Below are positions 1-64,000 of a stretch of DNA of 64,000 nucleotides, piece after piece. The position numbers were made by a program, and so were the translations under genes. A model generated the notes under the pieces. That model did not search any database, was not told the DNA's origin, and worked only from the letters and a program-made list of their open reading frames with translations. Within the stretch, counting starts at the first letter, position 1. Each line of letters begins with the position of its first letter. The stretch is from Nocardioides dongkuii (GTDB lineage Bacteria; Actinomycetota; Actinomycetes; Propionibacteriales; Nocardioidaceae): NCBI RefSeq assembly GCF_014127485.1, contig NZ_CP059903.1, positions 496,001 to 560,000 on the forward strand, read 5' to 3'.

Positions 1-1
1 G

Positions 2-46
2 GTCGAGCAGGCCGCGCCCTGGGCGCTCCGGGCCCCGGGCTACTGA
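2..46 (+). CDS. possible 3' end of an upstream gene
   Basis: One forward frame reads VEQAAPWALRAPGY and then stops at TGA. It enters from outside the window, so this could be the last 14 residues of a gene cut by the window start. Too little is present to name a family, and a chance open frame is a real alternative in such GC-rich DNA. Confidence 0.3.
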   Translation, partial: VEQAAPWALRAPGY

Positions 47-104
47 CCTGCCGGGGGCCTCCCGCTGAGTGGAATCCGGGCCTGTGGCGCGGGTCACCGG
101 AACC

Positions 105-110
105 TAGCCT
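105..110 (+). promoter_or_regulatory. putative -10 element of the ABC importer operon
   Basis: TAGCCT fits the actinobacterial TANNNT -10 pattern. It would place the transcript start near 117, leaving a leader of about 20 bases that contains the GGGAGGAG ribosome site. No clear -35 hexamer is visible. Confidence 0.4.
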
Positions 111-137
111 CCGACCCAAGATCTGGGAGGAGACCAG

Positions 138-1088
138 GTGTTCAAGGTTCTGACCCGGGTGGCCGAGCTCGCCGCGGTGCTGTTGCTCGTCAGCTTCGGC
201 GTGTTCTTGATGGTCGCCCTGATCCCCGGCGACCCCGCGACCGCGATCCTCGGCTCGGGGAAGCCGCCCGAGCAGTACGACGCGCTGCGGGAGGAGCTGG
301 GGCTCAACGACCCCCTCCTGATGCGCTACCTCGACTGGCTCGGCGGCGCGCTCACCGGCGACCTGGGCAACTCGATCCTGCCGCCCGAGACCCCGGTCGT
401 GGACCGGCTGATGGCGGCGTTCCCCGTGAGCCTCCAGCTGGCCGCGATGGGCATGGTGATGGCGCTCGTGATCGCCATCCCGCTGGCCCTGGTGGCCGCC
501 GCCAGGCAGGGCGGTCTCGTGGACCGGATCATCGGCGCCTCGATGTTCGGCCTGCTCTCGGTGCCGTCGTTCCTCGCGGGCCTGGTCCTGATCATGGTCT
601 TCGTCAACGACCTGGGTTGGTTCCCCCGCGCCCAGTGGGTGCGGATCAGTGAGTCGCTGACCGGCAACCTGCACCACGCGTTCCTGCCGGCGCTCGTCAT
701 CGCGCTGAGCGAGGTCGCGCTGTTCACCCGGATCCTCCGCAACGACCTGGTCGTCACCCTCCAGGAGGACTTCGTGCTCGCGGCGCGCGCCCGCGGCGTG
801 CCGCCGTGGCGGATCATGGTCGGCGACGCCCTGCGGCCCTCGTCGTTCTCGGCCATCACGCTCTTCGGCATCAGCACCGGGCGGCTCATCGGCAGCACGG
901 TGATCGTCGAGTACATGTTCACCCTGCCGGGGATGGGGTCGCTGGTGGTCGGCGGTGCGCAGACCGGCAACTTCCCGATCGTGCAGGGCGCGGTGCTCGT
1001 GACCGCGGTGATCTACGTGCTGGTCAACACCTGCGTCGACCTCTCGTACGGATTCCTCGACCCCAGGACGCGCCGTGTTCATGTCTGA
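138..1088 (+). CDS. ABC transporter permease, DppB/OppB type
   Basis: Inner-membrane permease subunit of a dipeptide/oligopeptide/nickel-type importer. The 316-residue product has an N-terminal membrane anchor (about 8-30), an extracytoplasmic stretch with the family-typical LGLNDPLLMRYLDWL segment, then about five more hydrophobic segments to the C-terminus. The EAA coupling loop that docks on the ATPases is visible around residues 214-232 (ARARGVPPWRIMVGDALRP). The GTG start is chosen because GGGAGGAG lies a few bases upstream. It is the first of four overlapping genes; its end overlaps the next permease gene by 8 bases. The family is clear but the substrate is not readable; the catabolic neighbours suggest an amine, amino-acid or peptide-like compound. 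Confidence 0.93.
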   Translation: MFKVLTRVAELAAVLLLVSFGVFLMVALIPGDPATAILGSGKPPEQYDALREELGLNDPLLMRYLDWLGGALTGDLGNSILPPETPVVDRLMAAFPVSLQLAAMGMVMALVIAIPLALVAAARQGGLVDRIIGASMFGLLSVPSFLAGLVLIMVFVNDLGWFPRAQWVRISESLTGNLHHAFLPALVIALSEVALFTRILRNDLVVTLQEDFVLAARARGVPPWRIMVGDALRPSSFSAITLFGISTGRLIGSTVIVEYMFTLPGMGSLVVGGAQTGNFPIVQGAVLVTAVIYVLVNTCVDLSYGFLDPRTRRVHV

Positions 1089-2118
1089 CTCCCGCCGCCT
1101 CCGCGGCACCACGCTGAGCCGGGCCCGGATGGCGACCATCGGCGGCGGCATGGTCGTCGGCGGCATCGCCCTCGCGGTCCTCGCGGTCACGGTCCTGTCC
1201 GGCGCCCTGGCCGCCCTGGCCGTCGTCGCCGGCCTGGTGCTGGTGGTCTCCGGCGCCGGCCGGCTGCTCTGGGCCGCACGGCGGCGCAAGGTCGACCTGC
1301 TGCCGTGGCTGTGCTTCGGGTGGCTCGTGCTCCTGGGCGTCGTCGCCGTCCTGGCGCCCTGGCTGCCGTTCCCGGAGGGGCGCGACGCGACCGCCGCGCT
1401 GACCGAGCCGATCTTCCTGGACCCGCTGAAGTACGGCGACCACGTGCTCGGCACCAACGGCGCGGGGCTGGACATGCTCACCCGCGCGGTCTTCGGCGCC
1501 CGGACCTCGCTGGTGATCTCGCTGACCGCCATCGTCATCGGCATCGCCGTCGGCGGACTCGTCGGCGTCGTGGCCGGGTTCTACCGCAAGGGCGTGGACC
1601 GCTCCATCGGCATCGTGACCAACGCGGTGCTCGCCGTGCCCCCGCTCATCCTGCTCATCGCGCTCGCCGCGATCCTCGCCCCCAACATCCGGAACATGGC
1701 CTTCGCCCTGGCGGCACTGACCATCCCCGGCATGATCCGGATCGCCCGGGCCAGCACCATCTCCTTCGCCCAGCGCGAGTTCGTGCTGGCCGCCCACGCC
1801 ATGGGTGCGAGCCGGGCGCGGATCATGCTGCGGGAGCTGGTCCCCAACGTCGCCCTGCCGCTGTTCTCGATGGCCGTCGTCACGATCTCTGCGCTCATCG
1901 TCGCCGAGGCGTCCCTCAGCTTCCTCGGCCTCGGGATCGCCCAGCCGGAGCCGACCTGGGGCAACATGATCGCCGAGGCCCAGGCGGGTGACACGGTCGA
2001 GGAGCACCCGTTCATCCTGCTCGTGCCGGGCGTCTTCCTCTTCCTGACCGTCTTCTCCTTCAACCTGCTGGGCGAGAAGGCCCAGCGGCGCTGGGACCCG
2101 AGGAGTGCGAAGCTGTGA
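1081..2118 (+). CDS. ABC transporter permease, DppC/OppC type
   Basis: Second permease subunit of the importer. The EAA loop (AAHAMGASRARIMLRELVPN) and the LSFLGLGIAQPEPTWGNMI block are typical of DppC proteins. At 345 residues it is longer than usual (about 290-300). The excess is an N-terminal region of roughly 50 residues rich in Ala/Val/Leu that looks like one or two extra membrane segments before the normal first helix (LLPWLCFGWLVLLGVVAVL). ATG at 1081 is preferred over GTG at 1075 because it gives the usual MSDS-type start, but both are possible. The stop overlaps the next gene in a GTGA junction, implying translational coupling. Confidence 0.92.
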   Translation: MSDSRRLRGTTLSRARMATIGGGMVVGGIALAVLAVTVLSGALAALAVVAGLVLVVSGAGRLLWAARRRKVDLLPWLCFGWLVLLGVVAVLAPWLPFPEGRDATAALTEPIFLDPLKYGDHVLGTNGAGLDMLTRAVFGARTSLVISLTAIVIGIAVGGLVGVVAGFYRKGVDRSIGIVTNAVLAVPPLILLIALAAILAPNIRNMAFALAALTIPGMIRIARASTISFAQREFVLAAHAMGASRARIMLRELVPNVALPLFSMAVVTISALIVAEASLSFLGLGIAQPEPTWGNMIAEAQAGDTVEEHPFILLVPGVFLFLTVFSFNLLGEKAQRRWDPRSAKL

Positions 2119-3167
2119 CCACCTCCACCCCGCTGCCGACGACGCCCGCGACCGGGCCGGTGCGCGGAGACCTGCTGCTGGAGGTCGACGACCTCCGGAC
2201 CGTCTTCCACACCCCCCGCGGGGACGTCGCCGCGGTCGACGGGGTCTCGCTGCGGCTGCACGCCGGCGAGACCCTCGGCATCGTCGGGGAGTCGGGGTCC
2301 GGGAAGTCGGTCCTCGGCCGCACCGTCATGGGCCTGGTCGCCTCCGGTCCCTCGAGCACGGTCTCGGGCTCGGTGCTGCTGGGCGGCCAGGACGTGCACG
2401 CCCTGAGCCCGCGCGAGCGTCGCCGGCTGTGGGGCCCGAGGATCGCGATGGTCTTCCAGGACCCGATGACCTCCCTCAACCCGGTCAAGAAGATCGGGGC
2501 GCACCTGACCCAGCCGCTCCGGATGCACCAGGGCCTGGACCGCTCAAGCGCTCGCGAGCGGGCCGTCGACCTGCTCCGCCAGGTCGGGATCCCGGACCCC
2601 GCGCGCCGGCTCGACCAGTACCCGCACGAGCTCTCCGGCGGGATGCGGCAGCGCGTCGTCATCGCCCTCGCGCTCTCGTGCGACCCCGAGGTGCTGATCG
2701 CCGACGAGCCCACCACCGCCCTGGACGTCACCGTCCAGAAGCAGATCCTCGACCTGCTGGCGCGGCTGTCGGCCGAGCGGCACATGGCGGTGATCCTGGT
2801 CAGCCACGACCTGGGCGCCGTGGTGGGCCGCACCGACCGGGTCGCGGTGATGTACGCCGGCCGCGTGGCGGAGGCGAGCCGCACGGCGGAGGTCTTCGGC
2901 CAGCCGCTGCACCCGTACTCGGAGGCGCTGATCGCCTCCATCCCGCAGCTCGAGGCCGCGCCGCACACCGTGCTGAGCACCATCGAGGGACGGCCGCCGG
3001 ACATGGCCGCGCCGCCGCCGGGCTGCCGGTTCGCGCCCCGGTGCCCCCGGGCGCAGGACCGGTGCCGGGTCGACCTGCCGCTGCTGCGGGACCCCCGCAG
3101 CCACCCCGTCGGCCCCGAGCGGCTGGCGGCCTGCCACTTCCCCCTGCTCACCGAGGAGAACCGATGA
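2115..3167 (+). CDS. ABC transporter ATP-binding protein, DppD/OppD type
   Basis: Cytoplasmic ATPase of the importer. Visible are Walker A GESGSGKS, the Q-loop region MVFQDPMTSLNPVKKIG, the signature LSGGMRQRV, Walker B VLIADEPTTALDV and the switch histidine in VSHDLGAV. The C-terminal extension carries the CRFAPRCPRAQDRC cysteine cluster typical of the oligopeptide/dipeptide ATPase C-terminal domain. The length of 350 residues is normal. It starts with GTG in a 4-base overlap with the permease stop and is followed by its partner ATPase, again in an ATGA overlap. Confidence 0.94.
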   Translation: MTTSTPLPTTPATGPVRGDLLLEVDDLRTVFHTPRGDVAAVDGVSLRLHAGETLGIVGESGSGKSVLGRTVMGLVASGPSSTVSGSVLLGGQDVHALSPRERRRLWGPRIAMVFQDPMTSLNPVKKIGAHLTQPLRMHQGLDRSSARERAVDLLRQVGIPDPARRLDQYPHELSGGMRQRVVIALALSCDPEVLIADEPTTALDVTVQKQILDLLARLSAERHMAVILVSHDLGAVVGRTDRVAVMYAGRVAEASRTAEVFGQPLHPYSEALIASIPQLEAAPHTVLSTIEGRPPDMAAPPPGCRFAPRCPRAQDRCRVDLPLLRDPRSHPVGPERLAACHFPLLTEENR

Positions 3168-4201
3168 CGGCCGACGTCCTCCAGGTGGAGGAGCCCGCCG
3201 AGGCGGTGCTCTCCGTGCGCGACCTCGTCGTGGAGTTCCCGGTCGGGCGCGGCGAGAAGGTCCATGCCGTCTCCGGCCTCGACCTGGAGCTGATGCCGGG
3301 GGAGACCCTCGGCATCCTCGGCGAGTCCGGCTGCGGGAAGTCCACCGCGGGGCGCGCCATCATGCAGCTCCCGAGCCCCACCAGCGGCTCCGTGCGCTTC
3401 GACGGCCACGAGCTCACCGCTCTCCCGGCGCGCACGGTGCGCCGGCGCCGGGCCCGGATGCAGATGATCATGCAGGACCCGATCTCCTCGCTGAACCCGC
3501 GGCGCAAGGTCAAGGACCTGGTGGCGGAGGGCCTCGCCATCTGGGGGTTCGACCCGTCCCTCCACGACGGCCAGGACCAGGACGCCGTGGTGCGCGACGT
3601 GCTCCGGGCGGTCGGGCTCGAGCCCGACGTCGTCTGGGACCGGCGTCCCCACGAGCTGTCCGGCGGCCAGTGCCAGCGGGTCTGCATCGCCCGGGCGCTG
3701 ATGATGCGCCCGCGGGTGCTGATCTGCGACGAGCCGGTCTCCAGCCTCGACGTGTCGGTCCAGGCGCAGATCCTGAACCTCCTCGAGGAGACCAAGCGAC
3801 GCTTCTCCCTGAGCATGGTCTTCATCGCCCACGACGTGTCGGTCGTCAAGAACATCAGCGACCGGGTGATGGTCCTCTACCTCGGCAAGGCCTGCGAGGT
3901 CGTGCCGTCCGACGGCATGCACGTGACCTCGGTGCACCCCTACACCCGGATGCTGCTCGCGTCGATCCCCGGCGCCGAGACCGAGGCGGACGCCGAGGAG
4001 TCCGCGGCGCTGAGCACCAGCGTCAAGGCCACGGAGCTCCCGTCGCCGCTCGACCCGCCGTCCGGGTGCCGCTTCCGCACGCGCTGCCCGCTGGCCACCG
4101 ACCGGTGTGCCGCCGAGGAGCCGCGGCTGCGGGAGATCGCCCCCGGTCACCGCGTCGCGTGCCACCACGTGGCCGTCGACGGCGCGCCCGCGCCCGTCTG
4201 A
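3164..4201 (+). CDS. ABC transporter ATP-binding protein, DppF/OppF type
   Basis: Second ATPase; DppD- and DppF-type subunits act as a heterodimer under the two permeases. Walker A GESGCGKST, Q-loop MIMQDPISSLNPRRK, Walker B VLICDEPVSSLDV, H-loop AHDVSVV and the C-terminal CRFRTRCPLATDRC cluster are all present in 345 residues. The signature motif reads LSGGQCQRVCIARAL: a cysteine replaces the usual arginine or lysine after LSGGQ. This is uncommon but does not touch the Ser/Gly/Gly positions that contact ATP. Last gene of the operon; the sequence around its stop codon is duplicated just downstream. Confidence 0.93.
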   Translation: MTADVLQVEEPAEAVLSVRDLVVEFPVGRGEKVHAVSGLDLELMPGETLGILGESGCGKSTAGRAIMQLPSPTSGSVRFDGHELTALPARTVRRRRARMQMIMQDPISSLNPRRKVKDLVAEGLAIWGFDPSLHDGQDQDAVVRDVLRAVGLEPDVVWDRRPHELSGGQCQRVCIARALMMRPRVLICDEPVSSLDVSVQAQILNLLEETKRRFSLSMVFIAHDVSVVKNISDRVMVLYLGKACEVVPSDGMHVTSVHPYTRMLLASIPGAETEADAEESAALSTSVKATELPSPLDPPSGCRFRTRCPLATDRCAAEEPRLREIAPGHRVACHHVAVDGAPAPV

Positions 4202-4240
4202 CCGCACCGTCTGGCAGCACCGTCTCGCAGCACCCGGAGA

Positions 4241-4287
4241 CACGAACCGGCCCGGTCCCGCGGAAGCGGGGCCGGGCCGGTGTCGTG
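4241..4287. terminator. strong hairpin, copy 1, end of ABC operon
   Basis: The inverted repeat has arms built on CGGCCCGG-CCCGC and GCGGG-CCGGGCCG around a GGAA tetraloop, extended by CACGA/TCGTG at the base. There is no T-tract, as is common in actinobacterial terminators. It lies between convergent transcripts and could stop both. Confidence 0.75.
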
Positions 4288-4357
4288 CTGCGCGGGTCAG
4301 GGCGCCGGCGCCCGTCTGACGGCGCCGTCTCCCAGCACGTCTCGCAGCACCTGGAAA

Positions 4358-4404
4358 TACGAACCGGCCCGGTCCCGCGGAAGCGGGGCCGGGCCGGTGT
4401 CGTG
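4358..4404. terminator. strong hairpin, copy 2, end of the solute-binding protein gene
   Basis: This is the second copy of the 4241-4287 hairpin, with the same core stem and GGAA loop and small changes at the base. It is 26 bases from the stop codon of the reverse-strand solute-binding protein, so it probably serves as that gene's terminator. Confidence 0.75.
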
Positions 4405-4429
4405 TGCTCGGGTCAGGAGCGGGTGAGCG

Positions 4430-6064
4430 TCACTCGGACTTCCAGGCGTCGTGGAACAGCATGATCGTCTGGGTGGTCGGGATGACCCCGTGCACGTCGT
4501 CCTGCATCGGGACGAAGTTGCCGGCGGGGTTGATGATGACCGCGGGGACGTCCTCGTGGACCTTCTCCTCGAGCGCGCGCATCGCGTCCATGCCCGCCTC
4601 CGGGTCGTCGGCGACGGCCTGGAGGTCGCGGAGCAGACCGTCCATCTCCTCGCTCGCGTAGCCGGCGCCGTTGGTCGGCGACTGGCTGTAGAGCCACTCG
4701 CTCAGCGCGCCGTACGGGTCCTCGTTGCCGATCGACGTCGCGCCCTGCGCGATGTCGAAGTCGTGGTCGACGTAGACCCGGCTGGTCATGTCGGCGATGT
4801 TGTCGATCGCGTCGATGGTGACGTCGAAGCCGACGGCCTCGAGCTGGGCCTCGACCTGCACGGCCGCCTGCTGGGCGGTCGGGTCGGCGGCGGCGACGTA
4901 GGTGAGCTTGCCGTCGTAGCCGTCGGCCTTGGCCTCCTCCAGCAGGGTGCGAGCCTCGTCCTGGTCGTACGCCGGGGTCTCGACGCCGGTGGACCAGGGC
5001 GAGGACTCCGCGAAGATCGACTTGCTCGGGATGCCGGCCCCGCCGAGGGAGCGCTCGAGGTAGGACTCGTTGTCGAACGCGTGGGCGATCGCCTTGCGGA
5101 CCCGGACGTCCTCGCCGGGACGACCCTCGCGGGCGTTCAGCGTGAACTGGGCGCCGGCGCCGACGACGTACATGTAGCCGTCGTAGCCGTCGCGGCGCGC
5201 GGTCTCGACCGCCTGGGGGTTGCGCACGAAGGCCGCGTCGACCTCGCCGGCGTCCATGGACTCCAGCTTGGCGTCGTCGCCACCGAGCCACACGAACCGC
5301 AGCTCCTCGAGGTTCGGAGCGCCGTCCCAGTAGTCCTCGCGGGCGGTGAGGACGAGCTCCTCGGCCGGGGCGTAGTTGCCCAGCTCGAAGGCGCCGGCGC
5401 CGATCGGCTCGAACTTCTCCGGGTCGTCGTAGGCGGCGGGCGCCATGATCATGCCGGGGCCGCCGGCGAGCATCGCCGGGAAGGTGGCCCACGGGGCGGC
5501 GACGGTGAACTCGACCGTCTGGTCGTCCACCTTCTTCATCGCCGTCTGGTTGGCCAGCAGGGTCAGCGCCTGGAAGCCGTAGTTCTCCATGTAGTAGCCC
5601 ATGCTGCCGATGACCGCGTCGGCGTTGACCGGCGTGCCGTCGGAGAAGGTCACGTCGGGCCGGAGCTTGAGGGTCCACACGGTGTTGTCGTCGTTGGACT
5701 CGATCGACTCGGCGAGCTGGGGGACCCAGGTGTCGGTGTCGAAGTCGTACCGGGTGAGGACGTCGTAGACGGCCCCCAGCGGGTTGCCCGAGGCGGCGCC
5801 GTTGGCGTAGGACTCGGTCGGGTTGAGGCTGCGGGTCTCGGCGTAGTCGGCCATCGTCAAGGTGCCGCCCTGGGTCGGCTCCTCGTCGGTCTGCTCACCC
5901 ACCCAGCCCTGGCTGTAGATGTCGGTGACGCTCAGGTCACCGCCGCCGCCGCCGTCCGAGCTCTCCTCCTCGCTGTCGGAGGAGTCGGAGCACCCGGCCA
6001 GCGCCAGTGCCCCCACGAGGACGAGGCCGGTGTACCGGGCTCGCCTGCTGACTGTGCTTCTCAC
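4430..6064 (-). CDS. ABC transporter solute-binding lipoprotein (SBP family 5)
   Basis: Extracytoplasmic receptor of the dipeptide/oligopeptide type (SBP_bac_5), tethered to the membrane by lipid. The GTG start at 6064 is chosen because AAGGAG precedes it and it yields a compact lipoprotein signal: two arginines, a hydrophobic core, and the lipobox LALAGC with Cys25. An acidic Ser/Asp/Glu/Gly linker follows. The family hallmark VWTLKLRPDVTFSDGTPV is interrupted only by normal variation. The 544-residue length is typical. It is transcribed toward the importer operon from its own promoter region instead of heading that operon, so receptor and transporter can be made in unequal amounts. That the two work together is inferred from adjacency. 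Confidence 0.93.
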   Translation of the reverse strand: MRSTVSRRARYTGLVLVGALALAGCSDSSDSEEESSDGGGGGDLSVTDIYSQGWVGEQTDEEPTQGGTLTMADYAETRSLNPTESYANGAASGNPLGAVYDVLTRYDFDTDTWVPQLAESIESNDDNTVWTLKLRPDVTFSDGTPVNADAVIGSMGYYMENYGFQALTLLANQTAMKKVDDQTVEFTVAAPWATFPAMLAGGPGMIMAPAAYDDPEKFEPIGAGAFELGNYAPAEELVLTAREDYWDGAPNLEELRFVWLGGDDAKLESMDAGEVDAAFVRNPQAVETARRDGYDGYMYVVGAGAQFTLNAREGRPGEDVRVRKAIAHAFDNESYLERSLGGAGIPSKSIFAESSPWSTGVETPAYDQDEARTLLEEAKADGYDGKLTYVAAADPTAQQAAVQVEAQLEAVGFDVTIDAIDNIADMTSRVYVDHDFDIAQGATSIGNEDPYGALSEWLYSQSPTNGAGYASEEMDGLLRDLQAVADDPEAGMDAMRALEEKVHEDVPAVIINPAGNFVPMQDDVHGVIPTTQTIMLFHDAWKSE

Positions 6065-6197
6065 GGTGTCTCCTTGCTCGGGGCGGGTCGTCCCGCCCGA
6101 TATCTGTGGTGTGAGCGCTCCACCCGAGTCGCGCGCTCGGGCCACAGTGAGAGGTCGGACACCACCCGTGTGACCCCGGTCTCGTTGAGCGGGACCG

Positions 6198-6215
6198 GCG
6201 GACGAAATCATCCGC
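6198..6215. promoter_or_regulatory. inverted repeat between the binding-protein and oxidoreductase genes
   Basis: GCGGA and TCCGC flank an eight-base CGAAATCA centre in the 217-base divergent region 6065-6281. This is the only AT-leaning palindrome there and a plausible regulator site. Which protein would bind it is unknown. Confidence 0.3.
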
Positions 6216-6281
6216 ACCAGGCTGTTGGCTTCGCTCGTTCGGCTCCCGACGCCGTCCTTCGCGAGCGACGAGGAGACCTGC

Positions 6282-7484
6282 ATGAGTGACCCGACCCGGT
6301 ACGACCTCGCGGTGATCGGGGCCGGGCCGCTCGGCGCCGCCACCGCCCGCCATGCCGCCGAGTCGGGGGCGTCGGTGCTGGTCGTCGGGCCCGAGGAGCC
6401 CGCGGACCCGGCGGGGCACGAGGGCACCTGGGCCGGCTACTACGACCAGGGCCGGCTCTGCCACGTCCTGGAGGTGCCGCTGATGACCTCGCTGCTGGCC
6501 ATGCGCAGCCGGCGCCGGTTCCCCGAGCTCATCGCGCGGACCGGCATCGACTTCCTCACCCCCACGCACTCGGTGACGGTGCTGCCGGCCGAGACCGGCG
6601 AGCGCTCGCTGTGGTTCGACCGCGACGTGCTCGCCCGCAACGCCGCCGACCTCGGCGTCCCCGTCGACGCCCTCGACGAGCAGGAGCTGGCGCAGGCCTA
6701 CCCGGGCCTGCGCTTCGAGCCGGGCCACGTCGCGCTGCGGGAGCCGGACGCGTTCATCCTCAACCCTCGCGCGCTCGTCGCTGCGGAGCTCAGCGCCGCG
6801 ACGGCCGCGGGAGCCACGATCGTGCGCGACGAGGTCGTCGCCCGGGACCGGGTCGGCGACGACGTACGCCTCACCGGCGCCGGGGGCGGCACCTGGACGG
6901 CCGCGCGGGCGGTGCTCGCCACGGGCGCCGCCACCAACGCCACCGGGCTGCTCGACCGGCGCCTCGCGACCGCGACGTACGGCGCCACCGTGGTGCTCGC
7001 CGAGGTCGCCGGCCCGGACGCGGTCTCGATGCCGACGATGATGATGATGAAGGTGCGCGGCGGGGAGATGGTCTTCGGCGGCATCGTGATGGCGCCGGTG
7101 GAGTACCCCGACGGCCGGTGGTACCTCAAGATCTCCGGCAGCAGCCTGCTGGACTTCCCGCTCGAGGGCCGCGAGGAGATCGCCGCCTGGGTGCGCACCG
7201 GGGGCCACCCCGGCGACCTGGAGATGGCCCGGGTGCTGCTCGCGGAGCTGCTGCCGGACCTGGAGGTGCTCTCGCTGCGCACCCGGCCGTGCCTGGTGTG
7301 CGCGACGCCCTCGGACCTGCCCTACCTCGACTGGGCCGACGAGAGCACCGTGGTGCTGGTCGAGGGCGAGCGGGGGGCGATGGCGGCCGACGAGATCGGC
7401 CGGCTGGCCGCCGGGCTCGCGCTCACCGGGCGCTGGAGCGACACCATCCCGCACGCGGTGTTCGCGGCGGAGTGGTCCGCATGA
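6282..7484 (+). CDS. FAD-dependent oxidoreductase (DAO family)
   Basis: A 400-residue flavoprotein with an N-terminal dinucleotide-binding motif (LAVIGAGPLGAATARHAAE), an ARAVLATGAA second nucleotide-binding stretch, and a C-terminal closing segment (STVVLVEGERGAMAADEIG). This layout matches D-amino-acid-oxidase/sarcosine-oxidase-like enzymes that oxidise C-N bonds to imines. ATG at 6282 is chosen because GAGGAGA lies just upstream. Its stop overlaps the start of a RidA-type gene in an ATGA junction, which fits an imine-producing enzyme coupled to an imine hydrolase. The exact substrate cannot be read from sequence. Confidence 0.85.
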   Translation: MSDPTRYDLAVIGAGPLGAATARHAAESGASVLVVGPEEPADPAGHEGTWAGYYDQGRLCHVLEVPLMTSLLAMRSRRRFPELIARTGIDFLTPTHSVTVLPAETGERSLWFDRDVLARNAADLGVPVDALDEQELAQAYPGLRFEPGHVALREPDAFILNPRALVAAELSAATAAGATIVRDEVVARDRVGDDVRLTGAGGGTWTAARAVLATGAATNATGLLDRRLATATYGATVVLAEVAGPDAVSMPTMMMMKVRGGEMVFGGIVMAPVEYPDGRWYLKISGSSLLDFPLEGREEIAAWVRTGGHPGDLEMARVLLAELLPDLEVLSLRTRPCLVCATPSDLPYLDWADESTVVLVEGERGAMAADEIGRLAAGLALTGRWSDTIPHAVFAAEWSA

Positions 7485-7885
7485 GGCGCGCACACGTGCC
7501 GGTCGTCCCGCCCGGCCAGGAGCAGACGTACGCCGAGTGGCACCTCGCCCCGGCGGTCCGCGTCGGGGACGCCGTCTACTGCTCCGGGGTCCTGGGCACC
7601 CGCCCGGACGGCTCGGTGCCCGAGGACCTCGCCGACGAGATCGACCTGGCCTTCGACAACCTGGCGGTGGTGCTGGCCGCCGCCGGTGCCGAGCTGGCCG
7701 ACGTGTTCGACCTGCTGACCTTCCACCTCGACCTCGCGGCGCAGGTGCCGACGTTCATGCGGGTGCGCGACCGGCGGCTCGCGGAGCCCTGGCCGGCGTG
7801 GACGGCGATCGGCGCCGCCCAGCTCGGCGGCGGGCTGCCCGGCGTCCGGCTCGAGGTCAAGGCGACCGCTCACCTGCCCGGTTGA
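7481..7885 (+). CDS. RidA/YjgF/YER057c/UK114 family protein
   Basis: A 134-residue member of the reactive-intermediate deaminase family, which hydrolyses enamine/imine products of amino-group oxidation. Family features include VYCSGVLGTRPDGSVPEDL near the N-terminus, the DLLTFHLDLA strand, and a C-terminal RLEVKATAHLPG strand where the family's substrate-binding arginine or glutamate would sit. It begins 4 bases inside the preceding oxidoreductase, so both are made together. Its last 29 bases overlap the convergent PucR-type gene. RidA proteins can also be general housekeeping factors, so the link to the oxidoreductase is inferred. Confidence 0.88.
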   Translation: MRRAHVPVVPPGQEQTYAEWHLAPAVRVGDAVYCSGVLGTRPDGSVPEDLADEIDLAFDNLAVVLAAAGAELADVFDLLTFHLDLAAQVPTFMRVRDRRLAEPWPAWTAIGAAQLGGGLPGVRLEVKATAHLPG

Positions 7886-9467
7886 CGTCTGCGGCGAGGT
7901 CCGCGGCGATCACCGCGACGTGCAGCGAGGTGCGCAGCTCGGCGTCGCCGAGCGAGGCACCCAGCACCCGCTCGATGCGCGCGATCCGGTCGTAGAGCAC
8001 CGGACGCGAGACGTGCAGCGCGGCGGCGGCCGCCGACCTGCTCCCGGGGTGCTGGAGGAGCGCGCGCAGGGTGCCCAGCAGGTCGGTCCCGTCGCGGGCG
8101 TCGGCCGCCCGTAGCGGCGCCAGCTCGCGCCGGGCGAAGACCCGGACCCGCTCGTCGTCGGCGAGCAGCACCAGCAGGCCGCGCACGTGCACGTCCTCGA
8201 GGCGGTGCACCCCTGCCGCGGCGTCGGCGCGTCCTGCGACCGCGGTGAGCACCTGCGCGGACTCGCGCAGGGTGCGGTCCGCGGCGTCCAGCCCGTCGAC
8301 CGGCGTCCCCACGGCGGCCACCACCGGCACCCGGGCGCGCACCTGGGCCACGAGCCCGTCGACGCCGGCCACCGCGTCCGCCCGGGGAGGTACGGCGAGC
8401 AGCACCCGGACGTCGTCCTCGACCGCGGCGACCAGCGCGCCGGTGCGCGCCAGCTCGGTGGCGTGCAGGGTCGCCGCGACGATGTCGTCGAGGAGCGCGG
8501 CGAGGCCCGCGGCGGTCGAGGGCTCCGTGGCCGGGCGGAGCGCGAGCCCGACGTACTGCCGGGCGTCGAGGGGGAGGCCCGCCAGGCCGGCGCGCCGGAC
8601 GACCTCGGCGTCGCCGGGGCTCGCGAGCATCCCGAGCAGCAGCTCCTGGTGCAGCCGCCGGAGCCGTCCGTCGCGGCTGCGGTCGTGCAGGCGGTGCATC
8701 GCCAGCGCCGCGGCCGCGCGCTCGGCCACGGCGACCATCCGCTGCGGGGGGTCGCCGGGGGAGCCGATCACCAGCCGTCCCCAGGACCGCTCCGGGCGGC
8801 CGATGCGGGTGACCAGCCAGCCGTTGCTCTCGTCCCACGACGTCCGCTCGCGCGGCTGCACGCGGCGCGAGCGCCGCTCCCAGTCGTCGAGGAACGCGGC
8901 GACGTCGCCCGGGCCGGGGCGGTAGTCGACCACCCGGTGCTGCCCGTTCTCCAGGACCACCGCGGCGCCGGAGAGCCGCTGGACGGCGGCCAGCACCTCG
9001 TCGGGGCCGGCCTCGTCGAGGCTGAGCTCGGTGAACGTGTCGTGCACCCGCTGGGCCTCGCGCAGCTCGGCCAGCTGGGCGTCGACGAGGCGCTCCCCGA
9101 CCGCCTGGGCCACGGTCACGAAGCGCACCTCGCGGCGCAGCGCCACCAGCGGGAGCCCGAGCCGCTCGCACGTCTCGACCAGCGCTGGCGGCAGGGCCGT
9201 CCAGCGCCGGCCGAGCTCGACGAGGAGGCCGGCCGCGTCCGCCTCGGCGAGGCCGCCGGCGAACCGGCCCAGGGCGTCGGGGTGGTCGGGCAGCGCGACG
9301 CCGGTGGTGAGCACCAGGTCGCCGCCGCGCAGCAGCGGCCCGATGTCGACGAGCTCGGTGCTGTGCACCCAGCGGACCTCGCGGTCGAGGCGGTCACCCC
9401 CGGCGAGCACCTGCGGCTCGCCGACGCGGACCGCCGGCATTGCCAGCACGTCGCGAAGGGTGAGCAC
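7857..9467 (-). CDS. PucR-family transcriptional regulator
   Basis: A 536-residue cytoplasmic regulator. Residues 1 to about 125 form the PucR domain (LTLRDVLAMPAVRVGEPQVL, then DIGPLLRGGDLVLTTG). The C-terminal 60 residues hold the PucR-type helix-turn-helix (LLQHPGSRSAAAAALHVSRP and VLYDRIARIE). Such proteins often activate purine, polyamine or amino-acid catabolic genes in response to a substrate. The GTG start follows an AGGAGG site. It is divergent from mmsA across a 100-base gap with an inverted repeat, so mmsA-aminotransferase-oxidase is its likely target, possibly also the oxidoreductase-ridA pair. Confidence 0.9.
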   Translation of the reverse strand: MLTLRDVLAMPAVRVGEPQVLAGGDRLDREVRWVHSTELVDIGPLLRGGDLVLTTGVALPDHPDALGRFAGGLAEADAAGLLVELGRRWTALPPALVETCERLGLPLVALRREVRFVTVAQAVGERLVDAQLAELREAQRVHDTFTELSLDEAGPDEVLAAVQRLSGAAVVLENGQHRVVDYRPGPGDVAAFLDDWERRSRRVQPRERTSWDESNGWLVTRIGRPERSWGRLVIGSPGDPPQRMVAVAERAAAALAMHRLHDRSRDGRLRRLHQELLLGMLASPGDAEVVRRAGLAGLPLDARQYVGLALRPATEPSTAAGLAALLDDIVAATLHATELARTGALVAAVEDDVRVLLAVPPRADAVAGVDGLVAQVRARVPVVAAVGTPVDGLDAADRTLRESAQVLTAVAGRADAAAGVHRLEDVHVRGLLVLLADDERVRVFARRELAPLRAADARDGTDLLGTLRALLQHPGSRSAAAAALHVSRPVLYDRIARIERVLGASLGDAELRTSLHVAVIAADLAADVNRAGERSP

Positions 9468-9486
9468 GGCGCCTCCTGCCGGTCAC

Positions 9487-9502
9487 CCGACAGAGTGTCA
9501 GG
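9487..9502. promoter_or_regulatory. inverted repeat between pucR-type gene and mmsA
   Basis: CCGACAGAGTGTCAGG is an imperfect palindrome (ACA/TGT core) in the 100-base divergent promoter region. It is a candidate operator for the adjacent PucR-family protein. No published site was compared. Confidence 0.35.
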
Positions 9503-9567
9503 CGGACCGGGCCAAAGCCTACGACCTGTCGGGGTCCGGCCGCCGTCTTCCGGCCCACCATCGGGGC

Positions 9568-11085
9568 ATGACCACGACGATCCCCCACTGGGCCGACGGT
9601 GCCCGGTACGACGGGACGAGCGACCGCTGGGCCGAGGTGACCAACCCCGCGACGGGCGAGGTGACCGGCCGGGTGGCGCTGGCCTCCGCCGCCGACGCCC
9701 AGCACGTGATCGCGGGCGCCGACCGCGCCGCCGCGGAGTGGGGGCGAACGTCGCTCGCCCGCCGTACGCAGGTCGTGTTCGCGTTCCGCGAGCTGCTCAA
9801 CGCCCGCCGCGAGGAGCTCGCCGCGCTGATCACCGCCGAGCACGGGAAGGTCCTCTCCGACGCGCTCGGCGAGGTCGCCCGCGGCCAGGAGGTCGTGGAG
9901 TTCGCCTGCGGCATCGCCCACCTGCTCAAGGGCGGGCACTCCGACGGCGTCTCGACCGGCATCGACGTGCACTCGCGCCGCGAGCCGCTGGGCGTGGTCG
10001 CGGTCATCTCGCCGTTCAACTTCCCGGCGATGGTCCCGATGTGGTTCTTCCCGATCGCGATCGCCGCGGGCAACGCGGTCGTTCTCAAGCCCAGCGAGAA
10101 GGACCCCTCGGCGTCCCTGTGGCTGGCCGAGCTGTGGCGGGAGGCCGGTCTCCCCGACGGCGTCTTCACCGTGCTCCAGGGCGACAAGGTCGCGGTCGAC
10201 GCGCTGCTGGAGAGCCCGGTCGTGCAGGCGGTGAGCTTCGTCGGCTCGACGCCGATCGCGCAGTACGTCTACGAGCAGGCCGCCCGCCACGGCAAGCGGG
10301 TCCAGGCGCTCGGCGGCGCGAAGAACCACATGGTGGTGCTGCCCGACGCCGACCTCGACCTGGCCGCGGACGCCGCGGTCAGCGCGGGCTACGGCAGCGC
10401 CGGTGAGCGCTGCATGGCGGTCAGCGTCGTCGTGGCGGTCGGCGAGGTCGCCGACGAGCTGGTCAGCAGGATCGCCGACCGCACCCGCACCCTGGTGATC
10501 GGGGACGGCGCCGGACGGATCGAGGGAGACCGCGAGCCCGACATGGGCCCGCTCGTCACCCGGGCGCACCGCGACCGGGTCGCCGCCTTCGTCGAGTCCG
10601 GCGAGCGCGACGGCGCCAAGGTCGTCGTCGACGGCCGGGAGGCCCTCGACCACGCGTCCGGCGGGTTCTTCCTCGGCCCCACGCTGCTCGACCACGTCGA
10701 GGCGGGGATGGAGGTCTACCGCGAGGAGGTCTTCGGCCCGGTCCTCTCGGTCGTCCGCGTCGCGTCGTACGCCGAGGCGCTGGCGCTGGTCAACGCGAAC
10801 CCGTACGGCAACGGGACGGCCGTGTTCACCAACGACGGCGGCGCGGCCCGGCGCTTCGAGGCCGACGTCGAGGTCGGCATGATCGGCGTCAACGTGCCGG
10901 TGCCGGTCCCGGTGGCCTACTACTCCTTCGGCGGCTGGAAGCGGTCGCTGTTCGGCGACACCCACGCCCACGGCGCCGAGGGCGTGCACTTCTTCACCCG
11001 CGGCAAGGTCGTCACCACCCGGTGGATCGATCCCGCCAACCGCCCCGAGGGCGGCCTCTCCCTGGGGTTCCCGCGCCATGACTGA
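9568..11085 (+). CDS. mmsA: CoA-acylating methylmalonate/malonate-semialdehyde dehydrogenase
   Basis: Oxidises methylmalonate or malonate semialdehyde with NAD and CoA to propionyl- or acetyl-CoA, releasing CO2. The 505-residue protein has the MMSDH block ISPFNFPAMVPMWFFPIAIA, the GERCMA active-site segment with Cys282, and EVFGPVLSVVR near the C-terminus. The ATG at 9568 gives the usual family N-terminus (HWADGARYDG...VTNPATGEV). It overlaps the aminotransferase gene by 8 bases. Next to an aminotransferase, malonate semialdehyde from beta-alanine-type substrates is the simplest reading. Other CoA-acylating semialdehyde substrates remain possible. Confidence 0.93.
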   Translation: MTTTIPHWADGARYDGTSDRWAEVTNPATGEVTGRVALASAADAQHVIAGADRAAAEWGRTSLARRTQVVFAFRELLNARREELAALITAEHGKVLSDALGEVARGQEVVEFACGIAHLLKGGHSDGVSTGIDVHSRREPLGVVAVISPFNFPAMVPMWFFPIAIAAGNAVVLKPSEKDPSASLWLAELWREAGLPDGVFTVLQGDKVAVDALLESPVVQAVSFVGSTPIAQYVYEQAARHGKRVQALGGAKNHMVVLPDADLDLAADAAVSAGYGSAGERCMAVSVVVAVGEVADELVSRIADRTRTLVIGDGAGRIEGDREPDMGPLVTRAHRDRVAAFVESGERDGAKVVVDGREALDHASGGFFLGPTLLDHVEAGMEVYREEVFGPVLSVVRVASYAEALALVNANPYGNGTAVFTNDGGAARRFEADVEVGMIGVNVPVPVPVAYYSFGGWKRSLFGDTHAHGAEGVHFFTRGKVVTTRWIDPANRPEGGLSLGFPRHD

Positions 11086-12433
11086 GCTCGTCGACCTCTC
11101 GCCGGAGCGCACCCACGAGCTGGACCGCCGGCACGTCTTCCACTCCTGGGCGGCGCAGGCGTCGCTCGACCCGATGGTGGTGACCAAGGCCGAGGGCTCG
11201 CACATCTGGGACCAGGACGGCACCCGGCTGCTCGACTTCACCTCCCAGCTGGTCTACACCAACCTCGGCCACCAGCACCCGCGGATCGTCTCGGCGATCC
11301 AGGAGCAGGCGGCGCACCTGTGCACGGTCGCACCGCAGCACGCGAACGCCGCGCGCTCGGAGGCAGCCCGACTGATCGCCGCGCACACGCCCGGCGACCT
11401 CGACAAGGTGTTCTTCACCAACGGCGGCGCCGACGCCAACGAGCACGCCGTCCGGATGGCGCGGCTGCACACCGGCCGCCACAAGGTGCTCTCGACGTAC
11501 CGCTCGTACCACGGCGGCACCCAGCTCGCCGTCAACCTCACCGGCGACCCCCGGCGGTGGCCCAGCGACCACGCGTCGACCGGCACCGTGCACTTCTTCG
11601 GCCCGTTCCTCTACCGCAGCGCCTTCCACGCCGAGACCGAGGAGCAGGAGTGCGAGCGCGCGCTGGCGCACCTCGAGCAGGTCGTCGCGTTCGAGGGGCC
11701 GGGCGCGATCGCGGCGATCGTCCTGGAGTCGATCCCCGGCACCGCCGGGATCATGGTGCCGCCGCGCGGCTACCTCACCGGCGTCCGCGAGCTGTGCGAC
11801 CGGCACGGGATCGTGATGATCGCCGACGAGGTGATGTCGGGGTTCGGCCGCGCCGGTCGGTGGTTCGCCGTCGAGCTGGACGGGGCGTCGGAGGTGGTGC
11901 CCGACCTGGTCACCTTCGCCAAGGGCGTGAACTCCGGGTACGTGCCGCTCGGTGGCGTCGCGATCAGCCCGGCGGTCGCCGCGACGTTCGACGACCGGGT
12001 CTACCCCGGCGGCCTCACGTACTCCGGCCACCCGCTGGCCTGCGCCGCGGCCGTCGCCACCATCCGCACGATGGAGGACGACCGGGTCGTCGAGCACGCC
12101 GACGCGCTCGGCCGCGAGGTGTTCGGGCCGGGCCTGCAGGAGCTGGCCGACCGGCACCCGTGGGTCGGCGAGGTGCGGGGCGCGGGCGCGTTCTGGGCGA
12201 TCGAGCTGGTCCGCGACCGCGAGACCCGCGAGCCGCTCGCGCCGTACGGCGGGACGAGCGCCGAGGTCGCCGCCGTCGTCGCCGGCTGCAAGCGGCGCGG
12301 CATGCTGCCGTTCGTGAACTACCACCGCATCCACCTGGTCCCGCCGCTGACCACGAGCCCGAGCCAGGTGCGCGAGGCGATCGGGATCCTCGGGGAGGCG
12401 CTCGCCGAGGCGAGCGGGGAGGCGCGCGGGTGA
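11078..12433 (+). CDS. class III PLP-dependent aminotransferase
   Basis: A 451-residue omega-amino-acid or amine:2-oxo-acid aminotransferase. Visible are the PLP phosphate region FTNGGADANEHAVRMAR, YHGGTQ, the cofactor aspartate in IADEVMSGFGR, and the Schiff-base lysine Lys282 in VTFAKGVNSGYVPLGG. Placed directly after mmsA, it could produce the semialdehyde that MmsA oxidises. It is coupled to the following flavin oxidase by a GTGA overlap. Family assignment is firm; beta-alanine, gamma-aminobutyrate or a polyamine product as substrate is inference. Confidence 0.92.
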   Translation: MTELVDLSPERTHELDRRHVFHSWAAQASLDPMVVTKAEGSHIWDQDGTRLLDFTSQLVYTNLGHQHPRIVSAIQEQAAHLCTVAPQHANAARSEAARLIAAHTPGDLDKVFFTNGGADANEHAVRMARLHTGRHKVLSTYRSYHGGTQLAVNLTGDPRRWPSDHASTGTVHFFGPFLYRSAFHAETEEQECERALAHLEQVVAFEGPGAIAAIVLESIPGTAGIMVPPRGYLTGVRELCDRHGIVMIADEVMSGFGRAGRWFAVELDGASEVVPDLVTFAKGVNSGYVPLGGVAISPAVAATFDDRVYPGGLTYSGHPLACAAAVATIRTMEDDRVVEHADALGREVFGPGLQELADRHPWVGEVRGAGAFWAIELVRDRETREPLAPYGGTSAEVAAVVAGCKRRGMLPFVNYHRIHLVPPLTTSPSQVREAIGILGEALAEASGEARG

Positions 12434-13809
12434 GGTCCCCGGGCCGGCGGCCCGAGGACGCGCTGGACGGCTCGGTGCTCGCGCCGCTGTGGCTGGACAC
12501 CCCGGCCCGCCCGGCGCCGCGCCCGCCCCTGCGCGGCCGCGTGGACGTCGACCTGCTCGTCGTCGGCGGCGGCTTCACCGGGCTCTGGACGGCGCTGCGG
12601 GCGCTCGAGCGCGACCCCGGGACCTCGGTGCTCCTCGTCGAGGCCGACCGGATCGCCGAGCACGCCACCGGCCGCAACGGCGGCTTCTGCGAGGCGACCC
12701 TGACCCACGGCGAGCACAACGGGCGCACCCGCTGGCCGGCCGAGTACGACCGGCTGCACCGGCTCGGCCTGGAGAACCTCGACGGCATCGAGGCGACCGT
12801 CGCGCGCCACGGCATCGACTGCGGCTTCGCCCGTGGTGGCGCCCTGGCCGTCGCGACCCGGCCGCACGAGGTGCCGCTCCTGGAGCCGGACCTGCCCGGC
12901 TTCCTGGACCGGGACGCCGTCCGCGCGCTGGTCGACTCCCCGACGTACCTCGCCGGCCGGCTGTCGCCCGACGACTGCGCCGTGCTCGATCCCGCCCGGC
13001 TGGCGTGGGGGCTCGCGGACGCCGCCGAGGGGCTGGGCGCGACGATCGCCGAGCACACCCGGCTGACCGGGCTGCGCCGCCGCGGTGCCGGGATCGAGGC
13101 GACGACCTCGCAGGGGACCGTGCACGCCCGCCGGGTGGTGCTGGCGACCAACGTCTTCCCGGGCCCGGTACGCCGGGTGCGGTGGTCGGTCGTCCCGGTC
13201 TTCGACTACGTCCTCGCGACCGAGCCGCTGACCGAGGAGCAGCTCGCTGCGCTGCGCTGGGACCCGGCGATCGGCGTCGCCGACTCCGGCAACCAATTCC
13301 ACTACTACCGGGTGACGCCCGACCGCCGGATCCTGTGGGGCGGGTACGACGCGGTCTACCACTACGGGCGCGCAATGGACGGCGACCGCTACGACCGCCG
13401 GGAGACCTTCGAGACCCTCGCGCGGAACTTCGCGGCGACCTTCCCGCAGCTCGACGGGATCCGGTTCACGCACCGGTGGTCGGGCGTCATCGACACCTCG
13501 ACCCGGTTCTGCGCGTTCTTCGGCACCGCGAAGCGCGGCCGGGTGGCGTACGCCGCGGGCTTCACCGGCCTCGGCGTCGGCGCCTCGCGGTTCGCCGCCG
13601 ACGTGCTCCTCGACCTGGTGGGCGGCCACGAGACCGAGCGGACCGCGCTGGAGATGGTCCGGCAGCGCCCGGTGCCGTTCCCGCCGGAGCCGGTCGCGTG
13701 GCTCGGCATCCAGGCCACGCGCCGCGCCATGGCGCGCGAGGACGCGACCGGGCGGCGTGGGCCGTGGCTGCGCACGCTGGACCGGCTGGGGCTGGGGTTC
13801 GACTCCTGA
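12430..13809 (+). CDS. FAD-dependent amine oxidase-like protein (PuuB/OrdL type)
   Basis: A 459-residue DAO-family flavoprotein. The FAD-binding motif is LLVVGGGFTGLWTALRALE (about 42-60), followed by ATGRNGGFCEATL, the pattern seen in gamma-glutamylputrescine oxidase-like proteins. The ARRVVLATNVFPGPVRR and YAAGFTGLGVGASRFAADVL segments complete the fold. It starts with GTG inside the aminotransferase stop. With the aminotransferase and MmsA it forms a three-step route: amine oxidation, transamination, then CoA-linked semialdehyde oxidation. It is the second flavin oxidase of the block but only a distant relative of the one at 6282. Confidence 0.85.
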   Translation: MRSPGRRPEDALDGSVLAPLWLDTPARPAPRPPLRGRVDVDLLVVGGGFTGLWTALRALERDPGTSVLLVEADRIAEHATGRNGGFCEATLTHGEHNGRTRWPAEYDRLHRLGLENLDGIEATVARHGIDCGFARGGALAVATRPHEVPLLEPDLPGFLDRDAVRALVDSPTYLAGRLSPDDCAVLDPARLAWGLADAAEGLGATIAEHTRLTGLRRRGAGIEATTSQGTVHARRVVLATNVFPGPVRRVRWSVVPVFDYVLATEPLTEEQLAALRWDPAIGVADSGNQFHYYRVTPDRRILWGGYDAVYHYGRAMDGDRYDRRETFETLARNFAATFPQLDGIRFTHRWSGVIDTSTRFCAFFGTAKRGRVAYAAGFTGLGVGASRFAADVLLDLVGGHETERTALEMVRQRPVPFPPEPVAWLGIQATRRAMAREDATGRRGPWLRTLDRLGLGFDS

Positions 13810-13841
13810 GGGGAACGGCCGCCGGCGGCCGCGCGGGCCGC

Positions 13842-13853
13842 TAGCCTGCGCGG
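13842..13853 (+). promoter_or_regulatory. leaderless-type -10 element
   Basis: TAGCCT is followed by six bases and the GTG start at 13854. No ribosome-binding site is present between, so the transcript probably begins at or near the start codon. Confidence 0.5.
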
Positions 13854-14510
13854 GTGAATCGACGCGAGCGGTGGGTGAACCGCGCCGTCCACGCCGCGTG
13901 GGCATGGCTGGACCGGGCCGGCGAGATCGTCCCCGGCACCCGCGCGGGCGACGCGTTCGGCAGCCTCGGTGAGCGCAGCTGCATCGGCTTCCCGGCCGCG
14001 ACGCTGATGAACGTCGGGTCGATCCACATCGGGTCCAGCACGCTGATCGGCCGCCAGGTCACGCTGTCGGTGGGCTACGGCCCCGGCGACCCGGAGCTGC
14101 CCGAGCGCGGCCTGGTGATCGGCGACCGGTGCGTGCTGGGCGCCCGCACCAGCCTGACCGCGCACTCCTCGATCGTCGTCGGCGACGACGTGTGGTGCGG
14201 GCAGGACGTGTTCGTCTCCGACGCGAGCCACGGTTACCAGCAGCTCGGTACGCCGATCGGTCGCCAGCTCGGCGACCACGACCCGGTGGTCATCGGCTCG
14301 GGCTCCTGGATCGGGCACGGCGCGATCGTCCTGCCCGGCGCGCGGATCGGCCGCAACGTGGTCGTGGCCGCGGGCTCGGTGGTGCGCGGCGAGGTCGAGG
14401 ACCACGCGGTGGTCGCCGGCGCCCCCGCCAGGGTGGTGCGGCGCTTCGAGCCCGGGGTCGGCTGGGTGGGCACCCGCGGCGACGTACGCCCCCTGCTGGT
14501 CGGCGGCTGA
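13854..14510 (+). CDS. left-handed beta-helix (hexapeptide-repeat) acyltransferase
   Basis: A 218-residue LbH-fold transferase. Residues about 45-190 show the degenerate [LIV]-G-x4 hexapeptide pattern (SIHIGSSTLIG, SSIVVGDDVWCG, GSWIGHGAIVLPGARIGRN, AGAPARVVRRF). Such enzymes move acetyl or other acyl groups to sugars, amino acids or antibiotics. The C-terminal GAPARVV segment is typical of the maltose/virginiamycin/serine acetyltransferase group. It appears to be a single-gene transcript with a leaderless-type promoter. Acceptor unknown. Confidence 0.85.
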   Translation: MNRRERWVNRAVHAAWAWLDRAGEIVPGTRAGDAFGSLGERSCIGFPAATLMNVGSIHIGSSTLIGRQVTLSVGYGPGDPELPERGLVIGDRCVLGARTSLTAHSSIVVGDDVWCGQDVFVSDASHGYQQLGTPIGRQLGDHDPVVIGSGSWIGHGAIVLPGARIGRNVVVAAGSVVRGEVEDHAVVAGAPARVVRRFEPGVGWVGTRGDVRPLLVGG

Positions 14511-14538
14511 GTCAGGAGACGGACGTCAGGAGACGGAC
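14511..14538. repeat. 14-bp tandem duplication at the greA end
   Basis: GTCAGGAGACGGAC occurs twice in a row with no mismatch. The right-hand copy contains the stop codon and last codons of the reverse-strand GreA-family gene. The left copy repeats them outside the gene, so two in-register TGA codons follow one another. Confidence 0.9.
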
Positions 14539-14978
14539 GTCGCGGCGCCCGCGGAGACGACCGTCGCCGACAGCTTCACGCCGGAGCGCGGCGAGTAGCT
14601 CACGGTGGCCCCGACGTCGGCGCCCACGATCGCCTTGCCGAGAGGGCTGCTCGGGGTGACGGTGTCGACGCCGGCCACGGCCTGCTCGACCGAGCCGACG
14701 AGGTAGGTCTCCGGGCCGTCGCCGAGGTCGAGGGTGACCACGTCGCCGACCGAGACCACGCCGTCGGTGTGCCGGTGGTGGCGGGCCTGCTCGATCTCGT
14801 CCTCGAGCGCGGTGATCCGCTCGTCGAGGACCTGCAGCCGGATCGTCGCCTCGACGTTGGTGGCCCGGTCGGCGACGTCGCCGGTCGCGCCGAGCCGGCT
14901 CTCGGCCAGCACCTCGGCCCGCTCGGCGCGCAGCGCTTCCAGTCGCTCGGCAAGGAGGTCAGCGGGGTTGAGGGACAT
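14526..14978 (-). CDS. GreA/GreB-family transcription elongation factor
   Basis: A 150-residue protein with a Gre-factor layout. The N-terminal half is a coiled-coil hairpin (ADLLAERLEALRAERAEVLA to IRLQVLDERITALEDEIEQA). The C-terminal half has the FKBP-like fold with DVVTLDLGDGPETYLV and the SSPLGKAIVGADVG segment diagnostic of GreA. Gre factors enter the RNA polymerase secondary channel and trigger cleavage of backtracked transcripts. The hairpin is somewhat short, so this may be an accessory paralogue and not the housekeeping GreA. AGGA precedes the ATG. Confidence 0.85.
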   Translation of the reverse strand: MSLNPADLLAERLEALRAERAEVLAESRLGATGDVADRATNVEATIRLQVLDERITALEDEIEQARHHRHTDGVVSVGDVVTLDLGDGPETYLVGSVEQAVAGVDTVTPSSPLGKAIVGADVGATVSYSPRSGVKLSATVVSAGAATSVS

Positions 14979-15089
14979 CGGCGGTTCCTAACGATCGGCA
15001 GGCCGGCTCACGAACCGAGTGTGCCTGGGCGGGGGAAACCTCACGGGGTATTCAGACCGCGGGGTGAGCGAAGAACACGACGGCGACCC

Positions 15090-15257
15090 GAGTTGTTCCC
15101 CGCGCTCGGTCGAGTTGGGCCGTCCTCCCGGTTGAGTTGGGCCGTCCTCACGGTCGAACTGGGCGTTCCTCACTCGCTCGCGTGAGGAACGCCCAGCTCA
15201 CCCGTGGGTTTCGCCCAACTCGACGGTGAGGGGGGCCCAACTCAACCGGCGGGGGCA
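15090..15257. repeat. palindromic array of 22-bp units
   Basis: The 330-base gap 14979-15308 has no gene. It holds four 22-bp units (starting 15090, 15112, 15134, 15156) built on GAGTTGGGCCG-CCTC-CGG, then three in the opposite orientation (CCCAACTC-type, at 15192, 15214, 15236). The centre is a perfect hairpin with 15-bp arms 15159-15173 and 15182-15196. The same unit is present at 50.9 kb. Confidence 0.85.
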
Positions 15258-15308
15258 GGGTCGAGCGGTTTCCCCGCCTCGGGGGTCCGGTCCGGGCACA
15301 CTGGCGCG

Positions 15309-16487
15309 GTGCGAGACAAGACGACGCCCGTCGCGGCACCGCTCGTGACCGGCCTGTGCCTGGCGGCCCTGACGGTGACCGGCCTGCCGGCCGCCGTGGC
15401 CACCGCATCAGCCCCGGCCGACCAGGCCCCGCGCACCTGGCGCGTGGGGCCCGACCGTGCGCTCACCACCCCCAGCGAGGCGGCCGCGGTGGCGGGCGAC
15501 GGCGACAGGGTGCTCATCGACGCCGGCACGTACGTCGGGGACGTCGCCGTCTGGACCCAGGACGACCTCACGCTGCGCGGGGACGGCGGACGGGCGCACC
15601 TGCAGGCGGGCGGGAACAACGCCCAGGGCAAGGCGATCTGGGTGGTCGCGGGCGACCGCACCAGGGTCGATCGCATCGAGCTCAGTGGCGCGACCGTGCC
15701 CGACGGGAACGGCGCCGGCATCCGCCAGGAGGGCGACGACCTCACGGTGACCCGCAGCTGGTTCCACCACAACCAGAACGGCATCCTCACCGGCGCCGCC
15801 CCCGACAGCGACGTCGTGGTCCGGCGCTCGCGGTTCTTCCGCAATGGCGCCGGGGACGGCTACACCCACCACCTCTACGTCGGCGCGGTCCGGTCGCTCA
15901 CCGTCACCGGCAGCTGGCTCTGGGGCGCCGACGTGGGCCACGAGCTCAAGTCGCGGGCGGCCCGCAACACCATCGTCGGCAACCGGATCAGCGACCGCGA
16001 CGGCACCGCCAGCTACTCCGTGGACCTGCCGAACGGCGGCCGGTCGCTGGTCGCGGGCAACGTCGTCGTCCAGGGTCCCCGCTCGGAGAACTCCACCCTG
16101 GTCTCGTACGGCGCGGAGGGGCTCACCCACCGGTCCCGGCAGCTCTGGGTCGTCCACAACACCTTCGTGAACCGCCGGCCGACGGGCACCTTCGTGAGCC
16201 TGGCCGCGGGCAGCCGGGCCCACCTGCGCAACAACCTGCTGGTCGGGCCGGGAGACCTGACGACCCTCGCCGGCGCCGAGGCCCGGGGCAACCGCCGGGT
16301 GGGAGCCGGCGGCTTCGTCCGGCCGGGCGCGGACGACTTCCGGCTCCGGGCGGGCTCGCCCGCGATCGACCGCGCGGTCCGGGTGCCGCGGCGGTGGCGA
16401 CCGCGCTGGGAGTACGCCCACCCGACCCGGCAGGTGCGCCGGCGGGCCGTCGGCCGGCCCGACCTCGGCGCCCACGAGCGGCGCTGA
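15309..16487 (+). CDS. secreted right-handed beta-helix protein
   Basis: A 392-residue exported protein. The GTG start at 15309 gives a signal peptide (RDK...PLVTGLCLAALTVTGLPAA, cleavage likely after an AxA near residue 35). The mature part is a parallel beta-helix with repeated short strands and Asn ladders (DDLTVTRSWFHHNQNGI, NTIVGNRISDRDGTASYSV, RQLWVVHNTFVN, SRAHLRNNLLVG). It ends with the PAIDRAV...DLGAHER closing motif seen in many such proteins. These folds often bind or cleave polysaccharides, but I see no catalytic residues that allow a specific call. Confidence 0.82.
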   Translation: MRDKTTPVAAPLVTGLCLAALTVTGLPAAVATASAPADQAPRTWRVGPDRALTTPSEAAAVAGDGDRVLIDAGTYVGDVAVWTQDDLTLRGDGGRAHLQAGGNNAQGKAIWVVAGDRTRVDRIELSGATVPDGNGAGIRQEGDDLTVTRSWFHHNQNGILTGAAPDSDVVVRRSRFFRNGAGDGYTHHLYVGAVRSLTVTGSWLWGADVGHELKSRAARNTIVGNRISDRDGTASYSVDLPNGGRSLVAGNVVVQGPRSENSTLVSYGAEGLTHRSRQLWVVHNTFVNRRPTGTFVSLAAGSRAHLRNNLLVGPGDLTTLAGAEARGNRRVGAGGFVRPGADDFRLRAGSPAIDRAVRVPRRWRPRWEYAHPTRQVRRRAVGRPDLGAHERR

Positions 16488-16497
16488 GCGGCTGACG

Positions 16498-16794
16498 TCA
16501 GGCGTCGACCTGCAGCCGCACGGTGACCACGTCGCCGAGCGAGAGCCCCTCGGCGCGCCGGACCCGGTCCTTGAGCGGCACGACGTACCCGCCGTCCTTG
16601 GGCCACAGCGACGTGGTCCAGGTGGTCGCCCCGATCGTGACGGCGACCGGGATCATCCCCCAGCCGTAGGAGACCAGCGCGGCGGCGTCCGCGAGCTCCG
16701 CGCACTCCTCGTCGGGCACCGAGACGAAGTGGTACGGCGCGGGGCCGCGCCACTCCCAGATCGGGCCGCTGAGCTCGAGGATCACTCGCGCCAT
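16498..16794 (-). CDS. DUF1905 domain protein
   Basis: A small 98-residue cytoplasmic protein matching DUF1905 by pattern: an opening GPIWEWRGPAPYHFVSVP, a central YGWGMIPVAVTIGATTW, and KDGGYVVPLKDRVRRAEGL near the end. The fold is a small beta-barrel and the molecular role is not established. The ATG at 16794 is the only sensible start. Convergent with the beta-helix gene and divergent from the next gene. Confidence 0.85.
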   Translation of the reverse strand: MARVILELSGPIWEWRGPAPYHFVSVPDEECAELADAAALVSYGWGMIPVAVTIGATTWTTSLWPKDGGYVVPLKDRVRRAEGLSLGDVVTVRLQVDA

Positions 16795-16849
16795 CCTCCA
16801 GCCACCGGCCCTCCGCGTCCACCGGGACGGAGGGCGCGACACTGGGTCC

Positions 16850-17602
16850 GTGAAGCCCACGATCACCGCCGTCCGGCTGACCGGTGCGTCCCGGAGGGCC
16901 GAGCTGCCGCTGCTGGTGCTCGGGCCCGCGAGCGGGACGTCGGCGACCGCGACCTGGTCGGCCTGCGCGGCCGGCCTCGCCGACGCCTTCGACCTGCTCG
17001 CCTGGGACCTGCCGGGCCACGGCCACAACCGGTCGGTGCCCGACGAGCCGTACACCGTCGCCGAGCTCGCAGCCGGCGTCCTCGCCGTCGTCGAGGACGT
17101 GCTCGCCCAGCGCGGCGAGGTCCGCGGGTCCTTCGCGTACGCCGGCGGCGGGGACGTCGCCCGCGAGCTCCTCGGCCTCCCGCGCCGGGTCACCCGCGCC
17201 GTTCTCCTCGGCCCGACGGGGCTCGGCGGCGGAGCGGACGCGTACGCCGACCGCCGCCTCGTCGTGCTGCCGGACCTGACCGACGCGTCCCCGGCCGAGG
17301 ACCCGCGCCGCGTCGTCACCGAGCTCCGGCGGCACCTGCTCGGGGAGGAGCCCGCACCCGACACCGACGGCGACGGGCCCGTCCTGGACCCCCGCAGCCT
17401 CGCGCTCGTCACCCTCGCCGCCCGGGCGGTGAGGGATCCCGACGGGGTCGACGCGCACGCGCGGCAGGCGCGCCTGGACGGGCTCGCCGCCGCCGAGGTC
17501 GAGGAGGCGCTCCGCGTGGCCGTTGCCGCCGGCGGTGGTCGGGAGGAGCCTGTGACGGGGGAGACACGGACGGTCCGGGTGCCGGGGTCCGCCAGCGAGT
17601 AG
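16850..17602 (+). CDS. decayed alpha/beta-hydrolase fused to a carboxymuconolactone-decarboxylase-like remnant
   Basis: 250 residues. The first 150 follow 3-oxoadipate enol-lactonase (PcaD-like) closely: [20 protein letters not shown] and then [15 protein letters not shown]. The nucleophile elbow GxSxG is replaced by FAYAGGG, with Ala98 where the serine should be. The tail ([15 protein letters not shown], then [20 protein letters not shown]) resembles the start of a 4-carboxymuconolactone decarboxylase domain, but it ends before the family's cysteine/histidine region. It therefore looks like a PcaL-type fusion that has lost both active sites, or one repurposed for a non-catalytic role. No frameshift is seen. 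Confidence 0.65.
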
Positions 17603-17605
17603 GTT
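17600..17605 (+). promoter_or_regulatory. -10 element of the ppsR-ppsA operon, overlapping a stop codon
   Basis: TAGGTT starts with the TAG stop codon of the upstream gene. A transcript from about 17612 would carry the ACGAGGAGACC ribosome site before the ATG at 17647. Confidence 0.45.
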
Positions 17606-17646
17606 GCCCCACACACGTCACGGCGGGGACGGACGAGGAGACCGAG

Positions 17647-18506
17647 ATGGACGAGCAGGACGACGAGGACGTCGTACCGGTCTTCTTCCTGTCCGACAGC
17701 ACCGGCATCAGCGCCGAGACGATGGGCAACGCGCTGCTCATCCAGTTCCCGGACACCCGCTTCGAGCGGACCCTGATCCCCTTCATCCACACCGTCGAGG
17801 ACGCCCGCGAGGTGGTCGAGCAGCTCGACGAGGCGATGGACGGCCCGGTGACGCCGCTGGTCTTCACGACCGCGGCCGACGACCGGGTCCGCCAGGAGCT
17901 GCTGAAGACGCGGGCGCCGATCATCGACTTCTTCGAGATGCACATGAGCAAGGTCGAGGCGGTGCTCGGCCGCTCCGGCATCCGGCAGGCCGCCCGCCTG
18001 CACGGCGTCGGCGACATCAAGCGCTACAACAACCGGATGGCGGCCGTCGAGTTCACCATCGAGCACGACGACGGCCAGAGCCTGCGGGCGCTGGAGAAGT
18101 CCGACGTGATCCTGCTGGCGCCCTCGCGGTGCGGCAAGACGCCGACCAGCATGTACCTCGCCCTCCAGCACGGGCTGTTCGTCGCGAACTACCCCCTCGT
18201 CGACGAGGACCTCGAGGCCGACTCGCTGCCCGAGCCGGTCGCGCCGTACCTCGCCCGCTGCTTCGGGCTGACCACCACGGTCGACCGGCTCAGCCGGGTG
18301 CGCAACGAGCGCCGGCCCGGCTCCCGCTACGCCTCGCCCGAGCAGTGCCGCTGGGAGCTGCGGCGCGCCGCCGAGCTGTTCGCGGCCCACCGCGTCCCCG
18401 TCATCGACTCCTCCGCGAAGTCGGTGGAGGAGATCTCCGCCCTGATCCTTCAGACGCTCAAGCACGACGCCCGGACGCGCCGCCGGGCCCACGAAGGGAA
18501 ACCCAC

Positions 18507-18510
<4 letters not shown>
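17647..18510 (+). CDS. ppsR: phosphoenolpyruvate synthase regulatory protein (kinase/pyrophosphorylase, DUF299)
   Basis: Bifunctional regulator that inactivates PEP synthase by ADP-dependent phosphorylation of a threonine and reactivates it by phosphate-dependent dephosphorylation. The 287-residue protein has the family opening [19 protein letters not shown], the P-loop [15 protein letters not shown] and the C-terminal [14 protein letters not shown]. The P-loop variant contains Cys where many members have Thr or Ser. The start follows GAGGAGACC. The stop overlaps the ppsA start in an ATGA junction, placing regulator and target in one operon. Confidence 0.93.
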
Positions 18511-20903
<2,393 letters not shown>

Positions 20904-20919
20904 TCTCCCCGGAGCGTCG

Positions 20920-21297
20920 ATGAGGTTCACCGAGCACGAGATGACCGTGGCGCTGACCGCGGCCGCGAAGCAGGTCGCGGCGCGCGGCCGGCGCGCCGAC
21001 CCGGAGGCGGCGTGGGAGAAGCTGACCCGCTACCAGCGGTTCACGCTGCTCGACGGGCTGGGCAGCCAGGTGCTGCCGGTGCTCGTCGCGCTCCCGGACG
21101 TCGAGGTCGCCCCCGGCACCCGGCCGACGTTCACCGACCAGCAGGTCACCGAGGCGGTGGCCAGCACGCTCGGCGACCTGGGCCGGCTGAAGCGGACCGT
21201 GCAGCTCGCGTCGCGGGTGGCGCTGGTGAAGACCGTGCTCCAGCACGTCCCGCCCCGGCGGGACCCGGACGCGCTGACGGTCCCGGACCACCTCTGA
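20920..21297 (+). CDS. small hypothetical protein
   Basis: 125 residues, starting 17 bases after ppsA with GGAGCG before the ATG. It reads as a mainly helical soluble protein ([59 protein letters not shown]) with no signal peptide, cysteines or known catalytic motif. I do not recognise the family. Tight spacing behind ppsA suggests co-expression with it. Confidence 0.75.
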
Positions 21298-21333
21298 CCG
21301 CGGGTAGCCGGAACGAGGTGTCCCGGCCGAGGC

Positions 21334-21984
21334 TCACACCACGCGCAAGGCGTCGTTGTCGTCGCGCTCCCGCCGGGAGAGCGCCTGGAGGACCTCGTGA
21401 TCGCCGTGCCTGGCTCGTGCTGCTGCGACGAGGAGCTCGACCGCGATGGCCGTGGCCGCCGGAGGCGCTTGTACGGGGATGCACGCGCTGAGGCCCAGGT
21501 CCTCGATGTGCACGGCCAGCTCGACACACCGGGTCTGCAGGTAGTCGTCCAGCAGCATCTCCTCGCCCGGCCGGTGGAGCACCGCCACACGTCGATCCGC
21601 GGGTTCATCACCGAGCCGCTCGCGCAGCCTGTCCAACGCTGCCCGTGCCTCATCCGCCACTGCCGCGGGCCCCGTCGCCGCCGTCTCGTTGCTGCGGGCC
21701 CGCACGCCGATGTTCAGCGGCGAGTCCGGGACTCTCGTGCCGACGAGTCGTGCGTAGTAGTCCACCGCGGACACCGGCTCTGTGCCGGTGACGGGTCCGT
21801 CCAAGAACCACTCGACCTGGAGCACACTTCGCGCGAGGTGGCTGGCGAGGGCGCCCACTGACATCCCCGGGAGCGCGGATTCGGCGGCCCACGCCTCGGC
21901 GATCGCGGGCGATCCGATCAATGCCGTCGCCTCGCGCGCCGCCTGCAGGTAAGCCGCTCGTACGTCGATCACGTAGATCACCAT
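21334..21984 (-). CDS. maleylpyruvate isomerase family / mycothiol-dependent enzyme (MDMPI-DinB fold)
   Basis: A 216-residue four-helix-bundle protein of the DinB/MDMPI superfamily. Metal-ligand-type histidines appear in SVGALASHLARSVLQVEWFL and in the third-helix region QTRCVELAVHIEDLGLS (R-x-x-E-x-x-x-H). Such actinobacterial proteins use or are thought to use mycothiol to isomerise or detoxify substrates. The start is uncertain. ATG at 21984 is used; a GTG nine bases further in (VIDVRAAYLQAA) and a GTG upstream at 22041 are alternatives with no decisive ribosome site. It is convergent with the gene behind ppsA. Confidence 0.8.
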   Translation of the reverse strand: MVIYVIDVRAAYLQAAREATALIGSPAIAEAWAAESALPGMSVGALASHLARSVLQVEWFLDGPVTGTEPVSAVDYYARLVGTRVPDSPLNIGVRARSNETAATGPAAVADEARAALDRLRERLGDEPADRRVAVLHRPGEEMLLDDYLQTRCVELAVHIEDLGLSACIPVQAPPAATAIAVELLVAAARARHGDHEVLQALSRRERDDNDALRVV

Positions 21985-22291
21985 CGTCCAAGCAGGAAGA
22001 GGCTCGCCCTTTCGACCAGACCTCGGACCTCCTGGCCGCACCTACCTGCCGCGCTGCCATGGAGAACCTCACCCGGCCCGTCCCGTCAAAGGCGCACCAT
22101 GACCCCCCGAGGTGCACGGCTGCCGGCACGCATCCCCACGGCATCCGCCCTCGCCGCCGCCTGTGGACGACTCTTGTCGGATGCGGGGACGCCGAAGGCC
22201 CTGATCCAGCACCGGATGCCGAGGTCCACCTGACCGTCGACGGCGTTCCGCGGCGGCCCCGGAGCACGCAGCAGGAGGCTCAGGGTGTCGC
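21985..22291. other. 307-base stretch without a supported gene
   Basis: Both flanking genes are on the reverse strand. One reverse frame stays open from 22291 to 22086 (VFAGLVSDTLSLLLRAPG and on) without a start of its own. It could be the decayed end of a gene, or chance openness in GC-rich DNA. No repeat or clear promoter was seen. Confidence 0.4.
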
Positions 22292-23023
22292 TCACGAGCC
22301 CGGCGAAGACTGCTGACGCGACAGCGTGTCCAGGTCGCGTCTGCAGAACCCGTGGTGAGCCCATTCCTCCTCGAGCACGGTGCCAAGACATTGCCGCACT
22401 GCCCGCCCCTGGGCGTACGGCGGCCACCGGTCGTCGTCGGGCACCGGCGCGGTCTGCGCGAGCCGACCAGGCGTGACCCCGGACAGCCAGGTCTCGATCT
22501 CCGAGGCCTGCCGGCTGCGCACGGCGAGCACCTCGTCGAGGCTCGGACGGGCGGACGGGTCCAGCCCGTCCTCCTCCCGGTCCATGACGAACGGTGGCCC
22601 CAGTCCCATCGCCGTGAACGGCTCGGTGAGCCCGAGCACGCAGCGTCGAAACCAGGAGTCGTGCACGAAGACGAGGTGACGCAGGGTCTCGACCATCGAC
22701 CACTCGCCGTCGACGCGGTGATGCTCACTGTTCTCGGGCATGGACCGGACCCGCTCGGTGGTCGCCGCCCAGTCCTCCCGCAGCTGCCGCCACGCCTCTC
22801 GCAGGTCGGCCGGCTCATCGGACCGCAACAGCAGCCGTACCGGGTGACGGCGGTCGAGCTCCGCCTCGACGTAGGGCATCACCTCGACCCCGTTGACCAC
22901 GAGGTTGGTGACCAGGCCGTCGATCTCGGCGTCCTGCATGACCACGCCGACCATCCGAGCCCTGCTCAGGTCGCACTCGCGGAACTCTGTGCCGGTGAGG
23001 TCCTCGTCGTCGAAGCGCCGCAT
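22292..23023 (-). CDS. DinB-family protein
   Basis: 243 residues. After an N-terminal piece resembling pentapeptide-like strands (FDDEDLTGTEFRECDLSRAR) comes a DinB/DUF664 helical bundle with the metal-site pattern GEWSMVETLRHLVFVHDSWF and the C-terminal EEEWAHHGFCRRDL. DinB proteins are putative metal- and thiol-dependent enzymes, many of unknown function. ATG at 23023 is chosen because it opens the conserved part (MRRFDDEDLTG). It is divergent from the secreted repeat protein across 107 bases. Confidence 0.85.
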   Translation of the reverse strand: MRRFDDEDLTGTEFRECDLSRARMVGVVMQDAEIDGLVTNLVVNGVEVMPYVEAELDRRHPVRLLLRSDEPADLREAWRQLREDWAATTERVRSMPENSEHHRVDGEWSMVETLRHLVFVHDSWFRRCVLGLTEPFTAMGLGPPFVMDREEDGLDPSARPSLDEVLAVRSRQASEIETWLSGVTPGRLAQTAPVPDDDRWPPYAQGRAVRQCLGTVLEEEWAHHGFCRRDLDTLSRQQSSPGS

Positions 23024-23130
23024 GCCGACAGGCTGTCCACTTCCGTCAACCCCCGTCAACAGGGATCGGCCGGGCCCAACTCTGGAGATCCAGCGGCGAC
23101 ATCCGCCGCGGACAGAGCAGGGAGAGCTCC

Positions 23131-23532
23131 ATGAACGACACAGCATCCCGGCGCATGGGAGCCATCGCCGGCACGGCGATCACCATCGTCATGACCACCG
23201 TCGCCGGCACGGCTGCTTCCGCCACGGCAGGACAGCGTGAGACCAGCAACAGTCCGCCGTGCTTCATGGTCAGGTCGAACTGGCACGTCACCGACGGCCC
23301 CCAGCCCACCTGCCCCCTCCCGACGCGGGAGAAGGCGGCAGTGCCCGACACCGACCGTCGGCCGTGCTTCATGGTCAGGTCGGACTGGCACGTCACCGAC
23401 GGCCCCCAGCCCACCTGCCCCGTCCCGACGCGGGAGAAGGCGGCAGGGTCCGACAGGTCCGACAGGTCCGACGCGCCACGGCCCGATCCGTCGCACGCGT
23501 CGCGGGCTTCCTGCCGGGATCCTCGCAGGTGA
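23131..23532 (+). CDS. small secreted protein with two near-identical cysteine-bracketed repeats
   Basis: 133 residues with a GGGAGAG ribosome site seven bases before the ATG. Residues 1-33 are a signal peptide (SRRMGAIAGTAITIVMTTVA, AxA cleavage near 31-33). The mature chain has two 35-residue repeats. Each contains an 18-residue segment bracketed by cysteines (CFMVRSNWHVTDGPQPTC, Cys44-Cys61; and the N-to-D copy, Cys79-Cys96) and a charged linker (PTREKAA). A Ser-Asp-Arg run and a basic tail with one more cysteine follow. I recognise no family. The repeats suggest two disulfide loops. The strand choice rests on the signal peptide and ribosome site. Confidence 0.65.
   Translation: MNDTASRRMGAIAGTAITIVMTTVAGTAASATAGQRETSNSPPCFMVRSNWHVTDGPQPTCPLPTREKAAVPDTDRRPCFMVRSDWHVTDGPQPTCPVPTREKAAGSDRSDRSDAPRPDPSHASRASCRDPRR
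23256..23473 (+). repeat. 105-bp tandem repeat and 9-bp triplet repeat inside the secreted protein gene
   Basis: Copies begin at 23256 and 23361. Over about 88 bases they differ at only three or so positions, showing a recent in-frame duplication (35 codons). From 23446 a 9-bp unit (GGTCCGACA) is repeated three times and encodes Ser-Asp-Arg repeats. Confidence 0.9.
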
Positions 23533-23543
23533 GCCGGCCAGGA

Positions 23544-26477
23544 TCAGCGGACACCGTCAGCGGTGGCCCTGATCGCCCCGTGGAGGGGGACGTGCTCGAG
23601 CGCGTCGGTCGCGGCGCGCTCGAGAAGACGTGCTGCCGCCGCGCCCCGACCCTCACGGCGGGCCACCATGGCCGCACGCCAGCGGCTGTATGCCGCCTCG
23701 TGCGGACGGGTGAGCCGATCCCACTCGGCCGCGGCCCGGACCCACCCGTCGAGCGTCTCGTGGTCGCTCAGGCGGGCGAGCTCGGCATCCCACGAGGCGC
23801 GCCAAGCGTGGCTGTCGGGGCACACCCCGTCGAACGGATCCACGGAGGCACGTCGGCGAAGACCCTCGAGGACGGCGAGAGCGTCAGGGTCACGGGCGTC
23901 GCCCACGCAGTCGGCGGCAGCTCGCGCGGCCAGGACGAGCAGCGGAGCAAGGGTCTCGGCTTCAATTCTGTCGAGCAGCGCCTCGACCACCCCCCGCAGG
24001 CGCCGCCAGGCTGATCCGGGCTGGTCGCTCCAGAGCTCGACCTGCGCGGCGGCATCGGCACACCAGATCATGAATTGCGGCTCGCTCACGAGCACGGCGT
24101 CGAGCTCGGCGATCGCGCGGCGTGCCTCAGCGAGGCGACCTCGGCACACCTCGATCCGGGCCCACTCCACCCGGCCCCCGAGGGGGACCAGGGAGCTCGC
24201 CTGGGTGGACCCGTCCTGTTCTGGAGGTACGAGGAGCGACGCCGCTCGGGACACCTGCCCGGCCCTGACCATCGCCTCGGCGATGTTGATCTTGACCATC
24301 ACCCCCATGCCAGCCAGGCCGAGGCCGGGAGAGCGCGACAGCTCGACGGAGGCGCGTCCTGCTTCCTCCACCTCCGCCAGGGGGCGGTTGTACGTCAGCA
24401 ACATGTCGGTGTGGTACATGCCGAGCAACATCTCCTGCTGCCACGAAGGCGCCGGTCCGTCGGCGCGCAGCGCGTCGATCCTTGCCATCGCGCTCCCGGG
24501 GTCACCGGTGAAGGCCTCGAGCGCAGCAATCGCCACCGTGGCATCGAAGATGACGACGGGGTCATCGACGGCTTGGGCGACGTCGAGCGCCTGGCGCGCC
24601 CACGAGAGCCCCTCCTGCTGGCGGGTGTCCTCCCCGAGCAGGAACCCGAAGGTCACGAGTGCTCGGGCGAGCCCGGGGCCGACCGGTAGCTGACGGAACA
24701 GCTCCACGGACTGCCGGGCAAGGTCGATGGCAAGGGCGCGGTGGTCGTGCTCCTCGTGGACGCGGGCCATCAGCTCGTGCAAGCGGGCGGAGGTGTTCGT
24801 CGTCACGCCGCGCAGCTCGCCGAGCCGGGCATCGGCGAGAGCCAGCGCCCGCGCCGACCACTCGTCGCACTCCTCGCAGGCCCGGAGGGCGTGGAAGAGA
24901 GCTTCGTCCCGGTCCGCGCACTCCGCAAGCTCGATAGTGCCGACCTCGGAAGGCCACAGCTCGACCACGCGCAACCAGTGCTGGGCCTCCTGGCTGGGGT
25001 CGAGGCGCTCTCGGGCGCGGTGGCCGGCCCGCGCCCGCCACGGGAGCTCGTGCGCGGGCTCGGCTGCTTCGCGCCAGTGCAGGGCGATCTCGGCAGGGTC
25101 CGCGGACTCGACGCCCGACAGCGCGGCCGCGAGCCGCCGGTGGTCGGACGTCCTTTCCGCCGCCAGCAACCGGCCGCGCACAGCCTCGGCGAGGAGCGGG
25201 TGCCGGAGCTGGGTCTCCGCGCTCGCGGCGTGCACAGCCAGGAGCCGCTTGTCTCGGAGCTCGTGCATCGCTCGTGCCTGCGCGGCCGTGGTGATCCCGG
25301 CCGCATCAGCCAGGATCGATTCCGGCAACGGCCGATCCGCGACGCCGAGGACCCTCGCCAGCAGCCACGCCTCCTCGCTGATCCCCGACAGTCGCTGTGA
25401 CAACAGGGTCTCGAGCAGGGACGGCAGGTCGCGCCCGTCACTGGCGTGTGCCGCCAGCTGCTCGGTGAACAGCGGTAGTCCCAGGCTGCGCTCGTGGATG
25501 GACGTGAGGGCATCGGCCGTGGGTTCGCGCCCGTCCAGGAGGGCGAGCTGCTGGGCGGTCTCCTCACGGGTCAGAGGCGCGAGCTGGAGCTCGGTCACGG
25601 TGGAGAGCCGACGGATCCTGGTCAGCCACTCGACGGCTTCGGGCGAGGTCGTCGGGTCCTCGGTGCGCCACGTCCCGACGAGCGGAACCTCGGGTCCGCG
25701 GGCCACGAGGTGCTCGACCAGGTCGCGCGTGGCGGGGTCTGCCCAGTGGAGGTCCTCGATGAGCAGCGCCAACGGCCGATGTGATCGCAGTCTGTTCAGC
25801 GTCGCGCCGATGGCCCAGAGCAGCAGATGGCGAGAGTCAGGCAACAGCTCTGTCTGTGCTGTCTGTGTCGTGGAGACGTGGGGAAGGAGCCGACCGACCA
25901 ACGCCCGTACGTGGTCGGGCGACTCGGCCAACACGCTCTCGATCCACGACCCGTCGTCGTAGGCGTACACCTCCTGCAGGACGTCGGCCATCGGCAGGAG
26001 GGACACCTCGGTCGAGAGGGGCAGGCAGTGCCCGGTGGCCACGAAGACGTCCGAGGCCGCTGGCTCGCACGCGGTGGACACCAGCCGCGTCTTGCCCAGG
26101 CCCGCCTCGCCCATCACCAGCAGCAGACCGGTCCCGGACTCGAGGTGCCTCCGGAGGGCGCCGAGCTCGGACCTGCGTCCGGCGATGCGGTGTCCGGTGG
26201 CGGTGGGGGCGGTGGACGGCGGGTTGGACGCGGCGAGCCAGAGGTCGTGGAACTCGCTCACGTCGCCCTTCATGGACTCGACGAGGAGCTCGAGCGTGCC
26301 CCAGCTCGGGAGGGCGGGAGACGAGAAGGTCTTGGAGACCGTGGTGTGGGAGCAGCCGGCGTCGGCAGCGAGTCGTCGCAGACTGGGCCATCCGGCCTCG
26401 TGGTGGAGCTCGTGGAGGGCGGCCGTCAGGTCGCGGTGGGGGCCGGGCGGCAGGTCGGGACGGGGCAGTGCGCTCAT
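23544..26477 (-). CDS. large HTH-AAA ATPase-TPR-like regulator
   Basis: A 977-residue cytoplasmic protein. Residues about 30-55 form a helix-turn-helix (SLRRLAADAGCSHTTVSKTF). Residues 97 to about 380 are a STAND/AAA ATPase with Walker A MGEAGLGKT (122-130) and Walker B LALLIEDLHWADPATRDL. The rest is helical and TPR-like (LARQSVELFRQLPVGPGLAR and similar). LAL-type LuxR regulators share the ATPase and TPR parts but carry the DNA-binding domain at the C-terminus; here it is N-terminal and no C-terminal HTH is seen. GGAGGT precedes the ATG. It converges on the secreted repeat gene, only 11 bases apart. The signal it senses is unknown. Confidence 0.85.
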   Translation of the reverse strand: MSALPRPDLPPGPHRDLTAALHELHHEAGWPSLRRLAADAGCSHTTVSKTFSSPALPSWGTLELLVESMKGDVSEFHDLWLAASNPPSTAPTATGHRIAGRRSELGALRRHLESGTGLLLVMGEAGLGKTRLVSTACEPAASDVFVATGHCLPLSTEVSLLPMADVLQEVYAYDDGSWIESVLAESPDHVRALVGRLLPHVSTTQTAQTELLPDSRHLLLWAIGATLNRLRSHRPLALLIEDLHWADPATRDLVEHLVARGPEVPLVGTWRTEDPTTSPEAVEWLTRIRRLSTVTELQLAPLTREETAQQLALLDGREPTADALTSIHERSLGLPLFTEQLAAHASDGRDLPSLLETLLSQRLSGISEEAWLLARVLGVADRPLPESILADAAGITTAAQARAMHELRDKRLLAVHAASAETQLRHPLLAEAVRGRLLAAERTSDHRRLAAALSGVESADPAEIALHWREAAEPAHELPWRARAGHRARERLDPSQEAQHWLRVVELWPSEVGTIELAECADRDEALFHALRACEECDEWSARALALADARLGELRGVTTNTSARLHELMARVHEEHDHRALAIDLARQSVELFRQLPVGPGLARALVTFGFLLGEDTRQQEGLSWARQALDVAQAVDDPVVIFDATVAIAALEAFTGDPGSAMARIDALRADGPAPSWQQEMLLGMYHTDMLLTYNRPLAEVEEAGRASVELSRSPGLGLAGMGVMVKINIAEAMVRAGQVSRAASLLVPPEQDGSTQASSLVPLGGRVEWARIEVCRGRLAEARRAIAELDAVLVSEPQFMIWCADAAAQVELWSDQPGSAWRRLRGVVEALLDRIEAETLAPLLVLAARAAADCVGDARDPDALAVLEGLRRRASVDPFDGVCPDSHAWRASWDAELARLSDHETLDGWVRAAAEWDRLTRPHEAAYSRWRAAMVARREGRGAAAARLLERAATDALEHVPLHGAIRATADGVR

Positions 26478-26546
26478 GCCACCTCCGGAAGCCGAGGACC
26501 CGTGACATCGCCTCACTTTCAGGATCCGCGGGAGTCCTTCCCCTGT

Positions 26547-27026
26547 CTACTCAGATCTCCGGGTCGCCACTGGCGAGGGACCGATCGCCTCGATCGCAGT
26601 CTGGCCGACCCCGTCCTGCGGGAGGTCTCTTGGTGGCTCCCAGGCCTCCACCAGAGCCGTGCGCACCAGCACGTGGGGAGGAGGGGGCAGCTCCTCGAGG
26701 CTGAACCATCCGATGCCGTCGTGTTCCTCGGGAGCGGCGTTCGCGGGCACTCCCTGCCAGTCACGGACGAGCCACGCGCTGAGAAGGGCCGGCTCGTCTG
26801 GAGGTCCCGCGGTCAGCCGACACAGGTGGGACGCGGTGCCGGTCGATATCTGCACGCCGAGCTCCTCGTGAAGCTCCCGGGTGAGTGCACCGAGCTCTGA
26901 CTCGCCGGCCTCCACGCCTCCACCGGGCAGGTCCCACACGTCGGGGTTGGCACGCTTGTCCGGTCGCCGGTGCACGAGGAGGACGCGCCCTTCACGAACC
27001 AGCGCGCCGACCACGACCTCATGCAT
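26547..27026 (-). CDS. NUDIX hydrolase
   Basis: A 159-residue NUDIX protein with a complete catalytic box, from GGGVEAGESELGALTR to RELHEELGV, matching G-x5-E-x7-R-E-U-x-E-E-x-G-U. It hydrolyses a nucleoside diphosphate linked to another group. The opening VVVGALVREGRVLLVHRRPD and the short C-terminal lobe give no substrate clue. It lies 69 bases upstream of the large regulator on the same strand and may share its transcript. Confidence 0.9.
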   Translation of the reverse strand: MHEVVVGALVREGRVLLVHRRPDKRANPDVWDLPGGGVEAGESELGALTRELHEELGVQISTGTASHLCRLTAGPPDEPALLSAWLVRDWQGVPANAAPEEHDGIGWFSLEELPPPPHVLVRTALVEAWEPPRDLPQDGVGQTAIEAIGPSPVATRRSE

Positions 27027-27192
27027 GCGCCCATCCGAGCACGGACGTCCGACAAGTCCAGGTCTCGAACGAGTCGGGCGGATGGCGCGACACCCGGCGA
27101 CGGCAAAGACCTCGCCGGGCGGGTATCCAGCGGCGGCGTCGGGGCTCCTTGCTCCCGAGGGACGAGAGTCGTCCCGGGAAGGCAGGTCCATC

Positions 27193-27588
27193 ATGAACAG
27201 CTCGATCATCCCCGCCGCCCTGGTCGCCGGCGGCCTCGCAGCCTCGGCACTCCTGGCCCCCGCGCAGGCGGCGCCGGCGACGTCGGCTGCCGCCCCGGCG
27301 CGGGCCGCGGTGACCGTGACCATCACCGCGGAGGGCACCGACATGTCCGGCGTCGTGAAGAGCCCGCGCCCGCGGCGGTGCGCGGCCGACCGGACCGTGA
27401 AGGTCTTCAAGATGGTCGCCGGCGAGCCGCACCTGTGGGTCGCCGACACCACCGAGCGGCAGGGCCGCCGCTACACCTGGTCGACCGGCAACACCGGCAC
27501 CGAGGGCCGCTTCTACGCGAGGGTCGCCCGCACCCAGGACTGCAAGGGCGACGTCAGCCCGACGATCCGGGTCCGGCGCGCCGACTGA
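27193..27588 (+). CDS. small secreted protein of unknown function
   Basis: 131 residues. The signal peptide is clear (IIPAALVAGGLAASALLAPAQA, cleavage after AQA near residue 27). The mature part is a single beta-rich domain (VTVTITAEGTDMSGVVKS) with two cysteines about 60 residues apart (RRCAADRTV and TQDCKGDVSP), suiting one disulfide and an Ig-like or beta-sandwich fold. GGAAGGCAGG precedes the ATG. No catalytic motif is recognised. Confidence 0.75.
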   Translation: MNSSIIPAALVAGGLAASALLAPAQAAPATSAAAPARAAVTVTITAEGTDMSGVVKSPRPRRCAADRTVKVFKMVAGEPHLWVADTTERQGRRYTWSTGNTGTEGRFYARVARTQDCKGDVSPTIRVRRAD

Positions 27589-27614
27589 CGGCGCCGCGGG
27601 GCGCCGCCGACGAC

Positions 27615-27626
27615 TAGCCTCCCCGG
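27615..27626 (+). promoter_or_regulatory. leaderless-type -10 element
   Basis: TAGCCT plus six bases lead straight into the GTG at 27627, in the 38-base gap after the previous gene. Confidence 0.5.
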
Positions 27627-28379
27627 GTGATCCGGACCACGTGTGCGCGACGAGCCCTGCCCCTGCTGGTGATCGTGCTGGCCACGCTGCTGCTGCCGGT
27701 CCGGGCGGACGCGGCGCGGCCGGACGACGAGCGGCGCGCTGCGGCGTACCCCTGGCACACGCGGATCGTCGCGACGACGTTCTGGGTGGGGGAGATCTTC
27801 GACGCCGACGCCCCCGACGGCAGCCAGATGATCTCGACGTACGACGACCACTGGTACGAGAGCTACGGCGGCTGCGACGGGCGCTTCCGCCGCGGGGTGT
27901 GCACGACCGAGCGGCGGTTCGCGAAGGACGGCTGGTTCCCCCGGCGGATGACGCCGAAGCAGAACCCCTTCTACCTCGACGTGCCGTACGACGACCTCAA
28001 CGACCGGATCGGCTTCCGCCGGCGCGGCGAGGTCATCCCGTGGGCCAGCCGTCCGCGGTACGCCGCGAAGGTCGACGACCCGCAGGTCAGCCTGATGAAG
28101 AACCGCTGGGTCAAGCTCCGTTCGCGGGGGCGCACCTGCTTCGGCCAGATCCAGGACGCCGGCCCGGGTCGCTACCACGACGCCCGCTACGTCTTCGGGC
28201 GCCGGGACGCGCGGCCGGCGTCGAAGCGCTACAACAACGCCGGCATGGATGTCTCGCCCGCGCTCAACGGCTGCCTGGGCTTCCGCTCGCTGAACGGCGA
28301 CCGGGACAAGGTGAGCTGGCGGTTCATCGACGGCGGCGACGTCCCGCGCGGCCCGTGGAACCGGATCGTCACGCGCTAG
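27627..28379 (+). CDS. secreted protein, possibly double-psi beta-barrel like
   Basis: 250 residues with a signal peptide (RRALPLLVIVLATLLLPVRA, AxA near residue 29). Conserved-looking segments are YDDHWYESYGGCDGR, a PFYLDVPYDDLND stretch, GRTCFGQIQDAGPGRYHDAR, and NNAGMDVSPALNGCLGF. The DVSPA element and the central GQIQDAGP strand resemble double-psi beta-barrel proteins (RlpA/barwin-like), which often bind or cut cell-wall glycans. Four cysteines could form two disulfides. This fold call is by eye only. It ends in TAG, whose bases belong to the paaA promoter. Confidence 0.65.
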   Translation: MIRTTCARRALPLLVIVLATLLLPVRADAARPDDERRAAAYPWHTRIVATTFWVGEIFDADAPDGSQMISTYDDHWYESYGGCDGRFRRGVCTTERRFAKDGWFPRRMTPKQNPFYLDVPYDDLNDRIGFRRRGEVIPWASRPRYAAKVDDPQVSLMKNRWVKLRSRGRTCFGQIQDAGPGRYHDARYVFGRRDARPASKRYNNAGMDVSPALNGCLGFRSLNGDRDKVSWRFIDGGDVPRGPWNRIVTR

Positions 28380-28410
28380 AGTGATTACTGACCGATCGGT
28401 CGGTAATCAC
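28377..28410 (+). promoter_or_regulatory. paa operon -10 element and PaaR-type TetR operator
   Basis: TAGAGT (28377-28382) is the likely -10 box. It is followed at once by a 30-bp inverted repeat (28381-28410) with half-sites GTGATTACTGACCG and CGGTCGGTAATCAC and one mismatched pair. The repeat would cover the transcript start. It fits the actinobacterial PaaR consensus as I remember it (ACTnACCG...CGGTnAGT). The ribosome site GGGAGG follows at 28411. Confidence 0.8.
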
Positions 28411-28420
28411 GGGAGGCGCC

Positions 28421-29365
28421 ATGGCGGACCTCGAGCAGGACCTCGAGCAGGGCTTCGAGGACACCCTTGCCCGGCAGGACCGGATCGAGCCGCGCGACTG
28501 GATGCCGGAGGGCTACCGGCGCACGCTGGTGCGCCAGATCGCCCAGCACGCGCACTCCGAGGTGATCGGCATGCAGCCCGAGGGCGCGTGGATCACCCGC
28601 GCCCCGTCCCTGCGCCGCAAGCAGGTGCTGCTCGCCAAGGTGCAGGACGAGGCCGGGCACGGCCTCTACCTCTACTCCGCGGCCGAGACCCTCGGCGTCA
28701 GCCGCGACGACCTCGAGCAGCGGCTGATGAGCGGCGCCCAGAAGTACTCCTCGATCTTCAACTACCCCACCCCGTCGTACGCCGACGTCGGCACCATCGG
28801 CTGGCTCGTCGACGGCGCCGCGATCTGCAACCAGGTGCCGCTGTGCCGCACGTCGTACGGCCCCTACGGGCGGGCGATGATCCGGATCTGCAAGGAGGAG
28901 TCCTTCCACCAGCGGCAGGGCTACGAGCTGCTGATGACGATGATGCGCGGCACCGACGAGCAGCGCGCGATGGTGCAGGAGTCGGTGGACCGGTTCTGGT
29001 GGCCGGCGCTGATGATGTTCGGCCCGCCCGACACCGACTCGCCCAACTCCGCGCAGTCGATGGCCTGGGGCATCAAGCGGCACCCCAACGACGAGCTGCG
29101 GCAGCGGTTCGTGGACATGAGCGTCCCGCAGGCCGCGGCGCTCGGCGTCACCCTCCCCGACCCCGCGCTGCGGTGGAACGAGGAGCGCGGCCACCACGAC
29201 TTCGGGGAGCCCGACTGGGACGAGCTCCGTCGGGTGGTCTCCGGCGACGGGCCCTGCAACCGCGAGCGGATCGAGCACCGGCGCCGCGCCCACGAGGACG
29301 GCGCCTGGGTGCGCGAGGCCGCGCTGGCGTACGCCGCGGGCGCTGCTGGGAGTCGTGGCGCATGA
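28421..29365 (+). CDS. paaA: 1,2-phenylacetyl-CoA epoxidase, catalytic subunit A
   Basis: Di-iron oxygenase subunit that epoxidises the aromatic ring of phenylacetyl-CoA. The 314-residue protein has the ferritin-like helices with metal ligands in [20 protein letters not shown] and [16 protein letters not shown], the E-x-x-H pairs of the family. The C-terminal [11 protein letters not shown] segment is also typical. First gene of paaABCDE; GGGAGG precedes the ATG and the operator covers the promoter. The next gene begins 4 bases before its stop. Confidence 0.96.
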
Positions 29366-29646
29366 GCGGCGCCCAGCCTCTCTACGAGGTCTTCGTGCGC
29401 GCCAAGCGCGGGCTCAACCACGTGCACGTCGGCTCGCTGCACGCCGCCGACGACGCGATGGCGCTGCGGCACGCCCGCGACGTCTACACCCGGCGCAACG
29501 AGGGCGTGAGCATCTGGGTGGTCCGGGCCGACGCGGTCACCGCCTCCAGCCCCGACGAGAAGGACCCGCTGTTCGCCCCGGCCGGCGACAAGGTCTACCG
29601 GCACCCCACCTTCTACGAGATCCCCGACGATGTCCCCCACATCTGA
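29362..29646 (+). CDS. paaB: 1,2-phenylacetyl-CoA epoxidase, subunit B
   Basis: A small 94-residue subunit required for the assembled epoxidase. It shows the family pattern [20 protein letters not shown], then [20 protein letters not shown] and [14 protein letters not shown] at the end. ATG lies in an ATGA overlap with paaA; its own end overlaps paaC by 17 bases. Confidence 0.95.
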
Positions 29647-30481
29647 AGAGGGCGTGTACGACGGGCTGCTCGGCACCGACCCGGCGCACTGGGCGTTCGG
29701 CACCGGGTTCGCCGACCCGCTCGAGGGCATCGACCCGACGGTGCCCGACGGCGTGGACCGGGCGGCGCTCGCCGCGACCTGCCTGGCGCTCGGCGACGAC
29801 GCGCTGGTGCTCTCCCACCGGCTCTCGGAGTGGTGCAGCCGCGCCCCCGAGCTCGAGGACGACATCGCGCTCGCTAACGTCGCCCTCGACCTGCTCGGCC
29901 AGGCACGGCTGCTGCTCGCCCGCGCGGCGGTCGCCGACCCGTCGGTCGTGCCCGCGCTGCCGCCGGGGTCGCCGGTGCCCGCCGAGGACGCGCTGGCGTT
30001 CTTCCGCGCCGCCCCGGGCTTCCGCTGCTCGCGCGCCGCGGCGCTCGCCAACGGCGACTTCGCGCACACGGTCGTGCGGCTGTTCTGCTGGTCGGCGGTG
30101 CGGCTGCCGGCGCTCCAGCGGCTCGCCGCGGGAGACGACCCGGGCGCTGACCCGGTGCTGGCCGCGGTCGCCGCGAAGGGGGTCAAGGAGGTCGCCTACC
30201 ACCGCGACTGGTCCAGCCGCTGGGTGCTGACGCTCGCACGCGGCACCGAGGAGTCACGGCGCCGCACGGAGGCCGCGCTCGGCGCCCTCGCCCCGGCGTA
30301 CGACGAGCTGGTGGGCCGGCACCCCGAGGCGCGCGAGGACGCCGACCTGGCGCTCGGTCAGCTGCTGGACGCGTGCGGGCTGCCCCGCCCCAGCGGCACG
30401 CACGACCTGCCCGACGACCTGCCCGCGCTGCTCGCCGAGCTGCAGTCGGTCGCCCGCGCGCACCCGATGGCGGGGTGGTGA
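29630..30481 (+). CDS. paaC: 1,2-phenylacetyl-CoA epoxidase, structural subunit C
   Basis: A 283-residue partner of PaaA with the same helical fold but without the full di-iron ligand set. Recognisable segments are ALGDDALVLSHRLSEWCSRA, EDDIALANVALDLLGQARLL and KEVAYHRDWSSRWVLTLARG. It forms a heterodimer with PaaA. It is embedded in overlapping paa genes. Confidence 0.95.
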   Translation: MSPTSEEGVYDGLLGTDPAHWAFGTGFADPLEGIDPTVPDGVDRAALAATCLALGDDALVLSHRLSEWCSRAPELEDDIALANVALDLLGQARLLLARAAVADPSVVPALPPGSPVPAEDALAFFRAAPGFRCSRAAALANGDFAHTVVRLFCWSAVRLPALQRLAAGDDPGADPVLAAVAAKGVKEVAYHRDWSSRWVLTLARGTEESRRRTEAALGALAPAYDELVGRHPEAREDADLALGQLLDACGLPRPSGTHDLPDDLPALLAELQSVARAHPMAGW

Positions 30482-30483
30482 GC

Positions 30484-30966
30484 ATGACGACGGCGTACGA
30501 CGTGGCCGCGTCGGTGACCGACCCCGAGATGCCGATGCTGACCATCGCCGACCTCGGCGTGCTCCGCTCGGTCGAGGAGGGCCCGGACGGCGCGGTGGTG
30601 GTGACGCTGACCCCGACGTATTCCGGCTGCCCCGCGCTCGGCGTGATGCGCGACGACGTGGTGCGCCGGCTCGCCGAGGAGGGCCACCCCGACGTGCGGG
30701 TGCGGGTCGCGCTGGACCCGCCGTGGTCCAGCGACCTGATCACCGAGCGCGGCCGGGCCGCGCTCGCCGAGCACGGCGTCTCCGCGCCCGGCGCGGCACC
30801 GGCCGGGCCGGTGGCGCTCACCCTCGGCCCGTCGCGCCGCGCGGTGCGCTGCCCGCGCTGCGGGGCCGGCGCCGAGCTCACCTCGGAGTTCGGGCCGACC
30901 TCCTGCACCGCGCTGTACCGCTGCCCGGCGTGCCGCGAGCCGTTCCAGCACGTCAAGGAGATCTGA
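30484..30966 (+). CDS. paaD: phenylacetyl-CoA epoxidase assembly protein D
   Basis: 160 residues. The N-terminal half is a DUF59/MIP18 domain (VTDPEMPMLTIADLGVLRSV, PTYSGCPALGVM) of the kind used in iron-sulfur assembly. The C-terminal half is a four-cysteine zinc ribbon (RCPRCGAGAELTSEFG, later TSC and RCPACREPF). It is thought to mature the PaaE cluster or the enzyme. ATG 30484 is used; GTG 30478 is an equally placed alternative. Confidence 0.93.
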   Translation: MTTAYDVAASVTDPEMPMLTIADLGVLRSVEEGPDGAVVVTLTPTYSGCPALGVMRDDVVRRLAEEGHPDVRVRVALDPPWSSDLITERGRAALAEHGVSAPGAAPAGPVALTLGPSRRAVRCPRCGAGAELTSEFGPTSCTALYRCPACREPFQHVKEI

Positions 30967-32006
30967 TGTTCCACCCCCTGGTGGTCGACCGGGTCGAGCG
31001 GCTGACCGACGACGCGGTCGCGGTGACCTTCGCGGTGCCCGACGACCTCCGCGACACCTACGCCTTCGCGGCCGGGCAGTCGCTCACGCTCCGCCGGGTC
31101 GTCGACGGCGTCGAGCACCGCCGGTCGTACTCCATCTGCGCGCCCGTCGGCGCCGCGCCCCGGATCGGCGTCCGGGAGATTCCCGACGGGCTGTTCTCCC
31201 GCTGGCTGGTGCGCGAGGTGGCGCCCGGCGCGACCGTCGAGGTGCTGCCGCCGACCGGCCGGTGGCGCGCCGAGCCCGGCGGCCGGCACCTCTGCCTCGC
31301 GGTGGGCTCCGGCATCACCCCGCTGCTCTCGATCGCGGGCACCGCGCTGACCGGCCCGGACGCCGACGTCACGCTGGTCTACGGCAACCGCACCAGCGCG
31401 TCGGTGATGTTCGCCGAGGAGGTGGCCGACCTCAAGGACCGGTACGGCGCGCGGTTCTCGGTCGTGCACGTGCTCAGCCGCGAGCCCCGCGACGTCGAGC
31501 TGTTCTCGGGGCGGCTGGACGCCGACCGGCTGCGCCGGCTGCTGACCACGGTCGCGCCGGTCGCCGGGGTCGACCACGTGTGGGTGTGCGGTCCGTTCGC
31601 GATGGTGGTGGTCGCGCGCGAGGTGCTGGCCGAGCTGGGCGTGCCGCCCGAGCGGGTGCACGTCGAGCTGTTCCACGTCGACGAGCCGCCGCCCGACCTG
31701 GTGCGCGCCGAGGCGGTGCCGACCGGCGAGACCGCCGAGGCGACCGTGGTCCTCGACGGCCGGTCCACGACCGCGCGGGTGCCGCGCGACGTCCCCCTCC
31801 TCGACGGGCTGCAGGCGACCCGCGCCGACCTGCCGTTCGCCTGCAAGGGCGGGGTCTGCGGCACCTGCCGGGCGCTGGTGCGCGACGGCTCGGTCCGGAT
31901 GCGGCGCAACTACGCGTTGGAGCCGGCCGAGGTGGACGCGGGCTACGTGCTGACCTGCCAGGCGGTGCCGGAGACCGAGCGCGTGCTGGTGGACTTCGAT
32001 GCCTGA
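30966..32006 (+). CDS. paaE: phenylacetyl-CoA epoxidase, NADPH-dependent reductase subunit E
   Basis: Electron-transfer subunit, 346 residues. It has a ferredoxin-reductase FAD domain (AAGQSLTLRRVVDGVEHRRS, YSICAP), an NAD(P) domain (AVGSGITPLLSIAGTALTGP, HVWVCGPFAMVV), and a C-terminal plant-type 2Fe-2S domain (FACKGGVCGTCRALVRDG with a further Cys in YVLTCQAVP). The start overlaps the paaD stop by one base. The last 8 bases overlap the regulator gene. Confidence 0.95.
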   Translation: MFHPLVVDRVERLTDDAVAVTFAVPDDLRDTYAFAAGQSLTLRRVVDGVEHRRSYSICAPVGAAPRIGVREIPDGLFSRWLVREVAPGATVEVLPPTGRWRAEPGGRHLCLAVGSGITPLLSIAGTALTGPDADVTLVYGNRTSASVMFAEEVADLKDRYGARFSVVHVLSREPRDVELFSGRLDADRLRRLLTTVAPVAGVDHVWVCGPFAMVVVAREVLAELGVPPERVHVELFHVDEPPPDLVRAEAVPTGETAEATVVLDGRSTTARVPRDVPLLDGLQATRADLPFACKGGVCGTCRALVRDGSVRMRRNYALEPAEVDAGYVLTCQAVPETERVLVDFDA

Positions 32007-32625
32007 GGTCTCTGCGCGGCCCCGGCGGGGGCGCCCCGGCCACGACCAGCAGGCGGTGCTGCGGGTCGCGATCGACCTGTTCATCCGCCAGGGGTACGAC
32101 GCGACCAGCATGGGCGACCTCGCCGCGGAGCTCGGGCTGAGCAAGGCCGCGCTCTACCACCACGTCCCGGGCAAGGAGCGGCTGCTGGAGCTGGCGCTCG
32201 ACGAGGCGCTCGGCGGGCTGACCGCGCTGGTGGCCCGGGCGACCGACGACGGCGCGGAGGGGACGGCGTACGCGCGGCTGCGGCAGGTCGTCGAGGACGG
32301 CGTCCGCCTGCTGGTGGCGCACCAGCCGGCGGTCACCCTGCTGCTGCGGGTGCACGGCAACACCGAGGTGGAGCGGGCCGCGCTGGAGCGCCGGCGGTGG
32401 GTCGACGCCCGGCTCGCGGCGCTGGTCCGCGAGGCCGCCGCCGAGGGGGCGGTGCGCGACGACCTGGCGCCCGACGTGGTCTCCCGGCTGCTGTTCGGCA
32501 TGGTGAATTCGCTGGTGGAGTGGTACGACGCCGCGGGGCCGGTCGACCCCGGTGAGCTGGCCCGCGCGGTGGCGGCCGTCGCCTTCGAGGGGCTGGTCAG
32601 CCCACCGGCCGGGCGAGCGCGTTGA
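31999..32625 (+). CDS. paaR: TetR-family regulator of the paa operon
   Basis: 208 residues. The N-terminal helix-turn-helix (AIDLFIRQGYDATSMGDLAA, ELGLSKAALYHHVPGKERLL) is a classic TetR domain. The C-terminal part is an all-helical ligand pocket. Being the last gene of paaABCDE, and with a TetR-type palindrome over the paaA start, it is best read as an autoregulating repressor released by phenylacetyl-CoA, as known for PaaR. The symbol rests on this context. Its last 29 bases overlap the convergent gene end. Confidence 0.85.
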   Translation: MPEVSARPRRGRPGHDQQAVLRVAIDLFIRQGYDATSMGDLAAELGLSKAALYHHVPGKERLLELALDEALGGLTALVARATDDGAEGTAYARLRQVVEDGVRLLVAHQPAVTLLLRVHGNTEVERAALERRRWVDARLAALVREAAAEGAVRDDLAPDVVSRLLFGMVNSLVEWYDAAGPVDPGELARAVAAVAFEGLVSPPAGRAR

Positions 32626-33646
32626 CCGCGCCGCGGAAGACCGGCGGCAGCGCCCGGGCGGCGGGGACGACGGCGCGCCGGGCGAGCGGCGCGCGGGTGC
32701 CGGCGAGCAGCGCGGCGGTCAGCCAGCGGTAGCGCCGGGTCAGCCGGCGCCACTCCGCGTCGTAGCGCTGCGGGTCCCCGTCGAGGATCGCCGCGACCGC
32801 GGCCCGGGCCTGCGCGAACCCCAGCGCGAGCCCCTCGCCGGTGAGCGCGTCGACGTACCCCGCCGCGTCGCCGACCAGCAGCACCCGCCCGGCGACCCGG
32901 CAGCGCGCCTCCTGGCGCAGCGGCCCCGCGCCACGCACGTCGCTGGCGGGCTCGGCGCCGGCCAGGGCCTCCCGCAGGCCGGGCAGCATCGCCAGCCGCG
33001 CGTCGTACGACCCCTTGGTCGAGGCGAGCACGGCGACGCCGACGAGGTCGTCGGCGACCGGGGTCACGTAGGCCTCGACCTCGGGCGCCCAGTGCACCTC
33101 GACGTACGGCGACCACGGGGCCACCGCGAAGTGCCGCCGCAGCCCGAAGCGGGGCCGGTGCGCGGTGCCCACCTCGAGGCCGAGCAGGCGCCGGACGGGG
33201 GAGTGCAGCCCGTCCGCCGCGACCAGGTGCCGGGCGCGGACGCCGTCCACCCGTACGCCTTCGTCGTCCTGGCACAGCGCGCGGACCGCGCGCTGCTCGA
33301 ACCCGACGCCGGCGGCCACCGCGGCCCCGTGCAGCGCCGCGTGCAGGGTGGTACGCCGGATCCCGCGGCCCGGGCCGCGGCGGAAGTCGGCGTCCGCGCT
33401 GGCCCGGCCCGCGACGTACCGGATGCCCCGGAACGGGTGCCCCGCCGGGTCGACCCCGAGCCCCTGGAGCTCGGCCAGCGCGCCCGGCATCAGCCCCTCG
33501 CCGCACGCCTTGTCGACGGCACCGGGCCGCGGCTCCCAGACCTCCACCCGGAGGCCGGCCCGGGCGGCGTGCAGGGCGGTCACCAGGCCGGCCGGGCCGC
33601 CGCCGGCGACCAGGAGGTCGACCTCCCGGGTGCTGGCTGGGGTCAC
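32597..33646 (-). CDS. FAD-dependent hydroxylase, SrsC-like
   Basis: A 349-residue group-A flavoprotein monooxygenase/GGR-fold protein. Visible are the FAD motif LLVAGGGPAGLVTALHAARAG, the CGEGLMP loop, and RVLLVGDAAGYVDALTGEGL. Last gene of the coupled six-gene operon; its GTG start overlaps the methyltransferase stop. The order type III PKS, membrane methyltransferase, flavin hydroxylase is that of srsABC in Streptomyces griseus as I recall it. Hydroxylation of a phenolic lipid ring, perhaps to a quinone, is therefore the likely job. This is inferred, not shown. Confidence 0.85.
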   Translation of the reverse strand: MTPASTREVDLLVAGGGPAGLVTALHAARAGLRVEVWEPRPGAVDKACGEGLMPGALAELQGLGVDPAGHPFRGIRYVAGRASADADFRRGPGRGIRRTTLHAALHGAAVAAGVGFEQRAVRALCQDDEGVRVDGVRARHLVAADGLHSPVRRLLGLEVGTAHRPRFGLRRHFAVAPWSPYVEVHWAPEVEAYVTPVADDLVGVAVLASTKGSYDARLAMLPGLREALAGAEPASDVRGAGPLRQEARCRVAGRVLLVGDAAGYVDALTGEGLALGFAQARAAVAAILDGDPQRYDAEWRRLTRRYRWLTAALLAGTRAPLARRAVVPAARALPPVFRGAVNALARPVG

Positions 33647-34164
33647 GCGGCCACCGCGTGCAGGGCCCGCTCCTCGGCGCGGATCCGGACCCGGAGCAGC
33701 GCGGCGTTCGCCACGGTGAAGACGGCGGCCGCCACCCACGCGCTGTGCACCAGCGGGAGGGCCAGCCCCTCGAGCACCACGACGAGGTAGTTGGGGTGCG
33801 GGAGGAAGCGGTAGGGCCCCGAGGAGACCAGCGGCAGGCCCGGGACCACGATCACCCGGGTGTTCCACTGGTGGCCGAGGGTGCCGATGCACCACCAGCG
33901 CACGACCTGCGAGAGGACCACCAGCGCGAGCATCGTCCACCCGAGCGCGGGCAGGAACTCCCGGTCGGCGAGCCAGGCCTCGACCAGGCAGCCGACCAGC
34001 AGCCCGGTGTGGATCAGCACCATCACCGGGTAGTGGCCGCGCCCGGTCTCCACGCCGCCGCGCGCGAACGCCCAGGCCGCGTTGCGCTGGGAGACCACGA
34101 GCTCGGCGACCCGCTCCAGGCCGACGAGCAGGATCAGGACCGTGAACAGCGCCTCGCTGCTCAT
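33643..34164 (-). CDS. isoprenylcysteine carboxyl methyltransferase (ICMT) family membrane protein
   Basis: 173 residues with about four membrane segments and the ICMT/phospholipid methyltransferase C-terminal block (TRVIVVPGLPLVSSGPYRFL, then PHPNYLVVVLEG), which binds S-adenosylmethionine. It is sandwiched between the type III PKS and the FAD hydroxylase by 4-base overlaps on both sides. In such clusters this family methylates a phenolic or acid oxygen of a membrane-bound lipid, not a protein. Confidence 0.88.
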   Translation of the reverse strand: MSSEALFTVLILLVGLERVAELVVSQRNAAWAFARGGVETGRGHYPVMVLIHTGLLVGCLVEAWLADREFLPALGWTMLALVVLSQVVRWWCIGTLGHQWNTRVIVVPGLPLVSSGPYRFLPHPNYLVVVLEGLALPLVHSAWVAAAVFTVANAALLRVRIRAEERALHAVAA

Positions 34165-35237
34165 GCCGCCGCCCGGAGCAGCACCAGCTCGGAGCAGAAG
34201 CCGGGGCCCATCGCCAGCATCAGGCCGTACGAGCCGGGCCGTGGTGGCCGGTCGGCGAGGGTGTCGGCGAGGACGTGCAGCACCGACGCGGAGGACAGGT
34301 TGCCGATCCGGCGCAGCGAGTCCCAGGTCATCCCGAGCGCCTCGCGGTCCACCTCGAGCGCGTCCTCGAGCGCCTCGAGCACCTTGGGGCCGCCGGGGTG
34401 CGCGACGTACCACTCGATGTCGTCGTGGCCGAGGTCGTGGTCGGCGAGGAACCGCCGCACGTCCTCGCCGACGTACCGGCGGACGACGTCGGGGACCTGG
34501 CTGTCCAGGACGATCTTGAGCCCGCCGGCGCCGACGTCCCAGCCCATGGTGCGCTCGGAGTCGGGGTAGAGCCGGCTGCGGCTGGCGAGCACCTCGGGCT
34601 GCGGCGCGTCGCCGGTGGCGAGCTGGGCGGCGCGGCGGGCGCCGACCGCGACCACCGCGGCGGTGCCGTCCCCGAAGAGCCCGCTGGCCACGAGGTTGGC
34701 GACCGAGGTGTCGTCGCGCTGGAGGGTGAGCGAGCACAGCTCGACGCTCATCAGCACCGCGACGGCGTCCGGGTGCCCGACGAGGTAGTCGTGCAGCCGG
34801 GCGACGCCGGCGGCCCCGGCGACGCAGCCGAGGCCGACGATCGGCACCCGGACCACGTCGTCGCGCATGCCGGTGAGCGCGGCGACCCGGGCGTCGAGGG
34901 AGGGTACGGCGAGGCCCGTGACGGTCGCGGAGACCAGCAGGTCCACGTCGTCCGGTGCGAGGTCGACGGCCTTGAGCGCGTCGACGACGGCGCGGGCCCC
35001 GAGCTGGACGCCCGCGGCGATGAACGCGTCGTTGGAGGCGCCGAAGTCGCCGAGGCCGGCGTACTCCTCCAGCGGGATCGCGGTGTGCCGGGTCTCCACG
35101 CAGGCGTTCCGGTGGAACCGGTCGACGACCGCGCGGTTGACGTTCTCGCCCATCATGATGGCGGCGAAGGAGTCGGTGATCTGCTCCTGCGGGTAGCAGT
35201 GCTCGGGCAGGGCGCCTCGGACGCTCAGGATGCGCAT
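34161..35237 (-). CDS. type III polyketide synthase
   Basis: A 358-residue homodimeric chalcone/alkylresorcinol-synthase-type enzyme. The catalytic triad is complete: Cys138 in VGLGCVAGAAG, His280 in YVAHPGGPK and Asn313 in RIGNLSSAS, with normal spacing. The C-terminal MLAMGPGFCSELVLL is the GFGPG-region equivalent. Bacterial members condense a fatty acyl-CoA with malonyl-CoA into alkylresorcinols, alkylpyrones or related rings. ATG 35237 is chosen for its spacing to GAGGAGAG; ATG 35243, two codons upstream, would give a TGA overlap with the previous gene. Confidence 0.95.
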   Translation of the reverse strand: MRILSVRGALPEHCYPQEQITDSFAAIMMGENVNRAVVDRFHRNACVETRHTAIPLEEYAGLGDFGASNDAFIAAGVQLGARAVVDALKAVDLAPDDVDLLVSATVTGLAVPSLDARVAALTGMRDDVVRVPIVGLGCVAGAAGVARLHDYLVGHPDAVAVLMSVELCSLTLQRDDTSVANLVASGLFGDGTAAVVAVGARRAAQLATGDAPQPEVLASRSRLYPDSERTMGWDVGAGGLKIVLDSQVPDVVRRYVGEDVRRFLADHDLGHDDIEWYVAHPGGPKVLEALEDALEVDREALGMTWDSLRRIGNLSSASVLHVLADTLADRPPRPGSYGLMLAMGPGFCSELVLLRAAA

Positions 35238-35239
35238 GG

Positions 35240-36427
35240 TCATCTCTCCTCGACAGGCTCGACAGGCTGGGGCGACGGGTGGGTTCGCGCGGCGGGGCGC
35301 CGCAGCGACCCGGCCAGGCCGCGGACGACGGCGGGGGTGATCCGGCCCCGGGCCAGGCCCAGCTCGACCAGGTCGTCGAAGACGCGCTGGTCGCGGGCGG
35401 CGGCGCGCAGCCCCGCCTCCAGGACCGCGCCGTGGCCGGTCAGCCGGGCGGCCGCGGCGGTGTGCCGCAGGTGGGGGAGCAGGTGCGAGCGGGCTGCGCG
35501 CACGTAGCGCCGCCCCGCGGTCGCCGGGGCGCCGTCGGCGACGGCGGCCGCGGCGGCCCGGCCGGCGGCGATGCCGGTGGCGACCGCGTAGTAGATGCCC
35601 TCCCCGGTCAGCGGGTTGACCAGCCCCGCGGCGTCGCCGACCAGCAGCACCCGGCCCGAGGGCGGCCGCCAGCGCGCCCCGGAGAGCGGCAGGTGGTGGC
35701 CGGTCCAGCCCTCGCCGCCGGTGGTGGAGCCGGGCAGCAGCTCCTCGAGGGACGCGAGCAGGTCGGCCCGTCGGGGCGCCGCGCGGCCGTCGTGGAGGAC
35801 CTCGCCGTACCCGACGTTCGCGAGGCCGTCGCCGCGGTCGAAGGACCAGGCGTACGACGGCTGCCGGCGGGTGCCGAAGACGATCACCTGGGCGCCGGCG
35901 CGGCCCGACGGCGTGGGGGCGTAGCCGCGGAGCGCCAGCGCGGTGCGGGCGTGGGTGACGCCGAGGCCGCGGCGCACGGCCGACCGGGCGCCGTCGGCGC
36001 CCACGACCACCGACGCGTCCAGCTCGCCGTCGAGGAGCACGGAGTCGGGGTGGGTGGCGACCTCGCGGACCCGGTGCCGGACCAGCACAGCCCCGGCGCG
36101 GCAGGCCGCGTCGACCAGCCGGGCGTCGAGCACGCGCCGGGGGACGACGTACGACGGGCGCGTCATGGTGCGGTCCACCTCGTGGTCGTCGCGGGCCAGC
36201 CGCAGCCGCGAGACCGGGACCCGGTCGTCGAGCAGGCCGGTCACGCCGACCTCGGCGAGCCGGTCCAGGACGTGCGGCGCGACGCCGTCGCCGCAGGCCT
36301 TGTCGCGGGGGAAGTCGGCGCGGTCGAGCAGCGCCACCCGCAGCCCCGGGTCGGCGTGCAGCGCGCCGAGCGCGGCCGCCGCCCCGGCGGGCCCGGCGCC
36401 GACGACGGCGAGGTCCCAGGTGGCCAT
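35240..36427 (-). CDS. geranylgeranyl-reductase-family FAD oxidoreductase
   Basis: 395 residues with a GGR/PHBH-type FAD fold: DLAVVGAGPAGAAAALGAL at the N-terminus, FPRDKACGDGVAPHVLDRL with the conserved CGDG loop, GADGARSAVRRGL, and LLVGDAAGLVNPLTGEGIYY. This CGDG pattern is typical of enzymes that saturate isoprenoid chains or oxidise quinol-type lipids. Located between the UbiA gene and the PKS gene, it may reduce the prenyl tail or act on the prenylated ring. The start overlaps the UbiA stop. Confidence 0.88.
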   Translation of the reverse strand: MATWDLAVVGAGPAGAAAALGALHADPGLRVALLDRADFPRDKACGDGVAPHVLDRLAEVGVTGLLDDRVPVSRLRLARDDHEVDRTMTRPSYVVPRRVLDARLVDAACRAGAVLVRHRVREVATHPDSVLLDGELDASVVVGADGARSAVRRGLGVTHARTALALRGYAPTPSGRAGAQVIVFGTRRQPSYAWSFDRGDGLANVGYGEVLHDGRAAPRRADLLASLEELLPGSTTGGEGWTGHHLPLSGARWRPPSGRVLLVGDAAGLVNPLTGEGIYYAVATGIAAGRAAAAAVADGAPATAGRRYVRAARSHLLPHLRHTAAAARLTGHGAVLEAGLRAAARDQRVFDDLVELGLARGRITPAVVRGLAGSLRRPAARTHPSPQPVEPVEER

Positions 36428-37230
36428 CAGCCGGCCGCCACGAGCAGGGCGACGTCGACCAGCGCGATCGCCATCGCCGCGCGGAACGGCCCGCGGCCGC
36501 TCCCCGCGAGCGCCGTCGCGGCGAGCGCCACGACCACCACCAGCGCGGCCCAGACCCACCCGGGCGGGCTGCCCTCGGGGCCGAGCGCGGCGAGCAGGGA
36601 GGCGGCGACGAGGAGCGCCGCGGCGAGCGGTCGCGCGAGGGTCGGCCCGATCCGGTGCGGCATCCCGCGGACGCCGGTGCGCAGGTCGTCGGCGAGGTCG
36701 GGGAGCGCGTTGAGCACGTGCGCGCCCACCCCGAGGGCGGCGCCGGCGGCGAGCATCCACCACGGCGGCCACGCGGGGTCGTCGCCGGCGAGGTGGGCGA
36801 TCGCCGGGAGGGTGCCGAAGGCCACGGCGTACGGCACCCAGGAGAGGGCGGTCGCCTTGAGGCCGAGGTTGTAGGCGTGCGCCGCGCCGACGACGAGGAG
36901 CAGGTGCACGACGCCACTGCGCCAGCCCGCCGCGAGGGAGAGGGGCACGCAGGCGATCAGCGCGAGCGCCAGCGCGACGCCGACGGTGCGCTCGCCGACC
37001 AGGCCGGCCGCCACCGGCTTGTCCAGGCGGCCGACGGCGCGGTCGCGGTCGGCGTCGAGGAGGTCGTTGCCCCACCCGACGCTGAGTTGGCCGGTGAGGA
37101 CCGCCGCGGTGACCAGGACCGCGGGCGCGGCGCCGAGGCCGGCCGAGACCGCGAGCAGCCCGGTCACGGTGGTCACCGCGGCCGTGGGCCCGGGGTGGGC
37201 GGCCGTCAACAGGCCGCCCGCCGCCGTCAC
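36427..37230 (-). CDS. UbiA-family prenyltransferase
   Basis: A 267-residue polytopic membrane enzyme with about eight hydrophobic helices and both aspartate-rich motifs: GNDLLDADRDRAVGRLDKP (first NDxxDxxxD) and NALPDLADDLRTGVRGMPHR (second). UbiA enzymes attach polyprenyl diphosphate to aromatic rings or related acceptors. In an operon with a type III PKS, the acceptor may be the resorcinol or quinone it makes. The GTG start overlaps the epimerase stop. SCO-type menaquinone MenA homologues look different in context; no men genes are nearby. Confidence 0.9.
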   Translation of the reverse strand: MTAAGGLLTAAHPGPTAAVTTVTGLLAVSAGLGAAPAVLVTAAVLTGQLSVGWGNDLLDADRDRAVGRLDKPVAAGLVGERTVGVALALALIACVPLSLAAGWRSGVVHLLLVVGAAHAYNLGLKATALSWVPYAVAFGTLPAIAHLAGDDPAWPPWWMLAAGAALGVGAHVLNALPDLADDLRTGVRGMPHRIGPTLARPLAAALLVAASLLAALGPEGSPPGWVWAALVVVVALAATALAGSGRGPFRAAMAIALVDVALLVAAG

Positions 37231-38294
37231 GGCCGCGTCCTCCGGGCGACGGGACCACGGCGTACGGCGTCGCGCAGCGCGCCCGGGACGGTGCGGCGCC
37301 GCAGCACCGGTGTCGGGCCGGACGCCCCGGAGCGCATCCCCTCGACCGCCTCGGCGAACACCTCGACGGCGCTGCGGGTCGCGCCCCAGCCGAGCTCGCT
37401 GCGAGCGCGGGTGGTGTCGAGCAGGGGGAGTGCGTAGGCCATGTCCAGCCAGCCCTCGTCGATCTGCTGGAGCCGCATCCGCCAGGTCGCCGCGACCACC
37501 GGCCGGAGCACCTCGGACGGCACGTGCACGAGCTTGGCGCCCAGGCCGCGGGCGATGTCGGCGGCGGTCAGGGGGTCGTCGGCGGCCAGGTTGAACGGCC
37601 CGCCGACCCGGCCCTCGAGGGCGCGGGCGACGGCGTCCGCGACGTCGTCGGCGTGCACGACCGGGATCCGCAGCCCGCGGTCCAGCGGCAGCACCGGGAG
37701 CAGGTGGAGGGCGCGGCGCGGGATCGCGCCCGGCACGCCGTACCGCAGCAGCGCGCTGCCCGCCGTCCGCTGGCCCACGATGCCCGGACGCATCCGGGTG
37801 ACCGTCGTGCCGCGGCCGGGCGACGCCGCGGTCTCCGCCTCGAACCGGTCCAGGATCCGCTCCGCGGCCGCCTTGTGCCGGCTGTACGGCGAGGTGGGGA
37901 CGCCGCCGGTCGGGTAGGACTCCGTGACCGGGGTGTCGTCGGAGCGCGGCGAGTAGGCGCCTACCGAGGACAGGTGGACCAGGTGGGGGACGTCGGCGCG
38001 GGCGACCGCCTCGACGACCCGCCGGGTGCCGCCGACCCCGAGCTCCTCGAGGTGGTCGATGTCGTGGGAGGGCTGGAAGCCCCAGGCCAGGTGCACCACG
38101 GCGTCGGCGCCGCCGAGGATGCCGGCGAGCTGCTCGACGCTGACCGTCGTGAGGTCGACGGTGCGCCACTCGACGTCCGGGAGGCCCTCGGGCAGCCGCC
38201 GGGCCAGCCCGACGAGCTGGTGCCCGGTGCCGGCCAGCCGGCGCAGGACCGCCGTGCCGATGTTCCCGGTCGCGCCGGTGACGACGATCCGCAT
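37227..38294 (-). CDS. NAD-dependent epimerase/dehydratase family protein
   Basis: 355 residues of the extended SDR fold: VVTGATGNIGTAVLRRLAG at the N-terminus, HLSSVGAYSPR with the active-site serine, and the Y-x-x-x-K site in SPYSRHKAAAERIL. It reads more like an atypical SDR acting on a lipid or isoprenoid ketone/alcohol than a sugar epimerase. First gene of the coupled operon; GGGGAGAG precedes the ATG. Divergent from idi. Confidence 0.87.
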   Translation of the reverse strand: MRIVVTGATGNIGTAVLRRLAGTGHQLVGLARRLPEGLPDVEWRTVDLTTVSVEQLAGILGGADAVVHLAWGFQPSHDIDHLEELGVGGTRRVVEAVARADVPHLVHLSSVGAYSPRSDDTPVTESYPTGGVPTSPYSRHKAAAERILDRFEAETAASPGRGTTVTRMRPGIVGQRTAGSALLRYGVPGAIPRRALHLLPVLPLDRGLRIPVVHADDVADAVARALEGRVGGPFNLAADDPLTAADIARGLGAKLVHVPSEVLRPVVAATWRMRLQQIDEGWLDMAYALPLLDTTRARSELGWGATRSAVEVFAEAVEGMRSGASGPTPVLRRRTVPGALRDAVRRGPVARRTRP

Positions 38295-38463
38295 GATCTC
38301 TCCCCGCTGCTCTTCCGACCTGCACGGTGCCCCTCGGGGTGGGGCCTCACACGGCTCACCACCGCCCGGATCTCGGCCTGATTGCGGGACGGGGTCGGCG
38401 GTTACCGGCCGGACGCCCCTCGCCGCCTCCAGCGGCGTCCGGGCGCCGCCGAAGGGACCGGGG

Positions 38464-39018
38464 ATGTCGCTGCAGAGCGAGGAGCGGACCGACGACCTCG
38501 TCGTCCTGCTCGACGCGGACGGCACGCCGTCCGGCACCGCGCCGCGGGCCGACGTGCACACGCGGGACACGCCGCTGCACCTGGCGTTCTCCTGCCACCT
38601 GCTCGACCCGGACGGCCGGATGCTGATGACCCGGCGTGCGCTGAGCAAGCGCACCTGGCCGGGCGTCTGGACCAACTCCTTCTGCGGCCACCCCCGCCCC
38701 GGCGAGGAGATGGCCGACGCCGTGGTCCGGTACGGCCGCCACGAGCTCGGCGTCGAGGTGACCGGCGTACGCCTGCTGCTGCCCGACTTCCGCTACCGCG
38801 CCGTCGACGCCGGCGGGATCGTCGAGAACGAGCTGTGCCCGGTCTTCGTCGCGCGCACCGTCCAGGTCCCGCAGCCGAACCCCGACGAGGTCGCCGAGCT
38901 GTCCTGGGCCGATCCCGAGGACGTGTGGACGATCGTGCGGCGCGCGCCGTGGGCGCTCAGCCCGTGGTTCGTCGACCAGGCGCGGGCGCTCCGCAACGCG
39001 GACTCGCTGCCCGGCTGA
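38464..39018 (+). CDS. idi: isopentenyl-diphosphate delta-isomerase (type I)
   Basis: Interconverts isopentenyl and dimethylallyl diphosphate. The 184-residue NUDIX-fold enzyme shows LHLAFSCHLLDPDGRMLMTR, TWPGVWTNSFCGHPRPGE with the catalytic cysteine and metal histidine, and GIVENELCPVFVA with the catalytic glutamates. Its place beside a UbiA/GGR operon suggests it feeds prenyl donor supply. It is transcribed away from that operon across a 169-base gap in which I see no clear operator. Confidence 0.95.
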   Translation: MSLQSEERTDDLVVLLDADGTPSGTAPRADVHTRDTPLHLAFSCHLLDPDGRMLMTRRALSKRTWPGVWTNSFCGHPRPGEEMADAVVRYGRHELGVEVTGVRLLLPDFRYRAVDAGGIVENELCPVFVARTVQVPQPNPDEVAELSWADPEDVWTIVRRAPWALSPWFVDQARALRNADSLPG

Positions 39019-39034
39019 TCGGCTGACCCGGCCC

Positions 39035-39046
39035 TAGGGTGCCGGG
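39035..39046 (+). promoter_or_regulatory. leaderless-type -10 element
   Basis: TAGGGT and six bases precede the GTG at 39047. It lies in the 28-base gap after idi, so the next gene probably has its own transcript. Confidence 0.5.
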
Positions 39047-39925
39047 GTGACTCCCGAGACGCTCGAGCTGCGGCTGCCGCAGGTGACGCTGTCCGCCCTC
39101 GCCTGGGGGCCGGCCGACGGTCCGCTGGTGGTGGCGCTGCACGGGTTCCCCGACACCGCGCACGCCTGGCGGCACCTCGGCCCGTTCCTCGCCGGGCACG
39201 GCTACCGGGTGGTCGCGCCGTACCTGCGCGGCTACGCGCCGAGCGCCGTGCCCGACGACGGCTGCTTCCACGTCGCGGCGCTGATGGCCGACGCCGCCGC
39301 GGTCCACGAGGTGCTCGGCGGGGGTGAGGACGCGGTGCTGGTCGGCCACGACTGGGGCGCGATCACCGCGCACGGGCTGGGCGCGCACCCGCGCTCGCCG
39401 TACCGCCGGATCGTGGCGATGGCCGTCCCGCCGCTGCCGACGATGGACGGCGCCGGACCCCGGCTGCTCGCGCGCCAGGCCCGCAACAGCTGGTACGTCG
39501 GGTTCAACCAGCTGCCGCTGCTCCCGGAGCGGACCCTGCCCCGGCTGGTGCGCCGGCTCTGGCGCGACTGGTCGCCGGGCCACGACGCGTCCGAGGACCT
39601 CCCGCACGTGCTCGCCGCCCTCGACGCGCCGGCCAACCGGCACGCTGCCGTCGGCTACTACCGCGCGATCCGCGCGCCGTGGGCCGTCCCCCCGGCGTAC
39701 CGCGACTGGAAGCGGACCTGGGCCGGCACCCCGACGGTGCCGACGCTGTACCTGCACGGCGCCGACGACGGCTGCCTGCACCCCGGCTTCGCCGCCGGCG
39801 TCGAGGCGAAGCTGCCGCTCGGCAGCCGCGCCGTCACCGTCCCCGGCGCCGGCCACTTCCTCCAGGTGGAGCAGCCGGACGCGGTGCACGCCCACGTCCT
39901 GGAGTTCCTCACCAACGGCCCCTGA
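39047..39925 (+). CDS. alpha/beta hydrolase, epoxide-hydrolase-like
   Basis: 292 residues with ALHGFPDTAHAWRHLGPFLA (oxyanion HGFP motif) and VGHDWGAITAHGL, where Asp102 is the nucleophile. An aspartate here is typical of epoxide hydrolases and haloalkane dehalogenases, not esterases. The later acid/base residues fit LYLHGADDGCLHP and GAGHFLQVEQP. Substrate unknown; neighbouring lipid/isoprenoid genes make an epoxide more likely than a haloalkane. Confidence 0.85.
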   Translation: MTPETLELRLPQVTLSALAWGPADGPLVVALHGFPDTAHAWRHLGPFLAGHGYRVVAPYLRGYAPSAVPDDGCFHVAALMADAAAVHEVLGGGEDAVLVGHDWGAITAHGLGAHPRSPYRRIVAMAVPPLPTMDGAGPRLLARQARNSWYVGFNQLPLLPERTLPRLVRRLWRDWSPGHDASEDLPHVLAALDAPANRHAAVGYYRAIRAPWAVPPAYRDWKRTWAGTPTVPTLYLHGADDGCLHPGFAAGVEAKLPLGSRAVTVPGAGHFLQVEQPDAVHAHVLEFLTNGP

Positions 39926-39939
39926 GAACGCCCCCACCA

Positions 39940-40248
39940 CCGGTGGTCGAGCAGGGACGAAGTCCCGGTGTCGAGACCCGGTGGGGGACCTGGGGCCTGG
40001 GGTGGGCACGTGTGCTGCGGGGTTCTCGACATCGCTCGTCGCTGGCGCTCCTCGCTGCTCGACCACCGGGGGTCGAGCAGGGAAGGCGCGCAGCGCCTGA
40101 CCGTCGTCGAGACCCCACCCGGTGGTCGAGCAGGGACGAAGTCCCGGTGTCGAGACCCGGTGAGGGACCTGGGGCCTGGGGTGGGCACGTGGGTTGCGGG
40201 GGTCTCGACATCGCTCGTCGCTGGCGCTCCTCGCTGCTCGACCACCGG
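39940..40248. repeat. two copies of a 130-bp palindromic interspersed element with a partial third
   Basis: This fills the 328-base gap 39926-40253, which has no gene. Full copies lie at 39940-40069 and 40119-40248. Each is bounded by CCGGTGGTCGAGCAG and its complement CTGCTCGACCACCGG, with an inner GTGTCGAGACC/GGTCTCGACA pair. A short related piece (about 40070-40118, GGTCGAGCAGGGAAGGCGCG start) sits between. The copies are nearly identical. The layout is REP/BIME-like. Confidence 0.9.
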
Positions 40249-40253
40249 TACGG

Positions 40254-40898
40254 CTAGCGCGCCCAGCGGGGCACGACGAAGACGCCGTCCGCCTCGACGG
40301 TGACGCCGTCGGCGTCGGAGAGCTCGGCGCGCACGAGGACCTTGCTGCCCTCCTCGCCCGAGATCCAGCCGGCCAGCGAGACCGTCCCGAGCGGCGTCGG
40401 GCGGCGGTACTGGACCGTCAGCGTGCCGGTCATCGTGAGCCGGCGGCCGTCGGCGGCGACGACGCCCATCAGGTGGTCGAGCATCTTGACCGCGGCGCCG
40501 GGGTGCAGGATCCCGGGCTCGCCCTGGTGGGCGGCGCCGAGGGTGACCTCGGCGTGCACCGGGCCGCCCTCGGGCGGTCGGACGACGTCGAGCGGCGGGG
40601 CGGTCGCGTTGCGCGGGCCGATGACGGCGTTGCCCCAGCTCCAGGTGCGGCCGCGCCCGTTGGTCTTCACGCCCGTCGCGCCGTCGGCCTGGCGCTCCCG
40701 CAGCCGCTCGGTCACGGCCGCCACGGCCGCACCAGCCTCCGCGACCACGTCGTCGGGCGCGTCGGTGGTGAGCGTCGCGTCCAGCAGGTCGCGGACGGCA
40801 CCGGCCAGCCCGGCGTACACCGCCTCCTGGCGGTCCACCTCCTCGGTCGGCACGTCCTCGAGCGGGAAGTACGCCGTGTGGTGCGGAGGGCTGGTCAT
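40254..40898 (-). CDS. hotdog-fold acyl-CoA thioesterase-like protein
   Basis: 214 residues. The C-terminal half has the hotdog pattern: PPEGGPVHAEVTLGAAHQGE, PGILHPGAAVKMLDHLMGVV with the long central helix, then LTVQYRRPTPLGTVSLAGWI. Such proteins hydrolyse acyl-CoA thioesters; the PaaI/FadM-like group is closest by eye. The N-terminal 90 residues (YFPLEDVPTEEVDRQEAVYA) are an added helical region. Divergent from the dehydrogenase gene at 40971 over 72 bases that hold operator-like repeats. Confidence 0.8.
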   Translation of the reverse strand: MTSPPHHTAYFPLEDVPTEEVDRQEAVYAGLAGAVRDLLDATLTTDAPDDVVAEAGAAVAAVTERLRERQADGATGVKTNGRGRTWSWGNAVIGPRNATAPPLDVVRPPEGGPVHAEVTLGAAHQGEPGILHPGAAVKMLDHLMGVVAADGRRLTMTGTLTVQYRRPTPLGTVSLAGWISGEEGSKVLVRAELSDADGVTVEADGVFVVPRWAR

Positions 40899-40918
40899 GC
40901 CCGCAGCCTGCCAGAAAG

Positions 40919-40957
40919 TGACAGTGACTTCGATCTTGACAGTGACTTCCGTCACTG
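40919..40957. promoter_or_regulatory. operator-like repeats in a divergent promoter
   Basis: TGACAGTGACTTC occurs at 40919-40931 and 40937-40949 (18 bases apart). The second copy is part of a perfect palindrome CAGTGAC-TTCC-GTCACTG (40940-40957). The position between the thioesterase and dehydrogenase genes suggests joint control; the TetR gene at 42880 is the nearest candidate regulator. Confidence 0.6.
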
Positions 40958-40970
40958 ACTGACTGCGGGC

Positions 40971-42056
40971 ATGACGAATCGACCGATCAGGGTGGTCCAG
41001 TGGGCGACGGGCGGCGTGGGCGTCGCCGCGATCCAGGGGGTGCTCGCGCACCCCGATCTGGAGCTCGTGGGCTGCTGGGTGCACAGCGATGCCAAGCACG
41101 GCAAGGACGTGGGGGAGCTCATCGGCGCCGAGCCGCTCGGGGTCACCGCCACGACGAGCATGGACGACGTCCTGGCGATGGACGCCGACTGCGTCGTCTA
41201 CGCGCCGCTGGTGCCCGACGACGACCAGGTCGCGGCGCTGCTGCGCTCGGGCAAGAACGTGGTCACCCCGGTCGGCTGGATCTACCCCAACCCCGACCGC
41301 GTCGTCGCGATCGAGGCGGCCTGTCGCGAGGGCGGCACCACGCTGCACGGCACCGGCATCCACCCGGGCGGCATCACCGAGCGGTTCCCGCTGATGGTCT
41401 CGTCGCTGTCGGCGTCGGTGACCCACGTGCGGGCCGAGGAGTTCTCCGACATCCGCACCTACAACGCGCCCGACGTGGTGCGCCACGTGATGGGCTTCGG
41501 CGGCACCCCGGAGGAGGCGTACGCGAGCCCGATGGCGGGGCTGCTCTCCGGGGGCTTCAAGGCGTCGGTCCGGATGGTCGTCGCGGAGATGGGATTCGGC
41601 TCGGGCACCGAGGTCCGCACCACCCAGGAGGTCGCGGTCGCGAGCGCGCCCATCGACACCCCCATCGGCGTGATCGAGCCCGGTCGGGTCGCGGCCCGCC
41701 GGTTCCGGTGGGACGCGCTGGTCGACGGCGAGCCGGTCGTCACCGCCGCCGTGAACTGGCTGATGGGCGAGGAGGACCTCGACCCGGGCTGGTCCTTCGG
41801 CCCGGAGGGGGAGCGGTTCGAGGTCGAGGTCACCGGCGACCCGACGGTCTCCCTGACCTTCAAGGGCCTGCAGCCGGAGTCGGTGGCCGCCGGCCTGGTC
41901 CGCAACCCGGGCGTGGTCTCCACCGCCAACCACTGCGTCAGCTCGATCCCGTACGTCGTGCGCGCCGAGCCCGGCGTGCGGACCTACCTCCACCTGCCGC
42001 TCATCGCCGGCCGCGCGGCCCCGCACCTCGGTCTCCGGGACGGGGCGGGCGCGTGA
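40971..42056 (+). CDS. DapB-fold NAD(P)-dependent dehydrogenase, copy A
   Basis: 361 residues. An N-terminal Rossmann domain resembles dihydrodipicolinate reductase (RVVQWATGGVGVAAIQGVLA, HPDLELVGCWVHSDAKHGKD). The C-terminal part is not DapB-like and contains HGTGIHPGGITERFPLMVSS. The family is often labelled 'dihydrodipicolinate reductase' or 2,4-diaminopentanoate dehydrogenase-like, but lysine synthesis is unlikely here. It is coupled by a GTGA overlap to an SDR gene. A paralogous pair lies at 47834-49740. Real substrate unknown. Confidence 0.82.
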   Translation: MTNRPIRVVQWATGGVGVAAIQGVLAHPDLELVGCWVHSDAKHGKDVGELIGAEPLGVTATTSMDDVLAMDADCVVYAPLVPDDDQVAALLRSGKNVVTPVGWIYPNPDRVVAIEAACREGGTTLHGTGIHPGGITERFPLMVSSLSASVTHVRAEEFSDIRTYNAPDVVRHVMGFGGTPEEAYASPMAGLLSGGFKASVRMVVAEMGFGSGTEVRTTQEVAVASAPIDTPIGVIEPGRVAARRFRWDALVDGEPVVTAAVNWLMGEEDLDPGWSFGPEGERFEVEVTGDPTVSLTFKGLQPESVAAGLVRNPGVVSTANHCVSSIPYVVRAEPGVRTYLHLPLIAGRAAPHLGLRDGAGA

Positions 42057-42859
42057 TCCTCGACCACTTCCGGCTCGACGGGAAGGTCGCGGTCGTGACC
42101 GGGGCGAGCCAGGGGATCGGGCGCGGCATCGCGCTGGGCCTGGCCGAGGCGGGCGCGGACGTCGTGCTCGCCTCCCGCACCCGCGCGGACCTCGAGGAGG
42201 TCGCGGCGTCGATCGTGGCGACCGGCCGGCGCGCCCACGTCGTGGAGACCGACGTGATGCACACCGACCAGCTCGAGCGGCTCGTCGACGAGACGGTCGG
42301 GACCCTCGGCCGCCTGGACGTACTCGTCAACAACGCCGGCGGCACCGGGCCCCGGCCCGCGATGGAGACCAGCGAGCGGATGTTCGAGAAGGCGCTGCGG
42401 TTCAACGTGACCGCACCGTTTCTGCTCAGCCAGCGCGCAGCGCGGGCGATGGTCGACACCGCCGGCGAGGGCAGCATCGTCAACATCTCCTCGCGCAGCT
42501 CCGACATGGTGATGACCTCGTTCGTCGCCTACGGCACCGCCAAGGCCGCGCTGAACATGATGACCCGCAACCTCGCGGCCGAGCTCGCGCCGCGGGTGCG
42601 GGTCAACGCGATCAGCGTCGGCGGCGTCGCCACCCAGGGGCTGGCGGTGGTGCTCACCGACGACGCGCTGCGCGCGGAGTACGAGGCCGGTACGCCGATG
42701 CGCCGGCCGGGCCGTCCCGAGGACATCGCCTGCGCGGCGCTCTACCTCGCCTCGCCGGCCGCGTCCTGGGTGACCGGCAAGGTGCTCCAGGTCGACGGCG
42801 GCGTCGAGGCGCCGGCGATCGCCGTACCCGTGCCGCCGCTCGAGCCGAGCGTCGGGTGA
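42053..42859 (+). CDS. short-chain dehydrogenase/reductase, copy A
   Basis: A 268-residue classical SDR: cofactor motif VTGASQGIGRGIALGLAEAG, structural NNAGG, catalytic serine region NISSRSSDMVMTSF and active-site YGTAK. Its C-terminus ends GKVLQVDGGVEAP. The arginine-rich segment after the first glycine motif (LASRTRADLEEVA) suggests NADP(H) use. It is translated together with copy A of the DapB-fold enzyme, so both probably act on the same pathway. Confidence 0.9.
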   Translation: MILDHFRLDGKVAVVTGASQGIGRGIALGLAEAGADVVLASRTRADLEEVAASIVATGRRAHVVETDVMHTDQLERLVDETVGTLGRLDVLVNNAGGTGPRPAMETSERMFEKALRFNVTAPFLLSQRAARAMVDTAGEGSIVNISSRSSDMVMTSFVAYGTAKAALNMMTRNLAAELAPRVRVNAISVGGVATQGLAVVLTDDALRAEYEAGTPMRRPGRPEDIACAALYLASPAASWVTGKVLQVDGGVEAPAIAVPVPPLEPSVG

Positions 42860-42879
42860 CGGGGTGAGAGAGTGACCCG

Positions 42880-43458
42880 GTGACCGGGCTCCGCGAGCGG
42901 CAGCGCGTCGAGCTCCGCGCCCACGTCGACCGGGTCGCGCTGGCGCTGTTCGCCGAGCGCGGCTTCGACTCGGTGACCGTGGAGGAGATCGCCGCGGCGG
43001 CCGGGATCTCGCTCAGCACGCTGTTCCGGCACGTGCGCAGCAAGGAGCAGCTGCTGGTCGGCACCACGCGGGTCGGGCGCGCGGCGATCGTCAGCGCCTT
43101 CGCCGCGCGGCCCGCCGACGAGCCGGTGGCCGACGCGCTGGCGGCGGCGATCCTCCAGCGCACCGAGCGGTTTGCCCACGAGGGCGGGACGATGGAGCTG
43201 TGGCGCCGGGCGATGGCGGCCGCGCCGTCGCGGGTACGCCGGGCCTCGCTGCTCGACGACGAGGAGCGAGGCCGGCTCGTGGAGCTCGTCGGCGCCCGCC
43301 TCGGGCTGGACCCCACCGCCCACCTCGAGCCCGGGCTGCGGGTCCGGGTCGCGCTGGCCGCCGCCGAGCACGCCTACGAGCACTGGCTGCTCCACGAGAG
43401 CGGCCGGTCCCTGCACGAGCTGACGCGCGAGGCGCTGGCGCAGGTCACCCCGGCATGA
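42880..43458 (+). CDS. TetR-family transcriptional regulator
   Basis: 192 residues with an N-terminal HTH (ALFAERGFDSVTVEEIAAAA, GISLSTLFRHVRSKEQLLVG) and a C-terminal helical ligand domain (VALAAAEHAYEHWLLHESGR). The GTG start at 42880 follows GAGAGT and six bases, a poor match to a leaderless promoter. It is 20 bases behind the SDR and likely read with it. It is the best candidate to bind the palindrome at 40940-40957. Confidence 0.88.
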   Translation: MTGLRERQRVELRAHVDRVALALFAERGFDSVTVEEIAAAAGISLSTLFRHVRSKEQLLVGTTRVGRAAIVSAFAARPADEPVADALAAAILQRTERFAHEGGTMELWRRAMAAAPSRVRRASLLDDEERGRLVELVGARLGLDPTAHLEPGLRVRVALAAAEHAYEHWLLHESGRSLHELTREALAQVTPA

Positions 43459-43486
43459 CGCGCGGGTCGGCGGGTACCGCCGGCCC

Positions 43487-44635
43487 ATGCGAGCGATGGT
43501 CTACCGCGGCCCGTACCGGGTCCGCGTCGAGGAGAAGGACCGCCCCCGGATCGAGCACCCGAACGACGCGATCGTGAAGGTCCAGCTGGCCGCCATCTGC
43601 GGCTCCGACCTGCACCTCTACCACGGGATGATGCCGGACACCCGGGTCGGCCACACGTTCGGCCACGAGTTCATCGGGGTCGTCGACGAGGTCGGTCCCT
43701 CGGTGCAGAACCTCCAGGTCGGCGACCGGGTGATGGTCCCGTTCAACGTCTTCTGCGGGTCCTGCTTCTTCTGCGTCCGCGGCCTCTACTCCAACTGCCA
43801 CAACGTGAACCCCAACGCCACCGCGGTCGGCGGCATCTACGGCTACTCCCACACCACCGGCGGGTACGACGGCGGCCAGGCCGAGTACGTCCGGGTGCCG
43901 TTCGCCGACGTCGGGCCGAGCAGGATCCCGGACTGGCTGGACGACGAGGACGCCGTCCTGATGACCGACGCGCTGGCGACCGGCTACTTCGGCGCCCAGC
44001 TCGGCGACATCCACCAGGGCGACGTCGTCGTGGTCTTCGGCGCCGGGCCGGTCGGGCTGTACGCCGCGAAGTCGGCGTGGCTGATGGGCGCGGGCCGGGT
44101 GATCGTCGTGGACCACCTCGAGCACCGGCTCGCGATGGCGCGGACCTTCGCGCACGCCGAGACCTGCAACTTCACCGAGCACGACGACGTGGTCGTCCAC
44201 CTCAAGAAGATCACCGACCACCTCGGCGCCGACGTGGCCATCGACGCCGTCGGCGCCGAGGCCGACGGCAACCTGCTGATGCACGTCACCTCGGCCAAGC
44301 TCAAGCTCCAGGGCGGGTCCCCGGTCGCGCTGAACTGGGCGATCGACGGGGTCCGCAAGGGCGGCACGGTCTCGGTGATGGGCGCCTACGGCCCGATCCA
44401 GAGCGCGGTGAAGTTCGGTGACGCCCTCAACAAGGGGCTGACCATCCGCGGCAACCAGTGCCCGGTCAAGCGGCAGTGGCCGCGGCTGCTCGAGCACGTC
44501 CGCAACGGCCACCTCAAGCCCAACGACCTCGTGACCCACCGGATCCCGCTGGAGCACATCGCCGAGGGCTACCACATCATGTCCGCCAAGCTGGACGGCT
44601 GCATCAAGCCGCTCATCGTGACCGACGCAGCCTGA
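43487..44635 (+). CDS. zinc-dependent alcohol/formaldehyde dehydrogenase
   Basis: A 382-residue medium-chain dehydrogenase. Catalytic zinc ligands are in AAICGSDLHLYHG and TFGHEFIGVVDEVG. The structural zinc site is CGSCFFCVRGLYSNC. The Rossmann motif is VVVFGAGPVGLYAAKSAWLM. The pattern is that of glutathione-independent formaldehyde dehydrogenase-like enzymes. Other alcohols are possible. It ends 10 bases before the next gene and may form a two-gene unit. Confidence 0.9.
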   Translation: MRAMVYRGPYRVRVEEKDRPRIEHPNDAIVKVQLAAICGSDLHLYHGMMPDTRVGHTFGHEFIGVVDEVGPSVQNLQVGDRVMVPFNVFCGSCFFCVRGLYSNCHNVNPNATAVGGIYGYSHTTGGYDGGQAEYVRVPFADVGPSRIPDWLDDEDAVLMTDALATGYFGAQLGDIHQGDVVVVFGAGPVGLYAAKSAWLMGAGRVIVVDHLEHRLAMARTFAHAETCNFTEHDDVVVHLKKITDHLGADVAIDAVGAEADGNLLMHVTSAKLKLQGGSPVALNWAIDGVRKGGTVSVMGAYGPIQSAVKFGDALNKGLTIRGNQCPVKRQWPRLLEHVRNGHLKPNDLVTHRIPLEHIAEGYHIMSAKLDGCIKPLIVTDAA

Positions 44636-44645
44636 GGAGGTCGTC

Positions 44646-45239
44646 GTGCCGCTCACCTCTCCCTACTCCGGCGACAAGCCGCCGCTGCCCGAGACCGTCG
44701 AGCAGCTCAAGGCGCGGATCCCCGGCTGGGGCGTCGACCTGGACCCGGCCGACCGGCCGTCGTTCCCCCAGGAGTCCCTCGAGCACCGCCCCGAGGGCGC
44801 CGTCCGCGGCCTGCCCGCGCAGCAGCCGCACACCGGCTACCGCGAGCGCTCGATCGAGCATGCCGACCTGACCCCGGTCTTCGGCACCGCCCAGCCGCTG
44901 CACGGCGTCTCCGGCGCCGTCCGCCGGCTGGCCTACGAGCGCTTCAGCGAGGCACGCACCGCGCACTGGCTGCTCCTCATCGCCGCCGACCGCGTCGAGG
45001 TCGCCGGCAGCGTGGCGCGCTCGTTCGCCACCCTGCGCCCGGACAACCCGGTGACCCAGACCGGGATCCGGGCCGAGATCAGCCACCACGGGATCAGGTC
45101 CCGTCGTGGTCAGGGCCGCGCCGACGTGAACCACCAGTGGATGGACCCGATCGTCGTGGCCGGGCCCTGGGTGCTGGGCGGCTGGGCCGCCACCCGCGTC
45201 GTACGCCGGGTGGTCGGCCGCCGCCGGGACGCCGCCTAG
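44646..45239 (+). CDS. hypothetical protein linked to the dehydrogenase
   Basis: 197 residues, GTG start with GAGGAGGTC just upstream and 10 bases after the dehydrogenase stop. The N-terminus is Pro/Asp-rich (LTSPYSGDKPPLPETVEQLK, RIPGWGVDLDPADRPSFPQE). The middle contains HTGYRERSIEHADLTPVFGT and AYERFSEARTAHWLLLIAAD. The tail has one possible membrane segment followed by basic residues (GPWVLGGWAATRVVRRVVGR). I recognise no catalytic domain. Its TAG stop belongs to the next promoter. Confidence 0.75.
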   Translation: MPLTSPYSGDKPPLPETVEQLKARIPGWGVDLDPADRPSFPQESLEHRPEGAVRGLPAQQPHTGYRERSIEHADLTPVFGTAQPLHGVSGAVRRLAYERFSEARTAHWLLLIAADRVEVAGSVARSFATLRPDNPVTQTGIRAEISHHGIRSRRGQGRADVNHQWMDPIVVAGPWVLGGWAATRVVRRVVGRRRDAA

Positions 45240-45248
45240 ACTGCGCCG
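45237..45248 (+). promoter_or_regulatory. leaderless-type -10 element overlapping a stop codon
   Basis: TAGACT begins with the TAG stop of the upstream gene and lies six bases before the GTG at 45249. Confidence 0.5.
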
Positions 45249-45779
45249 GTGCCGCCCCGGACCCGTCGCCCCGCCCGCCCCGACATGCCCGTCCCGGTGG
45301 GCGCCCGGGAGGTCTTCACCGACGGCGCCTGCGCCGGCAACCCCGGCCCCGGCGGCTGGGCGTGGGCCCTCGACGAGGCGGTCTACGGGACCGGCCACGA
45401 GGCGCCGTCGACCAACCAGCGGATGGAGATCAAGGCCGCGCTGGAGGCCGTCCGCGCCCTCGACGGGCCGCTGGTGGTCGTCAGTGACTCGACGTACGTC
45501 GTGCACTGCTTCCGCGACGCCTGGTGGCGCGGCTGGCGCACCCGCGGCTGGACCAACAGCGCGAAGCAGCCGGTCGCCAACCGCGACCTCTGGGAGCCGT
45601 TCATCGACCTCGTGGAGGCCCGCGGCGACGTGGCCTTCCGCTGGGTCAAGGGGCACTCGGGCAACCGGATGAACGACCTGGTCGACCGGCTCGCCGTCGC
45701 GGCGTGCAAGGACGGCGGCAGCACCGGCGTCGCCGCCCCGCCCGCCCCGGCCGTGGTCTCCGACGACGCCCTGTTCTGA
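45249..45779 (+). CDS. rnhA: ribonuclease HI family protein
   Basis: Degrades RNA in RNA-DNA hybrids. The 176-residue protein keeps all four acidic residues of the family: FTDGACAGNPGPGGWAW, MEIKAALEAV, VVSDSTYVVHCF and RMNDLVDRLA, plus the handle-region tryptophans (DAWWRGWRTRGWTN). A short N-terminal basic stretch and a 20-residue Ala/Pro tail are extra. Single gene with a leaderless-type promoter. Confidence 0.92.
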   Translation: MPPRTRRPARPDMPVPVGAREVFTDGACAGNPGPGGWAWALDEAVYGTGHEAPSTNQRMEIKAALEAVRALDGPLVVVSDSTYVVHCFRDAWWRGWRTRGWTNSAKQPVANRDLWEPFIDLVEARGDVAFRWVKGHSGNRMNDLVDRLAVAACKDGGSTGVAAPPAPAVVSDDALF

Positions 45780-45796
45780 GTCGGTCCGCCGCCACG

Positions 45797-46549
45797 TCAC
45801 CCGCTGAGCGCGCCCACGACGACGGTCGCGTCCAGGTCCTCGTCGCGGTGCACGGTGGCCGCGAGCCCGGCGGCGGTCATCAGCGCGCGGGTCGCGGGGG
45901 CCTGGGCGGCGCTGGTCTCCAGGACCAGGCGGCCGCCGGAGGCGAGCCACGCCGGGGCCTCCGCCACCACCCGGCGCTGCACGGCGAGCCCGTCGGCGCC
46001 GCCGTCCAGCGCCAGCGCCGGCTCGTGCAGGCGTGCCTCGGGCGGCAGCAGGGCGAGTGCCTCGGTCGGCACGTACGGCGCGTTGACCGCGAGCAGGGCG
46101 ACCCGCCCGCGCAGGGCGGCCGGGAGGGCGTCGTACAGGTCGCCCTCGTGCACGCGGCCCGGGGGCAGGTTGCGGCGGGCGCAGCGGACCGCAGCCGGGT
46201 CGAGGTCAGCGGCGTGCACGGCGAGGCCGGGGACGGCGGCCGCGAGCGCGGCGCCCACTGCGCCGGTGCCGCAGCAGAGGTCGACGACCAGGTCGCCGGG
46301 CCCCAGCCCGGCAGCGCCGAGGCGGACGACGAGCGCGGTGCGCCGGCGCGGCACGAAGACCCCGGGCGCCACGACCACCCGGGTCCCGTGCAGGACGACG
46401 CTGCCGACGACGACCTCCACCGGCGTCCCGGCCACGCGAGCGGCGACCATCCGCTCCAGGTCGTCGTCGTCGCGGGCGGCGGCCCGGAGGAGGGCGGCCT
46501 CCTCCTCGGGAAAGACGCAGCCGGCGGCGCGGAGGCGGTCCTCGAGCAC
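45797..46549 (-). CDS. putative protein N5-glutamine methyltransferase (PrmC-related)
   Basis: A 250-residue class I methyltransferase. The SAM-binding motif is DLVVDLCCGTGAVGAALAAA. The catalytic loop reads NAPYVPTEALALLP where true PrmC has NPPY; this Ala variant is seen in the PrmC-related actinobacterial subfamily. It may methylate a glutamine in a release-factor-like or other protein. The GTG start faces the Old Yellow Enzyme promoter. Confidence 0.82.
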   Translation of the reverse strand: MLEDRLRAAGCVFPEEEAALLRAAARDDDDLERMVAARVAGTPVEVVVGSVVLHGTRVVVAPGVFVPRRRTALVVRLGAAGLGPGDLVVDLCCGTGAVGAALAAAVPGLAVHAADLDPAAVRCARRNLPPGRVHEGDLYDALPAALRGRVALLAVNAPYVPTEALALLPPEARLHEPALALDGGADGLAVQRRVVAEAPAWLASGGRLVLETSAAQAPATRALMTAAGLAATVHRDEDLDATVVVGALSG

Positions 46550-46579
46550 GAGTCCATCCTGACCCGCCCCCGGCGGAAC

Positions 46580-46602
46580 GAGAACACGTTATCGTTTTTG
46601 AG
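46580..46602 (+). promoter_or_regulatory. KstR-like half-palindromic operator and -10 element
   Basis: GAGAACACGTTATC (46580-46593) has the AAC-NN-GTT core of the KstR motif TNNAACNNGTTNNA but lacks its outer T/A. It overlaps TATCGT (46590-46595), a -10 box seven bases before the GTG at 46603. Confidence 0.5.
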
Positions 46603-47811
46603 GTGAGCGCTCCCGACGTCTTCGCCCCGGCCCGGCTCGGTCCGGTCACCCTCCGCAACCGCACCGTCAAGGCCGCGACCTTCGAGGGCCGCACGCCCGA
46701 GGGGCTCGTGACCGACGGCCTGATCGACTACCACCTCGCGGTCGCCCGGGGCGGGATCGGGCTGACCACGGTGGCCTACCTCTCCGTGGCTCCGGAGGGG
46801 CGCACCCACCGCGAGGTGATCGTCGTCGGCGAGCACTCGCTGGGTGGCCTGACCCGGCTGACCGACGCGATCCACGAGACCGGCGCCGCCGTCGCCGCCC
46901 AGGTCGGCCACGCCGGCCCGGTCGCCAACGGCCGCTCCAACGGCGTCAAGGCGATCGCGGCGAGCTCGATGCCGAGCCCGCTGTCGATGCAGATGGTGAA
47001 GGCCGCGACCGAGGCCGACCTGACCCGCGTCACCAAGGCGTACGTCGCCGCGGCCCGCACGCTGGTGCGCGCCGGCTTCGACGTCCTCGAGCTGCACATG
47101 GCGCACAGCTACCTGATCTCCTCCTTCCTCGCGCCCGGCCTGAACCGGCGCAAGGACGGCTGGGCCGGGTCGCTCGAGAACCGCGCGCGGCTCGGCCGCC
47201 AGGTGGCCCGCGCGGTGCGCGACGAGGTCGGCGACGAGGTCGCGGTGACGGCGAAGGTCAGCCTCAGCGACGGCTTCAAGGGCGGCGTCACCACCGCGGA
47301 CGGCCTCGCATTCGCCCAGCTGCTGGAGCAGGACGGCACCGTCGACGCACTGCAGATGAGCGGCGGCAGCTCGCTGATGAACCCGATGTACCTCTTCCGC
47401 GGCGGCGCCCCGGTCAAGGAGTTCGCGGCCTCGATGCCGCTGCCCGTGCGGCTGGGGATGCGGACGCCGGTCGGCAGGTCGTTCATGAAGACCTACCCCT
47501 TCGAGGAGGCCTACTTCCGCGACAAGGCGCTGCAGTTCCGCGCGGGGCTCTCGCTCCCGCTGATGCTGCTCGGCGGCATCAACCGCCGCGACACCATGGA
47601 GCAGGCGATGGCCGACGGGTTCGACTTCGTCGCCATGGGCCGCGCCGTGCTGCGCGAGCCCGACCTGGTCAACCGGCTGCAGTCCGAGCGGGTCGAGTCC
47701 GGGGTCTGCATCCACTGCAACCGGTGCATGCCGACGATCTACTCCGGCACCCGCTGCCCGATCATCGACCTGGAGCTGGCCGCCCACCGCGATCCCCTTC
47801 CGCAGATCTAG
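46603..47811 (+). CDS. Old Yellow Enzyme-family NADH:flavin oxidoreductase
   Basis: A 402-residue FMN TIM-barrel enzyme: GPVTLRNRTVKAATFEGRTP at the start, a Gln/Gly strand AAQVGHAGPVANGRSNG, the catalytic region ELHMAHSYLISSFLAPGLN, and GSLENRARLGRQVARAV. It lacks the C-terminal FAD/NAD domains of dienoyl-CoA reductases but ends with a CIHCNRCMP...C cysteine set that could hold an iron-sulfur cluster or be a remnant. Such enzymes reduce activated C=C bonds, including steroid enones. The stop codon lies inside the next operator. Confidence 0.88.
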   Translation: MSAPDVFAPARLGPVTLRNRTVKAATFEGRTPEGLVTDGLIDYHLAVARGGIGLTTVAYLSVAPEGRTHREVIVVGEHSLGGLTRLTDAIHETGAAVAAQVGHAGPVANGRSNGVKAIAASSMPSPLSMQMVKAATEADLTRVTKAYVAAARTLVRAGFDVLELHMAHSYLISSFLAPGLNRRKDGWAGSLENRARLGRQVARAVRDEVGDEVAVTAKVSLSDGFKGGVTTADGLAFAQLLEQDGTVDALQMSGGSSLMNPMYLFRGGAPVKEFAASMPLPVRLGMRTPVGRSFMKTYPFEEAYFRDKALQFRAGLSLPLMLLGGINRRDTMEQAMADGFDFVAMGRAVLREPDLVNRLQSERVESGVCIHCNRCMPTIYSGTRCPIIDLELAAHRDPLPQI

Positions 47812-47833
47812 AACGTGTTCTAGTCTGCGACCC
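47808..47833 (+). promoter_or_regulatory. KstR-like operator with -10 element
   Basis: CTAGAACGTGTTCTAG (47808-47823) is a perfect 16-bp palindrome and fits TNNAACNNGTTNNA exactly. Its right end overlaps TAGTCT (47821-47826), seven bases before the ATG at 47834. The spacing is the same as at 46580-46602, so one repressor probably controls both genes. Confidence 0.7.
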
Positions 47834-48934
47834 ATGTCACAGGTCATCCCCGAGAAGCCGCTGCGGGTCGTCGTCTGGTCCACCGGCACCATCGGGCGGC
47901 ACGCCATCGCCGGCATCGTCGCCCACCCCGACCTCGAGCTGGTGGGGGTGTGGGTCAGCAACCCCGACAAGCACGGCAAGGACGTCGGCGAGCTCGCCGA
48001 GCTCGGCCGCGACCTGGGGATCCGGGCGACGACCGACCGCGACGAGCTGATCGCGCTCGCGCCGGACGCGATCGTGCACACCGCGATGGCCGACGACCGC
48101 GTCTTCGAGTGCATCGAGGACCTGATCTCGTTCGTCGAGGCCGGCATCGACGTGACCAGCAGCGGCCCGGTGCTGCTGCAGTGGCCCGAGGGGATCCTGC
48201 CGCCGGAGCTCATCGCCCGGATCGAGGACGCCTGCGTCCGGGGCGGGGCGAGCCTGCACGTCAACGGGATCGACCCCGGCTTCGCCAACGACATCCTCCC
48301 GGTCGTGATGACCAGCCTCTCCCAGCGCATCGACGAGGTGCGGGTGATGGAGATCTGCGACTACTCGACCTACTACCAGCCCGTCGTCATGAACGACCTC
48401 TTCGGCTTCGGCAAGCCGCTCGACCAGCCCGCCATGCTGTGGCAGCCCGGCGTCCTCGGTGCGGCCTGGGGCAGCGTCGTCCGGCAGATCGCGGCTGCGC
48501 TCGACGTCACCCTCGACGAGCCGCTGACCGAGGAGGTCGACCGCCGCGCCGCCGAGCGGGACACACCGTCGGTCTCCGGCGACATCCCCGCCGGCACGAT
48601 GGGGGCGGTGCGCTTCCAGGTGATCGGCAAGGTCGACGGCGTCCCGCGGGTGGTGCTCGAGCACATCACCCGCACCGACCCCGAGCAGGTGCCGGAGTGG
48701 GAGCGGCCGCCCGCCGGCGTCGACGGCTGCTACCGGGTGAAGATCACGGGCGAGCCGATGATGCAGGTCGACTTCACCCACCACGGCGAGCACGGCGACC
48801 ACAACGTCAGCGGGATGATCACCACCGCCCAGCGGATCGTGAACGCACTGCCGGCGGTGGTGGCGGCCGCGCCCGGGATCGTCCGGGCGATCGACCTCCC
48901 GCTGGTCACCGGCCGGGGCCTGGTGACCCGCTGA
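47834..48934 (+). CDS. DapB-fold NAD(P)-dependent dehydrogenase, copy B
   Basis: 366 residues, paralogous to the protein at 40971: RVVVWSTGTIGRHAIAGIVA, HPDLELVGVWVSNPDKHGKD and VNGIDPGFANDILPVVMTSL align with the same segments there. The Rossmann N-domain is clear and the C-domain unassigned. It overlaps the following SDR gene by one base (TGATG). The KstR-like operator over its promoter points to sterol or other lipid catabolism; this is inferred. Confidence 0.83.
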   Translation: MSQVIPEKPLRVVVWSTGTIGRHAIAGIVAHPDLELVGVWVSNPDKHGKDVGELAELGRDLGIRATTDRDELIALAPDAIVHTAMADDRVFECIEDLISFVEAGIDVTSSGPVLLQWPEGILPPELIARIEDACVRGGASLHVNGIDPGFANDILPVVMTSLSQRIDEVRVMEICDYSTYYQPVVMNDLFGFGKPLDQPAMLWQPGVLGAAWGSVVRQIAAALDVTLDEPLTEEVDRRAAERDTPSVSGDIPAGTMGAVRFQVIGKVDGVPRVVLEHITRTDPEQVPEWERPPAGVDGCYRVKITGEPMMQVDFTHHGEHGDHNVSGMITTAQRIVNALPAVVAAAPGIVRAIDLPLVTGRGLVTR

Positions 48935-49740
48935 TGAGCATCCTGGACCGCTTCGCGCTCACCGACCACGCCGCGATCGTCACCGGCGCCGGCCGCGGGC
49001 TCGGCGCCGCCACCGCCGTCGCGCTGGCGGAGGCCGGCGCCGACGTCCTCATCTCCGCACGCACCGAGCGGCAGCTCGACCGGGTCGCCGAGCAGGTGCG
49101 CGCCACCGGCCGCCGCTGCCTCGTCGTCCCGGCCGACCTCAGCGACCTCGACGCCGTCGCCGGCCTCGCGCAGGCGGCGTACGACGAGTTCGGGCGGCTC
49201 GACACGGTGGTCAACAACGTCGGGGGCACCTTCCCGACCGAGTTCCTCAAGACCACCAACGAGTTCCTCAACGAGGCGTTCAGCTTCAACGTCACCACCG
49301 CGCACGCGCTCAGCGTCGCGGCGGTCCCGCTGATGCTGAAGTCCGAGCCCGAGGCGCAGAAGAGCATCGTGACGATCAGCTCGATGCTGGGCCGCACCGC
49401 CGACCGCGGGTTCATCGCGTACGGCACGGCCAAGGCGGCGCTCGCACACTGGACCAAGATGGCCGCGCAGGACCTCGCGCCCTCGATCCGGGTCAACGGC
49501 ATCTACGTCGGCTCGATCCTCACCAGCGCCCTGGAGTACGTCGCGGGCCAGCCCGAGCTGATGGACCAGCTGGAGACGAAGACGCCGCTGCGCCGGGTGG
49601 GGGAGCCCCAGGACATCGCCGCCGGCGTCCTCTACCTCTCCTCACGGGCGGGGCAGTACGTCACCGGCAAGCTGCTCGAGATCGACGGGGGCATCCAGCA
49701 GCCCACCCTCGACCTCGGGTTCCCCGACGTCGGCCCGTAG
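48934..49740 (+). CDS. short-chain dehydrogenase/reductase, copy B
   Basis: A 268-residue classical SDR, the same length as copy A. Motifs: IVTGAGRGLGAATAVALAEA, NNVGGTFPTEF (Val replacing Ala in the NNAG motif), catalytic TISSMLGRTADRGFIAYGTAK, and GKLLEIDGGIQQP at the end. Coupled to copy B of the DapB-fold enzyme. Its TAG stop supplies the -10 of the next gene. Confidence 0.9.
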   Translation: MSILDRFALTDHAAIVTGAGRGLGAATAVALAEAGADVLISARTERQLDRVAEQVRATGRRCLVVPADLSDLDAVAGLAQAAYDEFGRLDTVVNNVGGTFPTEFLKTTNEFLNEAFSFNVTTAHALSVAAVPLMLKSEPEAQKSIVTISSMLGRTADRGFIAYGTAKAALAHWTKMAAQDLAPSIRVNGIYVGSILTSALEYVAGQPELMDQLETKTPLRRVGEPQDIAAGVLYLSSRAGQYVTGKLLEIDGGIQQPTLDLGFPDVGP

Positions 49741-49749
49741 GGTCCGCGC
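49738..49749 (+). promoter_or_regulatory. leaderless-type -10 element overlapping a stop codon
   Basis: TAGGGT starts with the SDR stop codon and is followed by six bases and the GTG at 49750. Confidence 0.5.
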
Positions 49750-50823
49750 GTGACTCCCTCGTCCAGCTCGCCCGGCACCTCCACCGCCCTCGCCGTCTCG
49801 CCCGACTCGGGCACCCACTGGTCGGCGGAGGGCGCCTGGCCGGTCGCGGAGGGGATCCACCGGATCCCGCTGCCGCTGCCGATGGACGGCCTGCGCGCCA
49901 TCAACGTCTACGTCATCGAGACCCCCGACGGGCTGGTGCTCGTCGACGGCGGCTGGGCGATCCCGGAGGCGCGCGACCTGCTCGACCGGTGCCTGCGCGG
50001 GATCGGCGCCGGGTTCGGCGACATCCGGCGGTTCCTGGTCACCCACGTCCACCGCGACCACTTCACGCTCGCGACCGTGCTCGGCGGCGAGTACGGCGCG
50101 GACGTCGCCCTCGGCATCGGCGAGCGGCCGGCGCTGGAGCTGCTGAACGACGAGACCCTGGACAGCAACCCGTTCGTCGACGTGCTGGTCACCGCCGGCG
50201 CCCGCGAGGTCGCCGAACAGTGGGTCGCGATGCAGAACGACGAGCAGCCGGACATGAGCATGTGGGCGTTCCCCACCACCTGGCTCGACGGCGACCACCC
50301 GATCGACCTCGGGTCGCGCACCGTCGACGCCGTGCACACCCCCGGGCACACGCCGGGCCACTTCGTCTTCGCCGACCAGGCGGCCGGGCTGCTGTTCGCC
50401 GGCGACCACGTGCTGCCGACCATCACCCCCTCGATCGGGTTCACCGTGCCCCCGGCCCCGCTGCCGCTCGGCGACTTCATGGCCTCGCTGACCAAGGTGC
50501 GCGCGCTGCCGGACCTGCGCGTCCTGCCCGCGCACGGCCCGGTCGCGCCGTCGTCCCACCAGCGGGTCGACGAGCTGCTGGCCTTCCACGAGACCCGCCT
50601 GGACCAGAGCCTGGCCGCGCTCGCCGCCGGCACCCGCACCAGCCACGACGTCGCCCAGGAGCTGGCCTGGACCCGCCACGAGCGGGCCTACACCGAGCTG
50701 GACCTGTTCAGCCAGGGGATGGCGTCGATGGAGACCAAGGCGCACCTCGAGCTGCTCGTCGCGCAGGGGCGGGCCACCCGCACCGAGGACCCCGACGGCG
50801 TCCTCTTCACGGCAGGTCCCTGA
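49750..50823 (+). CDS. metallo-beta-lactamase-fold hydrolase
   Basis: 357 residues with all metal motifs: LVTHVHRDHFTLA (HxHxDH), HTPGHTPGHF, LFAGDHVLP and VLPAHGPV. The C-terminal 90 residues are helical (HQRVDELLAFHETRLDQSLA), as in the LACTB2/thioesterase-like MBL group that often acts on acyl-CoA or lactone substrates in lipid catabolism. Its position behind the KstR-like-controlled pair fits that role. The alternative is a lactonase. Confidence 0.88.
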   Translation: MTPSSSSPGTSTALAVSPDSGTHWSAEGAWPVAEGIHRIPLPLPMDGLRAINVYVIETPDGLVLVDGGWAIPEARDLLDRCLRGIGAGFGDIRRFLVTHVHRDHFTLATVLGGEYGADVALGIGERPALELLNDETLDSNPFVDVLVTAGAREVAEQWVAMQNDEQPDMSMWAFPTTWLDGDHPIDLGSRTVDAVHTPGHTPGHFVFADQAAGLLFAGDHVLPTITPSIGFTVPPAPLPLGDFMASLTKVRALPDLRVLPAHGPVAPSSHQRVDELLAFHETRLDQSLAALAAGTRTSHDVAQELAWTRHERAYTELDLFSQGMASMETKAHLELLVAQGRATRTEDPDGVLFTAGP

Positions 50824-50834
50824 CCCCCTGGTCC

Positions 50835-50988
50835 GCCGAGTCGGCGTGAGTTGTCCGCCGAGTCGGCGTGAATGTTCGCCGAGTCGGCGTGAATGTTCGC
50901 CCAACTCGACCGGGAGGTCGGCCCAACTCGACCGGGAGGTCGGCCCAACTCGACCGGGAGGTCGGCCCAACTCAACGGGGGGTCGGGG
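50835..50988. repeat. composite array of seven 21-22-bp units
   Basis: It lies between convergent genes, with its right end reaching into the 3' end of the reverse-strand gene. Three A units (CGCCGAGTCGGCGTGA core, at 50835, 50857, 50878) run without a break into four B units (CCAACTCGACCGGGAGGTCG, at 50901, 50923, 50945, 50967). B units are the reverse complement of the units at 15.1 kb. The A unit recurs in the hairpin at 60.6 kb. Confidence 0.9.
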
Positions 50989-51409
50989 GCCGGCGCATCG
51001 GCAGGTGCGGGATGCCGTCCTCGAGGAACTCCGGGCCGCAGACGGCGTACCCGAACCCGGCGTACCACCCCGCCAGCGGGGACTGCGCGTCGAGGACCGA
51101 CGCCCGGTCGCCGACCGCGTCGATCGCGGCGCGCAGCACCGGCTCGGAGAGCCCCCGGCCGCGCGCCTCGCGGGCGAGCACCACCCGGCCGACCCGGGCC
51201 TCGTCGCCGTCGTCCAGCACCCGCGCGTACCCGGCCACCGCGCCGTCCAGCAGGCCCACCACGTGGCGGGTGCCGGGCTCGGGGTCGCGGCCGTCGAGGT
51301 CGGGATAGGGGCAGGCCTGCTCGACGACGAACACCGCCTGCCGCAGCCGCCACACGTCGTACGCCGTCCTGGCGTCGAGCTCGTCGAACCTCAGCACCCG
51401 GATCTCCAC
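50972..51409 (-). CDS. GNAT N-acetyltransferase, ElaA type
   Basis: 145 residues. ElaA features are YDVWRLRQAVFVVEQACPYP, DGRDPEPGTRHVVG, the acetyl-CoA loop VGRVVLAREARGRGLSEPVL, and AGWYAGFGYAVCGPEFLEDG, IPHLPMRR at the end. The acceptor is unknown. GTG 51409 is chosen because it opens the conserved part; GTG 51424 is possible, and neither has a strong ribosome site. The gene's last codons are made of repeat sequence. Confidence 0.82.
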   Translation of the reverse strand: MEIRVLRFDELDARTAYDVWRLRQAVFVVEQACPYPDLDGRDPEPGTRHVVGLLDGAVAGYARVLDDGDEARVGRVVLAREARGRGLSEPVLRAAIDAVGDRASVLDAQSPLAGWYAGFGYAVCGPEFLEDGIPHLPMRRPPTPR

Positions 51410-51458
51410 GCAGGCGAGTCTCACACGGACTCGCCGGGCCTCGTCGCGGGTGGGTGGC

Positions 51459-51464
51459 TAGGGT
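51459..51464 (+). promoter_or_regulatory. -10 element of the thiamine importer operon
   Basis: TAGGGT lies about seven bases before the expected 5' end of the riboswitch transcript, at the same relative distance as the leaderless -10 boxes elsewhere in the window. Confidence 0.5.
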
Positions 51465-51472
51465 GGCGGGAC

Positions 51473-51561
51473 ACGACAGGGGAGCACGCGCGAGCGTGCT
51501 GAGAGTGCGGACCAGCCGCAGACCCTCGAACCTGCTCCGGTTAGCACCGGCGAAGGGAGCT
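51473..51561 (+). ncRNA. TPP riboswitch (THI element)
   Basis: The conserved parts occur in order: ACAGGGGAGC at the P1/P2 start, a GAGCACG-CGCG-CGTGCTGAGA P2/P3 region with the CTGAGA motif, then ACCCTCGAACCTG, then CTCCGGTTAGCACCGGCGAAGGGA closing P4/P5 and P1 (described here in pieces: CCGGTTAGCACCGGCG, AAGGGA). The element ends at the ribosome site of the gene at 51566. It should shut off translation or transcription of the importer when thiamine diphosphate is abundant. Confidence 0.95.
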
Positions 51562-51565
51562 CGGA

Positions 51566-52651
51566 ATGAACCTGTGCACCCGTGCGCGCCTCCAGATGGT
51601 CTCGATCACGGTCCCGCTGACGCTGCTCGCGGCGTCCTGCTCGCTGGGGGGAGGTGCGGACGAGGGCGGATCGGACGGCGACAGCACCGGGAGCGGGCCG
51701 GACACGGTCGTCCTGGTGACCCACGACAGCTTCGCGCTGCCCGAGGAGCTGGTCGCGTCCTTCGAGGAGCAGAGCGGCCTCGAGCTCGAGGTGCGGCCGT
51801 CCGGCGACGCCGGCGCGCTGACCAACAAGCTGGTCCTCACCAAGGACAGCCCGACCGGGGACGTGGCGTTCGGCGTCGACAACACCTTCGCCTCCCGCGC
51901 GGTCGACGAGGGCGTGTTCGCCTCCTACGCGCCGACGCTGCCCGAGGGCGCCGCCGAGCTCGAGCTGCCCGGCGACGAGGACGACGCGCTGACCCCGGTC
52001 GACACCGGCAACGTGTGCGTGAACGTCGACGACACCTGGTTCGAGCGGGAGGGCATCGCCCCGCCGCGCACGCTCGCCGACCTCGCCGACCCGGCGTACC
52101 AGGACCTGCTCGTGGTCCCCGGCGCCGCGACCAGCTCGCCGGGGATGGCCTTCCTGCTGGCGACCATCGCCGAGTTCGGCGAGGCGTGGCCGGCGTACTG
52201 GGCCGACCTCGTCGACAACGGGGTCAAGCTCACCTCGGGCTGGTCGGACGCCTACCAGGCCGACTTCACCCAGGGCGGCGGGAAGGGCGACCGCCCGGTG
52301 GTGGTCTCCTACGACTCCTCCCCGGCGTTCACCGTCGACGGCGAGGGCGGGACGACGACCAGCGCGCTGCTCGACACCTGCTTCCGCCAGGTGGAGTACG
52401 CCGGGGTGCTGGCCGGCGCGGAGAACCCCGACGGCGCCGAGCAGGTGGTCGACTTCCTGCTGAGCCAGGAGGTGCAGGCGGCGCTGCCGACCAGCATGTA
52501 CGTCTTCCCGGTCTCCTCGGACGTCGAGCTGCCGGCGGAGTGGGCGGAGTTCGCGCCGCAGCCGGACGCGCCGTACGACGTCGACCCGGACGCGATCGCC
52601 GCGAACCGCGACGACTGGCTGCGCGAGTGGAGCGACGTCACCAGCCGATGA
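51566..52651 (+). CDS. thiB: thiamine ABC transporter substrate-binding lipoprotein
   Basis: A 361-residue extracytoplasmic thiamine receptor. The signal has a hydrophobic core and lipobox LLAASC with Cys25, then a Gly/Asp/Ser-rich linker. The mature part has VVLVTHDSFALPEELVASFE and VDNTFASRAVDEGVFASYAP, both typical of the TbpA/ThiB family, and NVCVNVDDTWFEREG. It sits directly behind the TPP riboswitch and is coupled to the permease gene by an ATGA overlap. Confidence 0.93.
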   Translation: MNLCTRARLQMVSITVPLTLLAASCSLGGGADEGGSDGDSTGSGPDTVVLVTHDSFALPEELVASFEEQSGLELEVRPSGDAGALTNKLVLTKDSPTGDVAFGVDNTFASRAVDEGVFASYAPTLPEGAAELELPGDEDDALTPVDTGNVCVNVDDTWFEREGIAPPRTLADLADPAYQDLLVVPGAATSSPGMAFLLATIAEFGEAWPAYWADLVDNGVKLTSGWSDAYQADFTQGGGKGDRPVVVSYDSSPAFTVDGEGGTTTSALLDTCFRQVEYAGVLAGAENPDGAEQVVDFLLSQEVQAALPTSMYVFPVSSDVELPAEWAEFAPQPDAPYDVDPDAIAANRDDWLREWSDVTSR

Positions 52652-54318
52652 GCCTCCCGGCAGCCGGTCCGGCGGCGACCCGGGCGCTCACCCTCGCCGG
52701 CCTGGCCCTCGGGCCGGTGCTGGTGCTGGGCGTCTTCTTCGTGCTGCCGGTGACCGGGATGCTGGCCCGCGGATTCTGGGCCGACGGGTCCTTCGACCCG
52801 GGCGCGGTCGCCGACGTCCTGGCCCGGCCGCGGGTGCACCGGGTGCTGTGGTTCACCGTGTGGTCGGCCTCGGCGGCGACCGCGCTCTCGGTGCTCCTCG
52901 GCCTGCCGGCGGCGTACGCGCTGCACCGGCTGGACTTCCCGCTGCGCCGGCTGGTGCGCGCGGCGCTGCTGGTGCCGTTCGTGCTGCCGACCGTCGTGGT
53001 CGGGGTGGCGTTCAAGCAGCTGCTGGGGGAGTCCGGCCCGCTCGGCCCGCTCGGCGGGCTCGGGCTCGACGGCTCCCCGGTGGCGATCGTGCTGGGGCTG
53101 ACGTTCTTCAACGTCTCGGTGGTGATCCGGGTGGTCGGCGGAACCTGGGAGTCGTTGGACCGCCGGCCCGCGGAGGCGGCGGCCGCGCTCGGGGCGAGCC
53201 CCGCGCAGGTCTTCCGCACGGTGACGCTCCCCGCGCTGCGGCCCGCGATCGTCTCGGCGGCGAGCGTGGTGTTCCTCTTCTGCGCCGCCGGGTTCGGGGT
53301 GGTGCTCACCCTGGGCGGGCTGCGCTACGCGACCGTGGAGACCGAGATCTACCTGCTGACCACCAACCTCCTGGACCTGCAGGGCGCGGCCGCGCTGTCG
53401 ATCCTGCAGCTGGTCGTGGTGACCGTGCTGCTGGCGGTGGCCGGGCGGCTGCGCGCCGTCCCCGACCCGAGCGTGTCCCGCGACCTCGCGCCGGTCCGCC
53501 GGCCGCGGCCGGCCGACGTACCCGTCCTGGGCGCGACGGCGGTGCTCCTCCTCTTCGTCGGCGTGCCGATCGCGACCCTGGTCTCCGGGTCGCTGCGGGT
53601 CGGCGGGGCGTGGAGCCTCGGCAACTACCGCGCGCTCACCACCGAGGGGTCCGAGCAGGCGCTGCTGGTGCCGGTCACCGAGGCGCTCGCCTTCTCGCTG
53701 CGCACCGCGGTGGACGCCACCTGGATGTCGCTGCTCCTGGGGCTGCTGGTCGCGGTCGTGGTCACCCGCCGCTCGCGCTCGCGCGCCGAGCGCCGGGTCC
53801 GCGCCACGCTCGACGGCTTCTTCATGCTGCCGCTGGGGGTCTCCGCGGTGACCGTGGGCTTCGGCTTCCTGATCACCCTGGACCGGCCGCCGCTGGACCT
53901 GCGCGACACCGCACTGCTGGTGCCGGTCGCCCAGGCGCTGGTCGCGCTGCCGTTGGTAGTTCGCACCCTCGTGCCGGTGCTGCACTCCGTCGACGACCGG
54001 CAGCGGCAGGCGGCGGCGTCCCTCGGCGCGAGCCCGCTGCGGGCGGTCCTCACCGTCGACCTGCCGGTGGTGTGGCGGCCGCTGCTCGCCGCGGCGGGGT
54101 TCGCGTTCGCGGTGTCCCTCGGCGAGTTCGGGGCGACCTCGTTCCTCGCCCGCGACGACCGGCCGACCGTGCCGGTGGTGATCTTCCGGCTCATCGGCCA
54201 CCCGGGTGCGATGAACTACGGCATGGCCCTCGCCGCGTCCGTCGTCCTCGCCGCCACCACCGCCCTGGTGATGCTGGCCGTCGAGCGGCTCCGCGTGCCG
54301 TCGGTCGGGGCGCTGTGA
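52648..54318 (+). CDS. thiP: thiamine ABC transporter permease
   Basis: A 556-residue double permease with two homologous halves, each with about six membrane segments and one EAA loop: EAAAALGASPAQVFRTVTLP in the first and AASLGASPLRAVLTVDLP in the second. This two-in-one layout is the ThiP/CysT-like form. It is placed between the receptor and ATPase genes, overlapping both. Confidence 0.93.
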   Translation: MSLPAAGPAATRALTLAGLALGPVLVLGVFFVLPVTGMLARGFWADGSFDPGAVADVLARPRVHRVLWFTVWSASAATALSVLLGLPAAYALHRLDFPLRRLVRAALLVPFVLPTVVVGVAFKQLLGESGPLGPLGGLGLDGSPVAIVLGLTFFNVSVVIRVVGGTWESLDRRPAEAAAALGASPAQVFRTVTLPALRPAIVSAASVVFLFCAAGFGVVLTLGGLRYATVETEIYLLTTNLLDLQGAAALSILQLVVVTVLLAVAGRLRAVPDPSVSRDLAPVRRPRPADVPVLGATAVLLLFVGVPIATLVSGSLRVGGAWSLGNYRALTTEGSEQALLVPVTEALAFSLRTAVDATWMSLLLGLLVAVVVTRRSRSRAERRVRATLDGFFMLPLGVSAVTVGFGFLITLDRPPLDLRDTALLVPVAQALVALPLVVRTLVPVLHSVDDRQRQAAASLGASPLRAVLTVDLPVVWRPLLAAAGFAFAVSLGEFGATSFLARDDRPTVPVVIFRLIGHPGAMNYGMALAASVVLAATTALVMLAVERLRVPSVGAL

Positions 54319-55340
54319 TGCTGCGGGTCGAGGACGTCACGGTGGCCTACGACGGCGTCCCCGCCGTCCGCGACGTCACCCTCGACCTGCCCGACGGCAG
54401 CGTCCTGGCGGTGCTCGGGCCCTCGGGCAGCGGCAAGTCGACGCTGCTGCGGGCGGTGGCCGGCCTGGAGCCGGTCGCGTCGGGGCGGATCTCGTGGGAC
54501 GGCCGCGACCTCGCGCGGGTGCCCACGCACCGGCGCGGCTTCGCGCTGATGTTCCAGGACGGCCAGCTCTTCGGCCACCTCACGGTGGGGCGCAACGTCG
54601 GCTACGCGCTGCGGCTGCGCCGGGCGAGGAACACCGCGTCCCGGGTCGCCGAGCTGCTCGAGCTCGTCGGCCTCACCGGGTACGCCGACCGGCTGCCGGC
54701 GACGCTCTCGGGCGGCGAGCGGCAGCGGGTCGCGCTGGCCCGGGCGCTGGCCGTCGAGCCGCGGCTGCTGCTGCTCGACGAGCCGCTGTCCGCGCTCGAC
54801 GCCGGCCTGCGCGAGCGGCTCGCCGGCGACCTGCGCCGGATCCTGCGCGCCGCCGGCACGACCGCGCTGATGGTCACCCACGACCACGAGGAGGCGTTCA
54901 CCGTCGCCGACCGGCTCGCGGTGATGCGGGACGGCCGGCTGGTCCAGGAGGGCGAGATCGCCGCCGTCTGGCGGGCGCCGGCCGACCCCGCGACCGCGCT
55001 CTTCCTCGGGTACGCCGGGGTGCTGACCGGCGCCGCCGCGGCCCGGGTGCTGGCCGTCGCGGGGCTGCCGCCGGCGCCCGCGGTCGCCGTACGACGCTCG
55101 GCGCTGACCGTGCAGGGGAGCGTCGAGGACCCCGGAGGACTGGTCGGCACGGTCGTCTCCGCGCGCGCCACGCCGGAGCAGGTGCGCCTCGTCGTCACCG
55201 TCGACGGGGTGGGCGACCTGGACGCCGTGGCGCCGCTGGACCGCCACCCCGGAGCCGGCGAGCGGGTCCGGCTGGGGGTCGAGGCGGCCCGGCTGGCACC
55301 GATACCCACGGGCAACGTTCAAGAACAGTCCTTACACTGA
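54318..55340 (+). CDS. thiQ: thiamine ABC transporter ATP-binding protein
   Basis: 340 residues. Walker A LGPSGSGKST, Q-loop LMFQDGQLFGHLTV, signature LSGGERQRVALARAL, Walker B LLLLDEPLSALDAGL and H-loop VTHDHEEAF are complete. The C-terminal 110 residues form a TOBE-like regulatory domain (VQGSVEDPGGLVGTVVSARA), longer than in E. coli ThiQ. Last gene of the TPP-regulated operon; it supplies energy for thiamine uptake. Confidence 0.92.
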   Translation: MLRVEDVTVAYDGVPAVRDVTLDLPDGSVLAVLGPSGSGKSTLLRAVAGLEPVASGRISWDGRDLARVPTHRRGFALMFQDGQLFGHLTVGRNVGYALRLRRARNTASRVAELLELVGLTGYADRLPATLSGGERQRVALARALAVEPRLLLLDEPLSALDAGLRERLAGDLRRILRAAGTTALMVTHDHEEAFTVADRLAVMRDGRLVQEGEIAAVWRAPADPATALFLGYAGVLTGAAAARVLAVAGLPPAPAVAVRRSALTVQGSVEDPGGLVGTVVSARATPEQVRLVVTVDGVGDLDAVAPLDRHPGAGERVRLGVEAARLAPIPTGNVQEQSLH

Positions 55341-55345
55341 CGTCC
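55333..55345 (+). promoter_or_regulatory. leaderless-type -10 element inside the thiQ end
   Basis: TACACT lies within the last codons of thiQ, seven bases before the GTG at 55346. The upstream AT-richer run (CAAGAACAGTCCT) is unusual for this DNA and supports a promoter. Confidence 0.5.
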
Positions 55346-56428
55346 GTGTATCGACGCGCCTACGTCCTCCTGATCGGCATCGCGGGCGCCATGGGCCTGT
55401 GGGCGGTGATCACCGCCACCGTCCTGGACGAGAAGCTCGGCGACCCGGAGGGCAGCTTCCTCGGCCCGTCGTACATCCGGCTGCCGCTGCTGCTGACCGG
55501 CGCCCTCCTGCTCGACCTGGTGCCCCGGATCGTCTGGCAGGCGCGGCTCCGGCCGTCGGCGATGCCTGGCGTGATCCGCGAGCGGCTGCGCACGCACTGG
55601 ACCCGCGACCGCATCGTCCTGGTCGCGCTCGGGATCATCAGCTTCTACATCACCTACGTCAGCTACCGGAACCTCAAGTCGTTCCTGCCGAAGGTGCGTC
55701 CCAACCCCGACGCCCCCGAGGGCGTGATCGAGGCGCTCTCCTACGACCGCGAGCTGCACATCCTGGACCGGGCGCTGTTCTTCGGCCACGAGCCGGCGAC
55801 GGTCCTGCACGAGGTGCTCGGTACCAACGTGACCGCGCACGTGCTGTCCTACATCTACCTGTGGTTCCTGCCGATGGTGCCGCTCGGCGTCACCGCCTGG
55901 CTGGTCTGGTCGCGCAACATGTCGTTCGGCTACTGGTTCGTGACCTCCCAGTGCATCGCCTGGACGCTCGGCACGATCTCCTACTACGCGCTGCCGACCA
56001 TCGGCCCCGGCCTCGAGTACGTCGCGCTCTACAACGACCTCGCGCACACCCCGACGCGCTCCCTGATGTACGGCCTGGTCGAGGACAGACAGGGAGTGCT
56101 CGCCGGGGTGGGGGAGATGCAGACCGTCGCGGGCTTCGCCAGCCTGCACACCGCGATCACGCTGCTGCTGGCGCTGATGGTGCAGTTCACGATCGACAGC
56201 AAGATCGCGAAGTGGGCGGTCTGGGTGAACTTCGGGCTCACCGTCGTCGCCACCCTCTACTTCGGCTGGCACTACGTCGCCGACGACCTCGCCGGCATCC
56301 TGATCGCCCTGGTCGCCTTCTACCTCGGTGGCGTGGTCACGGGGCAGGACTTCACCAAGCCCGCGCGGCGGAAGGCGGCGGCCGAGCCCCTGCCCGACGA
56401 CGAGGCCTATAGAACTACAACGATGTAA
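55346..56428 (+). CDS. PAP2-superfamily membrane phosphatase/transferase
   Basis: A 360-residue protein with about seven membrane helices. The PAP2_3-type active site is in AGFASLHTAITLLLALM and FGWHYVADDLAGILIALV (H-x3-D). This subgroup includes inositol-phosphoryl lipid synthases and lipid phosphate phosphatases. The end of the gene is odd: its last codons (TAT AGA ACT ACA ACG ATG TAA) are AT-rich and rare for this genome, unlike the body of the gene. Confidence 0.85.
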   Translation: MYRRAYVLLIGIAGAMGLWAVITATVLDEKLGDPEGSFLGPSYIRLPLLLTGALLLDLVPRIVWQARLRPSAMPGVIRERLRTHWTRDRIVLVALGIISFYITYVSYRNLKSFLPKVRPNPDAPEGVIEALSYDRELHILDRALFFGHEPATVLHEVLGTNVTAHVLSYIYLWFLPMVPLGVTAWLVWSRNMSFGYWFVTSQCIAWTLGTISYYALPTIGPGLEYVALYNDLAHTPTRSLMYGLVEDRQGVLAGVGEMQTVAGFASLHTAITLLLALMVQFTIDSKIAKWAVWVNFGLTVVATLYFGWHYVADDLAGILIALVAFYLGGVVTGQDFTKPARRKAAAEPLPDDEAYRTTTM

Positions 56429-56509
56429 TTCACAAGCCGACACGCCGTGACTTCTGAGAAAGTTGGGCAAAATGTGGCGGATGTGACGGAAGTTGCCTAA
56501 CGTGACGGC
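56429..56509 (+). promoter_or_regulatory. promoter region of the NlpC/P60 gene with repeated GTGAC
   Basis: GTGAC occurs three times (CCGTGACTTC, TGTGACGGAA, CGTGACGGCG). The last two are GTGACGG copies on either side of TTGCCTAACG. TAACGT (56498-56503) is a -10 box six bases before the GTG start. The GTGAC copies could be binding sites of a cell-wall regulator such as MtrA; this is a guess from context. Confidence 0.4.
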
Positions 56510-57799
56510 GTGCCCCGCCGTCGGATCGTCCCTGCCCTCGTCCTGAGCGTGTCCCTCGTCGCGGCGTCCGTCACCGGTTCCGTCGGCGCTGCCGCCGCGG
56601 ACGACCCGTCCGACGCGGGCGCGGGGACGCCGACCCGCGCCGAGGTGCTCGACGCCCGGGCCGCCGCCGACGCGGCGGCCGGCACCGTCGCCGGCGTGCA
56701 GGCCCGGCTCGCGGTCGCCGGTGCCCGCCTCCAGCAGACCCAGGTCGACGCCGCCCGCGCGGCGGAGGCGTTCAACGGCGCCCGCTGGCGGGCCCAGGAG
56801 GCACGCCGCGAGGTCCGCGACGCGAGCGCCCGCTCGGACACGGCCGCCCGCGACCTCGAGTCGCACCGGGCGGCGTACGCCGGCGCGCTGACCTCGTCGT
56901 ACGGCCGGGCGCCGGAGCTCTCCGCGCTCGCCGCCGTCACCCACGCCGACGGTCCCGCGGCGGTGCTGGAGACCTCCGCGTCCCTGCAGACCGTGCAGCG
57001 CGCCCTCGACGAGCGGTACGACGCGTTCCGCGCGGCCGCCACGCTCGCGCAGGTCGCGACCGACCGGGCCGAGGACGCCCAGGACGCCGCCGACGCGGCC
57101 GCCGAGGACGCCCGCGCCGCCCGCGACCGGGCCGCGGCCGCGGCCGCCGCCGCAGCGGCAGAGGCGCAGGCCGTGGCCGCTGAGCGCGCGCGGCTGCTCG
57201 GGGAGCTCGCCCGGCTCCAGGACGTCAGCCTCGAGCTCGCCGAGCAGCGGCAGGCCGCGCTCGAGGCGAGCGCCCGCGAGCAGGCCGCCCAGGCGGCCGC
57301 TGCTGCTGCCGAGACCCCGGCAGCCGCACCGGCCGCTCAGCCGGCCCAGCCGGCGCAGCCGCAGCCCGCGCCCGCCCCGGCCCCCGCGCCCCAGCCGCAG
57401 CCCGCGCCGGAGCCGCAGCCGGCCGCCCCCGCCCCCGCGGCCGGGGTGCCCGCGGTGCTCGCCTTCGCCCGCGCCCAGCTCGGCGAGCCGTACGTCTGGG
57501 CGGCCGCCGGCCCGTCGTCCTGGGACTGCTCCGGGCTGACCATGGGCGCCTGGGCCGCGGCGGGGAAGAGCCTGCCGCACTACTCGGTCGCCCAGTACGA
57601 GCAGTCCACCCCGGTCTCCGTCAGCGACCTGCGGCCCGGCGACCTGGTCTTCTGGGGCGACACCGGCAGCCCGTCCTCGATCTACCACGTCGCGCTGTAC
57701 TCCGGGAACGGCCGGATCATCCACGCGCCCCGCACCGGCCGGCCGGTGGTCGAGGAGTCGATGTGGGCCTGGCCCCCGACGTTCTTCGCCCGCCCCTGA
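56510..57799 (+). CDS. secreted NlpC/P60 peptidoglycan endopeptidase with coiled coil
   Basis: 429 residues. Signal peptide residues 1 to about 30 (VPALVLSVSLVAASVTGSVG). Residues about 40-255 form a long Ala-rich coiled coil, then a Pro/Ala/Gln linker to about residue 312. The C-terminal NlpC/P60 domain has the catalytic cysteine in SSWDCSGLTMGAWAAAG and the histidine in SIYHVALYSGNGRIIHAP. It cuts peptide stems in peptidoglycan, likely in cell separation, like RipA-type proteins. Confidence 0.93.
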   Translation: MPRRRIVPALVLSVSLVAASVTGSVGAAAADDPSDAGAGTPTRAEVLDARAAADAAAGTVAGVQARLAVAGARLQQTQVDAARAAEAFNGARWRAQEARREVRDASARSDTAARDLESHRAAYAGALTSSYGRAPELSALAAVTHADGPAAVLETSASLQTVQRALDERYDAFRAAATLAQVATDRAEDAQDAADAAAEDARAARDRAAAAAAAAAAEAQAVAAERARLLGELARLQDVSLELAEQRQAALEASAREQAAQAAAAAAETPAAAPAAQPAQPAQPQPAPAPAPAPQPQPAPEPQPAAPAPAAGVPAVLAFARAQLGEPYVWAAAGPSSWDCSGLTMGAWAAAGKSLPHYSVAQYEQSTPVSVSDLRPGDLVFWGDTGSPSSIYHVALYSGNGRIIHAPRTGRPVVEESMWAWPPTFFARP

Positions 57800-57860
57800 T
57801 CCCGATCCGTACCGCGATCCACGCCACCACGGCCGAGGTCTGACCGGCCGGACCCGTGGG

Positions 57861-57873
57861 TAACGTGGGGCCC
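57861..57873 (+). promoter_or_regulatory. leaderless-type -10 element
   Basis: TAACGT plus seven bases precede the ATG at 57874, in the 74-base gap after the NlpC/P60 gene. Confidence 0.5.
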
Positions 57874-59922
57874 ATGGCGACCGACGTGGCACCCGAGACC
57901 GTGACGCCGTCCTCCGTGGAGGACGTCCCCTCGACCGGACCGGGGGCGACGCCCGCGACCGACACGGACGCCGACGTCGAGGAGCGCTCCGGCTACGTCC
58001 GGCCCGCGATCGACGTGCCGGCGCTCACCGCGCTGCTCGACGGCAAGTACGCCGAGGCGCGCAACCTGGTCCGCACGAACCTCGCCGAGTACGCCTCGGT
58101 CCTCGAGGACGCCGAGACGATGTCCACCGACGACTTCCGCGAGCGGGTCAAGGAGGTCGTGGTCGAGATGGCCGCGACCGGTCAGACCGGCATGGGCTTC
58201 CCCGAGGAGTACGGCGGCGGCGGCGACATCGGGGCGTCCGTGGCCGCCTTCGAGACGCTGGCGTACGGCGACCTGTCGGTGCTGGTCAAGGTGGGCGTGC
58301 AGTTCGGCCTCTTCGGCGGCGCGATCCTGCAGCTCGGCTCGAAGCACCACCACGACGCCTACCTCACCGACCTGATCACCGGGAAGCTGATGGGCTGCTT
58401 CGCGATGACCGAGACCGGCCACGGGTCCAACGTGCAGGCGCTCGGCACCGTCGCGACGTACGACGTGGTGACCCAGGAGTTCGTGGTCACCACGACCCGC
58501 GAGGACGCCCGCAAGGACTACATCGGCAACGCCGCCCGGCACGCGCAGCTCGCCGTGGTGTTCGCCCAGCTCGAGGTGGCCGGCGGGTCCGAGGGCGTGC
58601 ACGCCTTCGTGGTGCCGATCCGCGACGAGCACGGCGACCCGATGCCCGGCGTGCGCATCGAGGACGACGGCCTGAAGATGGGCCTCAACGGCGTCGACAA
58701 CGGCCGGCTGTGGTTCGACGGCGTCCGCATCCCGCGCACCGCGCTGCTCAACCGGTTCGCCGACGTCACGCCGGCGGGGGTCTACGAGAGCGCGATCGAG
58801 AACCCCAACCGGCGCTTCTTCACGATGCTCGGCACCCTCGTGCAGGGCCGCGTCTGCGTCGGCGGCGCCGGCATCAACGCCGCCAAGGTCGCGATCACCC
58901 TCGCGGTCAAGTACGGCCTGCGGCGCCGCCAGTTCGAGGCGACCAGCGCGGACGAGGAGGAGCTGCTCCTCGACTACGGCCTGCACCAGCGCCGGCTGCT
59001 GCCGCTGCTCGCGCGCACCTACGCGATGCACTTCGCCCAGGAGGTCGTCGCCGGGCAGCTGCACGACGTCACCTCCGGGCTGGTCACCGACGAGCACGCC
59101 AAGCGCGAGCTCGAGTCGCGCGCGGCCGGCACCAAGGCGCTCGGCACCTGGCACGCGACCGAGACCATCCAGGAGTGCCGCGAGGCGTGCGGCGGCGCCG
59201 GCTACCTCGCGGTCAACCGGTTCGCCGCGCTCAAGGCCGACACCGACGTGTTCACGACCTTCGAGGGCGACAACCACGTCCTGCTGCAGCTGGTCGCCAA
59301 GGGCCTGCTCACCGACTACGCCAGCGAGTTCGAGGACATGGACCAGCTCGGCATGGTCCGCTTCGTCACCGGGCTCGCCGTCGAGACCGTGATCGAGAAG
59401 ACCGCCGTCCACAAGCTCCTCCAGCGGCTCAAGGACGTGCTCCCCGGCGGGGACGAGTGGGACCAGGAGGCCGGGCTGCTCGACCCGGACTACCAGCTCG
59501 CGATGTTCCGCTTCCGCGAGGAGCACATGCTCTCCGGCGTCGCCCGGCGGCTCAAGCGCGGCATGGACGGCGGCATGAACCCCGGCGAGGTGTTCTCCCG
59601 CGTGCAGGACCACGTCATCGGCGCCGCCCGCGCGCACGTCGACCGGCTGGTGCTGGAGGCGTTCATCGAGAAGACCCGGGCGATGCCCGAGGGCGACAAC
59701 CGGGTCGCGCTGAACCTGCTCTGCGACCTCCACGCGCTCTCCACCATCGAGGCCGACCGGGCCTGGTTCATGGAGCACGGCCGGCTCTCGTCGTCCCGGT
59801 CCAAGGCGATCAGCCGCGAGATCGGCAGCCTGTGCCGCAAGCTCCGCCCGCTGGCCGACGACCTCGTCGACGCGTTCGCCGTCCCGCGCGCGATGCTCCG
59901 CTCCCCGGACCTGCTCGGCTGA
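57874..59922 (+). CDS. acyl-CoA dehydrogenase/oxidase (ACOX-like)
   Basis: 682 residues, close to acyl-CoA oxidase length and longer than typical dehydrogenases (about 380). FAD/substrate segments are CFAMTETGHGSNVQALGTVA and CREACGGAGYL. The catalytic glutamate is in TTFEGDNHVLLQLVAKG. The C-terminal ACOX domain runs from about residue 500 (VARRLKRGMDGGMNPGEVFS). It introduces the first double bond in fatty acyl-CoA breakdown. An Ala/Thr/Pro-rich N-terminal 35 residues are extra. Whether it uses oxygen or an electron-transfer flavoprotein cannot be read. Confidence 0.92.
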   Translation: MATDVAPETVTPSSVEDVPSTGPGATPATDTDADVEERSGYVRPAIDVPALTALLDGKYAEARNLVRTNLAEYASVLEDAETMSTDDFRERVKEVVVEMAATGQTGMGFPEEYGGGGDIGASVAAFETLAYGDLSVLVKVGVQFGLFGGAILQLGSKHHHDAYLTDLITGKLMGCFAMTETGHGSNVQALGTVATYDVVTQEFVVTTTREDARKDYIGNAARHAQLAVVFAQLEVAGGSEGVHAFVVPIRDEHGDPMPGVRIEDDGLKMGLNGVDNGRLWFDGVRIPRTALLNRFADVTPAGVYESAIENPNRRFFTMLGTLVQGRVCVGGAGINAAKVAITLAVKYGLRRRQFEATSADEEELLLDYGLHQRRLLPLLARTYAMHFAQEVVAGQLHDVTSGLVTDEHAKRELESRAAGTKALGTWHATETIQECREACGGAGYLAVNRFAALKADTDVFTTFEGDNHVLLQLVAKGLLTDYASEFEDMDQLGMVRFVTGLAVETVIEKTAVHKLLQRLKDVLPGGDEWDQEAGLLDPDYQLAMFRFREEHMLSGVARRLKRGMDGGMNPGEVFSRVQDHVIGAARAHVDRLVLEAFIEKTRAMPEGDNRVALNLLCDLHALSTIEADRAWFMEHGRLSSSRSKAISREIGSLCRKLRPLADDLVDAFAVPRAMLRSPDLLG

Positions 59923-59945
59923 GCCAGTGTGGTGAGGGTGGAGCC

Positions 59946-60605
59946 GTGAGGCTGCTGGGCGGCTGGGCCGACGACCCGGTGTACGCCGCGGCGTACGACT
60001 GGAGCGTGGAGCACCCGCGCGCCGGACGGGTGGCCTGGCGGCTGGGGATGGGCAGCGACCTGCGGCTGCTGTACGCCGCGGCGGGGGAGATCGGCGCGCA
60101 GCCGCGCGGCGCCCGGGTGCTCGACGTCCCGTGCGGCGGCGGGGTCGCGGTGCGGGCGCTCTCACCGGGGCAGGGGGTCGACTACGTCGCCGCCGACCTG
60201 TCGCCGGCGATGCTCGCCCGCACCGCCCGGCGCGCGGAGCGCTGCGGGGTCGCCGACCAGGTCACCACGGTGCGGGCCGACGTGGGCGAGCTGCCGTTCG
60301 GCGCCGCGGCGTACGACCTGGTCGTGACGTTCGCCGGCCTGCACTGCTTCCCCGACCCCGCCCGCGCGGTGGCCGAGCTCGTGCGGGTGCTGCGCCCGGG
60401 CGGCGTGCTCACCGGCAGCGCGTTCCTCAACGACACCGGGCTCCGCTACGAGCCGTCCCGGCGGGTCGGCCGGCGCACCGGCCTGCTCGGCCCCGGCTGC
60501 ACCGGCGACCAGCTCACCGCGTGGCTGGCCACCCTCGGCGTCCGCGACCTGACGCTCACGACCAGCGGCGCGCTGGCGTACTTCCGCGGCGTCCGCGCGG
60601 CCTGA
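59946..60605 (+). CDS. class I SAM-dependent methyltransferase
   Basis: 219 residues. SAM-binding motif I is ARVLDVPCGGGVAVRAL. Motif II is VDYVAADLSPAMLARTARRA. The FDVVLxxx-like strand is AYDLVVTFAGLHCFPDPARA. Then LVRVLRPGGVLTGSAFLNDT. This is the UbiE/Methyltransf_11 type. It starts 23 bases after the acyl-CoA oxidase gene, so may be co-transcribed. Substrate unknown. Confidence 0.87.
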   Translation: MRLLGGWADDPVYAAAYDWSVEHPRAGRVAWRLGMGSDLRLLYAAAGEIGAQPRGARVLDVPCGGGVAVRALSPGQGVDYVAADLSPAMLARTARRAERCGVADQVTTVRADVGELPFGAAAYDLVVTFAGLHCFPDPARAVAELVRVLRPGGVLTGSAFLNDTGLRYEPSRRVGRRTGLLGPGCTGDQLTAWLATLGVRDLTLTTSGALAYFRGVRAA

Positions 60606-60620
60606 CCGCTCAGGCCCCAA

Positions 60621-60695
60621 CGCCGAGTCGGCGTGAATGTCCGGTTTCCCCACAGGCGAGCTGTGGAGAACCCGGACATTCACGCCGACTCGGCG
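60621..60695. repeat. long near-perfect hairpin between convergent genes
   Basis: Arms 60621-60644 and 60672-60695 are 24-bp perfect complements. The stem continues inward with CCACAG/CTGTGG and two mismatches to a GCGAG loop. The first 20 bases of the arm (CGCCGAGTCGGCGTGAATGT) are the A unit of the 50.8-kb array. It probably acts as a bidirectional terminator, though no T-tract follows on either strand. Confidence 0.85.
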
Positions 60696-60708
60696 GAAAA
60701 AGGGGGAC

Positions 60709-62442
60709 TCAGTCGGTGGGGTTGCGGCGGAGGACCGTGAGCGGGGGGTCGGAGGTGGTGTCGACGACGGTGTAGTCGGAGCGGAGGTGCTCAGCGAGGA
60801 CGTCGGTACGCAGCGCCCGGCCCCGGCTGAGGGCGCGGGCGTCGTGGCCGACGACGAGCACCACGTCGGGGGTGTTCGCGGGGTCCTCGAGCCAGCGCAC
60901 CCCGCGCCGGTTGCCGTCGCCCCAGAACGTCAGCCAGAGCATCGGCGAGCCGACGCGGACGTCCGCCATCAACGGGAACGCCGGCGCGGCGACGCCCAGC
61001 ACCCGGTCGCCCGGGTCGGCGTGCTCGGCCAGCGCGGCGCGCACCGTGCGGATCGAGTCGACGTAGCCGGGGGCGCCGACCATGCCGGCCCAGGCCCCGG
61101 ACGACACCGAGGTGTCGGCCCGGCCGACCGGCACGGTGGGGAAGGTGGTGGCGGAGGCGATGCCCGCCATGGCGGCGACGGTGGCGACGGCGGCGGCCGC
61201 CCCGACCGGCCAGCGGGCGGGCTCGGCGGCCTCGATCGCCGTGAGCACCAGGACCAGCAGGGCGACGGCCAGCCCGGCCCCGGCGATCCCGCGCGAGGGG
61301 CCGGAGGCGGTCGACGCGGCCAGGAGGGGGGTGACGACGAGACCGACGCCGAGCCCGAAGGACCCGACGGCGAACAGCGACCGGCGCCCGTGCCGGGCCA
61401 GCCAGGCCAGGCAGGGGACGAGGAGCACCCCGACGGCCGCGGCGCTCGCCTGCAGGGAGGTGGCGCCGATGTCGCCGGGGAGCGTCAGCGCGGTCGTGGC
61501 CTCCGCCGGGAGCGGCCGCCACGCCACCCGCAGGACCGGGACGAGGGCGGCGACGGGCAGGACGGCGAGCGCGGCGCCGGGGATCCACGAGCGGGGCCGG
61601 AGCAGCACGCCCGCGGTGACCAGCGCGGCGAGCGCGAGCAGCACCAGGTACGTCGGGGTCAGCAGCGGGGAGGCCAGCGCGTGGAGGTTGTTCTCCAGCC
61701 GCTCGGACCCGGGCGTGATCGCCGCCCGGGTGTCCTGCATGTAGGAGACGGCGTTGCGCAGCCGCCCGACGCCCGGCACGGCCAGCACCCACAGCCCGAG
61801 GACGAGCAGCGGCGCCGCCGCGGCCGCGAGCAGCGGGAGCCAGAGCCGGGCCGAGAGCCAGACCAGGGAGACCACGCCGAGGACCAGGCCCGCCGGCAGC
61901 CACTGCGGGTTGGCGAGGGTGCCGAGGCCCAGGGCCGCACCGCACACGACGGCCCACCGCCGGCTGCCCGTCTCCACGGTCGCGGCGAGCGCCCCCGCCG
62001 AGAGGACGCTGCCGAGGATCGGCACGGTGTTGTAGCTGAGCACCGGGATGCCGTAGGGGATGGCCAGGCAGGCGACGGTGACGGCCGCGAACGCGGCCGG
62101 CGGGCCGGCGACGGTGCGCAGCGCCCGGTAGGCGAGGACGCCGACGGCGACGGTCGCGACCAGGAACGCGGCGCGCGCCGCCAGCACCAGGCCGCCCAGC
62201 CCGAACAGCTGGTGCCAGAGCCAGACGAAGGGAGCGCCGTGGAGCGCCCCGAGCGACTGGGGGTTGAGCTCGTCGACCAGCGGCAGGTCGCCCTGCGCGA
62301 TCCGCAGCTGGAGGGCCACCACGTAGCCGCCGTCGCCGGTGTCGATCCCGACCCGGATCCAGGCCGCGGCCCAGACGACGACCAGGACGCCGGCGGCCAG
62401 GACGACGGCGCGCTCCAGCCGGGCCCGGCGCGTCGCGGTCAC
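60709..62442 (-). CDS. polytopic membrane protein, glycosyltransferase-39-like
   Basis: 577 residues with about 10-12 membrane helices. The N-terminal WIRVGIDTGDGGYVVALQLR, with acidic residues in the first outer loop, and VDELNPQSLGALHGAPFVWL, followed by many Leu/Ala/Val helices, fit the ArnT/PMT-like GT-C fold. The C-terminal 130 residues form a soluble extracytoplasmic domain (RVLGVAAPAFPLMADVRVGS, PDVVLVVGHDARALSRG). Likely a lipid-linked-sugar-dependent mannosyl- or arabinosyltransferase, but the donor and target are unknown. Confidence 0.75.
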   Translation of the reverse strand: MTATRRARLERAVVLAAGVLVVVWAAAWIRVGIDTGDGGYVVALQLRIAQGDLPLVDELNPQSLGALHGAPFVWLWHQLFGLGGLVLAARAAFLVATVAVGVLAYRALRTVAGPPAAFAAVTVACLAIPYGIPVLSYNTVPILGSVLSAGALAATVETGSRRWAVVCGAALGLGTLANPQWLPAGLVLGVVSLVWLSARLWLPLLAAAAAPLLVLGLWVLAVPGVGRLRNAVSYMQDTRAAITPGSERLENNLHALASPLLTPTYLVLLALAALVTAGVLLRPRSWIPGAALAVLPVAALVPVLRVAWRPLPAEATTALTLPGDIGATSLQASAAAVGVLLVPCLAWLARHGRRSLFAVGSFGLGVGLVVTPLLAASTASGPSRGIAGAGLAVALLVLVLTAIEAAEPARWPVGAAAAVATVAAMAGIASATTFPTVPVGRADTSVSSGAWAGMVGAPGYVDSIRTVRAALAEHADPGDRVLGVAAPAFPLMADVRVGSPMLWLTFWGDGNRRGVRWLEDPANTPDVVLVVGHDARALSRGRALRTDVLAEHLRSDYTVVDTTSDPPLTVLRRNPTD

Positions 62443-62457
62443 GACCGGACCCTACAA

Positions 62458-62477
62458 GTCCCGGCTCGCGCCGGGAC
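62458..62477 (-). terminator. hairpin downstream of ppa
   Basis: GTCCCGGC-TCGC-GCCGGGAC is a perfect 8-bp stem with a 4-base loop, placed 23 bases after the ppa stop and before the start of the membrane protein gene on the same strand. Confidence 0.75.
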
Positions 62478-62500
62478 CTGCTCCAGGTGCGAGTCCGGAC

Positions 62501-63001
62501 TTAGTGGATCGCGTCCGGGTTGTCCTTGAGGCGCTGGAACGACGCGCGGACCTCGGCCTCGGCCTCGGTGCGGCCGACCCACTCGGCACCCTCGACGGAC
62601 TTCCCGGGCTCGAGGTCCTTGTAGACCTCGAAGAAGTGCTGGATCTCGAGCCGGTCGAACTTCGAGACGTGGCTGATGTCGCGCAGGTGCTCGAGGCGCG
62701 GGTCGGTCGCCGGGACGCACAGGACCTTGTCGTCGCCGCCGGCCTCGTCGGTCATCCGGAACATGCCGATCGCGCGGCACTTGATCAGGCAGCCCGGGAA
62801 CGTCGGCTCCTGGAGGATCACCATGGCGTCCAGCGGGTCGCCGTCCATGCCGAGGGTGTCCTCGATGTAGCCGTAGTCGGCGGGATACTGCGTCGAGGTG
62901 AACAGGGTCCGGTCCAGGCGGATCCGCCCCGACGCGTGGTCGACCTCGTACTTGTTGCGCTGGCCCTTGGGGATCTCTACCAGCACGTCGAACTCCAGCA
63001 C
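62501..63001 (-). CDS. ppa: inorganic pyrophosphatase (family I)
   Basis: Hydrolyses pyrophosphate, pulling biosynthetic reactions forward. The 166-residue soluble enzyme has the family pattern [35 protein letters not shown] (the D-x-D-P-x-D signature) and [26 protein letters not shown] precedes the GTG start. It ends with TAA. The divergent arrangement with a PBP4-type gene matches mycobacteria as I recall. Confidence 0.96.
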
Positions 63002-63103
63002 GTATTCCTCCGCCGTCCCGGCCCGGGCGGGCCGTGTGAAATGTCGAGTCCCGCGCAGTGTCCCTCACAATGGGCGCAACTGCGAAGTGAGGAAGGGGAC
63101 GGA

Positions 63104-64000
63104 GTGGTCCGACGTGACGCAGGCCACGGTGCGCGCACCGAGGCCGGACGGCTCCGCACCTGGCTCGCACTGCTCGTCGTCCTGGCGCTGACGACCGGGA
63201 TCGCGGCGACCTACCGCTACGACCTCGCCGACCGCTGGTTCCCCCGCGACCCCGCCGGACCGGTCGACCCGGCCGCGGTCGCGCCGCCGTCGGGGCTGGA
63301 CCTGCCCGCCCTGGTCGCCCCCTCCGCCGTCGCCGCCCCGGTCGCCGCCCGCCCGCCCGACGAGGCAGCGGTACGCCGGGCGCTGGCGCCGTACCTCCGC
63401 GACCGCGACCTCGGGCGCCACGTCCTCGCCGCCGTCGGCGGCCTGCGCGGCCCCGCGACGTACTCGCTGGGCGGGGGCACCGCGATCCCCGCCTCGACGA
63501 CCAAGCTGCTGACCGGGCTGGCCGCGCTCTCGGCGCTCGGTCCGACCCGGACCTTCGAGACCCGGGTGGTCCGGACCGGACGCCGGGTGGTGCTCGTCGG
63601 TGGGGGCGACCCGTTCCTCGCCTCCACGCCGCCGACCGCCGAGGACCCGGCCTGGCCGGCGCGCGCCGACGTCACCACGCTGGCCAAGCAGACCGCCCGC
63701 GCCCTGCTGGCCGACGGCGTCTCGTCGGTGCGGGTCGGGTACGACGACTCCCTCTTCACCGGGCCGGCGGTCAACCCGCACTGGCCGGCCGACTACCTCC
63801 CCGACGGCGTGGTCGCGCCGATCACGGCCCTGTGGGTCGACGAGGGCCGGCCGGCCACGGGCGTCGGCCGGGTCGAGGACCCCTCCCGGAGCGCGGGCCA
63901 GGTGTTCGCGGCCGCCCTGCGCGACTCGGGGATCACCACGGTGGGCGACCCCGGGACGGCGACCGCCCCCGCCGGCGCGACGCCGGTCGCCGAGGTGCGG
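63104..64000 (+). CDS. dacB: D-alanyl-D-alanine carboxypeptidase, PBP4 type (5' part, cut by window end)
   Basis: The frame is open from the GTG at 63104 to the last base (299 codons, no stop), so the gene continues outside. The N-terminus has a membrane anchor or signal (TWLALLVVLALTTGIAATYR), then a Pro/Ala-rich linker. The penicillin-binding active site is IPASTTKLLTGLAAL, with the S-x-x-K serine and lysine, followed by the VVLVGGGDPFLASTPP segment seen in PBP4 enzymes. The SxN and KTG motifs would lie beyond the window. AGGAAGGGGA lies upstream of the start. Confidence 0.9.
   Translation, partial: MVRRDAGHGARTEAGRLRTWLALLVVLALTTGIAATYRYDLADRWFPRDPAGPVDPAAVAPPSGLDLPALVAPSAVAAPVAARPPDEAAVRRALAPYLRDRDLGRHVLAAVGGLRGPATYSLGGGTAIPASTTKLLTGLAALSALGPTRTFETRVVRTGRRVVLVGGGDPFLASTPPTAEDPAWPARADVTTLAKQTARALLADGVSSVRVGYDDSLFTGPAVNPHWPADYLPDGVVAPITALWVDEGRPATGVGRVEDPSRSAGQVFAAALRDSGITTVGDPGTATAPAGATPVAEVR

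Follow-up and report, generated by a model that had tools for sequence, protein, structure and literature searches.

In Streptomyces MNU77 and M. smegmatis, an operon of three genes, pkqA to pkqC (PKS, methyltransferase and oxidoreductase), gives methoxy-methyl-alkyl benzoquinones. The quinones reported from Streptomyces MNU77 are unprenylated and carry a ring methyl (PMC9927152), and the words 'prenyl' and 'UbiA' have 0 occurrences in the text of that report, which gives 379.3207 for the hexadecyl quinol. Long acyl-CoA starters are used by characterised relatives such as Pks11 and M. marinum enzymes, and methylmalonyl-CoA is used by characterised relatives of Pks11; SCO7671, described as close to the mycobacterial type III PKSs, accepts benzoyl- and isobutyryl-CoA in vitro. 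From Actinoplanes missouriensis, 6-alkyl-4-O-dihydrogeranyl-2-methoxyhydroquinones were assigned to the agq genes (Awakawa 2011, as summarised in citing papers). In the losA (loseolamycin) locus of Micromonospora endolithica, genes for a UbiA protein, a methyltransferase, a flavoprotein and a type III PKS (T3PKS) stand together (PMC7587189), and alkylresorcinols were reported from heterologous expression of losA.

The window is a stretch of 64,000 nucleotides from Nocardioides dongkuii (NZ_CP059903.1, positions 496,001 to 560,000), and six minus-strand genes occupy exactly positions 32597-38294 of it by the coordinates of their open reading frames. The first encodes an extended SDR of the epimerase/dehydratase family (37227-38294; PF01370, E 8.1e-26), followed by a UbiA-family membrane prenyltransferase (36427-37230; PF01040, 74.1 bits), a geranylgeranyl-reductase-type flavoprotein (GGR) that is a predicted prenyl-chain reductase (35240-36427), a Pks11/PkqA-like T3PKS with N- and C-terminal chalcone/stilbene synthase matches (34161-35243), a pkqB-like ICMT-type membrane methyltransferase, predicted to be a phenol O-methyltransferase (33643-34164; PF04140, 95.3 bits), and a pkqC-like FAD monooxygenase, predicted to be a ring hydroxylase (32597-33646; PF01494, FAD_binding_3, 49.8 bits). 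The six overlapping genes and the divergent idi described in the sequence-only reading were both borne out: successive overlaps from the SDR to the FAD monooxygenase are 4, 1, 4, 4 and 4 bp, and the isopentenyl-diphosphate isomerase gene, with a predicted role in prenyl-donor supply, lies on the plus strand at 38464-39018 (NF002995, 260.3 bits against a cut-off of 127), its start 169 bp from that of the SDR gene. If the T3PKS starts instead at its second in-frame ATG (35237), a 2-nt gap replaces the 4-bp overlap with the GGR gene. Because the genes overlap in a single run, UbiA, GGR and the core of PKS, ICMT and FAD monooxygenase genes are probably cotranscribed. The intergenic stretch between the SDR and idi starts (38295-38463) is the presumed promoter region, and a scan of it gave no sigma-70-like match. 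A TetR gene (31999-32625, plus strand) meets the operon end convergently with an overlap of 29 bp.

The nearest solved relative of the T3PKS was M. tuberculosis Pks11 (4jao; phmmer E 1.6e-114, 386 bits). Assignment as DpgA was rejected, the DpgA match scoring 189 bits against a cut-off of 425. Residues C140, H282 and N315 were kept in 163/163 aligned relatives. Thr54 takes the tunnel position of Leu52 of Pks11, and 61 of 130 UbiA-linked PKSs likewise have Thr there; no clear tunnel switch separating UbiA-linked from unlinked loci was seen in the PKS alignment. Both ICMT and FAD genes were called near the PKS in 179/191 non-identical loci. Compared through Pks11 and Mycobacterium loci, the operon has the pkqABC succession of PKS, methyltransferase and FAD oxidoreductase: two named Mycobacterium loci show this core order with a PKS identity of 59%, and in the Mycobacterium locus L040 the three proteins are 59, 63 and 58% identical. 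Relative to pkqABC, which is described as three genes with none for prenyl transfer, the operon adds UbiA, GGR and SDR, with idi alongside. The srsABC-like order previously noted for the last three genes agrees with the literature in that PMC4573997 describes sco7669-7671, a relative, as sharing the organisation of S. griseus srsABC; gene order alone (PKS, methyltransferase, oxygenase) was compared, and neither UbiA nor GGR is named in the srsABC descriptions available, whereas the operon has both.

The UbiA protein contains NDxxDxxxD and a second DxxxD motif, and its residues N55, D56, D59, D63, D178 and D182 were each present in 140/141 PKS-linked copies and in 40/40 copies from the UbiA-centred fetch. 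A sequence search against the PDB gave 0 matches; the model (mean pLDDT 93) showed the all-helical UbiA fold, with a UbiA homologue (4od4, TM 0.77) as best PDB match. The GGR scored 174.2 bits with GG-red-SF (TIGR02032), above the curated cut-off of 158.8, and carries YxWxF...GxG, which we take to be a motif of geranylgeranyl reductases in which the residue after F is usually Pro. This motif was found in 93/93 cluster GGRs, with Asp after the F in 91 of them, and in 0/177 cluster FAD monooxygenases scoring above 400 bits; the operon's own FAD monooxygenase lacks it as well. In an alignment of 13 SDRs, the window's included, T6, G7, G10, G13, S109, S110, Y137 and K141 were invariant; the SDR model (mean pLDDT 80) has an SDR/epimerase fold, and the fold search returned generic epimerase/SDR matches.

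PF01040 was found at five places in the 4.2-Mb genome of the organism. The idea that the operon UbiA and GGR are the sole copies in the genome was discarded, given the further PF01040 matches and a second GGR, L060, which looks MenJ-like from reading its sequence and not from a family call. By the same kind of reading, the remaining PF01040 matches resemble MenA (L056), CtaB (L055), a paralogue (L059) and a DPPR synthase (L057) whose gene neighbours a DprE1-like one. As judged by sequence, the operon UbiA and GGR are distinct from the MenA-like and MenJ-like proteins, which are encoded elsewhere.

Linkage was counted over 154 non-identical loci in which PKS, ICMT and FAD genes were called and at least 4 kb was available on both sides. 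Another 37 of the 191 non-identical loci were excluded, 25 for short flanks and 12 without both ICMT and FAD profile calls; of the latter kind, L004 at least was a profile miss, its ICMT being found by tblastn. UbiA lay no more than 5.5 kb from the core in 127/154 loci (126 by profile, with L022 added by hand), more than expected by chance, since five PF01040 places in a 4.2-Mb genome correspond to roughly 1% per 11-kb stretch. As the PKS served to find these loci, and they are related among themselves, they do not amount to 154 independent cases. In the 126 loci, UbiA stood upstream on the same strand (76), divergently upstream (41), downstream on the same strand (7) or downstream and convergent (2); under parsimony on the 163-row PKS tree, the presence of UbiA must change 12 times and its placement 16 times. 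GGR was linked to the core in 83/154 loci, idi lay within 5.5 kb in 65/154 (9 divergent upstream, 56 downstream on the same strand) and a polyprenyl synthase was linked in 3/154. That UbiA, GGR and idi recur beside the core, as does a polyprenyl synthase in three loci, backs the earlier suggestion of isoprenoid addition. Arrangements of the linked genes differ among loci, and the six-gene order was found in 14 (15 were flagged, but in L037 UbiA and GGR lie on the opposite strand).

No linked UbiA was found in 27/154 loci. In 21 of these UbiA, GGR, idi and SDR were all absent nearby, and the other six (L028, L045, L049, L089, L090 and L092) have at least one of GGR, idi and SDR nearby. Ten reading frames scanned beside the cores of L180, L183 and L186 revealed no missed UbiA, and 8 of 13 genomes without UbiA near the PKS have one elsewhere (E below 1e-40). 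A plasmid search gave five records, the best being a Streptomyces plasmid without annotation at the matching site.

Among 244 genomes of the family sample, PKS and UbiA were both detected in 91, PKS only in 3, UbiA only in 9 and neither in 141, and the class sample gave 79, 42, 52 and 220, respectively; both searches scored the best few candidates per genome, so the absences in these counts are not certain. In the class sample, family f5 has 21 PKS-positive genomes, and UbiA was detected in none of them at E 1e-40, which indicates that the core is able to work without UbiA. We fetched 28 of 59 UbiA-only genomes from the two samples. In 12 of the 28, all without the operon-type PKS, UbiA adjoins another, divergent T3PKS lineage; in the fetched stretch of the other 16, including 8/8 of one batch, a T3PKS was absent. 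At L229, UbiA has as neighbours a Methyltransf_11 enzyme, an acyl-CoA dehydrogenase-like flavoprotein and a T3PKS whose score against the PKS profile is only 194 bits. This is the losA layout; UbiA, methyltransferase, flavoprotein and T3PKS are grouped there as in the operon, but Methyltransf_11 and acyl-CoA dehydrogenase-like enzymes replace the ICMT and FAD monooxygenase. The linkage, the co-occurrence and the presence of UbiA beside a second T3PKS lineage point to type III PKS phenols as the probable substrates of UbiA.

The sequence-only reading could match the cluster to no described compound; this is not supported, as the agqA-D products described in the citing papers are phenolic lipids with an isoprenoid group, formed by enzymes of the same kinds. 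By those descriptions, agq combines a T3PKS, tailoring genes agqB-D and a membrane O-prenyltransferase, a likeness to the operon at the level of families, and its product carries a dihydrogenated prenyl group on a methoxylated alkylhydroquinone; the linked reductase, idi and SDR of the operon are not named in them. The operon is a widespread variation on a known lipid pathway and not unheard-of, adding to agq a linked prenyl reductase, idi and SDR. The comparison with known type III PKS clusters which that reading had called for was positive for the pkqABC core and the agq class, and did not extend to identity of the product with the agq compound.

Beyond the observed gene order, families, catalytic motifs, recurrent linkage and co-occurrence, all substrates, the regiochemistry, chain lengths and physiological role in what follows are predicted. 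We consider it likely that the operon makes a meroterpenoid phenolic lipid, a fatty phenol joined to a partly hydrogenated terpene chain. Starting from a long-chain acyl group, the T3PKS would add malonyl units, and probably methylmalonyl units as well, to form an alkyl(methyl)resorcinol, one hydroxyl of which would be methylated by the ICMT-type enzyme, and ring hydroxylation by the FAD monooxygenase would give a methoxyhydroquinone. In an AgqD-like role, UbiA would then use a prenyl diphosphate to attach a prenyl chain, most likely to oxygen as in the agq product. The GGR would hydrogenate at least one double bond in the attached chain, idi would raise the prenyl-donor pool, and the SDR may carry out a redox step. 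The match of the core to Pks11 and pkqABC, the linkage and co-occurrence of UbiA, the separate MenA-like and MenJ-like proteins and the O-dihydrogeranyl group of the agq product favour this scheme; the 27 loci with no linked UbiA, the f5 genomes, the 16 of 28 UbiA-only genomes with no T3PKS in the fetched stretch and the unprenylated quinones of Streptomyces MNU77 weigh against it.

It is improbable, in our view, that the core makes an ordinary polyketide quinone as in mycobacteria while UbiA, GGR, idi and SDR serve a separate, co-regulated isoprenoid lipid. The three-gene PkQ pathway, the 27 of 154 cores without linked UbiA and the 16 of 28 UbiA-only genomes with no T3PKS near UbiA in the fetched stretch would fit such a division, but UbiA remains close to the operon-type PKS in four different placements and accompanies type III PKS genes of two lineages. 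That the product is exactly the agq compound, with no ring methyl and a reductase that merely happens to be linked here, seems distinctly unlikely: the described gene kinds (T3PKS, UbiA-type prenyltransferase and tailoring genes) and the reduced prenyl group match, but the PKS groups with Pks11, whose characterised relatives take methylmalonyl-CoA, and the MNU77 products bear a ring methyl.

We regard as very doubtful a short PKS starter that would leave the prenyl chain as the only membrane tail of a ubiquinone- or plastoquinone-like prenylquinone of polyketide origin. Enzymes of the UbiA and GGR types also work in respiratory prenylquinone pathways, and both the Leu-to-Thr change in the tunnel, shared by nearly half of the UbiA-linked PKSs, and the short starters described for SCO7671 would suit it; against this, Pks11 and the M. 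marinum enzymes take long starters, and Thr, being smaller than Leu, would by itself leave the tunnel unclosed.

The linked GGR is also a candidate for the step that renders the agq-type prenyl group 'dihydro'. A more speculative proposal, which we hold to be rather unlikely, concerns the many actinobacteria that have the core together with UbiA: their polyketide quinone would in fact be prenylated, with UbiA attaching the chain to a ring carbon and GGR saturating part of it. The outcome would be a ubiquinone-like polyketide prenylquinone with a fully substituted ring, acting as an alternative respiratory carrier beside menaquinone. Polyketide quinones have so far been described as alternative electron carriers that lack a prenyl group and require three genes. 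Should the usual partner of the core be a prenyltransferase, many actinobacteria should contain a different molecule, whose role, if this is true, may be that of a redox carrier or of an O-capped membrane lipid.

The six-gene operon described in the sequence-only reading was confirmed, with all six genes found on the reverse strand at the positions it gave. Pfam/NCBIfam assigned the first gene (38294-37227) to Epimerase/SDR, the second (37230-36427) to UbiA, the third (36427-35240) to the geranylgeranyl-reductase (GGR) family above cut-off, the fourth (35243-34161, the type III PKS) to chalcone/stilbene synthase, the fifth (34164-33643, the ICMT-type methyltransferase) to ICMT and the sixth (33646-32597, the FAD monooxygenase) to FAD_binding_3. 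From SDR through FAD monooxygenase, successive genes overlap by 4, 1, 4, 4 and 4 bp. A clear isopentenyl-diphosphate isomerase gene, idi (38464-39018), diverges from the operon across a 169-bp gap. At the operon end, paaC, paaD and paaE followed by a TetR gene span 29630-32625, and the convergent TetR gene has a tail-to-tail overlap of 29 bp with the FAD monooxygenase gene. The host genome, one 4.2-Mb contig, held a single match to the cluster PKS at E 0.001. An intergenic repeat at 39936-40248 consists of two 130-nt copies with 97% identity; a 34-nt piece of its unit had 23 matches in the host genome (≤3 mismatches), several as close pairs, and the reversed control had 0 matches there. A TPP riboswitch lies at 51468-51576 on the forward strand (56.4 bits).

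The closest solved protein to the cluster PKS was Pks11 of M. tuberculosis (E 1.6e-114), and the Cys-His-Asn triad was present in 163 of 163 aligned relatives. The YxWxF...GxG motif is typical of geranylgeranyl reductases; it was found in 93 of 93 cluster GGRs versus 0 of 177 cluster FAD monooxygenases (those >400 bits), and by this motif the two flavoproteins differ. The usual reading of the motif is YxWxFP. The cluster GGRs read YAWxFD (YAW[SAC]FD in 90/93, YTWSFD in 1/93), which is possibly a marker of substrate. For each of the six UbiA motif residues, conservation was 140 of 141 among PKS-linked copies and complete among the 40 copies of a UbiA-centred fetch, one of which (L267) was itself PKS-linked. 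The predicted UbiA model (mean pLDDT 93) matched archaeal UbiA homologues (4od4, TM 0.77). The SDR was complete by motif, and comparison of its fold gave no clue to substrate.

Elsewhere the host genome encodes a UbiA protein that reads as MenA-like and a reductase that reads as MenJ-like. The cluster UbiA was barely alignable with the former (E 0.07) and the cluster GGR had 30% identity to the latter, so the cluster pair look dedicated to another task. The same genome carries a UbiA paralogue (L059, 41% identity over 103 residues) adjoining putative CarD and IspD genes; the UbiA gene of the loseolamycin (losA) locus of Micromonospora endolithica is likewise near a CarD-family gene and an ispD-type gene (PMC7587189, Table 1).

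A scan of named genomes (Nocardioides, Actinomycetospora, Pseudonocardia, Streptomyces, Jiangella, Rhodococcus, Mycobacterium and others) gave 50 loci. At E 1e-50, 94 of the 244 genomes in the family sample carried the PKS, as did 121 of the 393 in the class sample. The window, these 50 loci and 160 fetched stretches made 211 loci, or 191 after removal of 20 duplicates. Of these, 154 had called PKS, ICMT and FAD genes and 4 kb on both sides, and were counted with linkage defined as within 5.5 kb. UbiA was linked in 127 loci (126 by profile, one added by hand), GGR in 83, idi in 65, SDR in 17 and a polyprenyl synthase in 3. By profile, UbiA lay upstream on the same strand (76) or divergently (41), and downstream on the same strand (7) or convergently (2); idi was divergent upstream in 9 and same-strand downstream in 56. 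The complete six-gene order of the window occurred in 14/154 loci (15 were flagged and L037 was excluded). Parsimony on the 163-row PKS tree needed 12 changes to explain the presence of UbiA and 16 to explain its placement, with GGR at 18 and idi placement at 17. In independent pairs comparing GGR or idi against UbiA, UbiA seldom differed within pairs. In two loci the PKS is immediately preceded on its own strand by a DUF488 gene (L180:7515-8252 and L186:7416-8252).

PKS and UbiA also co-occurred across genomes. With UbiA at E 1e-40, the family sample had 91 genomes with both, 3 with PKS only, 9 with UbiA only and 141 with neither (88, 6, 9 and 141 at E 1e-50); the class sample had 79, 42, 52 and 220. 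Fisher's test gave 4e-52 (family, E 1e-40) and 1e-18 (class), values that overstate the evidence because the sampled genomes are related. In the class sample, half of the PKS-only genomes (21 of 42) came from one family, f5, and none of its PKS-positive genomes there had UbiA.

UbiA was absent from the linked genes in 27 of the 154 loci, 21 of which had no partner at all; GGR, idi or SDR was present without linked UbiA in L028, L045, L049, L089, L090 and L092. Loci from Mycobacterium (L040, L041) and Rhodococcus (L039) had the core of PKS, ICMT and FAD genes alone in the sequence examined, L041 being short downstream and outside the 154. Thirteen genomes without UbiA near the PKS were searched (12 of the 27, and G281, which also had no called FAD gene). 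UbiA was found elsewhere in 8 of the 13 at E <1e-40 and in one further at 2e-33; in the remaining 4 there was none at E 0.001, with the controls G027 and G041 detected.

Among the UbiA-positive, PKS-negative genomes of both samples, 28 of 59 were examined around UbiA (batches of 20 and 8). A divergent type III PKS lineage adjoined UbiA in 12 of the 28 (L229-L231, L233, L235-L238, L242, L243, L245 and L247), all from the batch of 20. No type III PKS was called near UbiA in the other 16, including the whole batch of 8, some stretches being short. Two further loci pair UbiA with a partner where no PKS is nearby: the SDR gene (L259) and idi (L249). In L229 the genes run UbiA, Methyltransf_11 methyltransferase, acyl-CoA dehydrogenase-like flavoprotein and type III PKS, which is how Table 1 of PMC7587189 arranges the losA locus; the L229 methyltransferase and flavoprotein belong to families different from those of the window. 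The association of a single UbiA family with type III PKSs of two lineages is the best single argument for our inference that UbiA modifies the phenolic product.

Related systems are described in several papers. A three-gene operon of PKS, methyltransferase and oxidoreductase, similar to pkqA-C of M. smegmatis, yields methoxy-methyl-alkyl quinones with C14-C19 chains (PMC9927152), and the words "prenyl" and "UbiA" are absent from that text. M. marinum enzymes modelled on Pks11 take malonyl- and methylmalonyl-CoA (PMC5916927), and starters are listed for Pks11 and SCO7671 (PMC6274091). The genes sco7669-7671 are similar to srsABC, with the final product given as unknown (PMC4573997). In the agq system, alkylresorcinols of AgqA undergo prenylation and hydroxylation (PMC10896814), and the Actinoplanes missouriensis compounds are 6-alkyl-4-O-dihydrogeranyl-2-methoxyhydroquinones (PMC3569393); an O-prenylating membrane enzyme is mentioned with citation of the agq work (Awakawa 2011; PMC4044012). 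Phytohabitans has agqA-D orthologues, and the compounds were not detected there (PMC7692728); agq-like clusters occur in Micromonospora (PMC8146288, PMC9967187, PMC7375171). Among the open-licence PMC papers covered, we recognised none that describes GGR or idi as linked, which is not proof of absence. The cluster is best filed as a variant that is new in its combination: its core is of pkq type, its prenylation step resembles that of agq, and a linked reductase, idi and SDR are added.

In the most likely pathway, resorcinol formation would come first, followed by O-methylation, ring hydroxylation, transfer of a prenyl group and its reduction, with idi supplying the prenyl-donor pool. Gene content, motifs and linkage are what was observed; every substrate, the site of prenylation, the lengths of the chains and the function of the product are inferred. 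O-prenylation, as in the agq product, would block the quinone form and make the compound a membrane lipid, not an electron carrier; C-prenylation would make it a ubiquinone-like molecule.
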